Source of the DNA: Asticcacaulis solisilvae
Lineage (GTDB): Bacteria; Pseudomonadota; Alphaproteobacteria; Caulobacterales; Caulobacteraceae
DNA: 64,000 nt
NCBI RefSeq assembly: GCF_017875235.1
Contig: NZ_JAGGMI010000001.1
Coordinates: 186,001-250,000, forward strand
Direction: 5' to 3'
Below, piece after piece: positions 1 through 64,000 of this stretch (within the stretch, counting starts at the first letter, position 1; each line of letters opens with the position of its first letter). The notes beneath the pieces are model-generated. The model was given only the letters and a program-made list of their open reading frames with translations. It did no database searches and was not told where the DNA came from. The position numbers and the translations under genes are program-made.

Positions 1-953
1 GGCCGGTAGACCATGACGCCCTGGCCATAATACATCGGTTGGCCGAACATCGGATAGGGCGCGTCGAACATGTCCTGGACGGTTTCCGGCTTTAGCAGGC
101 GCCCGGACAAAAGCCCTTGCCACACGGCGATCATCGACAGGCTTGAGGCGGCGATGCCGCCGGCCGGCCCCGGTACACGCATGTCGATGGCCTTTTCCTG
201 CGACTGCGACACCAGAGGTTCAATATCGGCAAGGGCGTCGTCCGGCGTAATGACGCGGATATCCTTCAGGCCAAGCCGGTCGATAATCCCTTCGGTCACG
301 ACCCGGGCGTAGGGCTTGCCCTCGACCTTTTCGAGGATCGCGCCCAGCAGGGTGTAGCCGGAGTTGCTGTAGCGCCAGTTTTCTCCCGGGCAGAACATGG
401 CGCCGTGGCGTTTCAGAACCTTTAGCTCCTCGTCGAGGGTCAGCTTTCTAGAACCCTTGCGGACCACCAGGTCCTCATTGGCACTGAACAGGCCGCTGGT
501 GTGGTAAAGGAGGTGACCGACAGTGATGACATCGCCATTGGGCACGCCGTCGATCCATTTCGACACCGGATCTTCCAGCTTCAGTTTTCCGGCCTCGGCG
601 GCCTGAAGGATGGCGATAGCGGTAAAGGTCTTGCCGGCGCTGGCCCAGTAGTAGAGTTTCGGGCTGTCGGCCTGATGCCAGCGCCCTTCCGGTGTGCCGA
701 CGGCGGCATCGAGCGAGGCAGCGTGGGTCAGTTCCCTGGCCTGGGTGAAGGTCGCGGACAGCCTGGCCGCCAGCGGCGTTGGCGCTGCGCCTTCAGGCCA
801 ATCCGGCAGGGCGCCCAGGTTCAAAGGCGCGGCATAGCGCGGCGCTCCGGCATAGGGTTTGACCGACGAACAGACGACCGGCTTGTAATCGCCGGCGTGC
901 GCCACGCTGGCCGCCAGCATGATGACAGCGGCGAGCCCCATCGCTTTGCGCAT
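1..953 (-). CDS. Exported serine beta-lactamase-like hydrolase, C-terminus beyond window
   Basis: The reading frame runs leftward from ATG at 953 and leaves the window still open, so the C-terminus is missing. The first 20 residues form a signal peptide ending AHA, placing the protein in the periplasm. A SAGK tetrad near residue 110 fits the Ser-x-x-Lys catalytic motif and a later YSN (in RYSNSGY) fits the Tyr-x-Asn motif of class C/penicillin-binding-protein-like hydrolases (beta-lactamase/transpeptidase fold). The family includes true beta-lactamases, esterases and peptidases, so substrate is open. The start codon follows a terminator-like hairpin by only a few bases and has no clear Shine-Dalgarno; an in-frame ATG four codons later is an alternative. 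Confidence 0.85.
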   Translation of the reverse strand, partial: MRKAMGLAAVIMLAASVAHAGDYKPVVCSSVKPYAGAPRYAAPLNLGALPDWPEGAAPTPLAARLSATFTQARELTHAASLDAAVGTPEGRWHQADSPKLYYWASAGKTFTAIAILQAAEAGKLKLEDPVSKWIDGVPNGDVITVGHLLYHTSGLFSANEDLVVRKGSRKLTLDEELKVLKRHGAMFCPGENWRYSNSGYTLLGAILEKVEGKPYARVVTEGIIDRLGLKDIRVITPDDALADIEPLVSQSQEKAIDMRVPGPAGGIAASSLSMIAVWQGLLSGRLLKPETVQDMFDAPYPMFGQPMYYGQGVMVYR

Positions 954-960
954 TGAAAAA

Positions 961-983
961 CCCCGTGCAGTGCCTGCACGGGG
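961..983 (-). terminator. Intrinsic terminator abutting the next gene's start
   Basis: A perfect 10-bp stem (CCCCGTGCAG / CTGCACGGGG) with a 3-nt loop is followed on the minus strand by TTTTT at 956-960. It fits termination of the small gene at 1029-1283. The T-run ends two bases before the hydrolase ATG at 953. Confidence 0.8.
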
Positions 984-1028
984 TTATCTCTACCGATTCC
1001 GGTAAAAAGATGACTTCAGGTTGAAGCT

Positions 1029-1283
1029 TTAATAAACGCTCCAGGTCGAGCCGGTCTTGCGGGCTTCGTAGATGCCCTTGCCGTCGTCTTTGGGCTTGTC
1101 CTGCCCGCGCACAAAGACGCGGACCGGCTTGCGGGTCACGAAGGCCGCCAGCGCCATCAGCGCAAGGGCGGCGGCGCCGACCACCGCGACCGAAGCCGCG
1201 AAGACGACCAGAAGCGCGATCCCGGCGAGTACCGCCAGGCCAAGCGCCGTCATTGAAACGATATGCAGAACGCGCGACACCAT
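1029..1283 (-). CDS. Small membrane protein of unknown function, 84 aa
   Basis: ATG at 1283 is chosen because AGGAGG lies at ideal distance upstream; the open frame extends further upstream to 1529 but without comparable signal. Residues 1-50 are very hydrophobic and fit one long or two short membrane segments. A charged cytoplasmic or periplasmic tail follows (RGQDKPKDDGKG), and the protein ends in an aromatic, conserved-looking sequence (YEARKTGSTWSVY). I do not recognise a characterised family. It is monocistronic, closed by the hairpin at 961-983. Confidence 0.65.
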   Translation of the reverse strand: MVSRVLHIVSMTALGLAVLAGIALLVVFAASVAVVGAAALALMALAAFVTRKPVRVFVRGQDKPKDDGKGIYEARKTGSTWSVY

Positions 1284-1525
1284 GTTCCTCCTGCGGACCT
1301 GCCCCCACGGCTGATACGAACGCTTGAATGAAGCAAAGGACGGATTATTGGTCATTACTCTTGAACCTTGAACTGACAGGCCATGATACGCGGCGCTTGC
1401 TGCTACAAGATTGTCACGAAACAGCCTCGCGTCAACCTCTCCACCATCAAACAGAGCGAATTTTAATTTTTTTATAACCATACGGCGTGGCTTTTTCATT
1501 GCACTGCAAATCCCCTTGCGGGCGA

Positions 1526-2215
1526 TCACATTGTCGTGCTGTCAGCCATTCTCTCCTTCATGATGCCGTCAAAGGCCAGATTTATGCGCGCGGCCTTCTG
1601 GGTGTAGAGGGTTTCGAAGTCCGGCGGCAGCCCGCGCGCGCGGATACGATCGGGGTGGACGTCGCTCAGGCGCAGGCGGCGGGCCTTACGCACCTCCTCG
1701 TCGCTGGCGTGGGGTTCGATCCCCAGAATGACGTACGGGTCTTCGGTGTCGGCCGGCACATAGCCCGATCGAATGCTGCGGTAGGTCGTCGATTTCAGCC
1801 CGAACAGGCGTGAAACCGTTTCGAGGTAGGTTTCCTCCTCGTGCGTCAGATAGCCGTCGGCAACGGCGATGTGGAACAGGCCTTCCAGAACGTCTTCCAG
1901 GATCTGCGGGCAACTCGAATAGCGCTTGGCCAGGCGCTTGGCGTAGGATTCAAAACCGTGCGGCGTCTGGCGCGCCAACTCATAGAGGCGCAGGACATCG
2001 CGGCGCGCCGCGTCCTCGGGCTTGAAGACCTGCAGGAACGCCGTCTGTTCGACATCCTGGGCGAGGCCGTCCGCCATGGCCAGCTTGGCCCCCAGCGCCG
2101 TTACCGCCGTGGCGAATGCCGGGTCGGCGCCCGGCTGCCCCTTCGGGCATTCGACACACTCGGCCGGATCGAACCGGCGAACCGCCAGCTGCGCCAGGTT
2201 TTTCCAGAACGACAT
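1526..2215 (-). CDS. TerB-like/J-domain protein (DjlA-like, soluble)
   Basis: The 229-residue protein has an N-terminal acidic helical TerB-type region (about residues 30-140) and a C-terminal J domain (about 157-225) with the essential HPD motif (DVHPDR). J domains stimulate DnaK ATPase, so this is a probable DnaK co-chaperone. DjlA proteins combine the same two domains but carry an N-terminal membrane anchor; none is obvious here, only a short hydrophobic start. The initial CVECPKG segment contains two cysteines of unknown role. It stands alone, with the small membrane protein 240 bases downstream. Confidence 0.85.
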   Translation of the reverse strand: MSFWKNLAQLAVRRFDPAECVECPKGQPGADPAFATAVTALGAKLAMADGLAQDVEQTAFLQVFKPEDAARRDVLRLYELARQTPHGFESYAKRLAKRYSSCPQILEDVLEGLFHIAVADGYLTHEEETYLETVSRLFGLKSTTYRSIRSGYVPADTEDPYVILGIEPHASDEEVRKARRLRLSDVHPDRIRARGLPPDFETLYTQKAARINLAFDGIMKERMADSTTM

Positions 2216-2470
2216 CGCACTCCTTAAGCGATATCCGAAAAGTGCGCAGCGGTTTTCGGTTCAATATCGCGACAAACAAATTCCAGCCTGATACTGACAC
2301 TATAGCGCAGGACCGGCTAGCCACAGACTTAAGTTTTGGTAATCGCCGCGGCAGTTTGGCGCAGCTGATACCGTTTCCGCTAAATAAAAACGTGTTCAGG
2401 GCGATTTTATGCCCGAATTGCCTTATAATCGTGTTTATTAGCATCGTTACCATTTGATGGAGTTTGCCCG

Positions 2471-3268
2471 TTGCGGCTGCTGGTCCCTACGCTTTTGCCT
2501 CTCATCGCATGCGCAATGGCGCTGAACGCAGCCTCCCCGGCCGCTGCCAAGCCCAAGAAGCGCGCCGTCGCGCAAAAGACGGTCAAGGCCAAGCCGAAAG
2601 GTCCAACGGCCGAGCAGTTGAAGCCGCTGGTGCTGTTCAACGCGGATGGCAGCCCGCGCTCACCGACCATCGAGGACGCGCCGGCCGACGACTACCAGCG
2701 CGTGGCGTGGTGCCACGGCATCCTGACCGGCAATATGCAGCTGGCCGAGCAGATTTCCTCGATCGAGCCCGTCGACCAGCGCATCCAGACCATCGGCCGC
2801 TCTTATTTGCGCGCCTATGAAGCCGCGCTGACCCTGTCCGGCAAGGGCAAGACGCCGGATGGCTTCGCCGTGGCCGACAAGGCGCGCCAGCATGGCTACG
2901 ACGCCTGGGACGGCGCCCGTAAGGCCGAGGTCCACAAGGCGGCCTATGCCTACGCCACCTGGCAACTGCCGGGCGACTGCGAGCACGCCGCCACGCGTAT
3001 TTCCGGCCACCCCAACCTGTTCGCCGAAATGGCGACCGATGAAGAAGCCAAGGTCATTGCCGACACGCTGAACTCGGGCGGACCACGCGGCTATGACGAA
3101 CTGCCCCAGCCGAAGCTGGCGGCACAGGTCGCGCCCGAAGATCCGAACGCGCCCGTGGCGACCAACACGCTTGCCCGCCGCGCCCTCCAGTCCGTAAGCC
3201 TGCCCAAGGTGACAACGCCGCAGCCCGCTTCGCAACCTGCGGCTGCCCCCGCGACCGGCTCGCAATAA
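2471..3268 (+). CDS. Exported protein of unknown function, 265 aa
   Basis: TTG at 2471 is the likely start, with GATGGAG about nine bases upstream. The first ~26 residues are a signal peptide ending in AAA, followed by a Lys/Ala-rich basic stretch. The central region (about 75-200) is helical, with two well-separated cysteines that could pair in the periplasm (AWCHG and GDCEH). The C-terminus is Pro/Ala-rich and looks disordered. No domain family is recognised. A TATAAT at 2424-2429 could be its -10 element, although no convincing -35 is visible. Confidence 0.7.
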   Translation: MRLLVPTLLPLIACAMALNAASPAAAKPKKRAVAQKTVKAKPKGPTAEQLKPLVLFNADGSPRSPTIEDAPADDYQRVAWCHGILTGNMQLAEQISSIEPVDQRIQTIGRSYLRAYEAALTLSGKGKTPDGFAVADKARQHGYDAWDGARKAEVHKAAYAYATWQLPGDCEHAATRISGHPNLFAEMATDEEAKVIADTLNSGGPRGYDELPQPKLAAQVAPEDPNAPVATNTLARRALQSVSLPKVTTPQPASQPAAAPATGSQ

Positions 3269-3395
3269 GAATCGAAAGGTTAAGATCTAAGGCGGGCATT
3301 TTGGACACCGACTGCCCGCTTAACCTCTCTAGAACTCAACAGTGTTAATGCGCCGGTAGCCGCTGGCCGCACGCCTTGTGCTGCGTCGCGGCAAA

Positions 3396-3410
3396 TTAAC
3401 CGCGCCTTAA
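3396..3410 (+). promoter_or_regulatory. CtrA binding site (TTAA-N7-TTAA)
   Basis: TTAACCGCGCCTTAA matches the full CtrA consensus of Caulobacterales (TTAA-N7-TTAA, here also TTAACC in both halves). It lies about 85 bases upstream of the 59-residue ORF starting at 3495, a normal position for a CtrA-controlled promoter. The preceding gene points the same way but ends at 3268, so the site probably serves the downstream ORF. Confidence 0.7.
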
Positions 3411-3494
3411 CCTTAATAGGGTATAAATACACGCTTGAGTTGGCATATTTATTAGAAACTCAGACACTTATTCCGGTAGAAGGCCGGTGACATC

Positions 3495-3674
3495 ATGACC
3501 AGGATGATTGAAGCGCTGAACGCGTGCATCAGCCCCGTCTCAGCGGCGCGCGTATTTAATCCGATGCGTTCGGAATATTACCTCAAAGACAATAACCCCG
3601 ACTCCACCGCCGGTTCGCAGGCCGTGAAAGTGACCCTGTCGGCCGAAGCACAGGCGGCGATGAAGGCGACCTAG
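3495..3674 (+). CDS. Short ORF of unknown function, 59 aa
   Basis: ATG at 3495 opens a 59-residue frame ending at TAG 3672-3674. The protein has no signal or membrane segment. Its C-terminus (VTLSAEAQAAMKA) resembles the tails of small flagellum- and surface-related proteins, which is only suggestive. The upstream CtrA box supports it as a real cell-cycle-regulated gene, while the weak Shine-Dalgarno (GAAGG, about 12 bases away) argues for caution. Its stop codon overlaps that of the convergent toxin gene through a shared CTAG. Confidence 0.45.
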   Translation: MTRMIEALNACISPVSAARVFNPMRSEYYLKDNNPDSTAGSQAVKVTLSAEAQAAMKAT

Positions 3675-3946
3675 CGCTCTTCGCGTGTATGCCAGACGCG
3701 GACAACTATGAGCGCATCCCGCTTAACTTCGTACCGTAACTCGTAGTCGCCGACCATAAGCGCCCGGACATCGCGATCCGCATATACCTCAAGCCGAGGC
3801 GCTATTTGTGGAAACGACCGCAGACGGTTTGCTGCAGCGTCCAATTGTTTTAGCACATTCTTTGCTGCCCGCGGATTGACCTCACGCAGAAAGCTGTAGA
3901 GCCGTTGAAGATCACGGCGTGCAGGCGCGGACCAAAGAAGTTGCAA
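3671..3946 (-). CDS. parE: ParE/RelE-family toxin
   Basis: This 91-residue basic protein has the ParE layout: an N-terminal helical hairpin (SAPARRDLQRLYSFL), a central RALMVGDYELRYEV strand region and a terminal VVRVWHTREER. ParE toxins poison DNA gyrase and RelE toxins cut mRNA; the sequence is closer to ParE. Translation appears to start at TTG 3946, one base after the antitoxin stop codon, implying translational coupling. It is the second gene of a two-gene operon with the antitoxin. Confidence 0.85.
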   Translation of the reverse strand: MQLLWSAPARRDLQRLYSFLREVNPRAAKNVLKQLDAAANRLRSFPQIAPRLEVYADRDVRALMVGDYELRYEVKRDALIVVRVWHTREER

Positions 3947-3947
3947 G

Positions 3948-4181
3948 CTATTCGAGCGAGTCTATCCATGCCGTGATTTCGGCATGATCGACGACTTGCC
4001 CCTCATCAATAGCGTTCAGACCTTCCAAGGTCATCTGATGACGACGTTCTTCAAGGCTGATCCAGTTCTGCAAGGCCTGCTTCACGATCCAGCCGCGCGG
4101 ACGCTCCAGGCGCTCGGCGGCAGCGTCGACCTGTTCGGCCAGTTCGATTGGAATATGAGCGGTGACGGTCCGGGTTTGCAT
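3948..4181 (-). CDS. parD: ParD/CopG-type ribbon-helix-helix antitoxin
   Basis: The 77-residue protein begins with a beta strand and two helices typical of ribbon-helix-helix DNA-binding proteins (TVTAHIPIELAEQVDAAAE, then RPRGWIVKQAL). An acidic C-terminal tail (ALNAIDEGQVVDHAEITAWIDSLE) would wrap and neutralise the toxin. Antitoxins of this class repress their own operon by binding palindromes at the promoter; a 41-base palindrome lies just upstream at 4197-4237. Confidence 0.85.
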   Translation of the reverse strand: MQTRTVTAHIPIELAEQVDAAAERLERPRGWIVKQALQNWISLEERRHQMTLEGLNAIDEGQVVDHAEITAWIDSLE

Positions 4182-4196
4182 ACCCGAAACATGCGC

Positions 4197-4231
4197 CCTT
4201 AATCAGCTTTCGTCAATGTGACGAAGTCTGA

Positions 4232-4237
<6 letters not shown>
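4197..4237. promoter_or_regulatory. 41-bp palindrome between metH and parD
   Basis: Two 19-base arms (left starting CCTTAATCAG, right ending CTGATTAAGG, with internal TTCGTCA/TGACGAA) flank a 3-base loop and differ at only two positions. The palindrome overlaps the metH stop codon and ends 16 bases before the parD start. It could be the autoregulatory operator of parDE, a metH terminator lacking a T-run, or both. Confidence 0.55.
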
Positions 4238-6892
<2,655 letters not shown>

Positions 6893-6935
6893 GCCCCCGC
6901 TTTAAAGCGATATGCCCCTTGGGAAAAGCCGAAAA

Positions 6936-7562
6936 TCAGTGCTTCCAGTAGACGCCGGCCGAGCGATGCTTTTTCACCAGTTTCGTCAGCGCATTCAGTG
7001 ATTTGGCGGCATTACGCTTTTCCGGCACGAAAGGCACGTCCTGAAGGTCACTGATAAAGGCGATAAAGTCGGGATGGAAGCGCAGAATGTGCAGACCGTA
7101 GCGCTCATAGCCCTCGACAAAGCTGGCTTCCGCCGGCGCCCCATCCTCGGCGAAATAGCGCCGCGCCTTATTGACATGCAGGTATTCGTGCAGGTGTTGG
7201 ACCCATTGCACATACAGGGTCGTCGGCAGAATGCCGGCCTGATAGAATTGCCATTCCTGCAGGTGCAGCACCCAGTAGCTGTCGAAATAGAAGGCGACGT
7301 CGGTCTCGTGCAGCGTCTTGTCGCCGGCCCGGAAGCGCTGGATGTTGGCATGGTCGATATGCGACAGGCTGTCGTACTTCTGCGAGAAGTCGAGATAGGC
7401 TTCCAGCGATTTTTCGCGGTTGGAAATACTGGCGCTGGACGAAATCTGCCGCCAGGCAAAGTAGACACCGATAAGACCGACCAGGGTGACGATCATCGAG
7501 AAGATCGCCTCGATGTCCTGCCACGTTCCGATATCGACACCAAAAAGGTGCAGATGTTCCAT
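6936..7562 (-). CDS. Single-pass membrane protein of unknown function
   Basis: The 208-residue protein has one transmembrane segment at about residues 18-36 (AIFSMIVTLVGLIGVYFAW) and a long, aromatic-rich, mainly helical domain after it (for example SYWVLHLQEWQFYQAG). This arrangement recurs in small bacterial proteins with a DUF-type domain, but I cannot name the family or function. It sits 43 bases upstream of the metH C-terminal half on the same strand and might share its transcript. Confidence 0.7.
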   Translation of the reverse strand: MEHLHLFGVDIGTWQDIEAIFSMIVTLVGLIGVYFAWRQISSSASISNREKSLEAYLDFSQKYDSLSHIDHANIQRFRAGDKTLHETDVAFYFDSYWVLHLQEWQFYQAGILPTTLYVQWVQHLHEYLHVNKARRYFAEDGAPAEASFVEGYERYGLHILRFHPDFIAFISDLQDVPFVPEKRNAAKSLNALTKLVKKHRSAGVYWKH

Positions 7563-7646
7563 GCCTTACCCCCGCTCGCGGCCGCTGTAACCGTTAACGA
7601 AGTGTAACCGCATTATGACAGCGGTCAACCTTGGATGCGTAGAAGG

Positions 7647-8633
7647 TTACCGGACGCGGCGAACAGCAATGTCGATCTGCCCTTGCAGAAAGTCGATAAA
7701 TTCAATCCCCTGCGCCTTGAGCGATTTCGGGTACAGCGACGCCTTGGTCAGGCCCGGCAACGTGTTCGTTTCAAGATAGATCGGACCGTCTTTCGAGATG
7801 ATGAAGTCCGAGCGCGAATAGCCACGGCACGACAAGGCGAGGTGGGCCTTGATCGCCAGATCCTGTAACTGCGCATTGACCTCCGCGGGGAAACGCGCCG
7901 GGCAGATTTCCTGCGTACCCGCAGCGAGATATTTGGACTTGTAATCGAAGGCGCCACCATCGGGCAGAATTTCAACCGGCGGCAGGGCGATCAGCGAACC
8001 GTCGGCCTGCTCCAGCACGCCGCAGGTCGATTCCGCGCCGGTGATAAAGGGCTCGATGACGTACTCCGCCGTCCTGGCCGCCTGACGGACGGCCTCGATG
8101 TCCTGCGCGGAATTGACGAAGATCAGGCCGAACGAAGACCCATCCTGTGACGGCTTGGCGATCAGCTTGCCGTAGTGCGTCAGGGCTTCGTCGGCCTCCG
8201 CCAAGGTGACATTGCCGGGCGAATGGACACCGGCGGCGGCAACGAACTTTTTGGCGCGGACCTTGTCAAAGGCCAGGTTGGATGAGGCCGAACCCGAGCC
8301 GGTGAACGGCACGCCGCGCATTTCGGCCAGGACCTGGAACTCGCCGTTTTCGGGCGAGCCGCCGTGCAGACCCAAAACGAGTACGCGATCTTCGGCGGCA
8401 GCGCGATCAAGTGCCTGGGCCAAAGATCCGATGCGCGCGCCATCAGCGGTAAAGGCGATTTCGAATGGCCGGTCGTGGCCCAAGACGGCGTCGCGGGTTG
8501 CTTCATGCACCGTATCGTCGGCATCCCAGAACCACAGGTCGGCGTCCGGCAAGGCGGTCGTCAGGGCCTGCGTCGTGGCAACGGCAACAAGGCGTTCACG
8601 GCTGTTGCCGCCGAAGAGAATCGTAGTGCGCAT
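7647..8633 (-). CDS. D-alanine--D-alanine ligase-like ATP-grasp enzyme
   Basis: The 328-residue protein resembles Ddl throughout. It has an N-terminal domain with an LHGGSPENGEFQ motif (compare the Ddl LHG-GEDG loop), then PFTGSGSASSNLAFDK, an ATP-grasp core, and metal-binding ETNTLPGLTKASLYPK near the C-terminus. Ddl ligates two D-alanines for peptidoglycan. The main ddl normally sits in the division/cell-wall cluster, so this isolated copy may be a paralogue or act on another dipeptide. It lies downstream of exported RidA, separated by a palindromic repeat. Confidence 0.8.
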   Translation of the reverse strand: MRTTILFGGNSRERLVAVATTQALTTALPDADLWFWDADDTVHEATRDAVLGHDRPFEIAFTADGARIGSLAQALDRAAAEDRVLVLGLHGGSPENGEFQVLAEMRGVPFTGSGSASSNLAFDKVRAKKFVAAAGVHSPGNVTLAEADEALTHYGKLIAKPSQDGSSFGLIFVNSAQDIEAVRQAARTAEYVIEPFITGAESTCGVLEQADGSLIALPPVEILPDGGAFDYKSKYLAAGTQEICPARFPAEVNAQLQDLAIKAHLALSCRGYSRSDFIISKDGPIYLETNTLPGLTKASLYPKSLKAQGIEFIDFLQGQIDIAVRRVR

Positions 8634-8708
8634 GGGGTATCAACCGGCAGTAAAAAGGCTATGGCGTCATAGGCTATGCTTGAAGCCGCTTCAATGGGGC
8701 AAGGTTCA

Positions 8709-8751
8709 ATTGCCCCTCACCCTAGCCTTCTCCCCGCAAGCGGGGAGAAGG
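8709..8751. repeat. Palindromic intergenic repeat (CCTTCTCCCCGC type)
   Basis: CCTTCTCCCCGC-AA-GCGGGGAGAAGG at 8726-8751 forms a near-perfect hairpin, preceded by CCCTCACCCTAGC. The same CCCTCACCC + CTCTCCCC hairpin recurs at 12838-12956, so this is a member of a dispersed repeat family. It ends three bases before the RidA stop codon. Confidence 0.75.
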
Positions 8752-8753
8752 AA

Positions 8754-9305
8754 TCACTTGCTCTTCTTCACCGCGACAACCTCGATTTCAACCAGATAGG
8801 CCGGGCTGACCAGGGCCGCCACCTGAACCGTGGCGCGCGTCGGCTTGTTGGGCTGCTCAGGCGTGCCGAAATATTTCGAATAGGTCTTCATCATGCCGGC
8901 GAAATCCATCTTGCCGCCAAGCGCCGGATCTCCGACGAGATAGACCTTCATGTTGACGACATCGCCAAAGCCCAGACCTTCGGCCTTCAGCGCCTCTTCG
9001 ATCTTTTTCAGCACGGTTTCAGTCTGGGCCTCGGTATTGCCGTACTGGTCGGTTGTCCCATTGATCGGCGACGGCACCATGCCCGACACATAGACAGTCG
9101 AATAGCCCGGCGGCACGGTAATCGCCTGGGCGATCGGGAAGGTGCCGGCATAGGTGCGCGTGATGTCGGCGGCGGGCGGCGCGTCGACGGTCAGGCGCAC
9201 ATCGCCGTCGCCCGTGCCATCGTAAAGGATGCAGCCGGATAAAGGCAGGCTTAAGACGGCAGCCATCCCCGCCACCTTGGTCAGTTTCATCAGGGTACGG
9301 GACAT
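8754..9305 (-). CDS. Exported lipoprotein of the RidA/YjgF family
   Basis: The 183-residue protein begins with a lipoprotein signal ending LSGC (Cys25), followed by a linker and one RidA (YjgF/UK114) domain. RidA proteins hydrolyse reactive enamines/imines to ketones and ammonia; the domain keeps the family arginine in KPTRATVQVAAL. Most RidA proteins are cytosolic, so a lipid-anchored periplasmic form is unusual. The gene begins nine bases after the stop of a Tat-exported amine oxidase, the kind of enzyme that generates imines, making a shared pathway likely. Confidence 0.9.
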   Translation of the reverse strand: MSRTLMKLTKVAGMAAVLSLPLSGCILYDGTGDGDVRLTVDAPPAADITRTYAGTFPIAQAITVPPGYSTVYVSGMVPSPINGTTDQYGNTEAQTETVLKKIEEALKAEGLGFGDVVNMKVYLVGDPALGGKMDFAGMMKTYSKYFGTPEQPNKPTRATVQVAALVSPAYLVEIEVVAVKKSK

Positions 9306-9314
9306 GAAAGCTCC

Positions 9315-10868
9315 TTAGGCTGTGAGGGATTTTTGCCGTTCGGCAATCTGGGTAACGACGCGATGCGCGGAACAGAAGGCGCCCTGCTGCCAGGACGAGA
9401 CATGACTCATATGATCGCCGGCAAAATAGACCGGACCGTCGGGCTGTGACAACAGCGTATAGGCTACCGGATCGCCGGTGGACAGGAAACCCGCCAGCCC
9501 CTGCGAATACGGAATGCTGGCCCAGTTGACGATGGTCGGCGACTTCATGTGCCCCGACTGGCCGGGATGCAGGCGCTCGACGGTTTCGCGGGCATAGGCG
9601 ATCTGTTCGGCGATGGAACGGCTGGCCATATTGCCATTGAAAGCATAGCCGGCGACGATGATTCCTTCAGCCGCGTGAAACTGATTGGATGGATACCAGG
9701 TCGCAAACGTATCGCGGTCGGTAAAGCTCAACCCGCCATAGATATGGTCGTTGGTTTCCCAGAACCGGGGGCTTTGAAAGGCGATCTTGTAGCCGCCGAC
9801 ATAACTGGTCTTGTTCTTTTCGATCGCCGCCTTGACGGGCTTTGAGAAATCATTGGCGATCACCGCCAACGCCGGCAAGGGAATGGTGCAGATGCAGTAG
9901 TCGGCCGACAGCACGTCGGCGCGCGCCGTGACGGTGTCATAATAGAAGACGTCGACGCCGTTCTTGGTGCGGCGGATGCGCTTCACTTCACAGCCCTTGC
10001 GGATGACATTGCCGAGCCTCTGTTCAAACGCCATCGGGATGCGATCCATGCCGCCGACCGGCTGCTGCATGGTCGCCTGAAAGTCGGCGGCATCGGCAAA
10101 GGTCGCCACCGCCTGCACGAACGGATCGCCGACCACCGACAGCGGCAAGGCCGTGCGGAACTTCGGCTCTTGCGTTCCAGCGGCAGGGTCCTGATCGTAG
10201 CCGGCATTGTCGCTGCCGCCGTAGGTCAGCTTTTCGGTCAGGCGTCCCCATTGCGACAGACCAGCCATCAGCTTGTCCCGGTCTTCCTTGCTGAAAGCGT
10301 CATCGAGGGCGCCCTTGTTGGTCACCTTGGCCAGCAGTTCGGCCATATGGCCACGATAATCGAAAATCGCCTGGCGCATCTCGACCGGCTTACCGCCGTT
10401 CAGGCGGTCGGCCTGGATGCGGGCGCGGCCGGACCAGTTGACCTCGGTCTCCATCTCGACGCCGAATTCGCGGCAATAACCCAGCGTCGCCTGATGGTGC
10501 GCCGGGATGCGGGCCGGGCCGGCGTTGAAATAATGGCCATCGTCGAAGCCGCAGACCTGCTTCGTGCCATCGATATAGTCGATCTGCGTCCCCTTGCGCA
10601 CCGTCCAGTTGCGGCCGCCAACACGGTCACGCGCCTCCAGGATGGTGCAGTGATAACCCGCCTTGCCCAGCTCATAGGCCGCCGCCAGACCGGCCGGCCC
10701 GGCGCCGAGGATGGCGACCTTGACGCCCTTGCCGGACCCTGGCGGAAGCGCAGGCGTGCCCGCCCAGGCCTCGGTTCCGGTAAAGCCCAGCGCATGCAGC
10801 GCCGCATAGCCGCCGGCAAACCCGGCTACGGCGGTGAAACGTGTGAGGATGTCGCGGCGCGTCGTCAT
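9315..10868 (-). CDS. Tat-exported flavin amine / L-amino-acid oxidase
   Basis: The 517-residue protein carries a twin-arginine signal (TTRRDILTRF plus hydrophobic run, ending about residue 36). An FAD-binding Rossmann motif VAILGAGPAGLAAAYELG follows and continues to ARDRVGGRNW, the GG-doublet motif of flavin monoamine oxidases. The C-terminal YFAGDHMSH binds the FAD tail. Such enzymes oxidise amines or L-amino acids to imines with release of H2O2. The folded holoenzyme would be exported to the periplasm. The next gene, nine bases downstream, is an exported RidA. Confidence 0.9.
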   Translation of the reverse strand: MTTRRDILTRFTAVAGFAGGYAALHALGFTGTEAWAGTPALPPGSGKGVKVAILGAGPAGLAAAYELGKAGYHCTILEARDRVGGRNWTVRKGTQIDYIDGTKQVCGFDDGHYFNAGPARIPAHHQATLGYCREFGVEMETEVNWSGRARIQADRLNGGKPVEMRQAIFDYRGHMAELLAKVTNKGALDDAFSKEDRDKLMAGLSQWGRLTEKLTYGGSDNAGYDQDPAAGTQEPKFRTALPLSVVGDPFVQAVATFADAADFQATMQQPVGGMDRIPMAFEQRLGNVIRKGCEVKRIRRTKNGVDVFYYDTVTARADVLSADYCICTIPLPALAVIANDFSKPVKAAIEKNKTSYVGGYKIAFQSPRFWETNDHIYGGLSFTDRDTFATWYPSNQFHAAEGIIVAGYAFNGNMASRSIAEQIAYARETVERLHPGQSGHMKSPTIVNWASIPYSQGLAGFLSTGDPVAYTLLSQPDGPVYFAGDHMSHVSSWQQGAFCSAHRVVTQIAERQKSLTA

Positions 10869-11005
10869 GTTTCAAGGCCCCCGAAGCCCGAAAGTTGCGG
10901 ATGTTACCGGACGCTAACCATGTTTTCTGAACTTGGCCAGCCCGGTCTCAGGCGAAACTATTCATATTGCTGACACGTGGCGTCAGCATCACGCTGCACG
11001 CCCAC

Positions 11006-11761
11006 TCAGCCTTCGCCGCAATCCTGCCAGTGCTTCATTACCAGCGCGCGCCAGGCACCGGCGCCCCCGTCATCAACCGCATCGAGAACCAGGTGATAGT
11101 CCGTATAGCCGGGATGATTCGGCTGCGCCCACTTCGCCTCCAGCACATGGCCGTCTTTCGCATCGAGCCACAACGGACCGGAAACCGCACCCGTGACGTC
11201 AAAGCGGTAAGCCGTCCTCCCCTTCCAGATTACGCTTTCGGCATAATGCGCCTTAGCCGGGCCATGCCAGCGCAGGAAAGTCTGAACGCTGTCCTCCGGC
11301 CAGACCAGGGCAACGCCAAAGGCAAAATCGGCCTTGTAATCACGCCGCGCCGGCAGAAGCGCCGTAAGGTCGGCCAGATCGAAATCATAGAGCATCCACG
11401 GCCCGGGCGGAACGGGCAGCTCTTCCCTGTGGTCCCCCAGTTCCACGATCAGACGATCGTTTTTGCGCGTCAGCGTCCCGAACGCGTCCTGCCCGCCCTG
11501 GCGATTGAGCTTGCCGGCCACCAGACGGACCGGTTGCTGCGCTTTCAGGTCAAGATCGGCGGTGACCAGGGCTGAGGTCGTGCACGGCTCGACCGCCTTG
11601 TTGACTTCGACGCGATGGGCGGTGGCGCGATAGACGTGGACCTTTTCAAGCTCCGAGCCATCGCTATTGCTGCGGCTATAGCTCAGGATTCGGCCCACAG
11701 GCGGCTGATGGGCGCATCCCGCCAGCATTATCCCTGCCAACAGAACCGTCGCTACCCTCAT
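11006..11761 (-). CDS. Lipoprotein of unknown function coupled to metH1
   Basis: The 251-residue protein has a lipobox LAGC (Cys15) and then a beta-rich domain with no motif I can name. The text resembles periplasmic proteins that follow substrate-to-product conversion of a bound ligand (DAKDGHVLEAKWAQPNHPGYTDY), but this is not diagnostic. Its ATG overlaps the stop codon of metH1 in an ATGA, which implies translational coupling. A stem-loop TGCTGAC-N7-GTCAGCA sits just beyond its 3' end at 10967-10987. Confidence 0.75.
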   Translation of the reverse strand: MRVATVLLAGIMLAGCAHQPPVGRILSYSRSNSDGSELEKVHVYRATAHRVEVNKAVEPCTTSALVTADLDLKAQQPVRLVAGKLNRQGGQDAFGTLTRKNDRLIVELGDHREELPVPPGPWMLYDFDLADLTALLPARRDYKADFAFGVALVWPEDSVQTFLRWHGPAKAHYAESVIWKGRTAYRFDVTGAVSGPLWLDAKDGHVLEAKWAQPNHPGYTDYHLVLDAVDDGGAGAWRALVMKHWQDCGEG

Positions 11762-12822
11762 GCCAGTTCGAAGGGCTCAAGACCGGCCAGGCGCAGCGCC
11801 TTGGGACGATCGGGGATTTGACGTGGAGTGACGCCGCGCACCTCATCGGCCACGTGCTTGATGTGGTCCGGCGTGGTGCCGCAGCAGCCGCCCAGGATGT
11901 TGACGATGCCGTCCTTGGCCCATTCGTGCAGTTCGTGGGCGGTCTCGTGCGGCTGTTCGTCGTACTGGCCCATGGCGTTGGGCAGGCCAGCATTCGGATA
12001 GGCGGCGACAAGACAATCGGCGACGCGCGCCAGTTCGGCGATGTGCGGGCGCATCAGGTCGGCGCCGAGCGCGCAATTAAAGCCGACAGCAAACGGCCTG
12101 GCGTGCTTGACCGAGTTCCAGAAGGCTTCGGCGGTCTGGCCGCTCAGGGTCCGGCCCGAACGGTCGGTAATCGTACCGGAAATCCAGATCGGCAGTTGCT
12201 CCAGGCCTTCGTCTTCCAGGTCCATGATCGCCTTGATCGCCGCCTTGCAGTTCAGCGTGTCGGTGATGGTTTCGATCAGGTAGAGGTCGACCCCGCCTTC
12301 GTTGAGCGCCTGGATCTGTTCACGATAGGCTTGGTAGACCTGGTCGAAGGTGACCAGGCGCGCGCCGGGATCGTTCACGTCCGACGACATGCTGAGCATC
12401 TTGTTCAGCGGCCCGATGGAACCGGCGACGAAGCGCGGCTTTTCCGGCTCCTTTGCCGTCCATTCGTCGGCGACCTTGCGGGCGATTTTAGCGCCTTCCA
12501 GGTTGATGTCGATGACCGCCTGCAGATCGAGGTGATAGTCGTCCTGGGCAATCGTTGTCGCCGAAAATGTATTGGTCTCGGAAATGTCGGCGCCGGCGGC
12601 GAAATATTGGTTATGCAGGTCAGCGATGATGTCCGGCCGCGTCAGGCACAGGATATCGTTATTGCCCTTAAGCTGACCATTATGGTGCTTGAAGCGTTCA
12701 GCGCGGAAATCATCCTCGTCGAGCCCACGACGCTGGATCATCACGCCCCACGAACCGTCGAGCATCAGGATGCGCTCTTTCGCGGCGGCTTTCAGGGCGT
12801 CAATGCGTTGGCTTCGGTTCAT
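11758..12822 (-). CDS. metH: Methionine synthase, homocysteine-binding half
   Basis: This 354-residue protein is the free-standing N-terminal module of MetH. It begins RIDALKAAAKERILMLDGSWGVMIQ and keeps the zinc ligands, one Cys in GFNCALG (about residue 249) and two in GGCCGTTPDH (about 310-311, matching the numbering of the full-length enzyme). Zinc activates homocysteine thiolate for methyl transfer from cobalamin carried by the partner at 4232-6892. The two halves are 4.9 kb apart here. Downstream it overlaps a lipoprotein gene by four bases. Confidence 0.95.
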   Translation of the reverse strand: MNRSQRIDALKAAAKERILMLDGSWGVMIQRRGLDEDDFRAERFKHHNGQLKGNNDILCLTRPDIIADLHNQYFAAGADISETNTFSATTIAQDDYHLDLQAVIDINLEGAKIARKVADEWTAKEPEKPRFVAGSIGPLNKMLSMSSDVNDPGARLVTFDQVYQAYREQIQALNEGGVDLYLIETITDTLNCKAAIKAIMDLEDEGLEQLPIWISGTITDRSGRTLSGQTAEAFWNSVKHARPFAVGFNCALGADLMRPHIAELARVADCLVAAYPNAGLPNAMGQYDEQPHETAHELHEWAKDGIVNILGGCCGTTPDHIKHVADEVRGVTPRQIPDRPKALRLAGLEPFELA

Positions 12823-12837
12823 GTTACGTCTTTCTAT

Positions 12838-12956
12838 AGCCCCTCACCCCAGCCCTCTCCCCGCAAGCAGGGAGAGGGAGCCGGAGAGGTGCCTTGATAA
12901 TCCCCTCTCCCCGGCCTCGCCGGCAGGCAAACGGGGAGAGGGTTAGGGTGAGGGGC
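12838..12956. repeat. Paired palindromic intergenic repeat
   Basis: The left unit reads CCCCTCACCCCAGCCCTCTC followed by CCCGCAAGCAGGGAGAGGG; the right unit is its mirror, ending GGGGAGAGGG and TTAGGGTGAGGGG. The two can fold on themselves or with each other. It fills the whole gap between the metallo-beta-lactamase and metH1. Confidence 0.75.
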
Positions 12957-12968
12957 TTAACCCTCGAA

Positions 12969-13829
12969 TTACTTGTGTGCCTGTTGACGCTTCAACTCAG
13001 CTTCAAAGGCCTTTTCCTGCTCGGCAACCAGCTTCGGCAAGGCTTCACGATCAACAAAGGCATTGGCCTTGCCCGCCTTCTGGGCCTTCCGCTTCTCCGC
13101 CATCGCGACTTGAGAGGGATGGTTGGTCAGCGGTATGTCGGGCTTGAGGCTTTTAAACGTGGCGAAGCTTTTGCGATAGTCCGCCACTATATCGGGATGC
13201 GCCTTGTTGCCGACAAGGGCGTTGCCCGCGACCGAAGCACTGCAATAAAAAAGTACGCTATAGGTCACGCCCTTTTCCTGAACGTCGGTCGTCCAGCTTG
13301 TGCAGCCCTTGGTGTGGCCGGGCGTCAGATGCGCTTTCAAGTAAATGCCATCAAGCACAAGGCGCTCGCCATCGCCGATCACACGATCGACCTTGATGGC
13401 CGGGAAATGCCCGACGCCATTTTCGTTATCACCGTCGTGCGCGCCGCTTTCCAGCGCCTTGCGGTCAGCGGCGCTGGCGACAAAGGCCGCCCCCGTATCG
13501 GCCTTCAATTTGGCAATGCCGCCCACATGATCAAAGTGGGCGTGCGTTTCGATGATGTATTTGACATCTCTCAGCTTGAAGCCAAGCGCCTTGATATTAG
13601 CCTCGACGACCGCAGCGCCTTTTTGGGTGGCGCCGTCCAGGAGGATATGACCGGCCGGAGAGGTAATCAGATAGACGCCAATCCCTTCCGTCCCAACGGA
13701 GTAGACATTTCCGGCGATGCGGAACGGCTCGGACGGTGCATCCCATTCCGGATTGTGGGCCAGGGCTGCGCCCGGCATGGCAACGCCCGGCAGCGTCATC
13801 AAGGCCAGAACGATCGACAGACTTTTCAC
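12969..13829 (-). CDS. Subclass B3 metallo-beta-lactamase (CAU-1-like)
   Basis: GTG at 13829 gives a 286-residue protein with a cleavable signal peptide (LPGVAMPGAALAHN). Zinc ligands fit subclass B3: HAHFDH in the first loop, His in LTPGHTKGCTSWT, and a late His in LTNHPSQ. Caulobacter crescentus encodes a chromosomal B3 enzyme, CAU-1, of this general kind. B3 enzymes hydrolyse beta-lactams, but the fold also contains lactonases, and the housekeeping substrate is unknown. Its start overlaps the metF stop in GTGA, so it is translated with metF, an odd partner for a resistance enzyme. Confidence 0.9.
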   Translation of the reverse strand: MKSLSIVLALMTLPGVAMPGAALAHNPEWDAPSEPFRIAGNVYSVGTEGIGVYLITSPAGHILLDGATQKGAAVVEANIKALGFKLRDVKYIIETHAHFDHVGGIAKLKADTGAAFVASAADRKALESGAHDGDNENGVGHFPAIKVDRVIGDGERLVLDGIYLKAHLTPGHTKGCTSWTTDVQEKGVTYSVLFYCSASVAGNALVGNKAHPDIVADYRKSFATFKSLKPDIPLTNHPSQVAMAEKRKAQKAGKANAFVDREALPKLVAEQEKAFEAELKRQQAHK

Positions 13830-14743
13830 AGTGCGGTTTCCTTTACACCCAGGATGCGGCAGATAGCATAGACCAGGTCGGCGCGGTTGAGCGTGTAAAA
13901 ATGGAAATCGCGCACCCCTTCCCGCTCCAGCTCCAGGCACAGCTCGACCGCTACCGCCGACGCCAGAAGCTTGCGCGTCTCGGCATCGTCGTCGAGGCCT
14001 TCGAACAAGCCACCCAGCCAGTCGGGGATATTGGCTTCGCAAGCCGCCGCCATCCGCCGCAGACCCTTGAAATTGGTCACGGGCATGATGCCCGGCGTCA
14101 GGTCGATCCTTATCCCGGCATCGGCCACGGCGTCGCGGTAACGCAGGTAGGTTTCGGCCTCGAAGAAGAACTGGCTGATGCCACGCGTCGCCCCGGCGTC
14201 GACCTTCTGGCGCAGCACATCGAGGTCGAAGGCCAGGCTCGCCGATTGTGGGTGCTTTTCCGGATAGACGCCGACGCTGACTTCGAAATCGCCGATGCGC
14301 TTGATGGCAGCGGTCAGTTCCGTGGCATTCTGATAGCCGTCGGCGCGCGGCGTATAGTCGCCGAAGCCCGTCGGCGGATCGCCGCGCAGGGCCACGATAT
14401 GGCGCACGCCTGCGTCCCAATAGGCCTGGATGACCTCGTCAACCTCGGCGCGCGAGGCATCAACGCAGGTTAGATGCGCAGCCGGCCGCAATGCCGTCTC
14501 GTCCAGCATGCGCTTGACGGTGCGGTGCGTCCGTTCACGCGTCGAGCCGCCCGCGCCGTAGGTGACCGAGACAAAAGTCGGATTGAGCGGCGCCAGCCGG
14601 GCGATCGACGTCCACAGGGTCTGCTCCATCTCCTCGGTCTTGGGCGGAAAGAACTCGAAGGAGGCGCGCACGCGTCCGCCTTCGGACAGCGAACGGGCGA
14701 TCGGCGCCAGGTGGAGGGAGTCGCGATTCAGAACGGGGCTCAT
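13826..14743 (-). CDS. metF: 5,10-methylenetetrahydrofolate reductase
   Basis: The 305-residue protein starts near RASFEFFPPKTEEMEQTLW, the MetF signature with the catalytic Glu, and continues with VSVTYGAGGSTRERT, HLTCV and ALRGDPP, all typical of the FAD-containing TIM barrel. It reduces methylene-THF to methyl-THF, the donor for MetH. It starts 19 bases after the ArsR-methyltransferase regulator and overlaps the metallo-beta-lactamase downstream by four bases, so the three form one operon. Confidence 0.97.
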   Translation of the reverse strand: MSPVLNRDSLHLAPIARSLSEGGRVRASFEFFPPKTEEMEQTLWTSIARLAPLNPTFVSVTYGAGGSTRERTHRTVKRMLDETALRPAAHLTCVDASRAEVDEVIQAYWDAGVRHIVALRGDPPTGFGDYTPRADGYQNATELTAAIKRIGDFEVSVGVYPEKHPQSASLAFDLDVLRQKVDAGATRGISQFFFEAETYLRYRDAVADAGIRIDLTPGIMPVTNFKGLRRMAAACEANIPDWLGGLFEGLDDDAETRKLLASAVAVELCLELEREGVRDFHFYTLNRADLVYAICRILGVKETAL

Positions 14744-14762
14744 AAGGGATCTCGGTTATGAC

Positions 14763-15716
14763 TTAGCTCTTTTTGGCGAGCCAGATTTTAACGGTCAGAC
14801 CGCCGGATTTCTGCGGCGGCAGGTCGAGTATGGTACTGGGCGTCAGGCCGGCGGTGCGGAACCACTCCGCCATGTCCTCATCCAGCATGCCGAGGCGGCG
14901 GTGCTGGTACTGCTCGCGCATGACCTCCAGGTCGTGATGGGCAAAGTCGGCGATCAAAAGACGCCCGCCGCCGGCCAGCAGACGGCCAGCTTCGGCGATG
15001 GCGCGGCCCGGATCGCTGAGAAAGTGCAGGACCTGATGGATGACGACCAAGTCGGCCGCGCCTCCGTTCAGACGCGTGTCGTAGATATCGCCGTGGCGGA
15101 AGTCGGCGTGGCTCAGGCCGGCGCCGAACGCCTTGGCGCGGGCGATGTTGAGCATGTGCTGCGACTGGTCGACGCCAATGGCGGTTTCCGCGCGCCCGCC
15201 CAGCAGTTCCAGCATCCGGCCGGAGCCGGTGCCAAGGTCGATGAGGTGACGGAAAGGCTGGTCGCCCAGGACCTTCAGGACGGCCGCCTCGACATCGCTC
15301 TCGGAAATATAGTGGCTGCGAATTTCGTCCCACTTGGGCGCGATGGTTTCGAAATAACCCTCGGCGGACTGGCGGCGCGTAACGCGGATGGCTTCAAGCT
15401 GTTGAAGGTCTTCCGGATAGGCGTCGCCGGACAGACGCAGGATCGACTCGAGCAGTGGCCGCATGGACGGGGCGTGCGACAACCGATAGAAGACCCAGGC
15501 GCCATCCGGGAAACGTTCGATCAGACCAGCCTCGGTCATCAGCTTGAGATGGCGGGATACGCGCGGCTGGCTCTGGTCCAGGATGGAGACCAGTTCCATC
15601 ACCGACAGCTCCTCGCGCGCCAGCAGCCGCAGCAGGCGCAGGCGCGTCGGCTCGCCCGCGGCGCGCAGGGCATCGAGGAGCGACTCAAACTGAAGCTGAG
15701 CGGACTGCTTTTCCAT
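14763..15716 (-). CDS. ArsR-family regulator fused to SAM-dependent methyltransferase
   Basis: ATG at 15716 gives 317 residues; the open frame continues upstream but would run through the operator palindrome. Residues ~5-95 form an ArsR winged helix (EPTRLRLLRLLAREELSVMEL then SQPRVSRHLKLMTEAGL). Residues ~135-300 form a class I methyltransferase with the SAM loop HLIDLGTGSGRMLELL. Fusions of this type sit beside metF in many proteobacteria and are thought to sense SAM or SAH and repress methionine-cycle genes. Its operator candidate lies nine bases upstream of the start codon, which predicts autorepression of the metF operon. Confidence 0.9.
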   Translation of the reverse strand: MEKQSAQLQFESLLDALRAAGEPTRLRLLRLLAREELSVMELVSILDQSQPRVSRHLKLMTEAGLIERFPDGAWVFYRLSHAPSMRPLLESILRLSGDAYPEDLQQLEAIRVTRRQSAEGYFETIAPKWDEIRSHYISESDVEAAVLKVLGDQPFRHLIDLGTGSGRMLELLGGRAETAIGVDQSQHMLNIARAKAFGAGLSHADFRHGDIYDTRLNGGAADLVVIHQVLHFLSDPGRAIAEAGRLLAGGGRLLIADFAHHDLEVMREQYQHRRLGMLDEDMAEWFRTAGLTPSTILDLPPQKSGGLTVKIWLAKKS

Positions 15717-15724
15717 ATAATCAC

Positions 15725-15740
15725 ATAAAGATATCTTTAT
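15725..15740 (-). promoter_or_regulatory. Palindromic operator for the ArsR-type methionine regulator
   Basis: ATAAAGATATCTTTAT is a perfect 16-bp palindrome embedded in an AT-rich stretch directly upstream of the regulator's start. Position and symmetry suit a dimeric ArsR repressor, and methionine-cycle ArsR regulators (SahR type) are reported to use AT-rich operators of this general form. I saw no second copy in the window. Confidence 0.65.
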
Positions 15741-15834
15741 ATGATTTGCAAGGTTTTTTGCTGCGGCAGCGGGACGCATGGAAAATTTTCATACGGAGCG
15801 TTATATTGCACGTATGTCGAAGCAAGGAAATATC

Positions 15835-16200
15835 ATGGCACGCGATGGCGTAACTCTCGGCACCGCCCTGCTCCGGGGCCTGCAACGCAAATGCCCGTGC
15901 TGCGGCAAGGCGCCGGCGTTTCGCGGCTATCTGAAGATCGTCGAGGAATGCGGCAACTGCCGGACGCCGCTCGGCATCTATCCCTGCGACGACGGCCCGG
16001 CCTACCTGACCATGCTGCTGATCGGCCATGTCGTCATCGGCCCCGCCTTCATGTTCCACATCTTCTATACCTATCCGGTCGAGATCATCGTGCCATCGAT
16101 GCTGGCTGCGATGCTGGCCCTGACCCTGGCGACTCTGCCGGTGGTCAAGGGCTTTTATCTGAACCTGATGTGGTATCTGGGCCTGAAGCGTGCGCGATAA
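15835..16200 (+). CDS. DUF983 family membrane protein
   Basis: ATG at 15835 is preferred because AAGGAA precedes it at good distance; upstream ATGs at 15778 and 15814 would extend the N-terminus. The 121-residue protein begins with a zinc-ribbon-like region (RKCPCCGKAPAF, then EECGNCRTPL) and continues with two transmembrane helices (about 55-75 and 80-105). This is the layout of DUF983, found across alphaproteobacteria and sometimes near cytochrome oxidase genes, with no established role. It is divergent from the ArsR regulator. Confidence 0.85.
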   Translation: MARDGVTLGTALLRGLQRKCPCCGKAPAFRGYLKIVEECGNCRTPLGIYPCDDGPAYLTMLLIGHVVIGPAFMFHIFYTYPVEIIVPSMLAAMLALTLATLPVVKGFYLNLMWYLGLKRAR

Positions 16201-16299
16201 GGGCTCCGGTTTCGCCAGGACATGCGACACGCCTTATGTGTATTGACAGACTCAAGGGACTGACGTGACATCGGCGCCTCTTTAACGAGGAGGCCGATC

Positions 16300-16482
16300 A
16301 TGGCGCACAGGTTCGAAATTCGTAAGAACAAGGCGGGCGAGTTCGTCGCCTACTTCATGTACAATAGTGAATCGATATTCTGGACCGAAGGCTACAGTTC
16401 CAAGGCCTCCGCCAAGAATGCCATCGAGTCGATCAAGACAAACGGGCCGGAAGCGCCGGTCGAGGACAAGACCGACAGCTGA
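16300..16482 (+). CDS. YegP/DUF1508 family small protein
   Basis: The 60-residue protein reads HRFEIRKNKAGEFVAYFMYN, then SEGYSS-like WTEGYSSKASAKNAIESIK, which is the DUF1508 (YegP) repeat. Full YegP has two such units; this has one. The family is implicated in stress responses without a defined biochemical activity. GAGGAGG lies about nine bases upstream of the ATG. A GC-rich hairpin follows at 16494-16523. Confidence 0.85.
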   Translation: MAHRFEIRKNKAGEFVAYFMYNSESIFWTEGYSSKASAKNAIESIKTNGPEAPVEDKTDS

Positions 16483-16493
16483 CCCATTGCTTT

Positions 16494-16523
16494 CGGCGTG
16501 CCCGGTAAAGCACGGGCACGCCG
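16494..16523 (+). terminator. GC-rich hairpin after the DUF1508 gene
   Basis: CGGCGTGCCCG and CGGGCACGCCG form an 11-bp perfect stem around an 8-base loop, 11 bases after the stop codon. No T-run follows, so termination is likely but not certain. Confidence 0.5.
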
Positions 16524-16542
16524 TACTTCGCAAAAGAAAAAA

Positions 16543-16560
16543 GGCGGTCCCGGAACCGCC
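16543..16560 (-). terminator. Intrinsic terminator for the 16592-16867 gene
   Basis: On the minus strand GGCGGT-N6-ACCGCC is followed by TTTTTTCTTTT, a standard rho-independent terminator about 30 bases after the stop codon of the leftward gene. Confidence 0.8.
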
Positions 16561-16591
16561 CTCTACACTTCACATGCCTGAACCGAAATTA

Positions 16592-16867
16592 TCAGCTCAC
16601 GCGGACCGCATCGCGGATGATGGCGATGGAGCCGACGGATTCCTCCGTGCATTCCATCGACAGGCGATCGATTTCTTCCTGCGCGAACTTGCGCATCAGC
16701 GTTGCGGCCTGAGGCGACAGGGCCATCAGGGTACGGGTAGAGGCGCGCGCCAGCGCCAACGCGGCATCCGCGTCGACGAGGTTGGCGGTATCCTTAGCAA
16801 CCGCCAAAGCATAAAGACGCGACGCCACATTCGGGGAGGAATTGGGCATCATTTTCTTTCTAGCCAT
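16592..16867 (-). CDS. Small alpha-helical protein of unknown function
   Basis: The most likely start is ATG 16867 (91 aa, beginning MARKKMMPNSSPNV) or the internal ATG at 16852-16849; longer versions lack support. The protein is helical and soluble, with an Ala-rich segment (VDADAALALARASTRTLMAL) and a C-terminal stretch containing EEIDRLSMECTEE. No family recognised. It has its own terminator. Confidence 0.55.
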   Translation of the reverse strand: MARKKMMPNSSPNVASRLYALAVAKDTANLVDADAALALARASTRTLMALSPQAATLMRKFAQEEIDRLSMECTEESVGSIAIIRDAVRVS

Positions 16868-17247
16868 GTAAGATGAATACGAACTCTCTCTCAGAAGGCT
16901 TCGGATATCGGCGTAAACACAAACATATTTCCAAAGCGCTTTACTCAAACAAGTACGCGGCACTTGTCGCCTATATAGGGAAAATGTTCTGAACAATCCA
17001 GAGTTACACTTTTACCGCTCTTGGAATACAATTTTTTGCAGAGCTTTGTAAATAATGACGTTTCCGTGAACGGATGCGAAATTATCCTACATTTGAGCTC
17101 AAGGGAGGCAGAATTCCTCCGGGAGCGCTATCATTTTCAATAATATTGTGCGGAAAGCAAAATTATCCTACCGACATAACGCATGTTATGCGAGGTAGTT
17201 GCAATCGCATGTATTCTAAGCAAGGCAGTTTGCACAAAAACAAAAAA
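16868..17247. other. AT-rich intergenic stretch without a convincing gene
   Basis: About 380 bases are visibly lower in GC than their surroundings. A 71-codon open frame at 17074-17289 runs through the pyrophosphatase terminator and has cysteine-rich, low-complexity translation, so I do not call it. Two copies of the short sequence CGAAATTATCCTAC / GCAAAATTATCCTAC occur at about 17078-17093 and 17157-17172, a weak direct repeat. Nothing else is assigned. Confidence 0.4.
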
Positions 17248-17270
17248 CCCGGGGCTATGAAAACCCCGGG
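17248..17270 (-). terminator. Intrinsic terminator of ppa
   Basis: CCCGGGG and CCCCGGG pair around a 9-base loop. On the minus strand the stem is followed by TTTTTTGTTTTTG, 26 bases after the ppa stop codon. Confidence 0.85.
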
Positions 17271-17296
17271 GCAGAAATGTCTATGTTGAGAGCGGC

Positions 17297-17833
17297 TTAA
17301 CCGACCTTCTGGGCCAGCCGTTCCTGACCTTCACGGATCAACTGCGCGGCCGCTTCGGGCTCGACCCAGCCGATGACGTTCGTCGTCTTGCCCTTTTCCA
17401 GGTCCTTGTAGTGCGCGAAGAAGTGCGTCACCTGCTCGATGAAGATCGACGGCATCTGCCGATAGCTGGCGACATTGGTATAGAAGGGGTGCAGCTTATC
17501 GACCGGCACAGCCAGGATCTTTTCGTCGCGGCCGGCTTCGTCTTCCATCACCAGGGCGCCGATCGGGCGGACGCGGATGACGACACCCGGATAGACCGGC
17601 GTCGGGCCGACCACCATGACGTCGCACGGATCGCCGTCATCAGCCAGGGTGTGCGGAATGAAACCGTAGTTTCCGGGGTAGTACATCGAGGTGTACAGGA
17701 AGCGGTCGACGAACAGCGCGCCGGAATCCTTGTCCATTTCGTACTTCACGGGCATGCCGCCCTGCGGAATTTCGATGACGGCGTGGACGTCCCACGGGGC
17801 GTTGGGGCCGACGGAAATCTTGTCTATATTCAT
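17297..17833 (-). CDS. ppa: Inorganic pyrophosphatase
   Basis: ATG at 17833 gives 178 residues, the normal size for a bacterial family I pyrophosphatase. Signature residues are present: EIPQGGMPVKYEMDK, YPGNYGFIPHTLADDGDPCDVMV (the D-x-D-P-x-D-V metal site) and KLHPFYTNV. It hydrolyses pyrophosphate and thereby drives biosynthesis in the cytosol. It is monocistronic with its own terminator. Confidence 0.97.
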   Translation of the reverse strand: MNIDKISVGPNAPWDVHAVIEIPQGGMPVKYEMDKDSGALFVDRFLYTSMYYPGNYGFIPHTLADDGDPCDVMVVGPTPVYPGVVIRVRPIGALVMEDEAGRDEKILAVPVDKLHPFYTNVASYRQMPSIFIEQVTHFFAHYKDLEKGKTTNVIGWVEPEAAAQLIREGQERLAQKVG

Positions 17834-18012
17834 GGAAGGTCTTGAAAGGTCTGAAAGAAGGGTCGTTGTTACGGACGGTCTTGGCGACTTCATAGGCGTA
17901 AGCCCTATTTCGCACAAGCGAAGAAAGCGTATTTATCGCGTCTTAACCAAACATTCTTGCGTTGGGCGATAAAAATACCCAGTCCCAACCGCCAAACTCC
18001 GCGATACGCCCC

Positions 18013-18807
18013 ATGGAACCCCTGACAGCCCTTATTCTCGCCGCCAAGCACAGCCCGATCGACGCCCTGGCGATCGCCATCTTCGTCTTCTGCTGGCTGG
18101 GCTACGAGCCTTTCCTGCAGATGATTTCGAAGAAGTCCGGCCTGATCACCAAGGACCTGAGCGTCGTCCGCCGCGCCTGGATGCAGGAGATGACGATCCG
18201 CGAAATCAAGCTCTACGATTCGAACCTGATGGCGCACGCGGTCAATTCGGCGACCAACTTCTCGTCCGCCAACCTGCTGCTGATCGCGGCGCTGGGCGGC
18301 GTCCTGTTTTCCAGCAAGCTGCCGTTGAAATCGATCGAGGCCCTGGGCTTCGACGTCTCCTCGCCCGTGCTCTTTCAGCTCAAGCTGGCTCTGATCGTCA
18401 TTTGCCTGGTCAGGGGCCTGCTGAACTTCATCTGGGCGATCCGCCAGATGAACTATTGCGCCGCCGCCATGGGCTCGATCCCGGAATATATGGACAAGAC
18501 GGTCGCCGCCCGCTTCACCGACGCCATGGGCAACATTATCGAGCCGGCCATGTCGAACTTTTCGCAAGGCGTGCGCGGCTACTATTTTTCGATCGCCGCC
18601 GCTGCATGGCTGTTCGGTCCAGGCTATCTCATCGTCGCCAGCATCGGCGCCATCGTCCTTCTGGGCTGGCGTCAGTCGCGGTCGCAGGCGGCGCGTGGGT
18701 TAAGACAGCTGCGCGAACTGCTGGAAGAGCACCCTTATCCGACGCCCACGCGCCCGCTTTATTCCGCGGACGCTCAAAAAATCGACAAAAATATTGCATC
18801 GCAATAA
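18013..18807 (+). CDS. DUF599 family integral membrane protein
   Basis: From ATG 18013 the protein is 264 residues (a TTG at 17962 could add 17). It has about four membrane segments, an early DALAIAIFVFCWLGYEPFL and later ones around residues 75-95, 105-130 and 200-225. The RRAWMQEMTIREIKLYDSNLM loop with its RxxWM core is a feature of DUF599. Function unknown. The gene is divergent from ppa and ends in TTGCATCGCAA, one of the repeated motifs noted below. Confidence 0.85.
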   Translation: MEPLTALILAAKHSPIDALAIAIFVFCWLGYEPFLQMISKKSGLITKDLSVVRRAWMQEMTIREIKLYDSNLMAHAVNSATNFSSANLLLIAALGGVLFSSKLPLKSIEALGFDVSSPVLFQLKLALIVICLVRGLLNFIWAIRQMNYCAAAMGSIPEYMDKTVAARFTDAMGNIIEPAMSNFSQGVRGYYFSIAAAAWLFGPGYLIVASIGAIVLLGWRQSRSQAARGLRQLRELLEEHPYPTPTRPLYSADAQKIDKNIASQ

Positions 18808-18930
18808 TAGATTATTGAGGCACGATTTTTGGCATCGCGACGAAAACGTGACAGCTCAACGGCATTGTAACGATACGTGATCGGACGATTAAAGTTTTTT
18901 GGTTGCTTTATTTTGCACCGCAAACTACAT

Positions 18931-19022
18931 TGAAGTTGTTCGACGTTTTTACGTCGATGCCCTTCCTGGGCGTTTCCTCCCTGTAAACTTTTAGCCGCGC
19001 TGTTTAGCGCGGCTTTTTTTTT
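18931..19022 (+). ncRNA. Candidate small RNA with three stem-loops
   Basis: In the gap after the DUF599 gene, three consecutive hairpins fit a free-standing small RNA. They are CGACGT-TTTT-ACGTCG (18941-18956), ATGCCC-TTCCT-GGGCGT (18957-18973), and AGCCGCGC-N6-GCGCGGCT (18993-19014) followed by nine T, a textbook terminator. Between the second and third lies unpaired TTCCTCCCTGTAAAC, whose CCTCC would pair with Shine-Dalgarno sequences. Start is approximate. No known family assigned with confidence. Confidence 0.65.
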
Positions 19023-19025
19023 GCC

Positions 19026-19904
19026 TTACGAGGCCTCATCGACCAGCGCAACGGTCAGCTTACGGAAAACCTCGCGCAGCTTGCCAAGTCCCGAATGGGC
19101 CTCCAGCGTCGCCTCGTCCATATAGATGGCGCGGTTGATCTCAATCTGCAAAGCGTCGACGCCGGCGGACGGGCGGCCGTACTTTTCGACGATGTAACCG
19201 CCGGCGAAGGGACGGTTCAGTCCGACGCGCAGGCCTTCCTTTTCCAGCACACGCTTGACCTGGTTGACGAAGCCCTCGCTGCTGCTCTCGCCGTGCAGCG
19301 TCCCCAACACGATGTCCGGCCGGGTGCCGCTGACCGACGGATGAAGCAGCGCGCTCGACGGCATGGAATGCCAGTCGATCAGCCGTACCCGGTTGTTCCG
19401 ACCCGCCTCGCGCAACAAACCATGCAGGGCCGTGTGATATGGCCTGTGGATCAGCTCGATGCGCCGGCTGACCTCCGCCATGTCGAGCGGCTGGCGGTAG
19501 ATGTCGAGATCGGCGCTCAAACGCCGCGCGATCACGCCGAATCCGGCCTTGACGCGCGCGCTCAGGGACAGGGCCGCCTTGGGCAGTTCGCCCCGGATCA
19601 GGCGCGCATCCAGCTCCAGCGGATTGCGGTTGACGTCGCAAAAGGCGCGGGCATAGCGTCCGATCAGACCATAGACACCGAGTTCCGGGCTCAAAGCCAC
19701 CATGTCGTCGACCCACGCGTCCTCGCTGAGACGCAGTGTGGTGCCCGATAACCGCGCCTCGGCAACGAAGCTGTCGGGATAGTAGCGGCCGGAATGCGGC
19801 AGGCTGTAGACCAGGTTCGTGCCCTCGCCGGCCGGACGCACGATCTCGAGCCCCATCTCGGGGGTGTGGAGAACGTGCCATGGAACGGGAGACAATTGAT
19901 CCAT
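19026..19904 (-). CDS. N-formylglutamate amidohydrolase family protein
   Basis: ATG at 19904 is chosen for GGAAAG just upstream, giving 292 residues. Family signatures are LVYSLPHSGRYYP near the N-terminus, LSEDAWVDDM, ARAFCDVNRNPLELD and DWHSMPS. These enzymes release formate from N-formyl-L-glutamate in histidine degradation (HutG type) or hydrolyse related N-formyl amino acids. No other hut genes are near, so the exact substrate is uncertain. Confidence 0.9.
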   Translation of the reverse strand: MDQLSPVPWHVLHTPEMGLEIVRPAGEGTNLVYSLPHSGRYYPDSFVAEARLSGTTLRLSEDAWVDDMVALSPELGVYGLIGRYARAFCDVNRNPLELDARLIRGELPKAALSLSARVKAGFGVIARRLSADLDIYRQPLDMAEVSRRIELIHRPYHTALHGLLREAGRNNRVRLIDWHSMPSSALLHPSVSGTRPDIVLGTLHGESSSEGFVNQVKRVLEKEGLRVGLNRPFAGGYIVEKYGRPSAGVDALQIEINRAIYMDEATLEAHSGLGKLREVFRKLTVALVDEAS

Positions 19905-20070
19905 ATCTTTCCGGAACGGTAATCGAACCAAACAAATGGCTAACAGACTTTAGCCATTTAGTAGGACATTCCTGCCACGTATTCACCCCTAATTTACCTC
20001 AACCCGCAAAGATCGTGCGACATCGCTTTACAGCCGCGCACCCGCGGATCATGATTAGGAACGCCTATTA

Positions 20071-20436
20071 ATGAGTGACATGAAAAAGATCCTGCTCGCA
20101 GAAGACGAGGACTCGGTCCGCAGCTTCCTGTCGCGTGCCCTGCAACGCGCCGGCTACGACGTCGTGTCCTGCCCGGACGGCGACACGGCGATCATGCAAC
20201 TCGACAACGGCCCCTATGACCTGCTGCTGACCGACATCGTCATGCCGGGCGCCGACGGCATCGAAGTCGCCAAGCGCGCCGCCGAACGCCAGCCGGAACT
20301 GAAGATCATGTTCATCACCGGCTTCGCCGCAGTGGCCCTCAACGCACAGAAGGCCTCGCCGAACGCCAAGGTGCTCGAAAAGCCCGTCCACCTGCGTGAG
20401 ATCGTCACCGAGGTCGAACGCCTGATCGCGGCTTGA
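20071..20436 (+). CDS. cpdR: CpdR-type single-domain response regulator
   Basis: The 121-residue protein is one receiver domain: acidic pocket AEDED, phosphoacceptor Asp in LLLTDIVMPG, Thr in FITGFA and Lys in VLEKPVH. Sequence and the C-terminal AA match CpdR of Caulobacterales. There, unphosphorylated CpdR primes the ClpXP protease to degrade PdeA and to assemble the hierarchy that removes CtrA, while the CckA-ChpT relay phosphorylates and inactivates it. It stands alone just upstream of a tRNA gene. Confidence 0.92.
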   Translation: MSDMKKILLAEDEDSVRSFLSRALQRAGYDVVSCPDGDTAIMQLDNGPYDLLLTDIVMPGADGIEVAKRAAERQPELKIMFITGFAAVALNAQKASPNAKVLEKPVHLREIVTEVERLIAA

Positions 20437-20549
20437 CCGGCCTGATAGGGTTGGGCGTGGATGAAATTGCGGTTTCTCCAAAAAATCGCATCTCACCGCT
20501 TGCTAACCCGGCAGCGCTTGGTTATACAGCCGCTCCTCGCAATGAAGAT

Positions 20550-20624
20550 GGGCGCTTAGCTCAGCGGGAGAGCACTACCTTGACATGGTAGGGGTCACAG
20601 GTTCAATCCCTGTAGCGCCCACCA
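20550..20624 (+). tRNA. tRNA-Val (GAC)
   Basis: A 75-base cloverleaf with acceptor stem GGGCGCT/AGCGCCC, D-arm AGCTCAGCGGGAGAGC, anticodon arm CTACC-TTGACAT-GGTAG (anticodon GAC, valine), T-arm with GGTTCAATCC, discriminator A and encoded CCA. Confidence 0.97.
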
Positions 20625-20636
20625 TCTTCACCAAAA

Positions 20637-20660
20637 AGCGCCGGCTGGTCCGGCGCTTTT
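20637..20660 (+). terminator. Terminator after tRNA-Val
   Basis: AGCGCCGG-N5-CCGGCGCT followed by six T, 13 bases after the tRNA CCA. Confidence 0.9.
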
Positions 20661-20746
20661 TTGTTTTTGCACGTCACCGCCCGATGCCTTGAACTTGCCT
20701 TGGAATGGTGCGACACGTGTCGCATCGCAAATAAGGAGATACGGGT

Positions 20747-21907
20747 ATGGACAGACGAAAGCTTATGCTTTTGGGAGCTGGTGCACTGACGGCTTCCGTC
20801 TTGCCTGGAATTGGCCGCGCGCAGGCGCCGGCAGCGCCTAGTCCGTCATCGACCCCGCCTTTGGTGCCTATCCGCCTCAGTCCCGATCAGGTCTTCCGCA
20901 CCACGGTCTGCCTGCGGCCTTTCCGGGGCAAGGGGCCGCGCATCGAGACCGAAACGGTCGGCCGTAAACAGGTCGTGCACAATTACGGCCACGGCGGCAG
21001 CGGCTGGTCCCTGTCCTGGGGTTCGGCGGAATACGCCGTCCGGCTGGCCATGCAATCAAGTCCCCGCAAGATCGCTGTCGTTGGCGCCGGCGCCCTGGGG
21101 TTGACGGCCGCCCTGATGGCCCAGCGGGCCGGCGCTCAAGTGACCATCTACGCCCGCGAACGCTTTCCGTTCGTTCGATCGGCTTTTGCCACGGGCAGCT
21201 GGACGCCCTCGTCGCGGGTTGCCATGGCAGCCGAGGTCGCGCCCGATTTTGCCGATCGCTGGGAGACTATGGCGCGCTACGCCTGGAGCATGCACCAGTC
21301 GTATGTCGGCCTCGCCGGCAATCCCGTCGAGTGGATGGACCAATACCTCGTCCGGGGCGGCGGGCGTCCAGGCCCACGTCCCGCCTATGCCGATATCAAG
21401 GCGGACTTTATACATCTCGACGGCCGCATCAACGACATCGTCCCCCATAGCCAGCCGGTGCCTAATGACGCGCACCCCTTCGCCTCGGAGAACGTGCAGC
21501 GGACCAATATGCTGACCTTCAACGTCGCTTCGCTGGCGCACCAGCTGACCGAGGACTTCCTCGAGGCGGGCGGCAGGTTCGTGCCGGCGCAGTTCCACAG
21601 CCTGTCGGATTTCACGCGACTGAAGGAAAAGGTCATCATCAACTGCACCGGCTATGGTGCCCGCGCACTGTGCAAGGACGAAAGCATCGTGCCGGTCCGC
21701 GGCCAGATCGTCTGGCTGGCGCCGCAGGCGGATGCGCACTACGGCTTCTATTATGGCGGCGTGTCGGTGCTGGGGCGGCGCGACGGCGTGGTTGTCCAGG
21801 ATGTCGGCTGGAACGAGATGTTCGGCTGGAACGATGACAACGAGACCATCGATCCGGTGGCGGCGCGCGAGTCGATCGAAAACGTCGCCAGGGTCTACAG
21901 AGGTTAA
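20747..21907 (+). CDS. Circularly permuted D-amino-acid-oxidase-like FAD protein, Tat-exported
   Basis: The 386-residue protein has a twin-arginine-like signal (MDRRKLMLLGAGAL, cleavage near AQA). Residues ~38-105 contain RTTVCLRPFRGKGPRIE and VVHNYGHGGSGWSLSWG, which in ordinary D-amino-acid oxidases form the C-terminal end. The FAD-binding Rossmann motif IAVVGAGALGLTAAL comes after them, at ~108-122, although it normally starts the protein. The C-terminal part (IINCTGYGARAL, GQIVWL, GRRDGVVVQD) then completes the DAO fold. All expected parts are present in permuted order. The substrate would be a D-amino acid or similar, in the periplasm. Confidence 0.85.
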   Translation: MDRRKLMLLGAGALTASVLPGIGRAQAPAAPSPSSTPPLVPIRLSPDQVFRTTVCLRPFRGKGPRIETETVGRKQVVHNYGHGGSGWSLSWGSAEYAVRLAMQSSPRKIAVVGAGALGLTAALMAQRAGAQVTIYARERFPFVRSAFATGSWTPSSRVAMAAEVAPDFADRWETMARYAWSMHQSYVGLAGNPVEWMDQYLVRGGGRPGPRPAYADIKADFIHLDGRINDIVPHSQPVPNDAHPFASENVQRTNMLTFNVASLAHQLTEDFLEAGGRFVPAQFHSLSDFTRLKEKVIINCTGYGARALCKDESIVPVRGQIVWLAPQADAHYGFYYGGVSVLGRRDGVVVQDVGWNEMFGWNDDNETIDPVAARESIENVARVYRG

Positions 21908-21914
21908 GGTCGGA

Positions 21915-22835
21915 CTAGGCGACCGGCTGCGACAGCTTGTCGGCCAGGTCCGACGCCTGCTTCAGTTGGTCCTCGGTCAGTTCCCTGTCCTGCTCCATAG
22001 TGCGCACGAGGTCGCGCGCATCCGGATCGCCGCCATCGGCCGCCAGCAGCGCCCAGGCATAGGCCGCGACCTTGTCGACCGGCTGGCCCTCGCCGCGGTA
22101 GGCGAACGCCGCCATGTTGAGCTGCGCCAAGGCCAGGCCCTGACGCGCCGCAGTCTCGATCAGGGCGCGCCCCTTCTGGAGGTCCTTGGCCACGCCCTGG
22201 CCGTGGACATACATGCGGCCGAGGTTGAAGCGCGCCGGCGGACTGTCCTGGGCGGCGGCCTTTTCGTACCAGTAAACGGCCTGGGCGAAGTCCTGCGGCG
22301 CGCCCTCGCCCGTCTCGTACATATTGCCGACATTGAACTGGGCGACATCGTAACCGGCTTCGGCGGCCTTCTTGTACCACTCGAACGCCTTGGCCAGGTC
22401 CTTCGGCACGCCCAGCCCGTTGTCGTAGGCGGCGCCGATATTGTACATCGCCTCGACGCTGCCGAGGCCGGCGGCCTTCAGGCTCCACTCACGCGCCTTG
22501 TCGTAATTCTGCTCGGTGCCCAGGCCTTTGGCGTACATCACGCCCAGCTCGGCCATGGCCTCGATATTGCCCGACGCGGCGGCGCGGGAATACCATTCGA
22601 AAGCCTTTTCGAAATCCTGTTCGACGCCGTTACCCAGGTAATAGTCGTCGGCCAGCCGCAGCTGCGCCTTGGCGTCACCGGCGTCGGCGGCACGGCGCAC
22701 GGCCGCAATATCGCTCGTTTCGGCGGCGATGGCCTGCTGGTTGATGCGGGCATCGGTCGCCGACCACACGGGGCTGGCCGTCAGCATCAGCGCCGCCAAA
22801 GCGGCAGTCAGTTTCAGCAGTCTGGCGATGACCAT
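21915..22835 (-). CDS. Exported Sel1-repeat protein
   Basis: The 306-residue protein has a signal peptide ending SPVWSA and then about six consecutive Sel1 (TPR-like) repeats, each with a core like A-F-E-W-Y-x-K-A-A-x-x-G (for example FEWYSRAAASGNIEAMAELG). Sel1 solenoids act as protein-interaction scaffolds; in Caulobacterales some organise polar or envelope complexes. No enzymatic motif is seen. It converges with the DAO-like gene, with seven bases between their stop codons. Confidence 0.9.
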   Translation of the reverse strand: MVIARLLKLTAALAALMLTASPVWSATDARINQQAIAAETSDIAAVRRAADAGDAKAQLRLADDYYLGNGVEQDFEKAFEWYSRAAASGNIEAMAELGVMYAKGLGTEQNYDKAREWSLKAAGLGSVEAMYNIGAAYDNGLGVPKDLAKAFEWYKKAAEAGYDVAQFNVGNMYETGEGAPQDFAQAVYWYEKAAAQDSPPARFNLGRMYVHGQGVAKDLQKGRALIETAARQGLALAQLNMAAFAYRGEGQPVDKVAAYAWALLAADGGDPDARDLVRTMEQDRELTEDQLKQASDLADKLSQPVA

Positions 22836-23152
22836 AACAAGATTCTCCGTGGGCTTTCACGCGCCCGTACATAGGAGCGCCATAAGCCTTTCGCGAGGGC
22901 GGCGATAGTTTTTGTTGCAGTGCAAACACATTCTGCACGGAGCTGTTGCCAAAAAGCGGCAGCGGCAAAGCTTGTGGCCGTTATCTGTTCCTTCCCCGTT
23001 TACGGGGAAGGTGGCATTTGCGGAGCAAATGACGGAAGGGGGAGATTGTCGTGGCAACTACGGCTTCCCCCTTCCGTCATATCGCCAAAGGCTCGCTGAC
23101 ACCTTCCCCGTAAACGGGGAAGGAAAATGTTGCTAAATCTAGGCTTTAAATC
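22836..23152. repeat. Intergenic region with mirrored hairpin repeats
   Basis: At 22990-23011 CCTTCCCCGTTTACGGGGAAGG and at 23102-23123 CCTTCCCCGTAAACGGGGAAGG bracket inner mirrored segments (GACGGAAGGGGGA and TCCCCCTTCCGTC), forming a 134-base palindromic element of a dispersed type. Closer to the Sel1 start, TTGCAGTGCAA at 22915-22925 is a further palindrome. No gene is seen. Confidence 0.7.
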
Positions 23153-24301
23153 CTATGCCGTTACTTTGTCGGGACGGATATAGTCATAGACCGCCAGGCC
23201 GGTTTCGGGATCGTTCAATTGCCGCCACGACTCCGCCTGCATGGCGGTCTCGGCGTCCGTCCGTCCGTTCCGCCAGTGCATCTCCAGCGACCGGCACCAG
23301 AATTCATAGTCCTTGGACTGGATCTCGCGACGGTTGGTGCGGTTGATCAGGTGAACCAGGCTCACCCGCCCGTTGAAGGCGTCGGACGGATCATCCTTTC
23401 CCAGCAGTTCGGCGCGCACTTCGGGCGGCACGTGGCGAGCCAAGGCGCGCAGCTTGTTGCGCAGCCGGTACTTTTCCAGGAAGGCGTCGGTATTCATGCG
23501 CGTGCGGCTGGAATAGATGATCTCCTTGCGCCGCTCCTCAACCTCGTCGAGCGTCGCCGGGTCCGGCCCCGTGGCGCTGTAGAGATCGACCTGAAAGACC
23601 AGGGTGTCGCGGGCGATGCCGGACTCCAGCACATAGCTCAACGGCGTGTTCGAGACGAGACCGCCATCCCAATAGGGTTCGCCGTCGATGATTACCGCCG
23701 GAAAGCCGGGCGGCAGCGCCCCGCTGGCCATGATATGATCGGGCGTGATCGTGCGATCCCGGTTGTCGAAATAGACGAAATTGCCGGTGCGGACATGAAC
23801 GGCGCCGACACTGAGACGCGTCTCGCCGCGATTGATACGATCGAAATCGACCAGGTCCAGCAGTGTCTGACGCAACGGCGCGGTATCGTAGAAGCTGGTC
23901 GCCTGGACTTCGCCCGGCGGATTGAACCACGGCGACAGGAACCACGGCCGAAAAAAGCCCTGGACGCCGGCGGACAAGGCCCAGGCACCGGACATCTGGC
24001 GGTAGACATAGTCGGCGATGTCACTGACCGAAGTGGCGCCATCTCCCGGCAAGTGGACGCCGACCTTGCGCCAGAAAGCTTTCAGGGCATCGATACGGTC
24101 ACCGGGCGCGTTGCCGGCGATCAGGGCGCCATTGATGGCGCCGATGGAAATGCCCGATATCCAGTCCGGCCGAATGCCGTGGCCGTGCAGAACCTCATAG
24201 GCGCCGGCCTGATACGGGCCAAGCGCGCCGCCGCCTTGCAGGACCAGGACGGTCTGGTCAAACGGCAGGTCAAGATGCGGGTCGGGACTTTCAAACGACA
24301 T
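23153..24301 (-). CDS. Patatin-like phospholipase family protein
   Basis: The 382-residue protein has the complete patatin catalytic set: oxyanion loop LQGGGALGPYQAGAYE, nucleophile GISIGA (G-x-S-x-G) and the Asp dyad partner in WDGGLVSN. The C-terminal ~120 residues (EERRKEIIYSSRTRMNTDAF onward) are a family extension resembling DUF3734. Such proteins hydrolyse acyl ester bonds of phospholipids or storage polyesters. There is no signal peptide, so it should be cytosolic. Confidence 0.92.
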   Translation of the reverse strand: MSFESPDPHLDLPFDQTVLVLQGGGALGPYQAGAYEVLHGHGIRPDWISGISIGAINGALIAGNAPGDRIDALKAFWRKVGVHLPGDGATSVSDIADYVYRQMSGAWALSAGVQGFFRPWFLSPWFNPPGEVQATSFYDTAPLRQTLLDLVDFDRINRGETRLSVGAVHVRTGNFVYFDNRDRTITPDHIMASGALPPGFPAVIIDGEPYWDGGLVSNTPLSYVLESGIARDTLVFQVDLYSATGPDPATLDEVEERRKEIIYSSRTRMNTDAFLEKYRLRNKLRALARHVPPEVRAELLGKDDPSDAFNGRVSLVHLINRTNRREIQSKDYEFWCRSLEMHWRNGRTDAETAMQAESWRQLNDPETGLAVYDYIRPDKVTA

Positions 24302-24417
24302 ATGACTCTCCGGACAGCCGGAGAATCATATTGCGCCGCAACATTAAAATTTCAATGTTAGTCTTTTGTTGTCGCAATGTTATGCGAAAAACCGCTGCAC
24401 ACTTTTTCGCACATTGC

Positions 24418-25332
24418 TTAATCCACGCCATAAACGACGCAGGCCGTCGATTCCAAGCGTTGCAACGGCGGTGTCTGAATAAACGGATTGGCCAGCGCCT
24501 TGGCTTCGAGATACTCAACCGTGCCCGCCATTGCGGGTGCGGGTGGTGGAGGTGGCGGGGGCGCGGCGTAAGCCTTGCGCATGCCGGAGACGACCACTTC
24601 ATTGGCCTCGGTATTGTTCCATTCATCCTCAGCGCCGCGCGCCAGGATATCGGTACGGCAGGCGCGGCCGGTCGGATCGATGACTTTGATCCCACCCAGT
24701 TTGCCGCCGGCGGCTGTCACGCCATCGGTGGCACGCCTGCGGGCGTCCTTGATGGCTTCGTTATAGAGCCAGGTGTTGATCTCGTTGGTCGGCTGAAGGT
24801 TGAAGCCAATACCGCCGGCCTGGGTCGGGGACGCGGCCAGCACCAGGGCGTAGGCGCGCTCCAGTTGCGCCATGTCGCGCACCTCGACCGAGATGTTCAG
24901 CGACACTTCGTAGCCATTGATCTTGTCGCCGCGCTGGTCTTCGATGCGGTTGCCGTTCTTGTCGCGGTACTGCTCATAAAGCGTCCGCATCGAAAAACCG
25001 GTATTCACCCGCACGGCATCCTTACCGAGCTTGTCCAGCGCCTGCTGCAACGCCTTGGTCTGTTGAATCGATTTAGCCTGCGCCTTTTCCGCCGAGTCAT
25101 CGACGCTCTGGAAGGTGGCGGAGAAACTGGCGCGATTGGCCGGGATTTCGGTGAAGACGTGGCCGGTCTGGGTGATGACGCCATCGCGCATCCACCACGG
25201 CGCCTTGTCGTAAAGCGCGTTCGAGGTCGGCGGAGTAGCCGTAGCGGCGGTCTGCGCCCGGGCGGGTTTCGCCACGGCGGTTCCGGATACGCAAAGGACG
25301 GCGGCGGCCGTAAGCATTGTCAGCTTTTTCAT
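24418..25332 (-). CDS. Exported SIMPL (DUF541) domain protein
   Basis: The 304-residue protein has a signal peptide (MLTAAAVLCVSGTAVA) and a SIMPL domain from about residue 55 to 235, recognisable by EIPANRASFSATFQSVDDSAEKAQA near its start and ISVEVRDMAQLERAYALVLAA in the middle. SIMPL proteins are periplasmic or outer-membrane-associated; the family includes a signalling adaptor and stress proteins such as YggE. A proline run (PPPPPPPAPA) near the C-terminus precedes the final domain end. Confidence 0.85.
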   Translation of the reverse strand: MKKLTMLTAAAVLCVSGTAVAKPARAQTAATATPPTSNALYDKAPWWMRDGVITQTGHVFTEIPANRASFSATFQSVDDSAEKAQAKSIQQTKALQQALDKLGKDAVRVNTGFSMRTLYEQYRDKNGNRIEDQRGDKINGYEVSLNISVEVRDMAQLERAYALVLAASPTQAGGIGFNLQPTNEINTWLYNEAIKDARRRATDGVTAAGGKLGGIKVIDPTGRACRTDILARGAEDEWNNTEANEVVVSGMRKAYAAPPPPPPPAPAMAGTVEYLEAKALANPFIQTPPLQRLESTACVVYGVD

Positions 25333-25543
25333 AAGTCCCTCCCTGATGCGCGTAAAACGCGCCTGACGCCAAGATGTTGTGCGTCGATGTCCGATTTATG
25401 GCCGGCGTGAGGCCCTGGTACGCCTGTAAAAATGCAATGCAAATCATGCACGGCGCCTGAAATATTCGCTGCCTTGTAGCTGTCCAGCGGTTTGATAGGC
25501 TGCCTGTATCCTTCGCAGTGAAGGTATTTCACATCGCAAAGCC

Positions 25544-26407
25544 ATGTCAATCGACCTGACCTCACCTTCGGTGGCTGTCCCACTTCTCTTTTTCGTCTTG
25601 CTGTGTGTTGCCTTGCTGGTCGTGATTATCCTGATGATCCAGGACCTGACCAGCGACGGCCTGAAATACTCGAAACCCTTGAATCTATACCGGCGGACGC
25701 GGCGCAAGGCGCGCAACGGCGACGCCAAGGCCTGTATCGCCGTTGCGGACATGCTGGAGAAGGGCACTGGCGGCGCACCTCATAACTATAATCTCGCCAG
25801 CTATTATCTTCATGAGGCTGCGTCGATCCTGGCCACGAAGGCACGTCAGGGCGATGGCTATGCAGCGCTGAAACTGGCAGAGATCTGCAATCACGGTTTT
25901 ACCTTTCCACACATGTCGAAGATGGGCGACAAGGCCTATCGCGCGGCGCTGGCGATCAATGAGGCCAATGCCCGTCATGGCGATATCAACGGCATGGCCT
26001 ATGCCGGTTACCAATACCGTTACGGACTGGGCTGCATCAGCGATTTCGACCGGGCGGCGGAGTATCTGGCGCCCGCGGCCGAGCGCGGCCACCCGTGGGC
26101 GGCGAAGTGCCTCGCGGAACTGCATCTCAACGGCCTGAAGCCCAGGCCCGATCCGGTGACGGCGGCGAAGCTGGTGCGGCAGGCGGCATTGCAGGGTGAC
26201 ACAGAGGCCATCGAGCGCGTCGGCGACAACTACCTGACCAATACGGGTGAGCTGCGCAGCCGCGAGCAAGCCTATTTCTGGTACGCCCTGGCCGCCCGCA
26301 AAGGCCGGCGCGACGCGATGCGCAAGTTGGAAAAACTGGAACAGTCGTGGACGCCAAAGCAGTTGCGCGAGTTGCAGGCGGAGTTGCAGAGCTGGGTACC
26401 AGCTTAA
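25544..26407 (+). CDS. Membrane-anchored Sel1-repeat protein
   Basis: The 287-residue protein begins with one transmembrane anchor (about residues 10-32, PLLFFVLLCVALLVVIILMI) and then carries degenerate Sel1 repeats (for example DAKACIAVADMLEKGTGG and SDFDRAAEYLAPAAERGHPW). It is a probable scaffold with a cytosolic or periplasmic solenoid. Sequence directly after the stop codon enters a series of strong hairpins. Confidence 0.8.
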   Translation: MSIDLTSPSVAVPLLFFVLLCVALLVVIILMIQDLTSDGLKYSKPLNLYRRTRRKARNGDAKACIAVADMLEKGTGGAPHNYNLASYYLHEAASILATKARQGDGYAALKLAEICNHGFTFPHMSKMGDKAYRAALAINEANARHGDINGMAYAGYQYRYGLGCISDFDRAAEYLAPAAERGHPWAAKCLAELHLNGLKPRPDPVTAAKLVRQAALQGDTEAIERVGDNYLTNTGELRSREQAYFWYALAARKGRRDAMRKLEKLEQSWTPKQLRELQAELQSWVPA

Positions 26408-26428
26408 AGCTTATGGGGGTGAGGAGCG

Positions 26429-26486
26429 CCGGTTTGCTTCGTGAAGCAAACCGGAAGAAATCAGTCCTAAATGTACTGATTTCTTC
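26429..26486 (+). repeat. Two tandem strong hairpins
   Basis: Hairpin one has an 11-bp perfect stem CCGGTTTGCTT/AAGCAAACCGG with CGTG loop (26429-26454). Hairpin two, sharing one base, has a 12-bp perfect stem GAAGAAATCAGT/ACTGATTTCTTC with a 9-base loop (26454-26486). They follow the Sel1 stop codon by 21 bases. Neither has a clean T-run, so they may stabilise the transcript end or belong to a repeat. Confidence 0.7.
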
Positions 26487-26536
26487 AACGAACGCCCGGA
26501 GCCATGCGAAGGGCAGGGTCCGCGACCCCACAAAAC

Positions 26537-26770
26537 CTTATAAAACAAAGAGAAAAGCCTGGCCCCAAAAGGCCAGGCCAGGCTACTGACAAACCCCCTA
26601 TCTTTTTTGAGAAGGGCCAATTGCCACAATTTGATTCCGATATGTTCACCGCTTGATTCCGAGACGTTCCGTGAATCAGGTGGCAATATACCGCATGAAA
26701 ATTGTCCACAGACTTTGTCAGCAGCCTGGCCTGGCCCCAAAAGGCCAGGCTTTTCTCTTTGTTTTATAAG
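26537..26770. repeat. 234-bp element with 57-bp inverted arms
   Basis: Arms 26537-26593 and 26714-26770 are inverted copies matching at 50 of 57 positions, starting CTTATAAAACAAAGAG and ending CTGACAAA. Six of the seven mismatches are one block, CCAAAA read in the same orientation in both arms, as the loop of a CCTGGCC/GGCCAGG hairpin. Each arm's hairpin is followed outward by TTTTCTCTTTGTTTT, so both ends work as terminators for outward transcription. The 120-base centre contains two TTGATTCCGA copies, ATTGCCAC/GTGGCAAT and TTGTCCACA (one mismatch from a DnaA box). It resembles a MITE; no target duplication is clear. Confidence 0.7.
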
Positions 26771-26802
26771 ACTTGGGGCCACAGGCCCCAAACCCCATGA
26801 CT

Positions 26803-28062
26803 TTACGCAGCTTTCCGCAGGCGCTCGATAAAACCCTGGATGCGCGTCTGCAGGCTGTCGGTATGTTCCGACACCTGGCCGATCGACGACTGGACCTTGT
26901 TGACCGCGCCGCTCGTTTCTCGCGCCACGTCGGCCACGGTCATCAGGCTTTGCGTCACCTGGTCCGTGCCTTGCGAAGCCAGTGACACGTTCTGCGAGAT
27001 GCGCTGCGTCACGCCCGACTGGCGCTCGACCGTGTCGGCGATCACGCCCGAAATTTCGTTGATCTGTTCGATGGTCGAACCGATGGCGCGGATAGCCGAT
27101 TCGGTTTCGGTCGTCGCCGCCTGGATGTCGGCGATCTGCAGCGAGATTTCCTCGGTGGCTTTCGCCGTCTGGCTGGCCAGCGACTTCACTTCCGAGGCCA
27201 CGACCGCGAAGCCGCGACCGGCATCGCCGGCGCGCGCCGCTTCGATGGTGGCGTTCAGCGCCAGCAGGTTGGTCTGCGAGGCGATCGACTGGATGAGCTT
27301 GATGACGTCACCGATGCGCTCGGCCGCACCGACCAGACGGTTGACGATGACCTGGGTATTGGAAGCCTGGCCGACGGCGTCGCGGGCGATCAGGGTCGAC
27401 CGGCCGACTTGGGCGCCGATGGCGTCGATTGAGGTCGCCAGTTCGTTGGCGGCATCGGCGACGCCGCTGACATTGTTCGCCGTCGCGGTGTTGACCGTCA
27501 CGACGCTTTCCGACTGACGGGAAGTCTCGTCGGCCGAATGGATCAGGCTGGTGACCACGCCGCCCAGATTGCCGGCGGCCTTGGAGATGGCGTCGACGGC
27601 GGCGCCGACTTCGCTTTGCAGCGTGCTGGCCAGGGCGTCGAATTCCTGCTTGCGGGACTGGAGGCCACCCTGCTGCTGGTTCTGGAACTGGGCAACGGTG
27701 TAGGACTTCCCGGCCGACATGATGGTGGTGATGTTGGCCAAAGCTTCAAACGCGGAACCGTCGGCGCGCGACAGGCCGACAACACCCGACCATTTGCCGG
27801 AGCGGCCAATGCCGTCATCGACCGCGCGGGCGGTGTCAAAGCCGCTGCCGCCCTCGGGCTGACGCGGGGCATAGAGGCTGGACAGGGCGCGGCCGGCATA
27901 TTGGTCGCGGCGGCCGTTCAGGGCCGTGGCGAAGGCAGGGTTGCAATAGACGATACCGTCCGCACCGGCCACGGCGACGGGCGAAGCCAGTCCATCCATG
28001 GCCGCAAATACGATGTCCGCCTGCGGGTTGCTGTCCGCGGTCTTACGGCCCATTCCGAACAT
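26803..28062 (-). CDS. Soluble PAS-containing methyl-accepting chemotaxis protein
   Basis: The 419-residue protein lacks membrane segments. An N-terminal PAS-like sensor (about 15-115, [22 protein letters not shown]) is followed by a chemoreceptor signalling domain with the conserved hairpin [29 protein letters not shown], which contacts CheA/CheW. Cytosolic receptors of this type respond to internal redox or metabolic cues. It stands alone, with no che genes near it. Confidence 0.93.
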
Positions 28063-28136
28063 GTCTCGTCCTTGTGATTGTCGCTGAGTAAGTTGCCGGC
28101 GACATTGGACGCAACATGGCTAATTAAGCGTAAACA

Positions 28137-29024
28137 TTACCGCTTGTGACTGGCCAACCACGCATCGGCGCGTTTTTCGCCCTCGGCGATCTGCGCCGCC
28201 GACAACTGGGGCTTCAGGAAATTGATCGCCGTCACCGCGTCCTTGTCTCCGGACTTCTGCGCGATCACCGCCCATTTGTAAGCTTCAGCGCCATCCTTGG
28301 CTGTCCCCTTCCCGGCGAAGAAGCAAAAGCTGTAAGACCGTTGCGCGCCGGTGATGCCGCCTTCGGCCGCTTTGGCGAAATAGCCGAACGCCTTATTGAC
28401 GTCGCGATTGGGGGTATAGGGACTGTAGTAGTAATCTCCCAGCATTTCCGTGGCTTCGAGCGATCCGGCCGCGTCCGCCTTCTTCAACCATTCCAGCGCC
28501 TCGGCGTCCTTGCCCTCCCGGAACAGGCGGGCCGCCAGCAGGCCATGCGCCGGCAGGTCGCCCTTTTCCGCCGCCTTGCGGAACCATTCGGTCGCCGGTC
28601 GGTCGTCGGGCGCCAGCGAGCCCCGGCCGATCTGGTGGCAGAGGCCGATATTGCGCATGCCTTCGGCATTGCCCTTTCTGGCCGCCTCTTCGTACCAGTG
28701 GCAGGCGGCATCGCCGTCGCGTTTAGCCGACGATGTGTTGTAAGTGTCGCCCAGCGTCATCATCGCCGGCACATAGCCGTTCTTCGCTGACTTCTCGAAC
28801 CAGACACGTGCCTTTTCCGGGCTGGCGGTCATGGAAGTGTTCTTCAGTTCCTTCTGGCCGAACTGGTACTGCAACTCGGCGTCGCCCATCTCGGCGCGCG
28901 CATAATCGACGAGGCTGTTGTGGCCCGTCTTCCAGTCCTGGGCGATGGCAAACACGCCACCACCAACCACGATGACGGCAGCCGCGCCGACGACTACGGC
29001 ACCGCTGCCTGATTTCTTTTTCAT
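28137..29024 (-). CDS. Membrane-anchored Sel1-repeat protein
   Basis: The 295-residue protein has an N-terminal anchor or uncleaved signal (about 9-28, AVVVGAAAVIVVGGGVFAIA) and several Sel1 repeats (EKARVWFEKSAKNGYVPAMMTLG, ATEWFRKAAEKGDLPAHGLLA, KAFGYFAKAAEGGITGAQRSY). It is a likely periplasmic scaffold. It is one of four Sel1 proteins in this window and lies between a chemoreceptor and the transglutaminase cluster, all leftward. Confidence 0.88.
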   Translation of the reverse strand: MKKKSGSGAVVVGAAAVIVVGGGVFAIAQDWKTGHNSLVDYARAEMGDAELQYQFGQKELKNTSMTASPEKARVWFEKSAKNGYVPAMMTLGDTYNTSSAKRDGDAACHWYEEAARKGNAEGMRNIGLCHQIGRGSLAPDDRPATEWFRKAAEKGDLPAHGLLAARLFREGKDAEALEWLKKADAAGSLEATEMLGDYYYSPYTPNRDVNKAFGYFAKAAEGGITGAQRSYSFCFFAGKGTAKDGAEAYKWAVIAQKSGDKDAVTAINFLKPQLSAAQIAEGEKRADAWLASHKR

Positions 29025-29074
29025 GAATCCCCCCTTGGACAGGCCTCATCCATAGCGCGGAAGGGCGCCGAAAT

Positions 29075-32000
29075 CTACACTGGGCGTCTGAGGTCGAGCG
29101 TGTGCGGGTAGTCGGGGTTGACGTGTAATGCCGGAATGCGCACGCGGCCCGCCGTGTGGGTCGGGGCTTCGAACCGCGAAAGCCTCCGGCCTTCCGCCTC
29201 ATTGGCATTGAGCGGCAGGGTCTCGTAATTGCGCCCGCCCGGATGCATGACGTGGTAGCGGCAGCCCCCAAGCGACCGTTCAAGCCGCGTATCCAGCACG
29301 TCGAAGATAAGCGGCGTATTTATAGGCAGGTTCGGATGCAGCGACGACCACGGCTTCCAGGCCTTGTAACGGACGCCCGCGACCTGGACATTGGCGTCGC
29401 GCGTCGCCGTCAGCGGCAGGCGATAGCCATTGCAGGTCACTACGTGCTGTGACGTCACGCCGCCCAGCAACCGCACCTCCATGCGTTCGACCGACGAATC
29501 GACCCCGCGCGACGTGCCGCCGCCCGACGGCTCCTCGCCCATGACTGGCCAGGGTTCGAGGGCGTTTTTCAGTTCCAGGGTCAGGCCGCCGATCTGGACC
29601 GTGCCGACCGTCGGAAAACGGAAGTCGAAGAAGGGAATGAACCAGTCGGGGCTGAAGCGATAGCCGTTCTGCGACAGGAACTCGATGACCTCAAGCATGT
29701 CTTCGCGCACAAAATGCCCCAGCATGAAGCGGTCGTGCAGCGACGTCCCCCACCGCACCATCGGCGCCTTGTACGGCTTCTTCCAGAAGACGGCGACGAG
29801 CGCGCGCAGCAAAAGCGCCTGGATCAGGTTCATCTGCGGGTGCGGCGACATCTCGAAGCCGCGCATTTCCAGCAGGCCCAGCCGGCCGCGATCGCTGTCG
29901 GGCGAATAGAGCTTGTCGATGCAGAATTCGGCGCGGTGGGTATTGCCGCTGAGATCGACCAGCAGGTTGCGCAACAGGCGGTCGACCAGCCACGGCGCCG
30001 ACTCTTCATCGCCGTGCGGCAGGTGCTTCAGGGCGATTTCCAGCTCATATAGCGACTCGTGGCGCGCCTCGTCGATGCGCGGCGCCTGCGAGGTTGGCCC
30101 GATATAGAGGCCGGAAAACAGATAGGACAGGCTGGGGTGGTTCTGCCAGAAGGCGATCATCGACCCCAGCACGTCTGGCCGGCGCAGGAAAGGAGAGTCC
30201 TCGGGCTTTGCGGCGCCCATGACAATGTGGTTGCCGCCGCCGGTGCCGACGCGCTTGCCGTCGATCATGAATTTGTCGGCGACCAGCCGCGCCTGGCGGG
30301 CTTCGTCATAGACGGTGTTGACGATGGACTTGAGTTCGTCCCAGTTGGCGGCCGGCTGGATATTGACCTCGATGACGCCGGGATCCGGGGTGACCGACAT
30401 CGATACGATGCGATGGTCGCGCGGCGGCGAATAGCCTTCGATGATGACCGGGGTTTTGAGATGCGCGGCCGTGGCTTCGATGGCGTGGATCAGGTCGAGA
30501 TAGTGTTCGACATAGGACAGCGGCGGCAGGAACAGGAACAGCTTGCCGTCGCGGACTTCGGCGCAGAGGGCACTACGGACCAAACCATTTGGACCATCTT
30601 CGCCCTCCCTGCTCTGCGGGGAGGGGGGACCATCGCTTGCGATGGTGGGCGGGGTGCCTTTGGCTCCGTCCTTTAAAGCCCCGCCCACCGCTTCGCGGTC
30701 CCCCCTCCCCATAAATGGGGAGGGCGAAGTAAGGACCTTCCCGTATCTTTTGATCGCTTCTTCAGCATCCGTCAGAGCCTCCGTCTCCGCAAACGGCGAG
30801 CGGTCCGGCACGTAATGCGCCTCAGCCAGCTTCGGATCGACAAACGGCAGGGCGCCCAGCGGCAGACGCAGACCAATCGGCGAATTGCCCGGCAAGAGCA
30901 TCATCTTGTCGGTGCGGAATGTCCATGTGTTCGAGAGCCAGCCGTGCGTCTTGCCCGAAAAGGTCAGCGGCAGGACATAGCCCGTCGCCTCGCCGACATT
31001 GGTATCCAACTGATCCTGAAGCCGCTTGCGCTCGGTCGCCTCATAGATATCAGCCTTGAGCATCTCGCCTTCGAGCGGGATGCGCTGCTCCTTCCAAAGC
31101 AGGTACGGAATGTCCTCGTAAGCGCCGATGACGTGCTCCCCACCGACACCCAGGGCGTCCGCGAGCGTCCGCAAGAAGTCACCAGCGACATCGCGCTTCA
31201 GTCCGGCCTTGGCTTCCGGATCGGCCAGCAGGGCCTGATCGAGCCACACAGGTTCCCCATCCTTGCGCCAGTACATATTCATCGCCCAGCGCGGCAGGAT
31301 TTCGCCCGGATACCACTTGCCCTGTGCATGCTGGGCCAGTGCCCCATTTGCGAATTTCGCCGACAGGCGCTGGAACAGGTCGTAACCCAGCTTCTTTTTC
31401 TCGTCGGACAGCGCCGTGAAATGCCACTCGTCGCCGGTCCGGTCATCGAGCGACACAAAGGTCGGCTCGCCGCCCATGGTCAGGCGGACGTCCTGCGCGG
31501 TCAGGGCCTCGTCGACCTTGTGGCCCAGCGCATCGATCCGCTCCCATTCCTTGTCGGTATAGGGCCGGGTGACGCGGCGACTCTCATATATGCGCGTCAC
31601 CTCCATCTTGTGATCGAAGGTCGTGTCAGCGCGTTCATGCGTGCCGGTAATCGCCGCCGCCGAGGTCGGATGCGGCGCGCAGCACAAAGGAATATGCCCT
31701 TCGCCCGTGAACATGCCCGAAGTCGGATCGAGCCCGATCCAGCCGGCGCCCGGCAGATAAACCTCATACCAGGCGTGCAAATCAGTGACGTCTTCGCTGA
31801 CGCCCGACGGCCCGTCGAGCGATTCGACATCCGCCTTGAGCTGGATGGAATAGCCAGAGACGAATCGCACCGCCAACCCCTTGTGACGGAGCACCTGACA
31901 GGCCAGCCAGGCCATGTCGCGGCACGATCCCGTCAGCTTTTGCAAGGTCTGGGTCGCCGTCTGGACACCTGGCTCATAGCGCAGGGTGTAGCCGATATCG

Positions 32001-32461
32001 CGATTGAGCTTCTGGTTGAAGGCGACCAGAAAATCGACGGTGCCAGCCTCTTCGTCGGAAATGGAGCGGACATAGTCCATGACCAGCGGATCGTCGTCCT
32101 TGAGCTCAAGATAGGGTGCCAGTTCGTCCTTCAGTTCTTCGGTATAGGCGAACGGGAACTTCGTGGCCGAATCTTCCAGGAAGAAGTCGAACGGATTGAA
32201 GACCTTGATTTCCAGCACCAGGTCGACCTCGACCTTGAAGTGCGTCACCTTTTCCGGAAAGACCACCCGCGCCAGCCAGTTGCCGAACGGGTCCTGCTGC
32301 CAGTTGATAAAGTGCGGCTCCGGCGACACCTTTAGCGCATAGGACTGGACGTGCGCCCGGGTATGCGGTGCGGGACGCAGGCGGATGACCTGCGGGTTCA
32401 GGCTGATCGGACGGTCGTAGCGGTAGTCGGTGACGTGATGCAGCGCAGCCAGAATGGTCAT
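29075..32461 (-). CDS. Transglutaminase-DUF2126 protein
   Basis: The 1,128-residue protein starts with a bacterial transglutaminase N domain (HHVTDYRYDRPISLNPQVIRLRP) and a transglutaminase/protease core having the Cys in GSCRDMAWL, His in DLHAWYEV and Asp in LDPTSG. The rest is DUF2126, with HIVMGAAKPEDSPFLRRPD and NTHRAEFCIDKLYSPDS. Proteins of this architecture accompany circularly permuted ATP-grasp and alpha-E genes, as here. Residues ~578-622 (SPSPFMGRG...SREGED) are encoded by a 132-bp palindromic repeat inserted in frame and are absent from the family pattern. Activity is unproven; peptide amide cleavage or transfer is inferred from the Cys-His-Asp core. Confidence 0.93.
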   Translation of the reverse strand: MTILAALHHVTDYRYDRPISLNPQVIRLRPAPHTRAHVQSYALKVSPEPHFINWQQDPFGNWLARVVFPEKVTHFKVEVDLVLEIKVFNPFDFFLEDSATKFPFAYTEELKDELAPYLELKDDDPLVMDYVRSISDEEAGTVDFLVAFNQKLNRDIGYTLRYEPGVQTATQTLQKLTGSCRDMAWLACQVLRHKGLAVRFVSGYSIQLKADVESLDGPSGVSEDVTDLHAWYEVYLPGAGWIGLDPTSGMFTGEGHIPLCCAPHPTSAAAITGTHERADTTFDHKMEVTRIYESRRVTRPYTDKEWERIDALGHKVDEALTAQDVRLTMGGEPTFVSLDDRTGDEWHFTALSDEKKKLGYDLFQRLSAKFANGALAQHAQGKWYPGEILPRWAMNMYWRKDGEPVWLDQALLADPEAKAGLKRDVAGDFLRTLADALGVGGEHVIGAYEDIPYLLWKEQRIPLEGEMLKADIYEATERKRLQDQLDTNVGEATGYVLPLTFSGKTHGWLSNTWTFRTDKMMLLPGNSPIGLRLPLGALPFVDPKLAEAHYVPDRSPFAETEALTDAEEAIKRYGKVLTSPSPFMGRGDREAVGGALKDGAKGTPPTIASDGPPSPQSREGEDGPNGLVRSALCAEVRDGKLFLFLPPLSYVEHYLDLIHAIEATAAHLKTPVIIEGYSPPRDHRIVSMSVTPDPGVIEVNIQPAANWDELKSIVNTVYDEARQARLVADKFMIDGKRVGTGGGNHIVMGAAKPEDSPFLRRPDVLGSMIAFWQNHPSLSYLFSGLYIGPTSQAPRIDEARHESLYELEIALKHLPHGDEESAPWLVDRLLRNLLVDLSGNTHRAEFCIDKLYSPDSDRGRLGLLEMRGFEMSPHPQMNLIQALLLRALVAVFWKKPYKAPMVRWGTSLHDRFMLGHFVREDMLEVIEFLSQNGYRFSPDWFIPFFDFRFPTVGTVQIGGLTLELKNALEPWPVMGEEPSGGGTSRGVDSSVERMEVRLLGGVTSQHVVTCNGYRLPLTATRDANVQVAGVRYKAWKPWSSLHPNLPINTPLIFDVLDTRLERSLGGCRYHVMHPGGRNYETLPLNANEAEGRRLSRFEAPTHTAGRVRIPALHVNPDYPHTLDLRRPV
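30598..30729 (-). repeat. 132-bp palindromic repeat inserted in frame in a gene
   Basis: The element is bounded by 12-base inverted ends CTTCGCCCTCCC and GGGAGGGCGAAG and contains internal hairpins (CCATTTATGGGG type and ACCATCGC/GCGATGGT). It is exactly 44 codons long with no stop in the host frame. A 201-bp relative with the same ends lies at 36088-36288. Confidence 0.85.
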
Positions 32462-32572
32462 GGACTTCGAACTAATCCCTCGTGTTCAGTGACTGCATTG
32501 TCCGCGGGACTTTTTTAAGTGACGGCCCCTGTTACGGAAACGCAAAAAAAGTGTAACCTTCCTGTAACGGGG

Positions 32573-32613
32573 ACTAGACAACTCCCCGATAAGAAAGTCT
32601 AGTTGCATTGCAA
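32573..32613 (+). promoter_or_regulatory. Palindromes in the divergent promoter region
   Basis: ACTAGAC-N17-GTCTAGT (32573-32603) and the overlapping TTGCATTGCAA (32603-32613) lie immediately before the Shine-Dalgarno AAAGAGG of the amidotransferase-transglutaminase gene. Their position suits an operator governing the rightward transcript. No regulator is identified. Confidence 0.45.
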
Positions 32614-32629
32614 TAAAGAGGTCGTTTTT

Positions 32630-34543
32630 GTGAGCGCCATTTCGAGTGACATTTTGGCCTTTTCCTTCGACGGCTTGAGTTCGCCGGCGATCGACCTCAA
32701 ATTCCGCAAGGGACCGCAAAAGGGCGAGCATACCCTGGGCTGGGGCCTGGCCTGGTATCCGGCCGACAATAAGGCGGCCATCGTCGCCAAGGACCCGTCG
32801 GCGCGCGACACGCAATCCCTGCGCGGCGCCATGGAAGACTGGGACGCCTTCCGCTCGACGGTCTTCTTCTGCAAGGTGCGCGGCGCGGCCTCGGGCTACA
32901 CCCACCTCGAAACCCAACCCTTCTCACGCAGCTTTGCCGGTCAGGACTGGCTGTTCATGCACAATGGCGATCTCGACAAGATGGCCATGAAGAAGCTGCA
33001 CTTCAACAAGTCGATCTTCCTCGAGCCCATGGGCCGCACCGATTCGGAACTGGCCTTCTGCTTCCTGCTCGGCAAGATCCAGGACTATGGCGCCCGCACC
33101 CTGGCCGATGTCGATCACCAAATCCTCTTGTCGTGGTTCCTGCAGCTGGACGACATGGGCTCGGCCGACATGGTCATTTCGGACGGCACGACCGTCGCCG
33201 CCTTCTATGGCTCGCAGTCGGAAACCCACCTCTATTACAACCGCATCAGCCCACCCCATTCCGCCGGCGGCTTCGAAGCCGATGCGGCCTCCTTCACCGT
33301 CGACAATCCGCGCGACACCTTCCGCACCGCGCTCGTCTTCTCCTCGGCGCCGTTCCGCCAGGGCGACTGGAAGCCGATGCAGAAGGGTCAACTTATCATT
33401 GCTCGTCGCGGCCAGGTCGCCTGGACCAACAAGAAGGATGCGCCGAAACTCCAGCCCCAGCAGATCGTCCACGAGAAGGACGGCCACCTGCAAGGTGTGG
33501 TCGTACCGCCGTCTGTGTCACGCGGCCTGACGGGCCGTCCGTTCGCCGATCAGCAGGCCCAGGCTCAGCAACTCTCCATCCTGCAGTCGCTGCAGCAGAT
33601 GAAGAATGTCCAGCACAATGTCCTGAATGTGCGTTCGCTGACCCATACGCCGGATGGCTCGCCCCTCACCTATCGTCTTTACGACGTCGTCCATTCGACC
33701 GAGTACGAGTACGAGAACGAGGTCGAGCACTCGACGCACAGCTTCCGTCTGATGCCCGTCGAGGATTCGGGCCAGGAAGTGCTGAATTCGACGCTCAGCC
33801 TGTCGTCCGAAGGCGAATCGATGCGCTTCGAGGATGTGTTCGGCAACCAGACCATCCACTATTCGATCATCAAGCCGTACAAGAAGCTGGTCGTGTCGTG
33901 CCGTTCGCTGGTCAAGATCTTCGGCCAGCCCATCGACGACATGTCGCAGGACAAGCGCCAGCCCTTCCTCCCACTGACCATGATGCCGTGGCAGCAGGTT
34001 ATGATGGAGCCCTATCTGCGCTCGCCGGAACTGCCCGAAACGCAGATTCGCGAACTGATGGTCTATGCCATGAGCTTCGCCGAGCGCAATGCGCGCCACC
34101 TGATGGACACGCTCAACGACATCAATCTCAGCATCTATCGCGACTTCCGCTATGTGCCGGGCGCGACGACGGTGAAGTCGACGCCATTCGACGTCTATGC
34201 CATGCGCGAGGGCGTCTGCCAGGATTTCGCCAACCTGTTCATCTGTCTGGCGCGCCTGCTGGGTGTGCCGGCGCGCTACCGCGTGGGTTACATCTTCACC
34301 GGCGCCAATTACGAAAACAAGATTCAGTCCGACGCCTCGCATGCATGGGTGGAAATCTACATCCCCTATCTCGGCTGGCGCGGCTTCGATCCGACCAACG
34401 GTTGCCGCGTGACGCAGGACCACGTCCGCGTCGCCGCCGGCCGCAACTACCTCGACGCAACGCCCACGGCGGGGACCATATACAGGGGCGGAGGCAAGGA
34501 AACGCTGCGGGTTCAGGTCACGATGAACGAGGTTTTCCAATAA
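32630..34543 (+). CDS. Class II amidotransferase-like domain fused to transglutaminase
   Basis: GTG at 32630 (AAAGAGG eight bases upstream) gives 637 residues. Residues ~1-260 match glutamine amidotransferase type 2 (NTN-hydrolase fold): GWGLAWYPADN, LETQPFSR, FMHNGDLD, GRTDSELAF. The usual catalytic Cys2 is absent; the second residue is Ser. After a linker, residues ~365-637 form a transglutaminase with N domain (YRLYDVVHSTEYEYENEVEH) and core residues Cys in GVCQDFANL, His in SHAWVEI and Asp in GFDPTNG. It is the first gene of a rightward cluster with the ATP-grasp and alpha-E genes. Confidence 0.88.
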   Translation: MSAISSDILAFSFDGLSSPAIDLKFRKGPQKGEHTLGWGLAWYPADNKAAIVAKDPSARDTQSLRGAMEDWDAFRSTVFFCKVRGAASGYTHLETQPFSRSFAGQDWLFMHNGDLDKMAMKKLHFNKSIFLEPMGRTDSELAFCFLLGKIQDYGARTLADVDHQILLSWFLQLDDMGSADMVISDGTTVAAFYGSQSETHLYYNRISPPHSAGGFEADAASFTVDNPRDTFRTALVFSSAPFRQGDWKPMQKGQLIIARRGQVAWTNKKDAPKLQPQQIVHEKDGHLQGVVVPPSVSRGLTGRPFADQQAQAQQLSILQSLQQMKNVQHNVLNVRSLTHTPDGSPLTYRLYDVVHSTEYEYENEVEHSTHSFRLMPVEDSGQEVLNSTLSLSSEGESMRFEDVFGNQTIHYSIIKPYKKLVVSCRSLVKIFGQPIDDMSQDKRQPFLPLTMMPWQQVMMEPYLRSPELPETQIRELMVYAMSFAERNARHLMDTLNDINLSIYRDFRYVPGATTVKSTPFDVYAMREGVCQDFANLFICLARLLGVPARYRVGYIFTGANYENKIQSDASHAWVEIYIPYLGWRGFDPTNGCRVTQDHVRVAAGRNYLDATPTAGTIYRGGGKETLRVQVTMNEVFQ

Positions 34544-34573
34544 TCTAACCATAACCCAACGAAGGGGCTGTTC

Positions 34574-36025
34574 TTGGCGCTTGAGAGTTATAAGGTTGAC
34601 GGGTTTTACGACGAATTGTTCCGCAAGGACGGTGTGGCGCACGCGGCTGCGCAGCCGCTGATCGAGCAGATAGACAAGCTCACTCGTAACGAACTGAAGC
34701 GCCGGCAGAAACAGGCCGAGGACATCCTTTACCAGTCGGGCAATACCTTCAACGTCTACGGCGACAAGAAGGGCACCGAGAAGATCCTGCCCTTCGACAT
34801 CATCCCGCGCATGGTGTCGGCGAAGGACTGGGCCAAGCTGGAACGCGGCATCGCCCAGCGTATTCAAGCCCTGAACCTGTTCATCCAGGACATTTATAAC
34901 GACCAGAAGATCCTGAAAGACGGCGTCATACCGGCCGAGATGATCTTCTCGTCGCAATGCTATCTGAAACCCTGCGAAGGCCTGTCGCCGCCGAAAGGCG
35001 TGTGGACGCACATTTCGGGCACTGATTTCGTGCGCGACTCCGACGGCGAATTCTATGTGCTCGAAGACAATCTGCGCTGTCCGTCGGGCATTTCCTATGT
35101 GCTGGAAAACCGCGCCGTGCTGAAGCGCATCCTGCCCACAGCCTTCCAGACCATGAAGGTCCGCCCGGTCAGCGACTATGGCGACCATCTCTACCGGACG
35201 CTCAAGCACATCGCGCCCAACGGCAAGGACGATCCCAACATCATCGTGCTGACGCCTGGCATCTACAATTCGGCCTATTTCGAACACGCCTACCTGGCGC
35301 AACAGATGGGCGTGGCGCTGGCGCAGGGCTCCGACCTCGTGGTCGAGGACGACAAGGTCTATATGCGCACCACCGCCGGCCTGCATCAGGTCGACGTCAT
35401 CTATCGCCGCATCGACGACGAGTTCATCGATCCGGAGATTTTCCGGCCCGATTCGCTGCTGGGTATCCCCGGCCTCATGCGCTGCTATCGCAAGGGTACG
35501 GTGGCATTGGCGAATGCACCTGGCACCGGCATCGCCGACGACAAGGCCATCTATGCCTATGTGCCCAAGATCGTGAAATACTATCTCGGTGAAGAGGCGA
35601 TCGCCCAGAACGTCCGCACCTATATCTGCGAGGACGATGCAGACCGCAAATACGTGCTGGAAAACCTCGACAAGCTGGTGGTCAAGGCCGTCAACCTGTC
35701 GGGCGGCTACGGCATGCTGATCGGGCCCAAGAGCACAAAGGCCGAGCAGAAGGAATTCGCTGCCAAGATCAAGGCCAGGCCGCGCGACTATATCGCCCAG
35801 CCGACCTTGTCGCTGTCGCGCTGCCCGACGCTTTGCGGCAACGGCATCGAAGGCCGCCACGTCGATTTCCGCCCCTATTCGCTCTATGGCGAGGAGATCT
35901 TCACCCTGCCGGGCGGCCTGACGCGCGTGGCGCTGAAGAAGGGCTCGCTGGTCGTCAACTCCTCCCAGGGCGGCGGCTCGAAGGACACCTGGGTGATCGG
36001 CGAAGATGGAGTCGCGAATGTTTAA
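34574..36025 (+). CDS. Circularly permuted ATP-grasp ligase (type 2, DUF404/DUF407)
   Basis: TTG at 34574, with GAAGGGG upstream, gives 483 residues. The family signatures are [14 protein letters not shown] at the start, [37 protein letters not shown] and [16 protein letters not shown] in the nucleotide site. Members are predicted carboxylate-amine ligases that may form peptide or amide bonds; none of the clustered substrates is established. It follows the transglutaminase fusion by 30 bases and precedes the alpha-E gene, separated by a palindromic repeat. Confidence 0.93.
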
Positions 36026-36087
36026 ACACAGCGCACCTTCCCTTCACTCAGCTTTAGTACAGCAGGCCCTTTGCAATGATGCCCCCT

Positions 36088-36288
36088 CTTCGCCCTCCCC
36101 ATTTATGGGGAGGGGGGACCGCAGCTTGCTGCGGTGGGCGGGGCTAACCGTCAGAGCCGTAATAATTGCTATCGAAACTTGGGGAACAGGGGTCAGCCCC
36201 GCCCACCATCTGCTCCGCAGATGGTCCCCATCGCTCGCGAAAGCTATACTTTCGCTACCGCTCTGCCCCGCAAGCAGGGAGGGCGAAG
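36088..36288 (+). repeat. 201-bp palindromic repeat between ATP-grasp and alpha-E genes
   Basis: It has the same 12-base ends (CTTCGCCCTCCC/GGGAGGGCGAAG) and first hairpins as the copy at 30598-30729. Its orientation relative to the flanking genes' transcription is also the same, but it has an extra central segment. It fills nearly the whole gap and ends 19 bases before the alpha-E start. In RNA it would form several strong stems that could uncouple expression of the two genes. Confidence 0.85.
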
Positions 36289-36307
36289 TTCGCCTGGATT
36301 TCTGCCA

Positions 36308-37240
36308 ATGCTGAGCCGTGTCGCCAACTCGATCTATTGGATGTCGCGCTATCTCGAACGCGCCGACAATGTCGCCCGCTTTATCGACGTCAACTTCCAC
36401 CTGATGCTCGACATGAGCCTCTCGAAGGACGAAACCCAGTGGTATCCCGTCATCGCCACTTCCGGCGACGACGAGGATTTCAACAAGCGCTACCAGGTCG
36501 CCGACGAACGCACGGTCGTCAAGTTCCTCACCTTCGACGACAAGAACCCCAACTCCATCCTGCAATGCATCTACCGGGCGCGTGAAAACGCCCGCACGGT
36601 GCGCGAGATCATACCGGTCGAGATGTGGGAAAAGATCAACGAGTTGTATCACCTGACCCAGGCGCACAGCCGCAAACGGTCCCTGGCCGACCTCTACGAC
36701 TACTACCGCGAGGTCCGCATGGCCGGCCACCTGTTCACCGGCCTGATGTACAACACGATGAGCCGCTATTCCGGCTGGCAGTTCGCCCATATGGGCCAGA
36801 TGCTGGAACGCGCCGACAAGACGGCCCGGCTGCTTGACGTCAAATACTTCATCCTCTTGCCGCATGGCGAAGTCATCGACAGCGCCTATGACGCCGTCCA
36901 GTGGGGCGCCGTGCTGAAGTCGGTCAATGCGCTGGAAATGTACCGCCAGCAGTACCACAGCATCAATTACCGCGACGTCACGGCTTTTTTGCTGTTCAGC
37001 AAGGCCTTCCCGCGGTCGGTGATCCACTGCCTCGACCGCGTTGCCAGCGCGCTGAAAAGTCTTGATGGTCACGGTCAGTCCAACAAGGCCGAAACCGAAA
37101 TGGCCGTGCTGACGCAAAAGATTCACGGCTCCGACGCTGCGCACATCATCGCCAGCGGCCTGCACGAGTTCATCGATGTCTTCCAGTACAATCTGAACCT
37201 GGTCGACGAGGCGATCTACGAGACCTATTTCAAGGTATAG
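36308..37240 (+). CDS. Alpha-E domain protein (DUF403)
   Basis: ATG at 36308 begins the family's typical MLSRVANSIYWMSRYLERADNVARF; frames extended upstream run through the repeat and are not real. The 310-residue, all-helical protein is the constant partner of type 2 circularly permuted ATP-grasp enzymes. The conserved helices (GRYSGWQFAHMGQMLERADKTARLLDVKY) may form an enzyme-associated bundle. Function unknown, but co-occurrence is so strong that a shared reaction or complex is generally assumed. Confidence 0.93.
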   Translation: MLSRVANSIYWMSRYLERADNVARFIDVNFHLMLDMSLSKDETQWYPVIATSGDDEDFNKRYQVADERTVVKFLTFDDKNPNSILQCIYRARENARTVREIIPVEMWEKINELYHLTQAHSRKRSLADLYDYYREVRMAGHLFTGLMYNTMSRYSGWQFAHMGQMLERADKTARLLDVKYFILLPHGEVIDSAYDAVQWGAVLKSVNALEMYRQQYHSINYRDVTAFLLFSKAFPRSVIHCLDRVASALKSLDGHGQSNKAETEMAVLTQKIHGSDAAHIIASGLHEFIDVFQYNLNLVDEAIYETYFKV

Positions 37241-37421
37241 CCGGGCGCATATTACATCCTGGTCACTTTTGCGTCCGGCGCTTGCAGTCTTTGCTTTTAT
37301 GTCATAAGCGAACAGGACCGCGCACGTGACAGAAGAAAGTATACGTCGCGGACGACAGACCGGATCGATTGCCGCGCATCCGGGCGTAATTTTGATAAGC
37401 GGTCCCCCGGGAGGGGCTTGA

Positions 37422-38663
37422 ATGGGTGCGGACGAACGTAACGGACGAAACGAGGGGCGCGGCCAGGCGGCCAGGCCTCACGGCTTAGGGGACGCCCTGT
37501 CCGGCACCAATCTCGAACGCGCCGGCGACCACAATCAGCGTGTGACCCTGCAGGCCGTCCGCGCCGCCGTCGAGCCCATCACCCGCGCCGAGATTGCCGA
37601 ACTGACCGGGCTGACCGCGCCGGCCATCGCCAACATCACCAAGCGCCTCCTTAATGACGGCATGATCCTGAAGGCCGGACGGCACCTCGGCGGCCGTGGC
37701 CAGCCGGCGACCAAGCTGGTCGTTAATCCCGACGGCGCCTTCTCCATCGGCCTTAACATCGATCGTGACCACATCGGCATCGTGGCGCTCGACTTCCTCG
37801 GCAATGTGCGCGCGCGGGAATGCCGCGAAGTCCATTTCGCCATGCCGGAGGACGTCATCGCCTTCTTCCGCACCGAAGTCGACAAGATCATCGCGTCGCG
37901 CGCCATCGATATCGACCGGCTGATCGGAATCGGCGTGGCGATTCCGAACGATTTGGGCCGCGTGCCGGTCGCCAACCGGCCCGACGCCTACGAGATCTGG
38001 TCCGAAATCGACGTCGCCGGGATGTTCAGCGAAATCCTGCCGGTGCCGGTGATTGTCGAAAACGACGCAGCCGCGGCGGCCATCGGCGAAATGCAGTTCG
38101 GCCATGGGCTTCAGTACCGCAGCTTTGTCTACACCATCATGTGCGCGGGACTCGGTGGCGGCGTCGTCATTGACGGCCATTATTATCGCGGCGCCGATGG
38201 CATGTCCGGGGAAATCGGCTATTTGCCCGTTCGCGACGAAGCCGGCGAAACGCGCAGCCTGGAAGAGGTCGTCTCCCTCTATTCGCTTTATGACTACTTG
38301 CGTAAATCCGGAATTGAGGTCTCCACACCTGAAGATCTCGAAAGGCTGCCGCCAGCGGCCCTGGTGCGTGTCAACGCCTGGATGGACCGCGCTGCCGACC
38401 ACCTCTTCCAGCCCTTCCTGGTCATGAATTGCGCGCTGAACCCTGAAGCCTTCTTTATCGGCGGCCGGTTGCCTTCAGAGCTTATCGAACAGCTGTGCAC
38501 GCGGCTCAACCAGCGCCTGGGCACACAGGCCAACCGTATCCATAACCTGGCGCCGGTCCGGCGCGCCGATCTGGCCGTCGATGCGGCGGCGCGCGGCGCG
38601 GGCATCCTGCCCTTCAACGACCGCTTCCTGCCGATCCGGCAGGCACTGATGAAGACGAATTAA
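37422..38663 (+). CDS. ROK-family transcriptional regulator
   Basis: The 413-residue protein has an N-terminal winged helix (PITRAEIAELTGLTAPAIANITKRL) and a ROK (NagC/XylR-type) sugar-kinase-like domain with VIVENDAAAAAIGEMQFG and CAGLGGGVVIDG. ROK repressors bind sugars or phosphosugars and control catabolic genes, but no sugar genes are adjacent, so the effector is unknown. GGGAGGGG precedes the start. A short GTG frame (31 codons, 37326-37421) ends exactly at this ATG and might be a leader peptide. Confidence 0.92.
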   Translation: MGADERNGRNEGRGQAARPHGLGDALSGTNLERAGDHNQRVTLQAVRAAVEPITRAEIAELTGLTAPAIANITKRLLNDGMILKAGRHLGGRGQPATKLVVNPDGAFSIGLNIDRDHIGIVALDFLGNVRARECREVHFAMPEDVIAFFRTEVDKIIASRAIDIDRLIGIGVAIPNDLGRVPVANRPDAYEIWSEIDVAGMFSEILPVPVIVENDAAAAAIGEMQFGHGLQYRSFVYTIMCAGLGGGVVIDGHYYRGADGMSGEIGYLPVRDEAGETRSLEEVVSLYSLYDYLRKSGIEVSTPEDLERLPPAALVRVNAWMDRAADHLFQPFLVMNCALNPEAFFIGGRLPSELIEQLCTRLNQRLGTQANRIHNLAPVRRADLAVDAAARGAGILPFNDRFLPIRQALMKTN

Positions 38664-38667
38664 GTTC

Positions 38668-38718
38668 TAGATCGGTATGATTTTAAGTGGACACATCATA
38701 CCGATCTAAGTTTTTGTT
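38668..38718 (+). terminator. Terminator after the ROK regulator
   Basis: A 14-bp perfect stem TAGATCGGTATGAT/ATCATACCGATCTA with a 13-base loop is followed by AGTTTTTGTTTT, five bases after the stop codon. Confidence 0.85.
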
Positions 38719-38790
38719 TTGTCGCGATATTTAAGGCGAAAACCCCAAAAAACGCATCTTGGCACTTTTCGCCATATCGCTCTAACTGGC

Positions 38791-39441
38791 TCACCAGCGC
38801 AGCAGCCTGCGGCCCAGCACGGCGGCCACGGCGGTCACGATCGCGACGCCGCCACCATAGATGCCGAGGATATAAACCGGCGTATCGCGGTCGCAGTGCA
38901 CGGCATAGGCCGCGGCCATCAGCGACGCCGCCGCAAGCCCGCTCATGGCGCCCAGCACCCCCGGATGCGAGGTCGCCGCCCTGCGCAGCCATAACCGCCA
39001 CATCAGGATCAGGCCCGCGCCTCCGCCACAGACTATGGTCAGCACACACAGCACTGACGGATCGCCAATATTGCGGAAGGCGCCAAAGCCGCGCGCGAAC
39101 AGGTCCGCCACCAGCGCGACCAGCACGAAGCCGAGCGCGATCAGAAGCGGCGCCAGGGTGCGCAGGCGCAAACGCCCTTCTGGCCTTGCGAGATCGGCGA
39201 CCGACCACAGGGCGCCGGCGCCTATGGCGATAAACAACAACGGCTTGAACCACGCCATTGGATCGATGCTGAAATCGCCGCCCAGCAGCGCCTTCAGTTC
39301 CGGACGGGCGCCATACAGGACAAAGATATAGACGGCGGCCAGCACCGTGGCGACGGCCGCGCCGATGCCGAGCGCCTTGACGCTCAGAGGCTTTGCCGGC
39401 TTCAGGTCGCGGGCCAGATGATCAAGGATATCGTCACTCAT
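38791..39441 (-). CDS. nrsF: NrsF-type anti-sigma factor (DUF1109)
   Basis: ATG at 39441 (GGAG upstream) gives 216 residues with about six membrane helices after a short cytosolic N-terminus ([19 protein letters not shown]). This is the DUF1109 layout of NrsF, which in Caulobacter holds the ECF sigma factor SigF inactive at the inner membrane until metal stress. It overlaps the end of the sigma gene by eight bases, so sigma and anti-sigma are translated together. Confidence 0.9.
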   Translation of the reverse strand: MSDDILDHLARDLKPAKPLSVKALGIGAAVATVLAAVYIFVLYGARPELKALLGGDFSIDPMAWFKPLLFIAIGAGALWSVADLARPEGRLRLRTLAPLLIALGFVLVALVADLFARGFGAFRNIGDPSVLCVLTIVCGGGAGLILMWRLWLRRAATSHPGVLGAMSGLAAASLMAAAYAVHCDRDTPVYILGIYGGGVAIVTAVAAVLGRRLLRW

Positions 39442-39952
39442 CGGCGGTCTCCGCCGGTTTGCCGCCAACCAGAGCCTGTAGCTTCCTGAGGCCGCGATGG
39501 ATGGCTACCTTGACCGCCGACGGGCTCTTGCCGGTCGTGGCCGACACCTCGTCTATGCTCAGTTCCTGAAGCTTGTGCAGGCTGATGATGCGCGCCTGAT
39601 CCGCGGGCAGTTGCGCCAGCAGGACCTCTACATCGCGCCGGGCCAGGTCTGCCGGCAGGCCACCGCTGTCGTCGCCGACAATGTCGTCGTCCAGTTCGAC
39701 GTGGACACGCTTGCCGGACTTGCGGACATAGTCGATCAGCTTGTGCCGCGCCACCGCCGCGATCCACGGCAGGAAGGGCGAGGCCGGATCGTAGGTGTGG
39801 CGCTTTTCATGCAAACTCAACAGGGTCATTTGTACTAGGTCTTCACTGTCCGCGCCCTTCAGGCGCCGGCGAAAATAGGAAACGAGCCAGGGGCGCAAGC
39901 TCCCCAGCAGCGCCCGGTAGGCATCGGCGTCACCGCCAAGCGCCGCGCGCAT
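39434..39952 (-). CDS. sigF: ECF sigma factor, SigF-like
   Basis: The protein has sigma region 2 ([48 protein letters not shown]) and region 4 ([44 protein letters not shown]). The longest frame starts at ATG 39988 (184 aa). I prefer ATG 39952 (172 aa), because an autoregulatory promoter signature has its -10 at 39978-39981, inside the first codons of the longer form, so a transcript from it could not encode them. It faces away from the bufferin operon and is encoded with the NrsF anti-sigma. Confidence 0.9.
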
Positions 39953-39977
39953 CTGCGCCTGCCATATATCGGGTTCA

Positions 39978-40003
39978 TACGTGTGCATCTGTCGTAAGGT
40001 TAC
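39978..40003 (-). promoter_or_regulatory. ECF promoter of sigF-nrsF
   Basis: Read on the minus strand, GTAACC (39998-40003), a 16-base spacer and CGTA (39978-39981) match the element upstream of bufA exactly in both boxes and spacing. This supports autoregulation by SigF. Confidence 0.75.
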
Positions 40004-40074
40004 ACCTGCCCGCCATCATATGCATGTAAGACGCGCCTCACTGCTTTGGCGAGCAAAAAAATTGCGGCGCCTCT

Positions 40075-40100
40075 GTAACCGCGTTCCGGCACGCCGCGTA
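40075..40100 (+). promoter_or_regulatory. ECF promoter of bufABCD
   Basis: GTAACC (40075-40080), 16 bases, then CGTA (40097-40100), about 50 bases upstream of the bufA start. GTAACC-type -35 boxes fit published SigF-dependent promoters in Caulobacter as I recall them. Confidence 0.75.
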
Positions 40101-40151
40101 ATCCTCATCAGGCGGGCACAGTGCCCCCGGAACAATGAGAGGATTACCCAT

Positions 40152-40412
40152 ATGTCGAACACAGTCCGCGTCCTGCAAGTCACCGCAGTCCTGGCCGCCC
40201 TGGTCGGCGGCGCCGCCGCCGTCGCCACCACTGCTACCGCCAAGGAAGGCTTTGAAAAGTGCGCCGGCGTCGCCAAGGCGCGTATGAACGACTGCGCCAC
40301 CAAGGCCCATTCGTGCGCCGGCCAGGCCAAGGCTGACCGCGATCCGTCCGAATGGATCTATGTGCCCACCGGCACCTGCGCCAAGATCGCCGGCGGCACC
40401 GTCGTAAAGTAA
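40152..40412 (+). CDS. bufA: Bufferin precursor (DUF2282)
   Basis: ATG at 40152 (AGAGGA upstream) gives 86 residues: a signal peptide to about residue 30 and a core with four cysteines in the bufferin pattern, [21 protein letters not shown], then GTC near the end. In characterised bufferins the DUF692 enzyme converts core cysteines to thiooxazole-type heterocycles that bind copper in the periplasm. The full maturation operon follows directly, so the precursor assignment is strong; the modification itself is inferred. Confidence 0.92.
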
Positions 40413-40436
40413 GACTCCGATCGAATGAGGGTGCCG

Positions 40437-41318
40437 ATGCTGAACGATTTTCCCCCGAATCCGCCGATCGGCACGCGCACGGGCATTGGCCTGCGCGCTC
40501 CTCATATCGGAGCTGTCCGCGCGCAGACGCCGCCCTTAGGCTTTCTTGAGGTCCACACCGAAAACTATTTCGGCGGTGGCGCGAAGCTGAAGGTGCTTGA
40601 GGGTCTGCGCGTGGACTATCCCCTGTCCTTTCACGGTGTCGGCCTGTCGCTCGGCCGCGCCGATGGTCTGTGCGAGGACCATCTCGCCCAGGTCCGCACC
40701 CTTGTGAAACGCTTTGAGCCGGCATTGGTGTCCGAGCACCTGAGCTGGAGCGCCTATGCCCATGTCGCCGTGCCGGACCTGTTGCCTGTACCGTTCACGC
40801 ACGAGGCGCTGGATGTCTTCGCCCGCCATATCGACCGGTTCCAGACCGTGCTTGGCCGACAGGTACTGATTGAAAATCCGTCGAACTACATGATTTTCGA
40901 CCGTCTCGACTACGATGAACCGGAATTTCTGCTGCGGCTTTCGGCCATGACCGGTTGCGGCCTTCTGATCGACATCAATAATGTCTATGTCAGCGCCCAT
41001 AACCTCGGCCGCGATTCCTACGCTTATCTGGCGGCGCTGGGGCACGGTGAAGCCATCGGGCAGTTCCATCTGGCCGGCCATGACGAGGCACCGGGCGATG
41101 ACGGCCAGGTCCTTCTTATCGACACCCACGGCCACAGCATCCGGCAGGAGGTCTGGGCGCTCTATGAAACGGCACTTGAGCGCTTCGGCGACAGGCCGAC
41201 CCTGATCGAGTGGGACACGGCCCTGCCCGATCTCGACGTCCTGCTTGGTGAAGCCGCCCGTGCCGACGCCCGCCGCGCCCGGGTCGCACGAAACCTCATG
41301 GCGGCCAGCCATGCCTGA
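40437..41318 (+). CDS. bufB: MNIO peptide-modifying enzyme (DUF692)
   Basis: ATG 40437 is preferred for GAGGG five bases upstream; ATG 40425 is in frame and possible. The ~293-residue TIM barrel is a multinuclear non-heme iron oxidase. It starts IGTRTGIGLRAPH and has LGFLEVHTENYF, VSEHLSW, LIENPSNY, LLIDINNVYVSAHN, IGQFHLAGHDE, IDTHGH and LIEWDTALP, containing the expected His/Asp/Glu metal ligands. It modifies cysteines of the BufA core. BufC overlaps its end by eight bases. Confidence 0.95.
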   Translation: MLNDFPPNPPIGTRTGIGLRAPHIGAVRAQTPPLGFLEVHTENYFGGGAKLKVLEGLRVDYPLSFHGVGLSLGRADGLCEDHLAQVRTLVKRFEPALVSEHLSWSAYAHVAVPDLLPVPFTHEALDVFARHIDRFQTVLGRQVLIENPSNYMIFDRLDYDEPEFLLRLSAMTGCGLLIDINNVYVSAHNLGRDSYAYLAALGHGEAIGQFHLAGHDEAPGDDGQVLLIDTHGHSIRQEVWALYETALERFGDRPTLIEWDTALPDLDVLLGEAARADARRARVARNLMAASHA

Positions 41319-42018
41319 CCTCGCGACCTTCCAGCGCAACTTCCTGACAAACGTCATGCGACCGCCGTCCACCGCCCCGGCTGGATTACGCATCCACCAC
41401 GACACCTGGCTGTTCGGCCTAATCGAAGTGCTGGGGGAGCGCTTCCGCCTAAGCCGGCTGGCGCTCGGCGAAGAGGCTTTCAACGCCTTTGCCCGTGACT
41501 ACGTGCAGAGCCACGCCCTGACCTCGGGCGATCGCAACGCCTATGGTCACGCCTTTCCGGCCTTTCTGCGCGATCACCCGCAAGCCGCCTCCCTGCCGTG
41601 GCTGGCGGATCTGGCCGCCTTCGAAAGTGCATTGGAACACGCCCACCACGGCCGCGACGCCGAGCCGTGTGCGCTTGAGGCCCTGTTGGCGCCCGATGCC
41701 AGCTGCACGCTCCATCCTTCGGTCAGCATCCTGCGCCTCGATCACGACATCAAGCCGCTCCACGCCGCCCTGCTGGCTGGCGGCGCGTGCGAAACCCCAG
41801 CCATGGTCGCCTGCGACCTTCTGATCGGCAGGACCGCGGATGATGAGGTCGTCTCGCTCTGTCTGGCCCCGCTGGAGGCGCACTTTCTCAAGCTCATTAA
41901 CACCCATGGCTCGCTGTTCGCTGCCCTCGACGCGCTCGATCCCGACGCCGCCGACCTCATCTTGCTGCAAACCCTGCTGGCCAGGCTTTCTCAAAACAGC
42001 CTTCTGACATCCACCTGA
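41311..42018 (+). CDS. bufC: BufC partner protein (DUF2063)
   Basis: ATG at 41311, overlapping the bufB stop by eight bases, gives 235 residues. The N-terminal half is the DUF2063 domain (LATFQRNFLTNVMRPP, VLGERFRLSRLALGEEAFNAFARDYV, FPAFLRDHP). DUF2063 proteins act as recognition partners that bring the precursor to the DUF692 oxidase. The C-terminal half is a family-specific domain with no catalytic motif seen. Confidence 0.92.
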   Translation: MPDLATFQRNFLTNVMRPPSTAPAGLRIHHDTWLFGLIEVLGERFRLSRLALGEEAFNAFARDYVQSHALTSGDRNAYGHAFPAFLRDHPQAASLPWLADLAAFESALEHAHHGRDAEPCALEALLAPDASCTLHPSVSILRLDHDIKPLHAALLAGGACETPAMVACDLLIGRTADDEVVSLCLAPLEAHFLKLINTHGSLFAALDALDPDAADLILLQTLLARLSQNSLLTST

Positions 42019-42036
42019 AAATCAAAGGAAATCACC

Positions 42037-42510
42037 ATGGACACGCCCATGAACACCCGAACTGTGCCTGCTTCTCCCCTGTCCGGCCTTATCCGCATCT
42101 ACGCCGATCTGGAGCAGCGCCTGTCATCGGCCGACTGGCTGCCCGGCGCGGCACTCCTGGCCGCGCGGCTGTGGCTGGCCAAATTTTTCTTCTTCTCCGG
42201 CCTGACCAAGCTCGCCAGCTGGACGACGACGATCGCGCTCTTCAGCGACGAATATAAGGTTCCCGTCCTGCCGCCGGAAATCGCCGCCCTGATGGCCACG
42301 GCCGCGGAACTGTCCCTGCCGGTCCTGCTGGTCCTGGGCCTGCTGACCCGCTTCGCCGCGGCGGGACTGTTCGTCATGACGACGGTCATCGCGGTCTTCG
42401 TCTATCCCGACGCGCCGGAAAACGTCTATATCCTGCTGCTGTCGGCGGTGCTGGTCGCTACGGGCTCGGGCCGCTTCGGCGCCGACTACTGGATCGCGCG
42501 CAAGGCTTAA
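42037..42510 (+). CDS. bufD: DoxX family membrane protein of the bufferin operon
   Basis: The 157-residue protein has about four transmembrane helices and the DoxX start pattern ([21 protein letters not shown]). A DoxX-type protein closes many bufferin operons. Its role, perhaps in redox or membrane maturation, is not established. Its TAA overlaps the convergent ruvB stop codon within TTAA. Confidence 0.92.
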
Positions 42511-43544
42511 CCCTCGAAGAGGTCCGGCGTGGCCGGCGGTTGCGCCGGCGGCGCCAGGCCCAGATGCAAATAAGCGCGCGCGCACGCCGTCCGCCCGCGC
42601 TGGGTACGCTGGATAAAGCCCTGCTGAAGCAGGTAGGGCTCGATCATGTCCTCGACGGCGTCGCGTGCTTCGGCGATCGCCGCCGCGATAGTTTCAAGCC
42701 CCACCGGCCCGCCCCCATAGTTTTCGATCAGGGCGCGCAGGTAGCGCCGGTCGGAGTGATCGAGGCCCGATGTATCGACCTCGAGCCGCGCCAAGGCCTT
42801 CGACGCCGCCTTCTTGTCGATGGTCTCCGCGCCGTCGGCCGCCGCGAAGTCACGCACGCGGCGCAACAAACGGCCGGCGATGCGCGGCGTCCCCCGCGAC
42901 CGCGAGGCGATCTCCAGGGCGCCGTCCTCGGACAGGCTGGCGCCCATCTTGCGCGCCGTGCCCAAGACCACCCTGACCAGCTCTTCCGGCGTATAGAATT
43001 CCAGTCGCAGCGGGATGCCGAAACGGTCTCGCAACGGCGTCGACAACAGTCCCGCCCGCGTCGTCGCGCCCACCAGCGTAAACGGCGCCAAGTCGATGCG
43101 CACGGTGCGCGCCGCCGGGCCTTCGCCGATGATCAGATCCAGCACATAGTCTTCCATGGCCGGATAGAGGATTTCCTCGACCGCCGGGTTGAGCCGGTGG
43201 ATTTCGTCAATAAACAGGACGTCGTTGGGCTCCAGGTTCGACAGGATGGCCGCAAGATCCCCGGCCTTGGCCAGCATCGGCCCCGACGTGGCGCGAAAAC
43301 CGACCCCCAGTTCGCGCGCCACGATCTGCGCCAGGGTCGTCTTGCCGAGCCCTGGCGGTCCGTAGAACAGCACGTGGTCCAGCGCCTCACGACGGCCGGC
43401 GGCGGCGGCCACGAAGACCTTCAGATTGGCCTTCAGCGGCGCCTGGCCGACGAAATCGTCGAAGCTCTGCGGCCGCAGCGCCCGGTCCTGGACGCGTTCT
43501 TCCATGTCGTCGGCGTTCGCATCGCCGGAAACGAGACGCGCCAT
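42507..43544 (-). CDS. ruvB: Holliday junction branch migration ATPase RuvB
   Basis: The 345-residue AAA+ motor carries [12 protein letters not shown], Walker [13 protein letters not shown], Walker B FIDEIHRL, sensor [18 protein letters not shown] and a C-terminal winged helix ([15 protein letters not shown]). It drives branch migration with RuvA and RuvC. Last gene of ruvCAB, three bases after ruvA. Confidence 0.98.
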
Positions 43545-43547
43545 GAC

Positions 43548-44153
43548 TTACCTGCCCATGGCCTTGAGCGACGCGCGGATGACCGCCGCCAGCTCGGCTT
43601 CTTCGCCCAGTTGCTTGAGGGCAGCATCGACCGCCTGGCGCGACTGGTTTTCGGGAATGCCGAGGCCGACGAGCGCCGCGACGCTCTCTCCACTGACCGA
43701 CGGCTTTGCGGGCGTAGGCGCATGATAAGGAATGGGCTCAAACTCGGCCGTCTGCAGTATCTTGCCCTTCAGCTCGATGACGATGCGCTGGGCCAGCTTG
43801 GGGCCCACGCCATTGGCGCGGCCGACCGCCGTCTTGTCCTCGTGCGCCACGGCTTGCGCCAGTTGGCCCGGCGTCAGCACATCCAGCACCGAAAGCGCCG
43901 CTTTCGGCCCCACGCCCTGCACGCCTTGCAGCGCCTGGAACGCCTTGCGGTCGTCCTTTGACAGGAAGCCATAAAGCCGCGTGCCGTCCTCGCGCGTCTG
44001 GCTGTCGATGTGCAGGATCACTTCGCTACCGAGTTCGGGCACGGCCGACAGGGTACGCACGCCGCAGCGCACGAGATAGCCGACACCGCCGCACTCCAGC
44101 AGCACCTCTTCTTCGCTTAATTCGAGCAGGGTTCCCCGCAACCGACCAATCAC
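43548..44153 (-). CDS. ruvA: Holliday junction binding protein RuvA
   Basis: The 201-residue protein starts at GTG 44153, overlapping the ruvC stop codon in GTGA. It has the typical beginning MIGRLRGTLLEL, two helix-hairpin-helix elements (LQGVQGVGPKAALSVL, RANGVGPKLAQRIVIEL) and a C-terminal domain III that contacts RuvB (ALVGLGIPENQSRQAV). Confidence 0.98.
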   Translation of the reverse strand: MIGRLRGTLLELSEEEVLLECGGVGYLVRCGVRTLSAVPELGSEVILHIDSQTREDGTRLYGFLSKDDRKAFQALQGVQGVGPKAALSVLDVLTPGQLAQAVAHEDKTAVGRANGVGPKLAQRIVIELKGKILQTAEFEPIPYHAPTPAKPSVSGESVAALVGLGIPENQSRQAVDAALKQLGEEAELAAVIRASLKAMGR

Positions 44154-44743
44154 GCAACACCTTTCCTTGCTTGTCCTATCGCTTCGCTACTTGAGGGCGA
44201 AGAGGCGCTTGTCGCGCGCCGCGCCCCCGACAGGGTTGCCTTTAGGCCGCGCATCTTCCGCTTATGCGCATGGGTAATGGCGCAAGCAAGGGCATCGGCG
44301 GCGTCGGCCTTCAGCCCGCCCTCGGCTTGGCCGGCCAGCGGCAGCAAGCGCTTGATCATGAACAATATCTGGTCCTTGTCGGCGCGGCCGGCGCCCACCA
44401 CCGACTTCTTGATATCGAGCGCCGCATATTCGGCCACCGGCAGCCCGGCGCGCGCCGGCGCCAGCATGGCCGCCGCCCGCGCATGACCCAGCTTGAGCGT
44501 CGAGGATGGATTCATATTGACGAAGGTCTCCTCAATCGCCGCCTCATCCGGCCGCCACTGTTCGATGACCTCGGACAGGCCGTCGAACAGGTTGAGCAGA
44601 CGCACGGCCAGGTCCTGGTCCTGGTCGGGTTCAATAACGCCGTGCGCCACCCACGACAGACGCGCCCCGTCAACATCGATCAGGCCCCAGCCCAACCGCC
44701 GCAATCCGGGGTCCAGTCCCAGAATCCGCACTCTGTTCATCAT
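44150..44743 (-). CDS. ruvC: Holliday junction resolvase RuvC
   Basis: Start at ATG 44743 (or the adjacent ATG 44740) gives 197 residues; the longer frame to 44773 lacks support. Catalytic acids lie in ILGLDPGLRRLGW, IEETFVNMN and ADAADALACAITH. It resolves four-way junctions. First gene of ruvCAB, divergent from the TPR membrane protein. Confidence 0.97.
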   Translation of the reverse strand: MMNRVRILGLDPGLRRLGWGLIDVDGARLSWVAHGVIEPDQDQDLAVRLLNLFDGLSEVIEQWRPDEAAIEETFVNMNPSSTLKLGHARAAAMLAPARAGLPVAEYAALDIKKSVVGAGRADKDQILFMIKRLLPLAGQAEGGLKADAADALACAITHAHKRKMRGLKATLSGARRATSASSPSSSEAIGQARKGVA

Positions 44744-44918
44744 ATGTTCGACTTCTAACGGCATCCGCTCCACGACGCAAGGCTTTGGCGAGAAAGTTGC
44801 AGAACGGACGCAAATGTATGCTTATTTCGCAATTCTGGGACAGGATGTCCAAGTTGCGATTGCCAGAAAGCCAAAGTCGGGGTTAAGGTTTAATGAACAG
44901 AGCGTATCGGGGGCTTGA

Positions 44919-46676
44919 ATGAGCAGCATTTCGACTACGGATTCGCAAGACGTCGCCGAAGGTCCGAAGATTACGGGCTTCGTCATCCTGACCATCGTGG
45001 CGCTGGCCGCGAGCGGCGGTGCGCTTTTCATCGGCAATGCGCCGCTGACCAGCCCCTTTGTCGCCGACTGGTTCGACTGGCTGCGCACCGAGCCGACCTG
45101 GCCGATCGTCTTCGGCGTTAGCGTCATCGTCCTGATTGTCGGCCTGGCCGGCATGATCGCGCGCCTGATCAGCGGCGTGGCCGCCTCGGCCTCGCGTCCG
45201 CGCACTAGCAAGGCCTCCCTGGCCGCTCCCTCGCCCTTCGATACCGCCGTCAGCGTTCCCGCCGAGCCCGTCAATACCCGCGCCAGCCTGAAGTTCGACG
45301 CTGAAAGCATGGCCGCCAACGGCATCGTTATCCCGGCGACCGCCGTCGAAGCCGTGCCGAGCGCGGGCGCCCAGATCGCGGAACCGCCTTCGATGGAAAT
45401 CAGCACGGTCGAGATTCGCTCGCTGGAACCCGCCATCTTTTCCGACAATGCCTCGGACAGCTTTCTGACGCGCCAGCCCGAAGCGGCGGCGGAAAAGCCG
45501 GCCCCCGATGCATCAAGCTTCGATGCAAACGCCGCCCTGTCGGAAACCCATGGCCTGCATATCACGTCGGCCCAGGTCATTCCGATTCGCCCCGACGTAA
45601 AGATCGAAGACGTGAAGGTCGAGACCGTCGCGGAGGCCGTTGACGCGCCGCACGACCCCGTCGAAGCCGCGCTGCTGGCCGAGCCGGCCGCCGTCGAACC
45701 GCGCGCCGTGCCGCCAAGCGACATCAACGCCGTCGTCTCGTCCGCCAAGGCCTTCCTCAATGCGCCCGCGGGCGAGCCCATTGCCGCTCCCGCACCGCCG
45801 GTTGTCGAAGCTGTCGCGGAAGCCTCCGCTTCGGAACAGGCCGCGCCACCGGCCGAGCTGAGCGGTTTTCACGCCATCGCCGCCGCCATGGAGCCGGCGG
45901 ATGATCAGGCCGTGATTCGCCAGGCCGTGCAGATGGCCCTGTCGGTATGGCCGGACAGCACGCGCGCCATTGCCGCCGATGAACTGGGCGTGCGCGCCGC
46001 CTACCTCTATTACGACAAGGCGCCGCAAAGTGCCCAGGCCTTCCAGCAGATCGCTTCCGGCGACCTCTCCGCAGCGGCCAGCACGCTTCAGACCCACGCC
46101 GCCGACCTGGCAGCGTCGGGCGCCAACCCGCAGGCCGCCGAAGTCTGGCGCGTCATCGGCGCGCTCAACATGGGCCGCGATGATCCCAAGGCGCTGATGG
46201 CCTACGAGAACGTGTCCGAACTGGATCCGACCGACGCCAATATCCACGTATACCTGGCCCGCCGCTACCAGATGTCGAACGATACGGGCAAGCTCCTTCC
46301 CGTTCTGCAACGCGCCCTGACCGTGATCGGCGATCCGTCGACGCGCCTCGAACTGCTGACGCCCTATGCCGACCTGAAGATGAAGGCCGGAGAGGTCGAA
46401 GCGGCTGGCGACGCCTTCGAAGAACTGGGCCGACTGCACGAAACCCGCGCCTATCTGAAGCCCGACGACGTCCAGGCGCGCTCCGCTCAGGGCATCGCCT
46501 TGGCGCGCGGCGCCCAGGCCCGCGAAATGCAAGGCGCTTTCGACCGGGCCGGTCCGCTCTATAAAAAGGCGCACACGGTATTCAGCGACCTGTCGGCCCA
46601 GCTTCCGGACCATGCCGGTCTTCGCGCCATGGCGGATAATGCCCAGCGTGACGCCCAACGCTTCCAGATGGCCTAA
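44919..46676 (+). CDS. Membrane-anchored TPR protein of unknown function
   Basis: The 585-residue protein has two N-terminal transmembrane segments (about 20-40 and 64-86), an Ala/Pro/Glu-rich disordered stretch to about residue 310, and a C-terminal helical TPR-like region (for example PKALMAYENVSELDPTDANIHVYLARRY). The layout suits an inner-membrane scaffold with a long flexible arm. No enzymatic motif is seen. It does not match a named Caulobacter polarity factor that I can recognise. Confidence 0.8.
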   Translation: MSSISTTDSQDVAEGPKITGFVILTIVALAASGGALFIGNAPLTSPFVADWFDWLRTEPTWPIVFGVSVIVLIVGLAGMIARLISGVAASASRPRTSKASLAAPSPFDTAVSVPAEPVNTRASLKFDAESMAANGIVIPATAVEAVPSAGAQIAEPPSMEISTVEIRSLEPAIFSDNASDSFLTRQPEAAAEKPAPDASSFDANAALSETHGLHITSAQVIPIRPDVKIEDVKVETVAEAVDAPHDPVEAALLAEPAAVEPRAVPPSDINAVVSSAKAFLNAPAGEPIAAPAPPVVEAVAEASASEQAAPPAELSGFHAIAAAMEPADDQAVIRQAVQMALSVWPDSTRAIAADELGVRAAYLYYDKAPQSAQAFQQIASGDLSAAASTLQTHAADLAASGANPQAAEVWRVIGALNMGRDDPKALMAYENVSELDPTDANIHVYLARRYQMSNDTGKLLPVLQRALTVIGDPSTRLELLTPYADLKMKAGEVEAAGDAFEELGRLHETRAYLKPDDVQARSAQGIALARGAQAREMQGAFDRAGPLYKKAHTVFSDLSAQLPDHAGLRAMADNAQRDAQRFQMA

Positions 46677-46755
46677 GAACGCATCCTGGACTTCCGTCCG
46701 GCGGTAATGCGGCATATGGCTGTTGGCAGCCAGTGATTCTTGCCGGACCAAAGCG

Positions 46756-47106
46756 ATGCCAACTATTCCCCCGTCGATCGCCACGATCGGCCTGCTCATA
46801 ATGTCCAACCTGTTCATGACGTTCGCCTGGTACGGCCACCTCAAGTTCAAGATGGAGAAGCTGTGGATCGTGGTGCTGGCCAGCTGGGGCATCGCCTTCT
46901 TCGAATACTGTTTCCAGGTTCCGGCCAACCGCATCGGCTATGGCACCTTCAGTGCCGCCCAGCTCAAGACCATCCAGGAAGTCATTACCCTGATCGTCTT
47001 CGTGCTGTTTTCCTGGCTCTATCTTGGTGAACCGCTGAAGTGGCAGACGGCGGTCGGCTTCACCTTCATCGCCTGCGGCGCCGCCTTTATCTTCTACAAA
47101 CCCTGA
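46756..47106 (+). CDS. DUF486 family membrane protein
   Basis: ATG 46756 gives 116 residues with four transmembrane helices and the DUF486 pattern FAWYGHLKF, FFEYCFQVPANRIGY, QLKTIQEVITL and GEPLKWQ. The family is related to small drug/metabolite transporters; substrate is unknown. Its 3' end overlaps the convergent Lrp gene by 13 bases. Confidence 0.92.
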   Translation: MPTIPPSIATIGLLIMSNLFMTFAWYGHLKFKMEKLWIVVLASWGIAFFEYCFQVPANRIGYGTFSAAQLKTIQEVITLIVFVLFSWLYLGEPLKWQTAVGFTFIACGAAFIFYKP

Positions 47107-47558
47107 TCGAACACAGGCCGTCGCGTGGTGAACTTGGTCGTCGACCACGCCACGAAACTGTCGAAGCGGCGGATGACGGGATCGGCCATCAGGACGCGTT
47201 CGCCCCACTGTTCGTAGTCCGCCGGATCGCGGGCCGCGACGACCAGCATGAAGTCGAACTGCCCGGCGACGGAGTAGCACTGCAGGACGCGCGCATCCGC
47301 CAGCATGCGGGCGCGGAAGGCATCGTAGCCCTCGACCGTCTCCTGGTGAAAAGTAACGCTGACGATAACGGTGATGCCGGTCTGCCCCTGGCTGCTGACC
47401 AAAGCCACTTCGCCAACGATGATCCCGGACGCCTTCATGGCCGCCAGACGGCGCCGCACGGCTGAAGCGGACAGCGAGACGCGCCGCCCCAGCTCACCGT
47501 GCGACAGGCTGCAATCCTGCTGCACCAGATCGAGCAGTTTGCGGTCGAATGCGTCCAT
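47094..47558 (-). CDS. Lrp/AsnC-family transcriptional regulator
   Basis: ATG at 47558 (GGGAGG upstream) gives 154 residues: helix-turn-helix DAFDRKLLDLVQQDCSLSHGELGRRVSLSASAVRRRLAAM and a RAM ligand domain with VLQCYSVAGQFDFMLVV. Such regulators sense amino acids as oligomers. It converges with DUF486 and is divergent from the S41 peptidase, which may be a target. Confidence 0.92.
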   Translation of the reverse strand: MDAFDRKLLDLVQQDCSLSHGELGRRVSLSASAVRRRLAAMKASGIIVGEVALVSSQGQTGITVIVSVTFHQETVEGYDAFRARMLADARVLQCYSVAGQFDFMLVVAARDPADYEQWGERVLMADPVIRRFDSFVAWSTTKFTTRRPVFDQGL

Positions 47559-47684
47559 GAAGCCTCCCTGCGAAATACGCCGGCAATTAACGAGTATACG
47601 GCGAATATCGCCGTTTTGGCAGCGAAATTCGCCGCGCGCCGCCATGCGAAATTGGCTAGACTCCCATCGTTACGGGAGACATCC

Positions 47685-48995
47685 ATGATCAGCTACCTGC
47701 TCGCCTTTGGTCTTGCCGCCGCGCCCTTGGCCGAGGTCAGGACAGCGGAAGGGTACGACACGCGGCTTACCGGACAGTGGCTGGCGAAGGGTTACGGCTA
47801 CGTCCTCGATATCGCGCCGGATCGGCTGACGCTCTATCATGTCGCGGATGGCCTGTGCCTGAAAGACCCACGCGGCGGCGACGACCCCGATGGCCTGTTC
47901 GTGCAATGGCAAGCGCGCCCGGGCGGCCATGTCGCCCTCACACCCGGCCCGGAAGAAACCCTCTATGATTTCGAACCTATCCCCGGCCTGCCCGCCGCCT
48001 GCCGGTCGCCAGAAGCCTGGACGCCCGAACGGCGCTTCGCCTTCGTGACGGCGACCCTGCGCACGCATTATCCGTCATTCGAACGCGTCGGCGTCGACTG
48101 GCCGAAACTGATGAAGGACATTCGCGCCCGCCATCCGCGGCTCAATAGCGATGCGCAACTTTGGCACGCCCTGACGGAAGTCTATACGGCGCTCGACGAA
48201 CCACACAGCGAAGTCAGCAATGGCGTGGACACTGTGGAGGGCGGCCAGGCGGCGACGATCATCCGGCTCGGTGACAAGGTTGCGGTCAAGACCTGGCTCG
48301 GCGCCTATCGCGACGGCATTCTCAACGACGTTCTGGCAGGCAAAGGGCATCACGTCGGTAACCAGAAAATTTTCTGGGGCCGGCGCGGCGATATTGGCTA
48401 TCTGAGTGTCATGACCATGGGCGGTTACACGGTGGACGGCAGCAGCGACCTGGCGACGCTCGATGCCATACTGGACGAAGCCCTGACGGCGTTTTCCGGT
48501 ACGAAAGCCGTGATCGTCGATGTCAGCAACAATCGCGGCGGTCACGATTCCACGGCGCGTGCCATCGCCTCACGCTTCGCCGCCGAACCGCACCTGGCCT
48601 ACACCAAGCGCCCGGCCGCCACACCCGACGCCACGCCGCAGGCCTTCTACGTCCGCCCCTCTCAGCGTGTACGCTACGCCGGCCCGGTCTATGTCCTGAC
48701 CAGCGACATCACGGTCAGCGCCGGAGAAACCTTCGTCCTGGCCATGAAGGCCCTGCCCAACGTCACGACGATCGGAACCGCCACGCGCGGCGCCTTTTCG
48801 GACCAGATCCCCAAGCCGCTCGACAATGGCTGGATCTTCACCCTGTCGGCGGAAGTCTACCGCGACGTCCAGGGACGCTGGCCGGAAGGCCAAGGCATTA
48901 CGCCGGATCAACGCCTGGACATCTATGGCGATCCCGATCCTCTTAAGAGCCACGCCCAGGCCGTTCTGCGCCTGATAGACCAACTCAGTCAATAA
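47685..48995 (+). CDS. Exported S41-family peptidase
   Basis: ATG 47685 gives 436 residues with a short signal peptide (ISYLLAFGLAAAPLAEV). The C-terminal S41 (tail-specific protease) domain includes DIGYLSVMTMGGY, AVIVDVSNNRGGHDSTAR, and nucleophile Ser in SDITVSAGETF (about residue 345). No PDZ domain is evident, which suggests a tricorn/IRBP-like peptidase rather than CtpA. Expected in the periplasm. Confidence 0.88.
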   Translation: MISYLLAFGLAAAPLAEVRTAEGYDTRLTGQWLAKGYGYVLDIAPDRLTLYHVADGLCLKDPRGGDDPDGLFVQWQARPGGHVALTPGPEETLYDFEPIPGLPAACRSPEAWTPERRFAFVTATLRTHYPSFERVGVDWPKLMKDIRARHPRLNSDAQLWHALTEVYTALDEPHSEVSNGVDTVEGGQAATIIRLGDKVAVKTWLGAYRDGILNDVLAGKGHHVGNQKIFWGRRGDIGYLSVMTMGGYTVDGSSDLATLDAILDEALTAFSGTKAVIVDVSNNRGGHDSTARAIASRFAAEPHLAYTKRPAATPDATPQAFYVRPSQRVRYAGPVYVLTSDITVSAGETFVLAMKALPNVTTIGTATRGAFSDQIPKPLDNGWIFTLSAEVYRDVQGRWPEGQGITPDQRLDIYGDPDPLKSHAQAVLRLIDQLSQ

Positions 48996-49013
48996 CAAAG
49001 CCTTATCCAATTG

Positions 49014-49163
49014 AGCTTTGATAGCTACCTGTCAAAGCTTACTATCATTTAATGTTATATACCTTGCATCAACAGGTAGCTTGCCGTAGTCTCTGACCAT
49101 GGCGCTGCAGATCGCAGTGCTGCCCGCCTCGTCCCGGATGTTCTAGGCACTCATTCGGGACAG
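49014..49163 (+). promoter_or_regulatory. Overlapping inverted repeats upstream of padR
   Basis: AGCTTTGA-N10-TCAAAGCT (49014-49039), GCTACCTGT-N39-ACAGGTAGC (49024-49080, overlapping the first and mutually exclusive with it), and GTCCCGGATG/CATTCGGGAC (about 49132-49163) fill the gap before the PadR start at 49189. They could be operator sites or leader structures. Confidence 0.4.
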
Positions 49164-49188
49164 GGCGGCCCAACCGGAACCAAGGATC

Positions 49189-49548
49189 ATGGCTGAATCC
49201 ATCGATATCCAACTGAAAAAAGGGGTCCTGGGCTTTTGTGTCCTGGCCGTGCTGGCGCGCGGCGAGAACTATGCCTACGAGATCGCCGCCAGGCTTTCCG
49301 ATGCCATCGGCATGGGGGAAGGCACCATCTATCCGCTGATGCGGCGCATGCAGTCCGACGGACTGGTCGAAACCTATCTGGTCGAATCGTCGTCCGGCCC
49401 TTCGCGCAAATATTACCGCCTCACGCCTCAGGGCCATGAGGCGCTGAGAGCGCAGACCGAGGAATGGCGCGGCTTTTCGCGCGCCGTCGACGCCCTTTTG
49501 ACCCCCTCTGCGCCGCTTATGGCGTCCCAGCCCGCTCCGGAGGCTTGA
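49189..49548 (+). CDS. PadR-family transcriptional regulator
   Basis: The 119-residue protein is a typical short PadR winged helix: LKKGVLGFCVLAVLARGENYAYEIAARLSD, then GEGTIYPLMRRMQSDGLV and RKYYRLTPQGHEAL. It is the first gene of a padR-HAAS-GIN operon in which PadR probably autoregulates and controls the two envelope proteins. Confidence 0.95.
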   Translation: MAESIDIQLKKGVLGFCVLAVLARGENYAYEIAARLSDAIGMGEGTIYPLMRRMQSDGLVETYLVESSSGPSRKYYRLTPQGHEALRAQTEEWRGFSRAVDALLTPSAPLMASQPAPEA

Positions 49549-49553
49549 GAGAA

Positions 49554-50120
49554 ATGACTCGCACTGAATTCATGGATCGTCTGAAGCGCGGCCTGAACGG
49601 CCTTTCGCCTTCGACCATCGCCGACATCACCGCCGACTATGAGGCGCACTTCAATGACGCCGCCGCCGCCGGCCGCTCCGAGGCCGAAGTGGCCTCAGCC
49701 CTTGGCGACCCCGATCGCCTGGCCCGCGAACTGCGCGCCGAAGCCGGCATGAAGAACTGGGAGACGGCCAAGACACCCTCATCGGCGGCCGGCGCCATCG
49801 CCGGCATCATTGGCCTGGGCGCGCTTGACGTCTTTATCCTCCTGCCCCTGCTCGGCAGCGTCGCCGGCGCCCTGGTCGGCTTCTTCGCCGCGTCTATCGG
49901 CGTCTTTATCGGCGGCGGCGTGGTCTTCGCGGTCGGTCCCTTCCTGCCCCTGCCGGGCGGCTGGATCGTGGCGCTTCTGATGGGCATCGGCATGATGGCC
50001 GGCGCCACCGCGGTCGGTGCGTTCACCGCCGCCCTGACCATCTGGCTGGTCAATGGCGTCGTCTGGTACGCCCGCCTGCACTACAAGGTCCTGAAACCCG
50101 CGCTTGACGCGCACGCCTGA
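49554..50120 (+). CDS. HAAS/DUF1700 domain membrane protein
   Basis: The 188-residue protein begins with a helical HAAS domain (TRTEFMDRLKRGLNGLSPSTIADITADYEAHF, then EVASALGDPDRLARELRAE) and continues with about four membrane segments. These proteins regularly lie between PadR and DUF2807 genes, as here. They are proposed to sense envelope state. It follows padR by five bases. Confidence 0.92.
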   Translation: MTRTEFMDRLKRGLNGLSPSTIADITADYEAHFNDAAAAGRSEAEVASALGDPDRLARELRAEAGMKNWETAKTPSSAAGAIAGIIGLGALDVFILLPLLGSVAGALVGFFAASIGVFIGGGVVFAVGPFLPLPGGWIVALLMGIGMMAGATAVGAFTAALTIWLVNGVVWYARLHYKVLKPALDAHA

Positions 50121-50133
50121 TTGGGAGGCAGAT

Positions 50134-50913
50134 ATGATCAAGAAATTGTTTGTCATCGCTGGCGTTACCGCGGGTGTATCGATTGTCTGCCTTGCTGGGG
50201 CTTTCGCCCTGGCGGGCCAGGAAATCACCACCAAGGGCTATTCGATCAGCGTTGTTGAAGACGGCGACCATATTCGCTTCCGCAAGGGCGACGCCGCCAA
50301 GCCGACGCCCCAGGTGACGCGTACCATCGCCTGGACGGGCAGCGACTTCCTGTCGTCAGACCTGGACGCCGATGTCGAATACGTCCAGGGCGCCGACGCG
50401 TCGATCCGCATTACGGGCCCTCAGGTGCTGGTCGACGCGATCCGCTTCGATAATGGCAAGCTGTGGATGCTTGATGCGCCCAGCATTCCGGATTCGGTCA
50501 ACTTCACGATCGGAAAGGACGGCATCGACGCGCAATCCAACAAGGAGGGCCTGCGCATTGTCGTGACGGCGCCTTCGGTGACGCGCTTTCAGGTGCTCGG
50601 ATCCGGCGTCCTTGACATCCATAACTACGACCAGCCGAAGATCGATGTCGAAGTTCACAGCAGTGGCTCCTTCCACGGCTCGGGCGTGACCCAGGTCGCC
50701 AACATCAATATTTCCGGTAGCGGCGAGGCCGATCTGGAGGACCTGCGCGCCAAGGACGCCACGGTGCGCCTGAGCGGCTCGGGCGGGACCGACATCCACG
50801 CCTCCGGAAAGGTCAAGGTCGACCTGTCGGGTTCGGGCAATGTCGAGCTCAAGACCAAGCCGGAAAGTCTCGAGTCGACCATTTCCGGATCGGGCTCGCT
50901 CCACCAGGACTGA
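50134..50913 (+). CDS. Exported DUF2807 (GIN domain) protein
   Basis: ATG 50134 with GGGAGG upstream gives 259 residues: a signal peptide, then a beta-helical domain rich in repeats ending in SGS or GSG (FQVLGSGVLDIHNY, HSSGSFHGSGVTQV, INISGSGEADLEDL, VDLSGSGNVELKT). This is the GIN/DUF2807 adhesin-like fold. Role unknown; probably in the periplasm or on the surface. Confidence 0.92.
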   Translation: MIKKLFVIAGVTAGVSIVCLAGAFALAGQEITTKGYSISVVEDGDHIRFRKGDAAKPTPQVTRTIAWTGSDFLSSDLDADVEYVQGADASIRITGPQVLVDAIRFDNGKLWMLDAPSIPDSVNFTIGKDGIDAQSNKEGLRIVVTAPSVTRFQVLGSGVLDIHNYDQPKIDVEVHSSGSFHGSGVTQVANINISGSGEADLEDLRAKDATVRLSGSGGTDIHASGKVKVDLSGSGNVELKTKPESLESTISGSGSLHQD

Positions 50914-50930
50914 GTTTACCGGCAATACGA

Positions 50931-50962
50931 AAAGCGCCGGGCCGCGAGGTCCGGCGCTTTTT
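50931..50962 (+). terminator. Terminator of the padR operon
   Basis: AAAGCGCCGG-N10-CCGGCGCTTT followed by TT, 17 bases after the GIN gene. Confidence 0.85.
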
Positions 50963-50987
50963 CATGCGTCTTGCATGAAGACACCAA

Positions 50988-52091
50988 ATGGCTGATCTTC
51001 CGGACATGACACCGCCCCGCCTCCCTGATTGGCCGACGCTCCGGCGCAAAGCCTTATGGTTCGCCATGGTGATCGCCATCTGGCTGGTCGTATCCTTCAT
51101 CATCTCGCTGCAGATGTACGTGTCGTCGCGCGTCACAGGCACGCCGCAGCCGTGGCTTCAGGCATTCACAACCACCCTGCCCTGGTATTTCGCCTGGGCG
51201 CTACTGACGCCGCTTGCCGTCTGGCTGGCCGTGCGCTTCGATTTCAACAGCCGCACCATCGGCCGTTTCATCGCCGTCCACCTGCCAGCCGGTATCGCGG
51301 TGGCCATCGGCCACGCGCTGATCTACGTCGCCATGGCCAGCCTTATCAACCGCGACAATCCGCACTTTCCGGCCGCCGCCGACCTGATCGCCATCAAGCT
51401 GTCCGGCAGCATCCACATCAACCTGATGATCTATGGCCTGGTCATCGGTCTCACCATCGCCGGGCGCGCCTATGCCCGCCTGCGCGACCGCGAAGTTGCT
51501 TCCGTACGGCTGGAGGCGCAACTGGCCGAAGCCGAAACCGCCGCCCTGCGGGCGCAGTTGCAGCCGCACTTCCTGTTCAATACGCTGAACGCCATCTCGG
51601 CCCTGGTCCCGGAAGATCCGGCGCGCGCCAACCGCCTGATCGCGCGCCTCGGCGACCTGCTGCGCCTGTCGATTGACGGCCGGGGACAAATCTGCACTTT
51701 GGCCGAAGAGCTCGATTTTACCGAGGCTTACCTGGCCATCGAGCAAGAGCGGCTGGGCGACCGCCTGACCGTTGTCCGCCGGATCGACCCGGAAGCCCTC
51801 AACACGCAGGTCCCCGCTCTGCTCCTTCAGCCCTTAGCGGAAAACGCCGTCCGCCACGGCCTGGCCTCGCGCGTGCGTGGCGGTACCCTGACCCTGAGCG
51901 CCGAGCGAACGACCGATGGTGTCCGGCTGATCGTTTCAGATGACGGGCGTGGGGCAGTGGAAGTCCGGGACGGCATCGGCCTCGGCAATACGCGACGGCG
52001 GCTTCACCAGCTTTACGGCGATCGCCAGTCCTTGCGCATAACCACCGCGCCCGACGCCGGCTTCCAGGTGATCATCGAGGTGCCGCGATGA
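50988..52091 (+). CDS. LytS-type sensor histidine kinase
   Basis: The 367-residue protein has four N-terminal membrane helices (about 20-150) and a cytosolic kinase with the His_kinase box LQPHFLFNTLNAISAL, the N-box region LLLQPLAENAVRHGL and G-box VSDDGRG and GIGLGNTRRRL. It pairs with the LytTR regulator downstream, overlapping it in ATGA. Stimulus unknown. Confidence 0.93.
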   Translation: MADLPDMTPPRLPDWPTLRRKALWFAMVIAIWLVVSFIISLQMYVSSRVTGTPQPWLQAFTTTLPWYFAWALLTPLAVWLAVRFDFNSRTIGRFIAVHLPAGIAVAIGHALIYVAMASLINRDNPHFPAAADLIAIKLSGSIHINLMIYGLVIGLTIAGRAYARLRDREVASVRLEAQLAEAETAALRAQLQPHFLFNTLNAISALVPEDPARANRLIARLGDLLRLSIDGRGQICTLAEELDFTEAYLAIEQERLGDRLTVVRRIDPEALNTQVPALLLQPLAENAVRHGLASRVRGGTLTLSAERTTDGVRLIVSDDGRGAVEVRDGIGLGNTRRRLHQLYGDRQSLRITTAPDAGFQVIIEVPR

Positions 52092-52801
52092 TCCGCGCTC
52101 TCGTCGTCGATGACGAGCCGCTGGCCCGGCGGCGAGTAATTTCGCTGCTGAAGGACGACATCGTCGTTGCCGGCGAAGCCGGGCACGGCGCCGAAGCCGT
52201 CGACATGATCGCGACGCTCAAACCTGACCTGGTCTTTCTTGATATCCAGATGCCGGAAATGTCGGGCTTCGACGTCATCGCCGCCGTCGGTGTTGACGCC
52301 ATGCCGGCGACCGTCTTTGTCACCGCTTTCGACGCCTATGCCGTCCAGGCTTTCGAAGTCCAGGCGCTGGATTATCTGCTCAAACCCTTTGACGATGAGC
52401 GCTTTGCCAGGGTGGTCGCGCGCGCGCGCCAACGTTTTTCGCAGTCCGGCGGCATCCGGAACATCATGGCGGAACAGCCGCCCAAGCTGATCGCCCGGTC
52501 GCGCGGCGTGATGCGCGTCATACACCTCGAAGACATCGACTGGATCGGCGCCGCCGGCGACTACGCGGAAGTCCACTGCAAAGGCCGGTCCTATCTGATC
52601 GACGACTCGCTGAGTGCACTTACGACTCGCCTGCCGGCCAGCCAGTTTACCCGCATCCATCGCGCCGCCATTGTCCGGCTCGATCGCGTGGTTGAAATCC
52701 GCACCGGCGCCCATGGTGACGGGGCCTTAAGTCTGACCTGCGGCACGGAACTAAAGGTCAGCCGCCGCTTCCGTGACGGCTTGGCCGGCCTCTTGGCCTA
52801 G
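52088..52801 (+). CDS. LytTR-family response regulator
   Basis: The 237-residue protein has a receiver domain (ALVVDDEPLARRR, phosphoacceptor in VFLDIQMPE, Lys in LKPFDDE) and a LytTR DNA-binding domain (LIARSRGVMRVIHLEDIDWIGA, YLIDDSLSALTTRLPASQFTRIHRAAIVRL). It is the partner of the upstream LytS-like kinase; a target could be the NTF2/esterase genes downstream. Confidence 0.95.
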   Translation: MIRALVVDDEPLARRRVISLLKDDIVVAGEAGHGAEAVDMIATLKPDLVFLDIQMPEMSGFDVIAAVGVDAMPATVFVTAFDAYAVQAFEVQALDYLLKPFDDERFARVVARARQRFSQSGGIRNIMAEQPPKLIARSRGVMRVIHLEDIDWIGAAGDYAEVHCKGRSYLIDDSLSALTTRLPASQFTRIHRAAIVRLDRVVEIRTGAHGDGALSLTCGTELKVSRRFRDGLAGLLA

Positions 52802-52895
52802 CCGTTCGGCGACAGGGCCGTCCCGCTCGGCGAACGATGATTGCCGCCATTCACCTGTCATTTCAAATCGCTTCCGAACTCGCATCGGAGGCGCC

Positions 52896-53804
52896 ATGTC
52901 CAGATCTCACATATTTGCCCGGCGGACATTGCTGCTGGCGATACCCGCGAGCCTTCTGTCCGCCCACGTGGTCCGGGCCGGGAACAAAGGCCTGGCGGAA
53001 GCGCGGTCCCGCCTGTCGGATGCGATCCGCAACAATGATGTCACCGGACGCACGGCGCTGTATCTTCGTGACGCCCGGAGCCTGCCGGAATATCAGCCCG
53101 CGCTTTACGGCGTCGACACAATCAGGGCCTACCATCAGGCGCTGCTCGCCCGCAAACGCGTGATCGATTACCGCGCCGCCCCCGCCGAAGTCATCGACCT
53201 CGGTGGCGCGGCGATCGAAACCGGCATATTCGACATCGCCTGGCAGGACGGCCCGCGCGAGGCCGGCAAATACCTCATCCTCTGGTCGCTGACGTCCGGA
53301 ACGCCAAGGATCATGGCCGATGCCTGGGGGTATCTGCGGCCTCTCCCCGACCCGCAGGCCTTCCATGTCGATCTGCCTCCCGGCCAACCGCCCGCCATGT
53401 CGGCGGACCCTGAGATCAAACGGCAACTGGACGACCTCAACCGGCGCAACGCCGAAGCCGTGCGCCGGAAAGACGCTGAAACGCAGATCGGCTTCTATAC
53501 CGAAGACGCCATCTTCATGCCATTCGCCGATAGGCCGAAATCAGGCATCGCGGCCATCGCCGCCCACCTGCGGCGCTATGTGCAAAATGGCAGCGGCGCC
53601 ACCTTCGATACGGTCGAAGTCTGGAACGACGGCTTCGAGGCTTTTCCTGCCCATGTCGTTGAATACTCACGCTTTCGCGTCCGCTGGCGCGCGCGCGAAG
53701 CTTCCGGTGTCGTCACCGGCGCGGGCATCCGCCTGTGGAAGCGCATGCCCGACGGCGAGCTGAAGTTACATCGCCAGATCGGCACCCACTACCACACCGC
53801 CTGA
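52896..53804 (+). CDS. Exported protein with two NTF2/SnoaL-like domains
   Basis: ATG 52896 with CGGAGG upstream gives 302 residues. A signal peptide (FARRTLLLAIPASLLSAHVVRA, possibly Tat) precedes two SnoaL-like modules of ~125 residues, both with the pattern D-A-I-R/A-E-A-V-R then trapping helix (LSDAIRNNDVTGRTALYLRDA and NRRNAEAVRRKDAETQIGFYTEDAIFMP). SnoaL folds bind small hydrophobic ligands or catalyse isomerisation. Function is unknown. It is followed 13 bases later by the esterase-like gene. Confidence 0.8.
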   Translation: MSRSHIFARRTLLLAIPASLLSAHVVRAGNKGLAEARSRLSDAIRNNDVTGRTALYLRDARSLPEYQPALYGVDTIRAYHQALLARKRVIDYRAAPAEVIDLGGAAIETGIFDIAWQDGPREAGKYLILWSLTSGTPRIMADAWGYLRPLPDPQAFHVDLPPGQPPAMSADPEIKRQLDDLNRRNAEAVRRKDAETQIGFYTEDAIFMPFADRPKSGIAAIAAHLRRYVQNGSGATFDTVEVWNDGFEAFPAHVVEYSRFRVRWRAREASGVVTGAGIRLWKRMPDGELKLHRQIGTHYHTA

Positions 53805-53817
53805 CCGGAGAAACGAG

Positions 53818-54870
53818 ATGAAATGGCTATCCATACCCGCTGCCCTTCTGTGCCTTGCTTTCGCGGCAAACGCCGAAGCCGAGAGTCGGCTCGATCACAC
53901 CCGGATCCGCGCGACAAGCCTCGCCGGCAACAAGATCGGTATTTCACCGATGCGCGGCGTCAGCGTCTATCTGCCGCCGGATTACGACACGCCGGGCAAA
54001 CGCTTTCCAGTCATCTATTTTCTCAACAACATGAAGGAAACCGAGACCGAGCCCTTTACCACATATGACGCCAAGGCACTGCTGGACGCAGCTATTGCCG
54101 ACGGCACGATTGGCAGCGTCATTGTCGTCACGGCGGATTTTTCCACGCCGCTCGGCTCGTCCTGGTACGTCAACTCGCCTGTCACCGGTAACTGGCAGGA
54201 CTTTATGGTCAAGGAACTGGTGCCCCATATCGACAACCATTACCGCACCCTGGCCTCAAGGGATTCGCGTGGCATGGCCGGCGACCGCATGGGCGGGTAC
54301 GGCGCCATCCGCTTCGGCATGACGCATCCCGACGTCTTCGGCGCGGTTTACGCCCTGCATCCCGTAGGTACTGGAAACGGTGTCCAACCCATGCACGGAC
54401 GCCCGGATTGGGACCGTCTGCAAGCCGCGAAATCACTCACTGATCTTGACGGCGATCTGTTTGGCAGCATTTTCACGAGCATCTATCAAGCGCATGTGCC
54501 CAACGCGGCGCACCCTCCGCTTTACGTCGACCTGCCAGCGCGACGCGAAAATGGCGTCGTGGACGTCGATGCCGCACAAACCGGCCGCCTCATCAAAAAC
54601 TTTTTGCTGGTCAACCACTTGCCGGAGCGTGCCGGCAATCTGAAACGCCTGCGTGCCTTCAAGTTCGACTGGGGTCGAAACGACAGCAACTATGATCACG
54701 TCATCGCCAACCAGGCCTTTGCCCGGATGCTGGACGAATATGGCGTGACCTATGAGGCCGAAGAATACCGCGCCTGGTGGGGAGAACGGACCTGGGGCAA
54801 GGATGGCCGCGTCATGACCGACCTGCTGCCGTTCTTCGCGAAAAACCTGGCTTTCGCTGGTCATAAGTAA
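53818..54870 (+). CDS. Exported esterase-fold protein with Arg at the nucleophile position
   Basis: The 350-residue protein has a signal peptide (MKWLSIPAALLCLAFAANAEA) and an alpha/beta-hydrolase of the putative-esterase (esterase D/Fes) type: GVSVYLPPDYDTPGKRFPVIYFLNN, LVPHIDNHYRT, GGYGAIRFGMTHPDVFGAVYALHP. The usual nucleophile elbow G-x-S-M-G-G reads GDRMGG. The codon is CGC (Arg), one base from AGC (Ser), so it is either a pseudoenzyme or a single-base change or error. It follows the SnoaL-like gene. Confidence 0.85.
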   Translation: MKWLSIPAALLCLAFAANAEAESRLDHTRIRATSLAGNKIGISPMRGVSVYLPPDYDTPGKRFPVIYFLNNMKETETEPFTTYDAKALLDAAIADGTIGSVIVVTADFSTPLGSSWYVNSPVTGNWQDFMVKELVPHIDNHYRTLASRDSRGMAGDRMGGYGAIRFGMTHPDVFGAVYALHPVGTGNGVQPMHGRPDWDRLQAAKSLTDLDGDLFGSIFTSIYQAHVPNAAHPPLYVDLPARRENGVVDVDAAQTGRLIKNFLLVNHLPERAGNLKRLRAFKFDWGRNDSNYDHVIANQAFARMLDEYGVTYEAEEYRAWWGERTWGKDGRVMTDLLPFFAKNLAFAGHK

Positions 54871-54880
54871 AATTTGACTT

Positions 54881-54899
54881 ATTGATAATGATTATCAAT
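54881..54899 (+). promoter_or_regulatory. Fur-box-like palindrome
   Basis: ATTGATAATGATTATCAAT is palindromic except at its central base and contains GATAATGATTATC, the core of the classical Fur box. It lies 54 bases upstream of the DUF2061 gene. Confidence 0.7.
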
Positions 54900-54952
54900 T
54901 CTACATTTGCACATGAAGGCGGTATTCTGGAAACAGAACAGGAGCCCGCCCC

Positions 54953-55183
54953 ATGCGTCTCGTCGCCAAAACGCTTTCCTACGCTACGATGCACGTCGTT
55001 ATCGCGTCAACGCTCGCCTATCTCTTGACCGGCAATTGGGCGATCGCATTGGGCATCGGTCTTTTGGAGCCATTGGTGCAGACCCTGGCCTTCCCACTGC
55101 ACGAGTGGCTGTGGGAACGCAAAAAGATCAAGTTTGACCTGACGCATGGGCACAACCATGGCGCCGCACCCGACGCCAGCTAA
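54953..55183 (+). CDS. DUF2061 family small membrane protein
   Basis: The 76-residue protein has two transmembrane segments (TLSYATMHVVIASTLAYLLTG and ALGIGLLEPLVQTLAFPLHEWLW) and the DUF2061 ending HEWLWERKK, plus a His-rich tail (LTHGHNHGAA) that could bind metal. A Fur-type box upstream suggests iron- or metal-dependent control. Function unknown. Confidence 0.9.
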   Translation: MRLVAKTLSYATMHVVIASTLAYLLTGNWAIALGIGLLEPLVQTLAFPLHEWLWERKKIKFDLTHGHNHGAAPDAS

Positions 55184-55187
55184 AGAA

Positions 55188-55215
55188 AAAGCGCCGGTCG
55201 TGAGACCGGCGCTTT
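55188..55215. terminator. Bidirectional terminator
   Basis: AAAGCGCCGGTC-GTGA-GACCGGCGCTTT forms a 12-bp perfect stem between the convergent DUF2061 and ettA genes. Confidence 0.85.
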
Positions 55216-55235
55216 CATCGTCCTGAGGCCGTCGT

Positions 55236-56903
<1,668 letters not shown>

Positions 56904-56997
56904 GGGGAGCGAGCACCCTTTGAGATAATGCAAACTGTCGGGGAATTAAGTGTTGGCGCGGGTTTAGCCGAGGGGTCACCAAATCTCAAGACGGAAA

Positions 56998-57510
56998 TCA
57001 GTCTGTTGCGAACACGCTTTTCATGATCGCTTCCAGTCCGTCGCGGTCCTCTGCGTCGAAGGCGCCAAGGGCTTCGGAATCGACGTCGAAAACAGCGATC
57101 AGGCTGCCATTTGCGTCGAATACCGGCACGACGATTTCGGAGTTGGAGCGGCTGTCGCAGGCGATGTGGCCCGGAAAGGCGTGGACGTCCGGCACGATCT
57201 GCGTTTTTCGCTCTCGCGCCGCCGCGCCGCACACACCCCGGCTGAAGGCGATACGCAGGCAGCCCAGGGTACCATTATAAGGGCCGACGACCAGTTCGTC
57301 CTCCCCCTGTGACTTCTTAACCTCATCCACGACATAAAAACCGGTCCAGAACCACGCCGGAAACGCCTGGGTCAGCAGGCAAACGGTCGTCGCCATACGC
57401 GCCACGCGGTTGCCTTCCCCGTCGAGTACCGCCTTGAGGTCGCGCATAACACTTTGATAGGTTTCGCTTTTGCTGGCATCGTCGGGCAGGGTTGAGATAA
57501 CTGCGCTCAT
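56998..57510 (-). CDS. msrC: Free methionine-(R)-sulfoxide reductase (GAF domain)
   Basis: ATG 57510 gives 170 residues of a single GAF domain with three conserved cysteines (LGCLRIAFSRGVCGAA and HIACDSRSNSE), the fRMsr catalytic set. It reduces free Met-R-sulfoxide using thioredoxin. It lies upstream of ettA on the same strand with 94 bases between. Confidence 0.92.
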   Translation of the reverse strand: MSAVISTLPDDASKSETYQSVMRDLKAVLDGEGNRVARMATTVCLLTQAFPAWFWTGFYVVDEVKKSQGEDELVVGPYNGTLGCLRIAFSRGVCGAAARERKTQIVPDVHAFPGHIACDSRSNSEIVVPVFDANGSLIAVFDVDSEALGAFDAEDRDGLEAIMKSVFATD

Positions 57511-57842
57511 GTTTTTCTCCTCAAAAGCGTATTTCCACTTCCCCCGGTGGACCGCCGACACGTCTGGCGGGAAAGCCGGAAGGAATACGCAGCCATTAAC
57601 ACTTTTCCCTTCCCAAGTCGCTGGTTTTGCCCCATGATGGCTGTGATGGACTCCGGTCCTAGGGGTAGAGTAAGGGAATACGGGCTGAGGTCGGCGGGGG
57701 CAGAATCAACCTTTCGCGACAATCTGGCAACGCTCGGCGATATAACGGCAGCCAAAGGGGGGCATAGCTTGACAGTCCGGGTATTCCTTAACAAAGAATG
57801 CGTTAACCATATTTTTGCCGACTTTCGTCGGAGCGATTGCTG
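57511..57842. other. Divergent intergenic region without a gene
   Basis: A 332-base gap separates the fRMsr gene (leftward) and the Sel1 lipoprotein gene (rightward). TTGACA at 57769-57774 could be a -35 box for the rightward gene, but no good -10 follows. A single CtrA half-site TTAACC occurs at 57803-57808. No coding potential seen. Confidence 0.4.
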
Positions 57843-59315
57843 ATGTCGAAACGTGACAGTTCAGGGTCGGTTTTGGGGGCTTCAGGCGCCATGGGACCGA
57901 TCTTCAAGCAGCGGGGTGGACGCACCAGGGCCATGGCGGCCCTGGCGGGTATGCTGTGCCTCAGCCTCACGCTTTCGGGATGCGACTCGCGCGATCTGGC
58001 CTGGCTGCGCGGCGGCAAGGAACGCGGTATTTCCGGCGAAGGCGGCTATGCCTGCCCGCGTCCGCCCGACATGTACCAGCAGGGCGGCTTCAACGGCCAA
58101 GAAAAGGAAATCCGCTATTTCCGCCACCTCGCCTTCGGCAATGACTTCTTCGCCCAGCTCGAGCTCGCCAACCGCTACGCCGCGCTGAACGCCGGCGACA
58201 AGAACCTTGAGGACGATGTGGAGTCCTCGGTGTGGCTGGTCATGGCCCTGGCCAATCCCGAAGGCTATTCCCGTGCCGACCGCGACACCCAGTCGGGTCC
58301 GATGGCGTCGCGCTACGACAAGTGCCGCGCCTATGAACGCGCCCGCGCTTACAAGATGCTGGACCAGCAGTTGTCGATGATGGATGCGTCCGAGCGCGAC
58401 AAGGTTCGCGACCGCGTCATCTACATCCAGTCGAACATGGGCGCCGAAGGCTTCCGCACCCTGGCGCGCCTGTACGACAAGCAGTATGGCCCGATGGGCG
58501 AGCCCGCCAAGGACCGCGAAGCCGTACGCGCCATGCGCCGGGGTTCCGACTATGCGCTCGTCAACGCGCGTTCGCTGTTCGAACGTTCGGACGTCGACGC
58601 CTATCTCTATAACTACAAGGCGATGGAAACCGGCGATGTCGGGGCCTACGTCCTTCTGAAGGACTTCGAAAAGTCGGCGCCGGAACGCCAGCGCTATGCG
58701 ACCTTCGTCGAAGCCAAGGCCCGCCGCTGGGTGGCGCCCTACGAAATCTATCCGACCGAAACGCCCAAGGGCGGCGTTCCGCACTCGGATGAAAGCAAGC
58801 CGGACGAAGCCGCCGTCTATGCCGTGTCGCGGATGGAGGAACTGCCCTTCGTCCACATTGTCCGCGCGCTGAACTATCTGGACCTGCTGCATACCGAATG
58901 CGAAGGCCCGGGCGACATCCCGAAGCAGACCATCGACGGCCTGCGTGGCATGATCGGCATGCCGGCCGGCGAACGCCTGACCTATCTCGATCGCGTGCGC
59001 GCCATTCAGCTGGCGGCCGTCAACGGTGACTCCAAGTCGCAGCTGGTCCTGGCGGTCATGTATTCCGAAGGCGTCGGCGTCGAAGTCAACTATGCCCGCG
59101 CCTTCTACTGGTACCAGCAGGCCGAAAAGCAGGGATCGCCCGAGGCACGCTACGCCATGTCGACCTATTTCGATCTGGGCCTGGCCGGTGTCGCCGACCA
59201 GAACAAAGCCGAGTCGGTCGTCCTGCAACTCGACTCCGCACTGGCGGGTTTCCGTCCGTCGGCGAACCGCCTGCAGGCCGTGCTCAATCAGGTTTCGCGT
59301 AACCCCGATCAGTAA
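57843..59315 (+). CDS. Sel1-repeat lipoprotein of unknown function
   Basis: ATG 57843 gives 490 residues. A positively charged leader and hydrophobic stretch end in lipobox LSGC (Cys47), so the protein is probably lipidated. Most of it is helical, with one clear Sel1 pair near the C-terminus (SQLVLAVMYSEGVGVEVNYARAFYWYQQAEKQGSPEARYAMS). The pair with the next gene, 81 bases apart, suggests a common envelope function. No family named. Confidence 0.85.
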   Translation: MSKRDSSGSVLGASGAMGPIFKQRGGRTRAMAALAGMLCLSLTLSGCDSRDLAWLRGGKERGISGEGGYACPRPPDMYQQGGFNGQEKEIRYFRHLAFGNDFFAQLELANRYAALNAGDKNLEDDVESSVWLVMALANPEGYSRADRDTQSGPMASRYDKCRAYERARAYKMLDQQLSMMDASERDKVRDRVIYIQSNMGAEGFRTLARLYDKQYGPMGEPAKDREAVRAMRRGSDYALVNARSLFERSDVDAYLYNYKAMETGDVGAYVLLKDFEKSAPERQRYATFVEAKARRWVAPYEIYPTETPKGGVPHSDESKPDEAAVYAVSRMEELPFVHIVRALNYLDLLHTECEGPGDIPKQTIDGLRGMIGMPAGERLTYLDRVRAIQLAAVNGDSKSQLVLAVMYSEGVGVEVNYARAFYWYQQAEKQGSPEARYAMSTYFDLGLAGVADQNKAESVVLQLDSALAGFRPSANRLQAVLNQVSRNPDQ

Positions 59316-59396
59316 CACCAGGCCCTACCGGCCGCGGGGACACTTATGATGACATTGCCGCACCGGCTCACCGGCGGCGGCCTGAGGAAGAGACAG

Positions 59397-60806
59397 ATGT
59401 GGATGCGTAAAGACAAAGCTGCCCATGTACGCCCCGGCGCTTCGCTCGGAGTGGCGGGCGCTATCGCCGGTCTGGTGATGTCGTTCGCAGTCACCGCCCC
59501 CTTCCCCGCCGTCGCCGGCGCTGAGAACCGTTATGACGGCAACAACGCCGCCCGCGTCAGCGGTTATATCAAACCCTGCTTCGGCATGCTGCTAGATGCG
59601 CAACTGCGCAGCTGCGGCGGCAAGCGTCACTACCGCGAAAGCGGCTACCTGTATGGCTACCATGGCGGCCGTTACGATGCGACGATCAATTGCGACACCG
59701 CCCCGCGCGGCTATGTCGAGAACGTCGTGGAGCGCATCCGTTCCGGCGGCGTCCTGTACCTGAAGGCCAAGAACCGCTCGTGTATCGCCAGCCTGGACCT
59801 GAAGAAGTCGATCACCATCGTCGGCACCGGCTATAGCCCGCGCGACATCCCGGTCCTGGTCGCGCCGGACGGCCAGTCGTGCATCCGCATCGCGCCGACG
59901 GCCGAGAAGGTCATCATCAAGAACGCCTACATCTCCAGTCCGCGCGGCGACCAGACGGCCTGTATCGAAGCCTCCGGTTCGGAGCTGACGCTGCAGAACA
60001 GCCAGGTTCGCTACCAGGGTGATGCCGCGGCCGTGCACCTGTCGGGCGGACGTCTGAACATCACCGAATCCTCGCACATCATCGCCAAGACGCGGTCGGT
60101 GGCGGTCGCCATCAACAATGGCGAGTTCTTTGCCGAGAATTCGGAAATCGCGACGACGGCCGGTGGCATCTACGGCGTGCTGAGCGGCGACTCGCAGGTC
60201 CAGGGCCTGAGCGTCCAGCAGCTCGCCGACTGGCGCGGCTTCCAGCGCGGCGAAGGTGCGATCGGCATCGAGCTGAAGCTGGACAGCGCCAATTCGATCC
60301 TCAGCATGATGGACACCAAGGTGCGTTATTTCGCCCGCGGCATCCTGCTCGATGGCGCCGGTGAAGCCCTGCTGGCGCATTCGCTGGTCGAACACACCGA
60401 CCACGGCATTGTCGCCTCGCTGAACCGCCTGCGCGTCATCGAAAACACGGTCATCGCCAGCGAGATCGGCATCGATGTTGTCGAAGGCACGGCTTTTGTC
60501 GGCAACAACCGCGTCGCCCGCGTCCGCACCGCAGGTATCCTGGCGTCGAGCAACGGCGAAATCCGCGCGGTCGACAACCGCATCGAAGCTGATCTGGATG
60601 GCTGCAAGACGCTTAAGTGGGGCAATATACCGCCGTCCGAGCGCATCTGCACCCCCTGGTATGAAGGCTCCGAATTCGACGTTCCGGGCGATGCCCGCGA
60701 TCAATACATGTTCGATCAGTACTGGCCGCGCGAGAATGCGATCGCATCGGCGCCGGTATCGACGACACCGGCCCCGGCCCGCGCCGCCGATCCGGTTCGC
60801 AACTAA
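59397..60806 (+). CDS. Secreted right-handed beta-helix protein
   Basis: ATG 59397 is preferred because GAGGAAGAG lies just upstream; ATG 59346 is in frame but would precede an awkward N-terminus. The 469-residue protein has a signal peptide ending AVAGA and a central series of ~22-residue beta-helix rungs with repeated Asn/Ser/Ile patterns (ITIVGTGYS, VIIKNAYISS, LTLQNSQVRY, LNITESSHII, LRVIENTVIA). Six or so cysteines occur outside the helix. The fold is typical of polysaccharide lyases or adhesins; no catalytic motif identified. Confidence 0.85.
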   Translation: MWMRKDKAAHVRPGASLGVAGAIAGLVMSFAVTAPFPAVAGAENRYDGNNAARVSGYIKPCFGMLLDAQLRSCGGKRHYRESGYLYGYHGGRYDATINCDTAPRGYVENVVERIRSGGVLYLKAKNRSCIASLDLKKSITIVGTGYSPRDIPVLVAPDGQSCIRIAPTAEKVIIKNAYISSPRGDQTACIEASGSELTLQNSQVRYQGDAAAVHLSGGRLNITESSHIIAKTRSVAVAINNGEFFAENSEIATTAGGIYGVLSGDSQVQGLSVQQLADWRGFQRGEGAIGIELKLDSANSILSMMDTKVRYFARGILLDGAGEALLAHSLVEHTDHGIVASLNRLRVIENTVIASEIGIDVVEGTAFVGNNRVARVRTAGILASSNGEIRAVDNRIEADLDGCKTLKWGNIPPSERICTPWYEGSEFDVPGDARDQYMFDQYWPRENAIASAPVSTTPAPARAADPVRN

Positions 60807-60824
60807 GCACAAATCTCGTCACAA

Positions 60825-60854
60825 GAAACGCCCGGCCTCAAAGCCGGGCGTTTC
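60825..60854 (+). terminator. Terminator of the Sel1/beta-helix operon
   Basis: GAAACGCCCGGC-N6-GCCGGGCGTTTC followed by TTTAT, 18 bases after the stop codon. Confidence 0.85.
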
Positions 60855-60946
60855 TTTATATGCCCTTGTTGCAAGGGAAAACGCTTCGCACCGACGCCGG
60901 TGGTATCGGAATTGCCAGCCCTCATACGGCTGCTACACGCACAAAA

Positions 60947-60970
60947 AAAGCCCCGCCGAAGCGGGGCTTT
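60947..60970 (-). terminator. Terminator of the lipoprotein gene
   Basis: AAAGCCCCGC-CGAA-GCGGGGCTTT; on the minus strand the stem is followed by a run of seven T in total. It lies 19 bases after the leftward lipoprotein stop codon. Confidence 0.85.
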
Positions 60971-60989
60971 CGATTTAATTGCCCGGAAC

Positions 60990-61388
60990 TTAGTTGTAGC
61001 CGGTGTAAGAATTGCGATAGTTGCGATCGCCGCGGCGGTCCGTATCGCGCGGAATCGGATCGTTGCTGGTGCAGGCTTCAGGCCGGCGCTCACCCAGCGT
61101 CACACCCATGCCGGCCGAAGTCTTGTCGTCAGCGTTCTGGGCGGTCACGGTGACCTTGCGGCCCTCGGTGTTCAGGTGCGTTTCCGTGCCCGTGCCGCTG
61201 TCATAGGTCATGACCTGCGGCGCCTTGGGGTTCTCGCCTTCGAAGGCGGCGACGCAGGCAGCGGCACGTTCCGACGCGGTGCGGGTTTCGCGGTACTCAA
61301 CCCGGCGGGTTTGATAGGTGTTACAGCCGGCAAGGCTCACAATCATACCCAGGCCCAGCCCAGCCACGATAAGTTTCGACGCGTTCAT
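60990..61388 (-). CDS. Small lipoprotein of unknown function
   Basis: ATG 61388 (GGGGGA upstream) gives 132 residues with lipobox LAGC (Cys22) and a short soluble domain with two further cysteines (RAAACVAAF, PEACTSND), plausibly a disulfide. The tail is Arg/Asp/Tyr-rich (DTDRRGDRNYRNSYTGYN). No family recognised. Confidence 0.75.
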   Translation of the reverse strand: MNASKLIVAGLGLGMIVSLAGCNTYQTRRVEYRETRTASERAAACVAAFEGENPKAPQVMTYDSGTGTETHLNTEGRKVTVTAQNADDKTSAGMGVTLGERRPEACTSNDPIPRDTDRRGDRNYRNSYTGYN

Positions 61389-61539
61389 GCAATCCCCCGC
61401 ACAGCTGGTTCGTGAAAACTTAGTTAATACGCGACAATGGCACATTTTCGACCGCAATCAAAGCCTTGAAAGCGGCAAAGGGTTAAAATCACGCGGCTTG
61501 CGTGCCCTTATGGCCACGTTTCGCCGCCTCCTCACCGTC

Positions 61540-62298
61540 TTACAGGCCGAGCGCCTCGAGTTCCTCGTCGCTGATTTCGAAATTGCCGTAGACGTTCTGC
61601 ACATCGTCGTCGTCGTTGAGCGCGTCGATCAGCTTCATCAGGGTGCGCGCCTGGTCGCCGCTGACCGGATTGGTCGACTGCGGCTTCCAGACAAAGCCGG
61701 TCGACTTGGGGTCGCCCAACAGCTTGGTCAGGTTTTCGGCAACCTCGTTGAGGTCTTCGAAGCCGGTATAGATGGTGTGGCCGCCGTCTTCCTCGTCGGT
61801 GTCGGTCTCGACGTCGGCGGCGCCGGCCTCGATGGCCGCCTCGAACACCTTGTCGGCACTGCCGGCCTTCAGCGGATACTTGATCTCGCCGAGGCGGTCG
61901 AACATGAAGCTGACCGAGCCGGTGTCCGACAGCTGGCCGCCATATTTGGTGAACAGGCTGCGGACATTGCCGGCGGAGCGGTTACGGTTGTCGGTCAGGA
62001 CTTCGACGATCAGGCCGACGCCGCCCGGGGCGCGGCCTTCGTAGCGGATGTCTTCCATGTTGTCGGCTTCGCCGGACGCGCCCTTCTTGATGGCGCGTTC
62101 GATATTGTCTTTCGGCATGGATTCGGCCTTGGCCATGGCGACGGCCAGGCGCAGGCGCGAGTTCATGTTGGGATCGGGCATGCCCATCTTGGCGGCGATG
62201 GTGATGTCGCGCGACAGCTTGGAGAACAGCTTGGAGCGGGCAGCGTCGGCGCGGCCCTTCTTATGCATGATGTTCTTGAATTTACTATGGCCAGCCAT
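61540..62298 (-). CDS. yebC: YebC/PmpR-family protein
   Basis: ATG 62298 gives 252 residues starting [32 protein letters not shown], the YebC signature. Three-domain proteins of this family were annotated as DNA-binding regulators; more recent work links them to relief of ribosome stalling at proline runs. An upstream extension to 62421 is unsupported. Confidence 0.96.
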
Positions 62299-62469
62299 AA
62301 TCGTCTCACAAGATGTCTCAGCTACGCTGAGCCGCTTGTGTCCCTCGGTATCGAGAAAAAGTCTCTCAGGGCAGCCCTTCGAGAATTTTTCGCTTTTTGG
62401 TGAATGCGATGCATCGCGCATCGCGAATGGATCGCGGTTTCTAGCTTGTCAGCCAGAGTTTGTCACGAC

Positions 62470-63309
62470 TCAAACCGCAGTCAGCGCAGCCACCTGGGGA
62501 ATGACTTCTTTCAACCTCCCGCCGACGCGGATGGGTTCGATGCGCAGCGCCAGGCCCGTCTTGTCATCGCTTTCGACATAGACGCCGCAGATCGTCGCGG
62601 GCCCCGAAGCCGGACGATAGCGCTCGCGCGAAATCCGTGTCGTAAAGCGGCGCAGCGGCTCTTCCTTGTCCATGCCGATGACGCTGTCATAGTCGGCGCA
62701 GGCGCCGGCGTCGGTCTGGTAGGCCGTGCCATTGGGCAGAACTTGCGCATCCGCCGTCGGCACGTGGGTGTGGGTGCCGATGACCAGCGTCGCCCGGCCA
62801 TCGCAGAAATGGCCCATGGCCATCTTTTCCGAGGTCGCTTCGCAGTGCATGTCTACGACCACCGCGTCGGCTGCAAGTCCCAGCGGGCAGGCTTCGAGCT
62901 CGCGATCGACCGCCGCGAACGGATCGTCCATCGACGCCATGTGGACCAGGCCGAGCACATTCATGACCAGGATGCGCTTGCCCGAGCGCGTCTCGAACAG
63001 GTTCGATCCTCGTCCCGGCGCGTCGGCCAAAGGCGGGTAGTTGACCGGCCGGATCAGGCGCGGTTCGCGCACGATATAGGTCAGCGCTTCCTTCTGGTCC
63101 CATGAATGGTTGCCCAGCGTCAGGCAATCCGCGCCCGCATCGAACAGCTCACGCGCCGAGTTTTCGGAAATGCCAAAGCCGCCCGACGCATTTTCCGCGT
63201 TGACGATGACGAATTCGAGATCGAGCTGGCGGCGCAGGCCAGGAAGATGTTCCGTCAGGGCTTCGCGTCCCGCGCGGCCCACAACGTCACCAAAAAAGGC
63301 AATTCGCAT
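62470..63309 (-). CDS. YmdB-type metallophosphoesterase
   Basis: The 279-residue protein carries the metal ligands of TIGR00282: FFGDVVGRAGRE, VNAENASGGFG, LTLGNHSWDQKE, VDMHCEATSEKMAMG and IGTHTHVPTADAQVL. Members hydrolyse cyclic nucleotides or phosphoesters in vitro. It is preceded by the cyclo-ligase gene, spaced by 26 bases, an arrangement seen in other alphaproteobacteria. Confidence 0.95.
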   Translation of the reverse strand: MRIAFFGDVVGRAGREALTEHLPGLRRQLDLEFVIVNAENASGGFGISENSARELFDAGADCLTLGNHSWDQKEALTYIVREPRLIRPVNYPPLADAPGRGSNLFETRSGKRILVMNVLGLVHMASMDDPFAAVDRELEACPLGLAADAVVVDMHCEATSEKMAMGHFCDGRATLVIGTHTHVPTADAQVLPNGTAYQTDAGACADYDSVIGMDKEEPLRRFTTRISRERYRPASGPATICGVYVESDDKTGLALRIEPIRVGGRLKEVIPQVAALTAV

Positions 63310-63335
63310 AAATCTTCAAATCCTGGGCTGGCGCC

Positions 63336-63929
63336 CTATGCAGATGGTTCTGCCCCAACCAGACCCAGTTCGGTAAACATAACATCGATCGGCTGATCAT
63401 GCACTTCAAACGGTATTTCGGCAAGTTCCTGCCCTGAAAAAGCGATTCCGACGGCGCTGATGGCCTTGCGCATCCTTAAGGATTCCAGCGCACGGTCGTA
63501 ATAGCCACCACCATAACCAAGTCGCCGGCCCGTCCGATCGAAGGCCAGCATGGGCAGGAGCACGATGTCCGGATCGATCTCCTCGGCGCTGTCGACCGGC
63601 TGGCGGATATCGAAGGGGCCAAGAATCAGGCTGTCGCCGATGGCAAACCGGCGGAAGACCATGCGGAAACCTTCTTCACTGGGCACCAGGGCCGGAAGGC
63701 ACATGACGTGGCCGCGCGACTGAAAAGCCTGCATCAGCGGAAAGGGATTGATCTCCGACTGGATCGGATAATAGCCGGCGACGACGGCGCGCACATCGGG
63801 CCATTCGCCGGCATTGAAAGCAGCGGACACCGTTTCGGCCAGCATGTCGCCGGCGAGCGGCTGAGCGGAGGCCATGGCGGCGCGGCGCCGCTTCATCTCG
63901 TTACGCAGGAGAGGTTTAGGATCGTGCAT
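63336..63929 (-). CDS. 5-formyltetrahydrofolate cyclo-ligase
   Basis: The 197-residue protein has the family's N-terminal basic helix (LLRNEMKRRRAAM), a central VAGYYPIQSEINPF and the C-terminal LLPMLAFDRTGRRLGYGGGYYDRAL ATP/folate site. It converts 5-formyl-THF to methenyl-THF, feeding the one-carbon pool that metF and metH use. First gene of the pair with the YmdB-type phosphoesterase. Confidence 0.95.
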   Translation of the reverse strand: MHDPKPLLRNEMKRRRAAMASAQPLAGDMLAETVSAAFNAGEWPDVRAVVAGYYPIQSEINPFPLMQAFQSRGHVMCLPALVPSEEGFRMVFRRFAIGDSLILGPFDIRQPVDSAEEIDPDIVLLPMLAFDRTGRRLGYGGGYYDRALESLRMRKAISAVGIAFSGQELAEIPFEVHDQPIDVMFTELGLVGAEPSA

Positions 63930-64000
63930 CGGTGCTTTTTACTTGGCAAAGCAATTTGCGCAAGTCATCTGACGCGCGAAGGGTGAAGCGAATGAGAGTC

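Follow-up and report, generated by a model that had tools for sequence, protein, structure and literature searches.

The described gene sets closest to the locus examined here are the Anbu operons, in which, according to the excerpted texts of two reports, genes for ATP-grasp, Alpha-E, transglutaminase-like and Anbu proteins are found together (PMC6376114, PMC5666114). The ATP-grasp protein of the Yersinia bercovieri Anbu operon releases phosphate from ATP; Anbu itself displayed neither peptidase nor amidase activity on the substrates tested and did not interact specifically with the other proteins of the operon (PMC6376114). A first-pass annotation had placed the locus described below among sets predicted to make or modify peptides, and the same excerpted literature on Anbu operons bears this out (PMC5666114, PMC6376114). 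Like an Anbu operon, the locus combines genes for a permuted ATP-grasp, an Alpha-E and transglutaminases with an NTN fold, but it lacks Anbu, its NTN fold is of the class II glutamine amidotransferase (GATase) type and is fused to a transglutaminase, and a DUF2126 domain is added. The amidoligase tagging systems of Iyer et al. 2009 reportedly comprise a permuted ATP-grasp, a permuted glutamine-synthetase-like ligase, an NTN hydrolase and an alpha-helical domain, and the locus would resemble that reported set in its permuted ATP-grasp, NTN fold and alpha-helical domain and perhaps also in a glutamine-synthetase-like ligase.

Two further comparisons help to delimit the locus. Standalone class II GATases (PF13230; structure 1te5) and EgtC (4zfk), an enzyme that hydrolyses a gamma-glutamyl amide, have the domain fold and most of the active-site motifs seen in gene B of the locus; the fusions represented by gene B differ from them in having Ser for Cys2, an N-terminal extension in most members, TQPF for NTHPF and a fused transglutaminase. 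The nine DUF2126 loci L081-L085 and L118-L121 likewise encode a transglutaminase-DUF2126 protein, a permuted ATP-grasp and a separate transglutaminase, with Alpha-E lying within the ATP-grasp frame in seven of them, but neither the GATase part of gene B nor Anbu has a match in them, and their ATP-grasps branch apart from all others (support 100/100). The locus is a distinct subtype of the known amidoligase/Anbu-type system. We know of no activity for any member of this GATase-type subtype.

The four-gene locus

The window, a stretch of 64,000 nucleotides of an Asticcacaulis genome, contains all four predicted genes where the first-pass annotation had placed them, and the divergent cluster that it described was recovered in both coordinates and domains, with Pfam matches for all four genes far above the cut-offs. 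Gene A is on the minus strand and diverges from genes B, C and D on the plus strand. The features are as follows.

29075..32461, minus strand: gene A, Bact_transglu_N, Transglut_core and DUF2126 (Pfam, triad alignment)
29087..31633, minus strand: DUF2126 domain of gene A (Pfam, AlphaFold, Foldseek)
32615..32621, plus strand: AAAGAGG, likely ribosome-binding sequence of gene B (sequence)
32630..34543, plus strand: gene B, 637 aa from a GTG start, fusion of a class II GATase-like NTN domain with a transglutaminase
32645..32647, plus strand: Ser6 codon (AGT) of gene B at the position of the GATase Cys nucleophile (alignments, Pfam profile)
32648..33463, plus strand: GATase_4 match of gene B, residues 7-278 (Pfam, alignment)
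33680..33913, plus strand: Bact_transglu_N region of gene B, residues 351-428 (Pfam)
34103..34393, plus strand: transglutaminase core of gene B, residues 492-588, with C530, H571 and D587 (Pfam, alignment)
34574..36025, plus strand: gene C, circularly permuted ATP-grasp (Pfam; 3n6x, E 6e-164)
36308..37240, plus strand: gene D, Alpha-E protein, 310 aa (Pfam)

All 25 Asticcacaulis genomes have gene B and 24 of them have DUF2126, so that the locus is not a chance assembly. A conserved fifth gene was looked for and rejected: among 15 loci compared, no reading frame of at least 100 residues other than A to D was common to more than two lineages; the frames that were shared belong to a chemoreceptor family, to pairs from two related MAGs and to a ligase-like frame found in L076 and L110. 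The small-frame clusters listed in a search of the 15 loci for a precursor peptide overlapped other genes, and a scan for promoters and terminators gave no signal above chance.

The predicted ligase genes and their possible partner

The circularly permuted ATP-grasp gene named by the first-pass annotation is gene C (CP_ATPgrasp_2, 556 bits; CP_ATPgrasp_1, 494 bits), which is close to the solved structure 3n6x, and the alpha-E gene is the adjoining gene D (Alpha-E, 320 bits). Gene D starts at ATG 36308, since the protein read from there matches positions 1-294 of the 294-position model. Both of the annotated transglutaminase cores, in genes A and B, retain Cys-His-Asp. In gene A, where DUF2126 is matched at 1215 bits, the triad C180/H229/D245 has identical letters in 23 of 23 aligned rows, which amount to 20 distinct A genes (L105 repeats L061, L111 repeats L076, and L106, with no DUF2126 nearby, was probably matched through the core of its B gene). 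Glutamine synthetases rank first in a Foldseek search with the AlphaFold model of DUF2126 (pLDDT 74.7), at a probability of 0.99 with low TM-scores and a best E of 2.8e-3, no match reaching 0.001. DUF2126 thus looks glutamine-synthetase-like in its modelled fold, if by weak scores, and the set probably holds two ligases. A partial literature search, which did not extend to Iyer et al. 2009, yielded no description of a function for DUF2126. This likeness and the Ser-for-Cys exchange discussed below are points beyond the first-pass annotation.

A serine at the nucleophile position of the GATase domain

The most likely start of gene B is GTG 32630, preceded by AAAGAGG; a start at TTG 32603, which would give Met-His-Cys, was rejected because the additional residues, Cys3 among them, form a stretch that is not conserved among relatives. 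The predicted protein has a GATase_4 match of 157 bits followed by Bact_transglu_N and Transglut_core, the transglutaminase triad C530/H571/D587 being kept in 18 of 18 aligned rows. Its best match in a fold search is 1te5, a predicted glutamine amidotransferase, and the NCBIfam EgtC model is matched at 39.8 bits, far below its cut-off of 218.65. The AlphaFold model of gene B is poor (pLDDT 53) and too weak to define the geometry of a Ser active site. The partial literature search mentioned above, again short of Iyer et al. 2009, gave no description of a GATase-transglutaminase fusion.

In all 18 aligned fusions, Ser replaces the GATase Cys2, and each of three MAFFT modes places Ser6 of gene B against Cys2 in all 13 standalone GATases compared. 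These alignments test register only, as 13 of 15 standalone GATases were chosen by a Met-Cys pattern and have Cys by construction, the two candidates that did not fit it (L123, L126) having been dropped; the fusions also kept at most five residues ahead of the Ser, a trimming that makes an end-to-end fit more likely. By Pfam profile position, with the sequences untrimmed, Cys2 of the normal Cys-type GATase that the host genome also encodes and Ser2 of the Nitrospinia fusion (L077, whose match begins at profile position 1) are both matched to position 2, a register shared by five more fusions, namely the window's B, L072, L080, L110 and L068. A profile alignment by hhalign covers the domain from residue 10 only and pairs FSFDGL with FSFSAL, so that the nucleophile strand has no counterpart and would be missing; we judge this register the less likely, since the three MAFFT modes agree with the Pfam coordinates, taken from six fusions, on Ser for Cys. 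The GATase part of L078, a Thermoanaerobaculia MAG contig that begins inside the gene, was left out of the judgement.

The Ser is encoded by AGY in 16 rows and by TCC in two, and is conserved across Asticcacaulis, other Alphaproteobacteria and one Nitrospinia MAG. Ser6 and D138 are invariant among the 18 rows, and N112 is kept in 17 and replaced by Asp in L077. The window's B retains H111-N112-G113 and T137-D138-S139-E140, and H-N-G and T-D-S are largely kept across the rows; we take the Asn-Gly to be the oxyanion hole and D138 the substrate Asp of class II GATases. Arg84, presumably the Arg of the glutamine pocket, is found in 9 of 13 rows, with Lys in L072, L074 and L075 and Ile in L077, and these substitutions, together with that of N112, indicate that the pocket drifts. 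The NTHPF motif of normal GATases reads TQPF in the fusions. Most fusions carry an N-terminal extension ahead of the Ser, and a Met-Ser start, with Ser as residue 2, is seen only in the Nitrospinia fusion. In nine pairs, dN/dS was 0.008-0.12 for the GATase part, 0.006-0.16 for the transglutaminase and 0.05-0.43 for the linker; the GATase part is under purifying selection similar to that on the transglutaminase part. Of the NTN-fold amidotransferase domain originally annotated, the fold stands, whereas the Ser in place of the catalytic Cys means that the domain is not a normal glutamine amidotransferase. Ser serves as the NTN nucleophile in other families, and its substitution for Cys appears, from the alignments, to be what is new at this locus.

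Distribution and relation to Anbu

Among 27 DUF2126 genomes of the order, GATase-TG is linked to DUF2126 in four, Anbu in eight and neither in 14, with one fragmented and no genome having both linked to it; the Anbu-bearing loci show a similar divergent layout. The apparent mutual exclusion is weak, since an absence of overlap for 4 and 8 of 26 would arise at random about once in five and the loci are also related. None of the GATase-type loci mapped has Anbu next to DUF2126, and there was no Anbu match in the host genome or in positions 20001-46000 of the window, the sole proteasome-family match of the host being on another contig with an HslV-like score. The second Anbu-like match of genome G155 is weak and lies close to the end of a contig; the contamination of this assembly is 4 percent. 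The first-pass annotation proposed that an NTN-transglutaminase fusion takes the place of a proteasome-like NTN hydrolase. This holds within the locus, with the qualification that the 14 genomes have neither type linked to DUF2126, but not genome-wide: besides their GATase-TG locus, G215 and G341 each carry an ATP-grasp and an Anbu gene about 3 kb apart at another place in the genome, which rules out a strict replacement at the level of the genome.

In midpoint-rooted trees of three of the genes, the GATase-type systems cluster together, one Nitrospinia MAG included, as 10 of 33 rows for ATP-grasp (support 100/97), 11 of 28 for DUF2126 (100/100) and 10 of 24 for Alpha-E (85/77). The fusion was not found in 141 other sampled genomes of the class, and 397 other sampled genomes of the phylum gave only weak, standalone-like GATase matches. 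Gene content varies: G145 retains B, C and D with no DUF2126 match, and in G215 and G341 genes C and D are missing from the neighbourhood of A and B.

Proposed function and alternative explanations

We propose, at a probability of roughly 0.4, that the four genes form a module for amide ligation and trimming in which a Ser-type NTN amidase is fused to a Cys transglutaminase. Gene C and the DUF2126 part of gene A would be ATP-using ligases that join an amino acid or a short peptide to an acceptor through an amide or isopeptide bond, with Alpha-E as their partner or carrier. Gene B would have two centres, the Cys-His-Asp transglutaminase and the NTN domain, whose nucleophile Ser6 would be freed by loss of the short N-terminal stretch, through removal of Met in the Nitrospinia form and self-cleavage before the Ser elsewhere. 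The NTN centre might then act on a glutamyl-type amide, by removal or transfer, as Anbu is presumed to do in the sister loci. We infer the ligase activities and their substrates, catalysis by Ser, self-processing, the part played by Alpha-E and the product from these comparisons, and the cycle of peptide bond formation and cleavage suggested by the first-pass annotation may be read in the same way. It is rather unlikely, in our estimate, that the broader evolutionary scenario also applies, in which a class II GATase fold turned into a serine NTN hydrolase, freeing itself from a leader and fused to a cysteine transglutaminase, would have replaced Anbu as the amide cutter of a two-ligase module in at least two phyla (the second represented by one MAG contig).

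The main competing explanation, which we regard as a real if doubtful possibility, is that the GATase-like domain is catalytically dead and that its fold and amide-binding pocket serve the transglutaminase as a substrate-binding or scaffold part. Loss of the Cys in every row, the drift of Arg84 (and of Asn112 in one row) and an extension that in most members would obstruct an NTN centre as long as it stayed in place are all in keeping with a dead domain; yet the replacement is always Ser, across Asticcacaulis, other Alphaproteobacteria and the Nitrospinia MAG and across the AGY and TCC codon boxes, H-N-G and T-D-S are largely retained, the Nitrospinia form starts with Met-Ser, and purifying selection acts on the domain no less strongly than on the transglutaminase part, although such selection would be expected of a binding domain too. 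It is improbable that the set is a mere variant of the Anbu/amidoligase operon, an ordinary locus to which the fused domain adds nothing essential. That DUF2126 lacks a linked Anbu or GATase-TG in 14 of the 27 genomes, and that all five mapped among those 14 have a transglutaminase-DUF2126 protein, a permuted ATP-grasp and a separate transglutaminase, would fit such a variant; the grouping of the fusion with its own versions of the partner genes, its restricted occurrence in the sampled class (unseen in 141 genomes) and phylum (weak standalone-like matches in 397), and the purifying selection on the GATase domain argue otherwise. Least probable of all is an ordinary glutaminase that supplies ammonia to the ligases in the manner of class II amidotransferases: the GATase_4 family match and the fold match to 1te5 point that way, but all 18 rows have Ser for the catalytic Cys, the NTHPF motif is altered, the fusion partner is a transglutaminase rather than a synthase, and the host has a separate, normal Cys-type GATase.

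Implications

If Ser6 is active, gene B would represent a natural Cys-to-Ser switch in a class II amidotransferase fold. The excerpted literature on the Anbu/amidoligase systems names no product for them, and the predicted Ser and Cys nucleophiles of an Anbu-free locus would offer a second route to one, as each can be labelled, trapped or mutated separately. The gene sets of G145 and of G215 and G341 are natural part-sets that may hint at which of the genes can work apart from the others.

Gene set, starts and predicted folds

The four genes and the domains named for them in the first-pass annotation are present in the host Asticcacaulis genome (5.0 Mb in 34 contigs, 99.98% complete), each as an open frame with a domain match:

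29075-32461, minus strand: gene A, transglutaminase (TG) core plus DUF2126
32603-34543 (open frame), plus strand: gene B, GATase-transglutaminase fusion (GATase-TG)
34574-36025, plus strand: gene C, permuted ATP-grasp
36134-37240 (open frame), plus strand: gene D, Alpha-E

The sequence points to GTG 32630, with AAAGAGG upstream, as the most likely start of gene B; the Alpha-E start is ATG 36308, from which the protein covers the whole Alpha-E model. The fusion of an NTN fold to a transglutaminase was borne out, in that GATase_4, Bact_transglu_N and Transglut_core all lie in the one gene B, as they do in 13/13 aligned members. Anbu, the proteasome-like NTN hydrolase of related loci, was not found in the host genome. 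The fold model of gene B is weak (pLDDT 53), and its best matches are 1te5, with a TM-score of 0.80 when normalised to the target, together with 3isr, 3mdn and EgtC 4zfk.

Gene C matches the solved structure 3n6x over 464 residues (E 6e-164). Gene A carries C180, H229 and D245 in its transglutaminase core, with DUF2126 C-terminal to it. In a Foldseek search with the DUF2126 model (852 aa, built with 15 sequences, pLDDT 74.7), 48 of the 50 neighbours listed are glutamine synthetases or related gamma-glutamylmethylamide synthetases; the remaining two are an antibody and a predicted glutathione synthase. TM-scores are low, and the top neighbour, at probability 0.99, has an E of 2.8e-3, with no hit reaching 0.001. 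The result is in keeping with an earlier prediction that DUF2126 is a rearranged glutamine-synthetase-like ligase, as regards likeness of fold and not the permutation.

Gene A is about 35 residues longer than its counterpart at the sampled locus L061, and it contains, in frame, a palindromic repeat (30585-30725); for a 181-nt stretch there the folding energy is -107.6 kcal/mol (z -6.85). Sequence akin to this repeat occurs in the C-D intergenic region (36084-36145 and 36266-36288), and the genome holds 81 matches, a number in which many sites are counted on both strands.

A serine in place of cysteine

The proposed peptide-bond-forming and -cleaving system stood in outline. In the alignments the class II GATase cysteine is replaced by serine in gene B, which is a new point. 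For comparison 15 loci with standalone GATases were taken, of which 13 fit Met-Cys plus H-N-G and the two others were dropped; with the fusions trimmed to at most 5 residues before the serine, the cysteine of 13/13 aligns with Ser6 of gene B in three MAFFT modes. Untrimmed Pfam coordinates give the same register: residue 1 is profile position 1 both in the host's own GATase and in the Nitrospinia fusion (L077), hence Cys2 and Ser2 are position 2, while position 3 is the residue after the serine in the window, L072, L080 and L068, and position 4 is the second residue after it in L110. One alignment dissents, hhalign of the gene B profile against the host GATase, which begins at residue 10 and matches FSFDGL to FSFSAL.

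Ser6, D7, H111, G113, T137, D138 and S139 are invariant across 18 aligned fusions, N112 is Asp in one of them, and Arg84 is replaced by Lys in 3/13 and Ile in 1/13 gene B members; in class II GATases the Asn-Gly, Asp and Arg make up the oxyanion hole and the pocket for glutamine. The Ser6 codon is AGT or AGC in 16/18 rows and TCC in two, and since the AGY and TCC boxes are unreachable from each other by a single change, the serine was kept or restored via two base changes. Serine is residue 2 of the Nitrospinia fusion when this is read from the first start past the in-frame stop, with AGGAG upstream; the other fusions have at least 5 residues ahead of the serine, counted from the nearest start, and the last two of these are Ile/Leu followed by Ser/Thr/Asn.

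In nine pairs, by simple Nei-Gojobori counts from a custom script, dN/dS ranged from 0.008 to 0.12 over the GATase part, from 0.006 to 0.16 over the transglutaminase part and from 0.05 to 0.43 over the linker; dS was around 2 or higher for L074-L075 and close to 1 for some of the other pairs. At these ratios the GATase domain is maintained without decay; they would suit catalysis or binding alike.

Distribution and gene neighbourhood

Every Asticcacaulis genome examined (25/25) has gene B; of the 36 further genomes in the relatives set one, G184, has it at full length. A strong match was found in 4/200 genomes of the order sample (the host G000, G184, G215 and G341); the host alone had a full-length match in the class-wide sample of 142 genomes, and it alone matched the Nitrospinia GATase half strongly among 398 genomes of the phylum. 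Further contigs came from Alphaproteobacteria MAGs, Algimonas arctica and a Nitrospinia MAG (676 kb contig), and a Thermoanaerobaculia MAG has the transglutaminase half only, at a contig end; the scan yielding these was a single query that reaches close relatives only, so the distribution is a lower bound.

Genes A-D are clustered in the window, as they are in 12/12 named Asticcacaulis contigs, and the same four are found at L072, L074, L075 and L080 and, in a different order, at L077. A DUF2126 match occurs in 24/25 Asticcacaulis genomes: G145 (L106) gave no match for gene A at the locus or genome-wide and keeps the other three. In the Asticcacaulis genome G153 DUF2126 lies in two abutting frames (G153:C1:1782216-1784658), a split gene or an assembly error. 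L110 and L076/L111 (treated as one Algimonas contig) have only A and B at the locus; the sole ATP-grasp match in these genomes is a 51-54% identical copy on another contig, ~3 kb from Anbu. Among the mapped loci, no gene outside A-D was found common to more than two lineages.

Several other genes were seen near the module. A ROK-family regulator gene lies downstream of Alpha-E (37422-38663), with a relative downstream in 7/12 named Asticcacaulis contigs and none seen in loci outside the genus, and three Sel1-repeat genes lie at 21915-22835, 25544-26407 and 28137-29024. The stretch 38791-42018 resembles a RiPP locus of the bufferin type together with its sigma/anti-sigma pair: it has genes for an NrsF-type anti-sigma, a sigma-70-family factor, a DUF2282 small protein, an MNIO bufferin maturase that scores above its NCBIfam cut-off, and DUF2063.

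Relation to the Anbu loci

DUF2126 occurs in 27/200 genomes of the order. By contig coordinates GATase-TG lies within a few kb of it in 4 of the 27, Anbu lies within 7 kb in 8 (G196, G200, G224, G229, G312, G317, G333 and G347), neither is linked in 14 (locus maps were made for 5), and one (G340) is too fragmented to score. Seven of the eight mapped Anbu loci have TG-DUF2126, then divergent ATP-grasp, Alpha-E and Anbu; at the eighth, L112, ATP-grasp and Alpha-E were not seen on the map. This layout common to GATase-type and Anbu loci is a new point. Anbu was not found in the genomes of L072, L074, L075, L077 and L078 (the Thermoanaerobaculia MAG), in a search without its own positive control whose query matched 96/200 order genomes.

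A single branch sets the GATase-type rows apart from the rest in the trees of ATP-grasp (10/33 rows, 100/97), DUF2126 (11/28, 100/100) and Alpha-E (10/24, 85/77), all rooted at the midpoint only. The Anbu-DUF2126 loci are likewise set apart in the DUF2126 tree (8 rows, 100/100) and also group, at lower support, in the other two. From the grouping in three midpoint-rooted trees, the GATase type appears to be a subtype of some age whose genes were inherited together, and its single grouping is a new point; the 4-versus-8 linkage pattern would then represent few independent events.

What the module might do

In excerpts of the published work on Anbu (PMC6376114, PMC5666114), the ATP-grasp of the Y. 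bercovieri Anbu operon frees phosphate from ATP, the Anbu proteins assayed cleaved none of the substrates tried, specific binding of Anbu to its operon partners was not observed, and Anbu reportedly goes up under nitrogen limitation. For the present module we infer every substrate assignment. EgtC is a gamma-glutamyl amidase, and so a glutamyl-type amide might, by analogy, be the substrate. The module has two probable ligases and, besides them, two centres predicted to act on amides, a combination that may both make and trim an amide-linked product.
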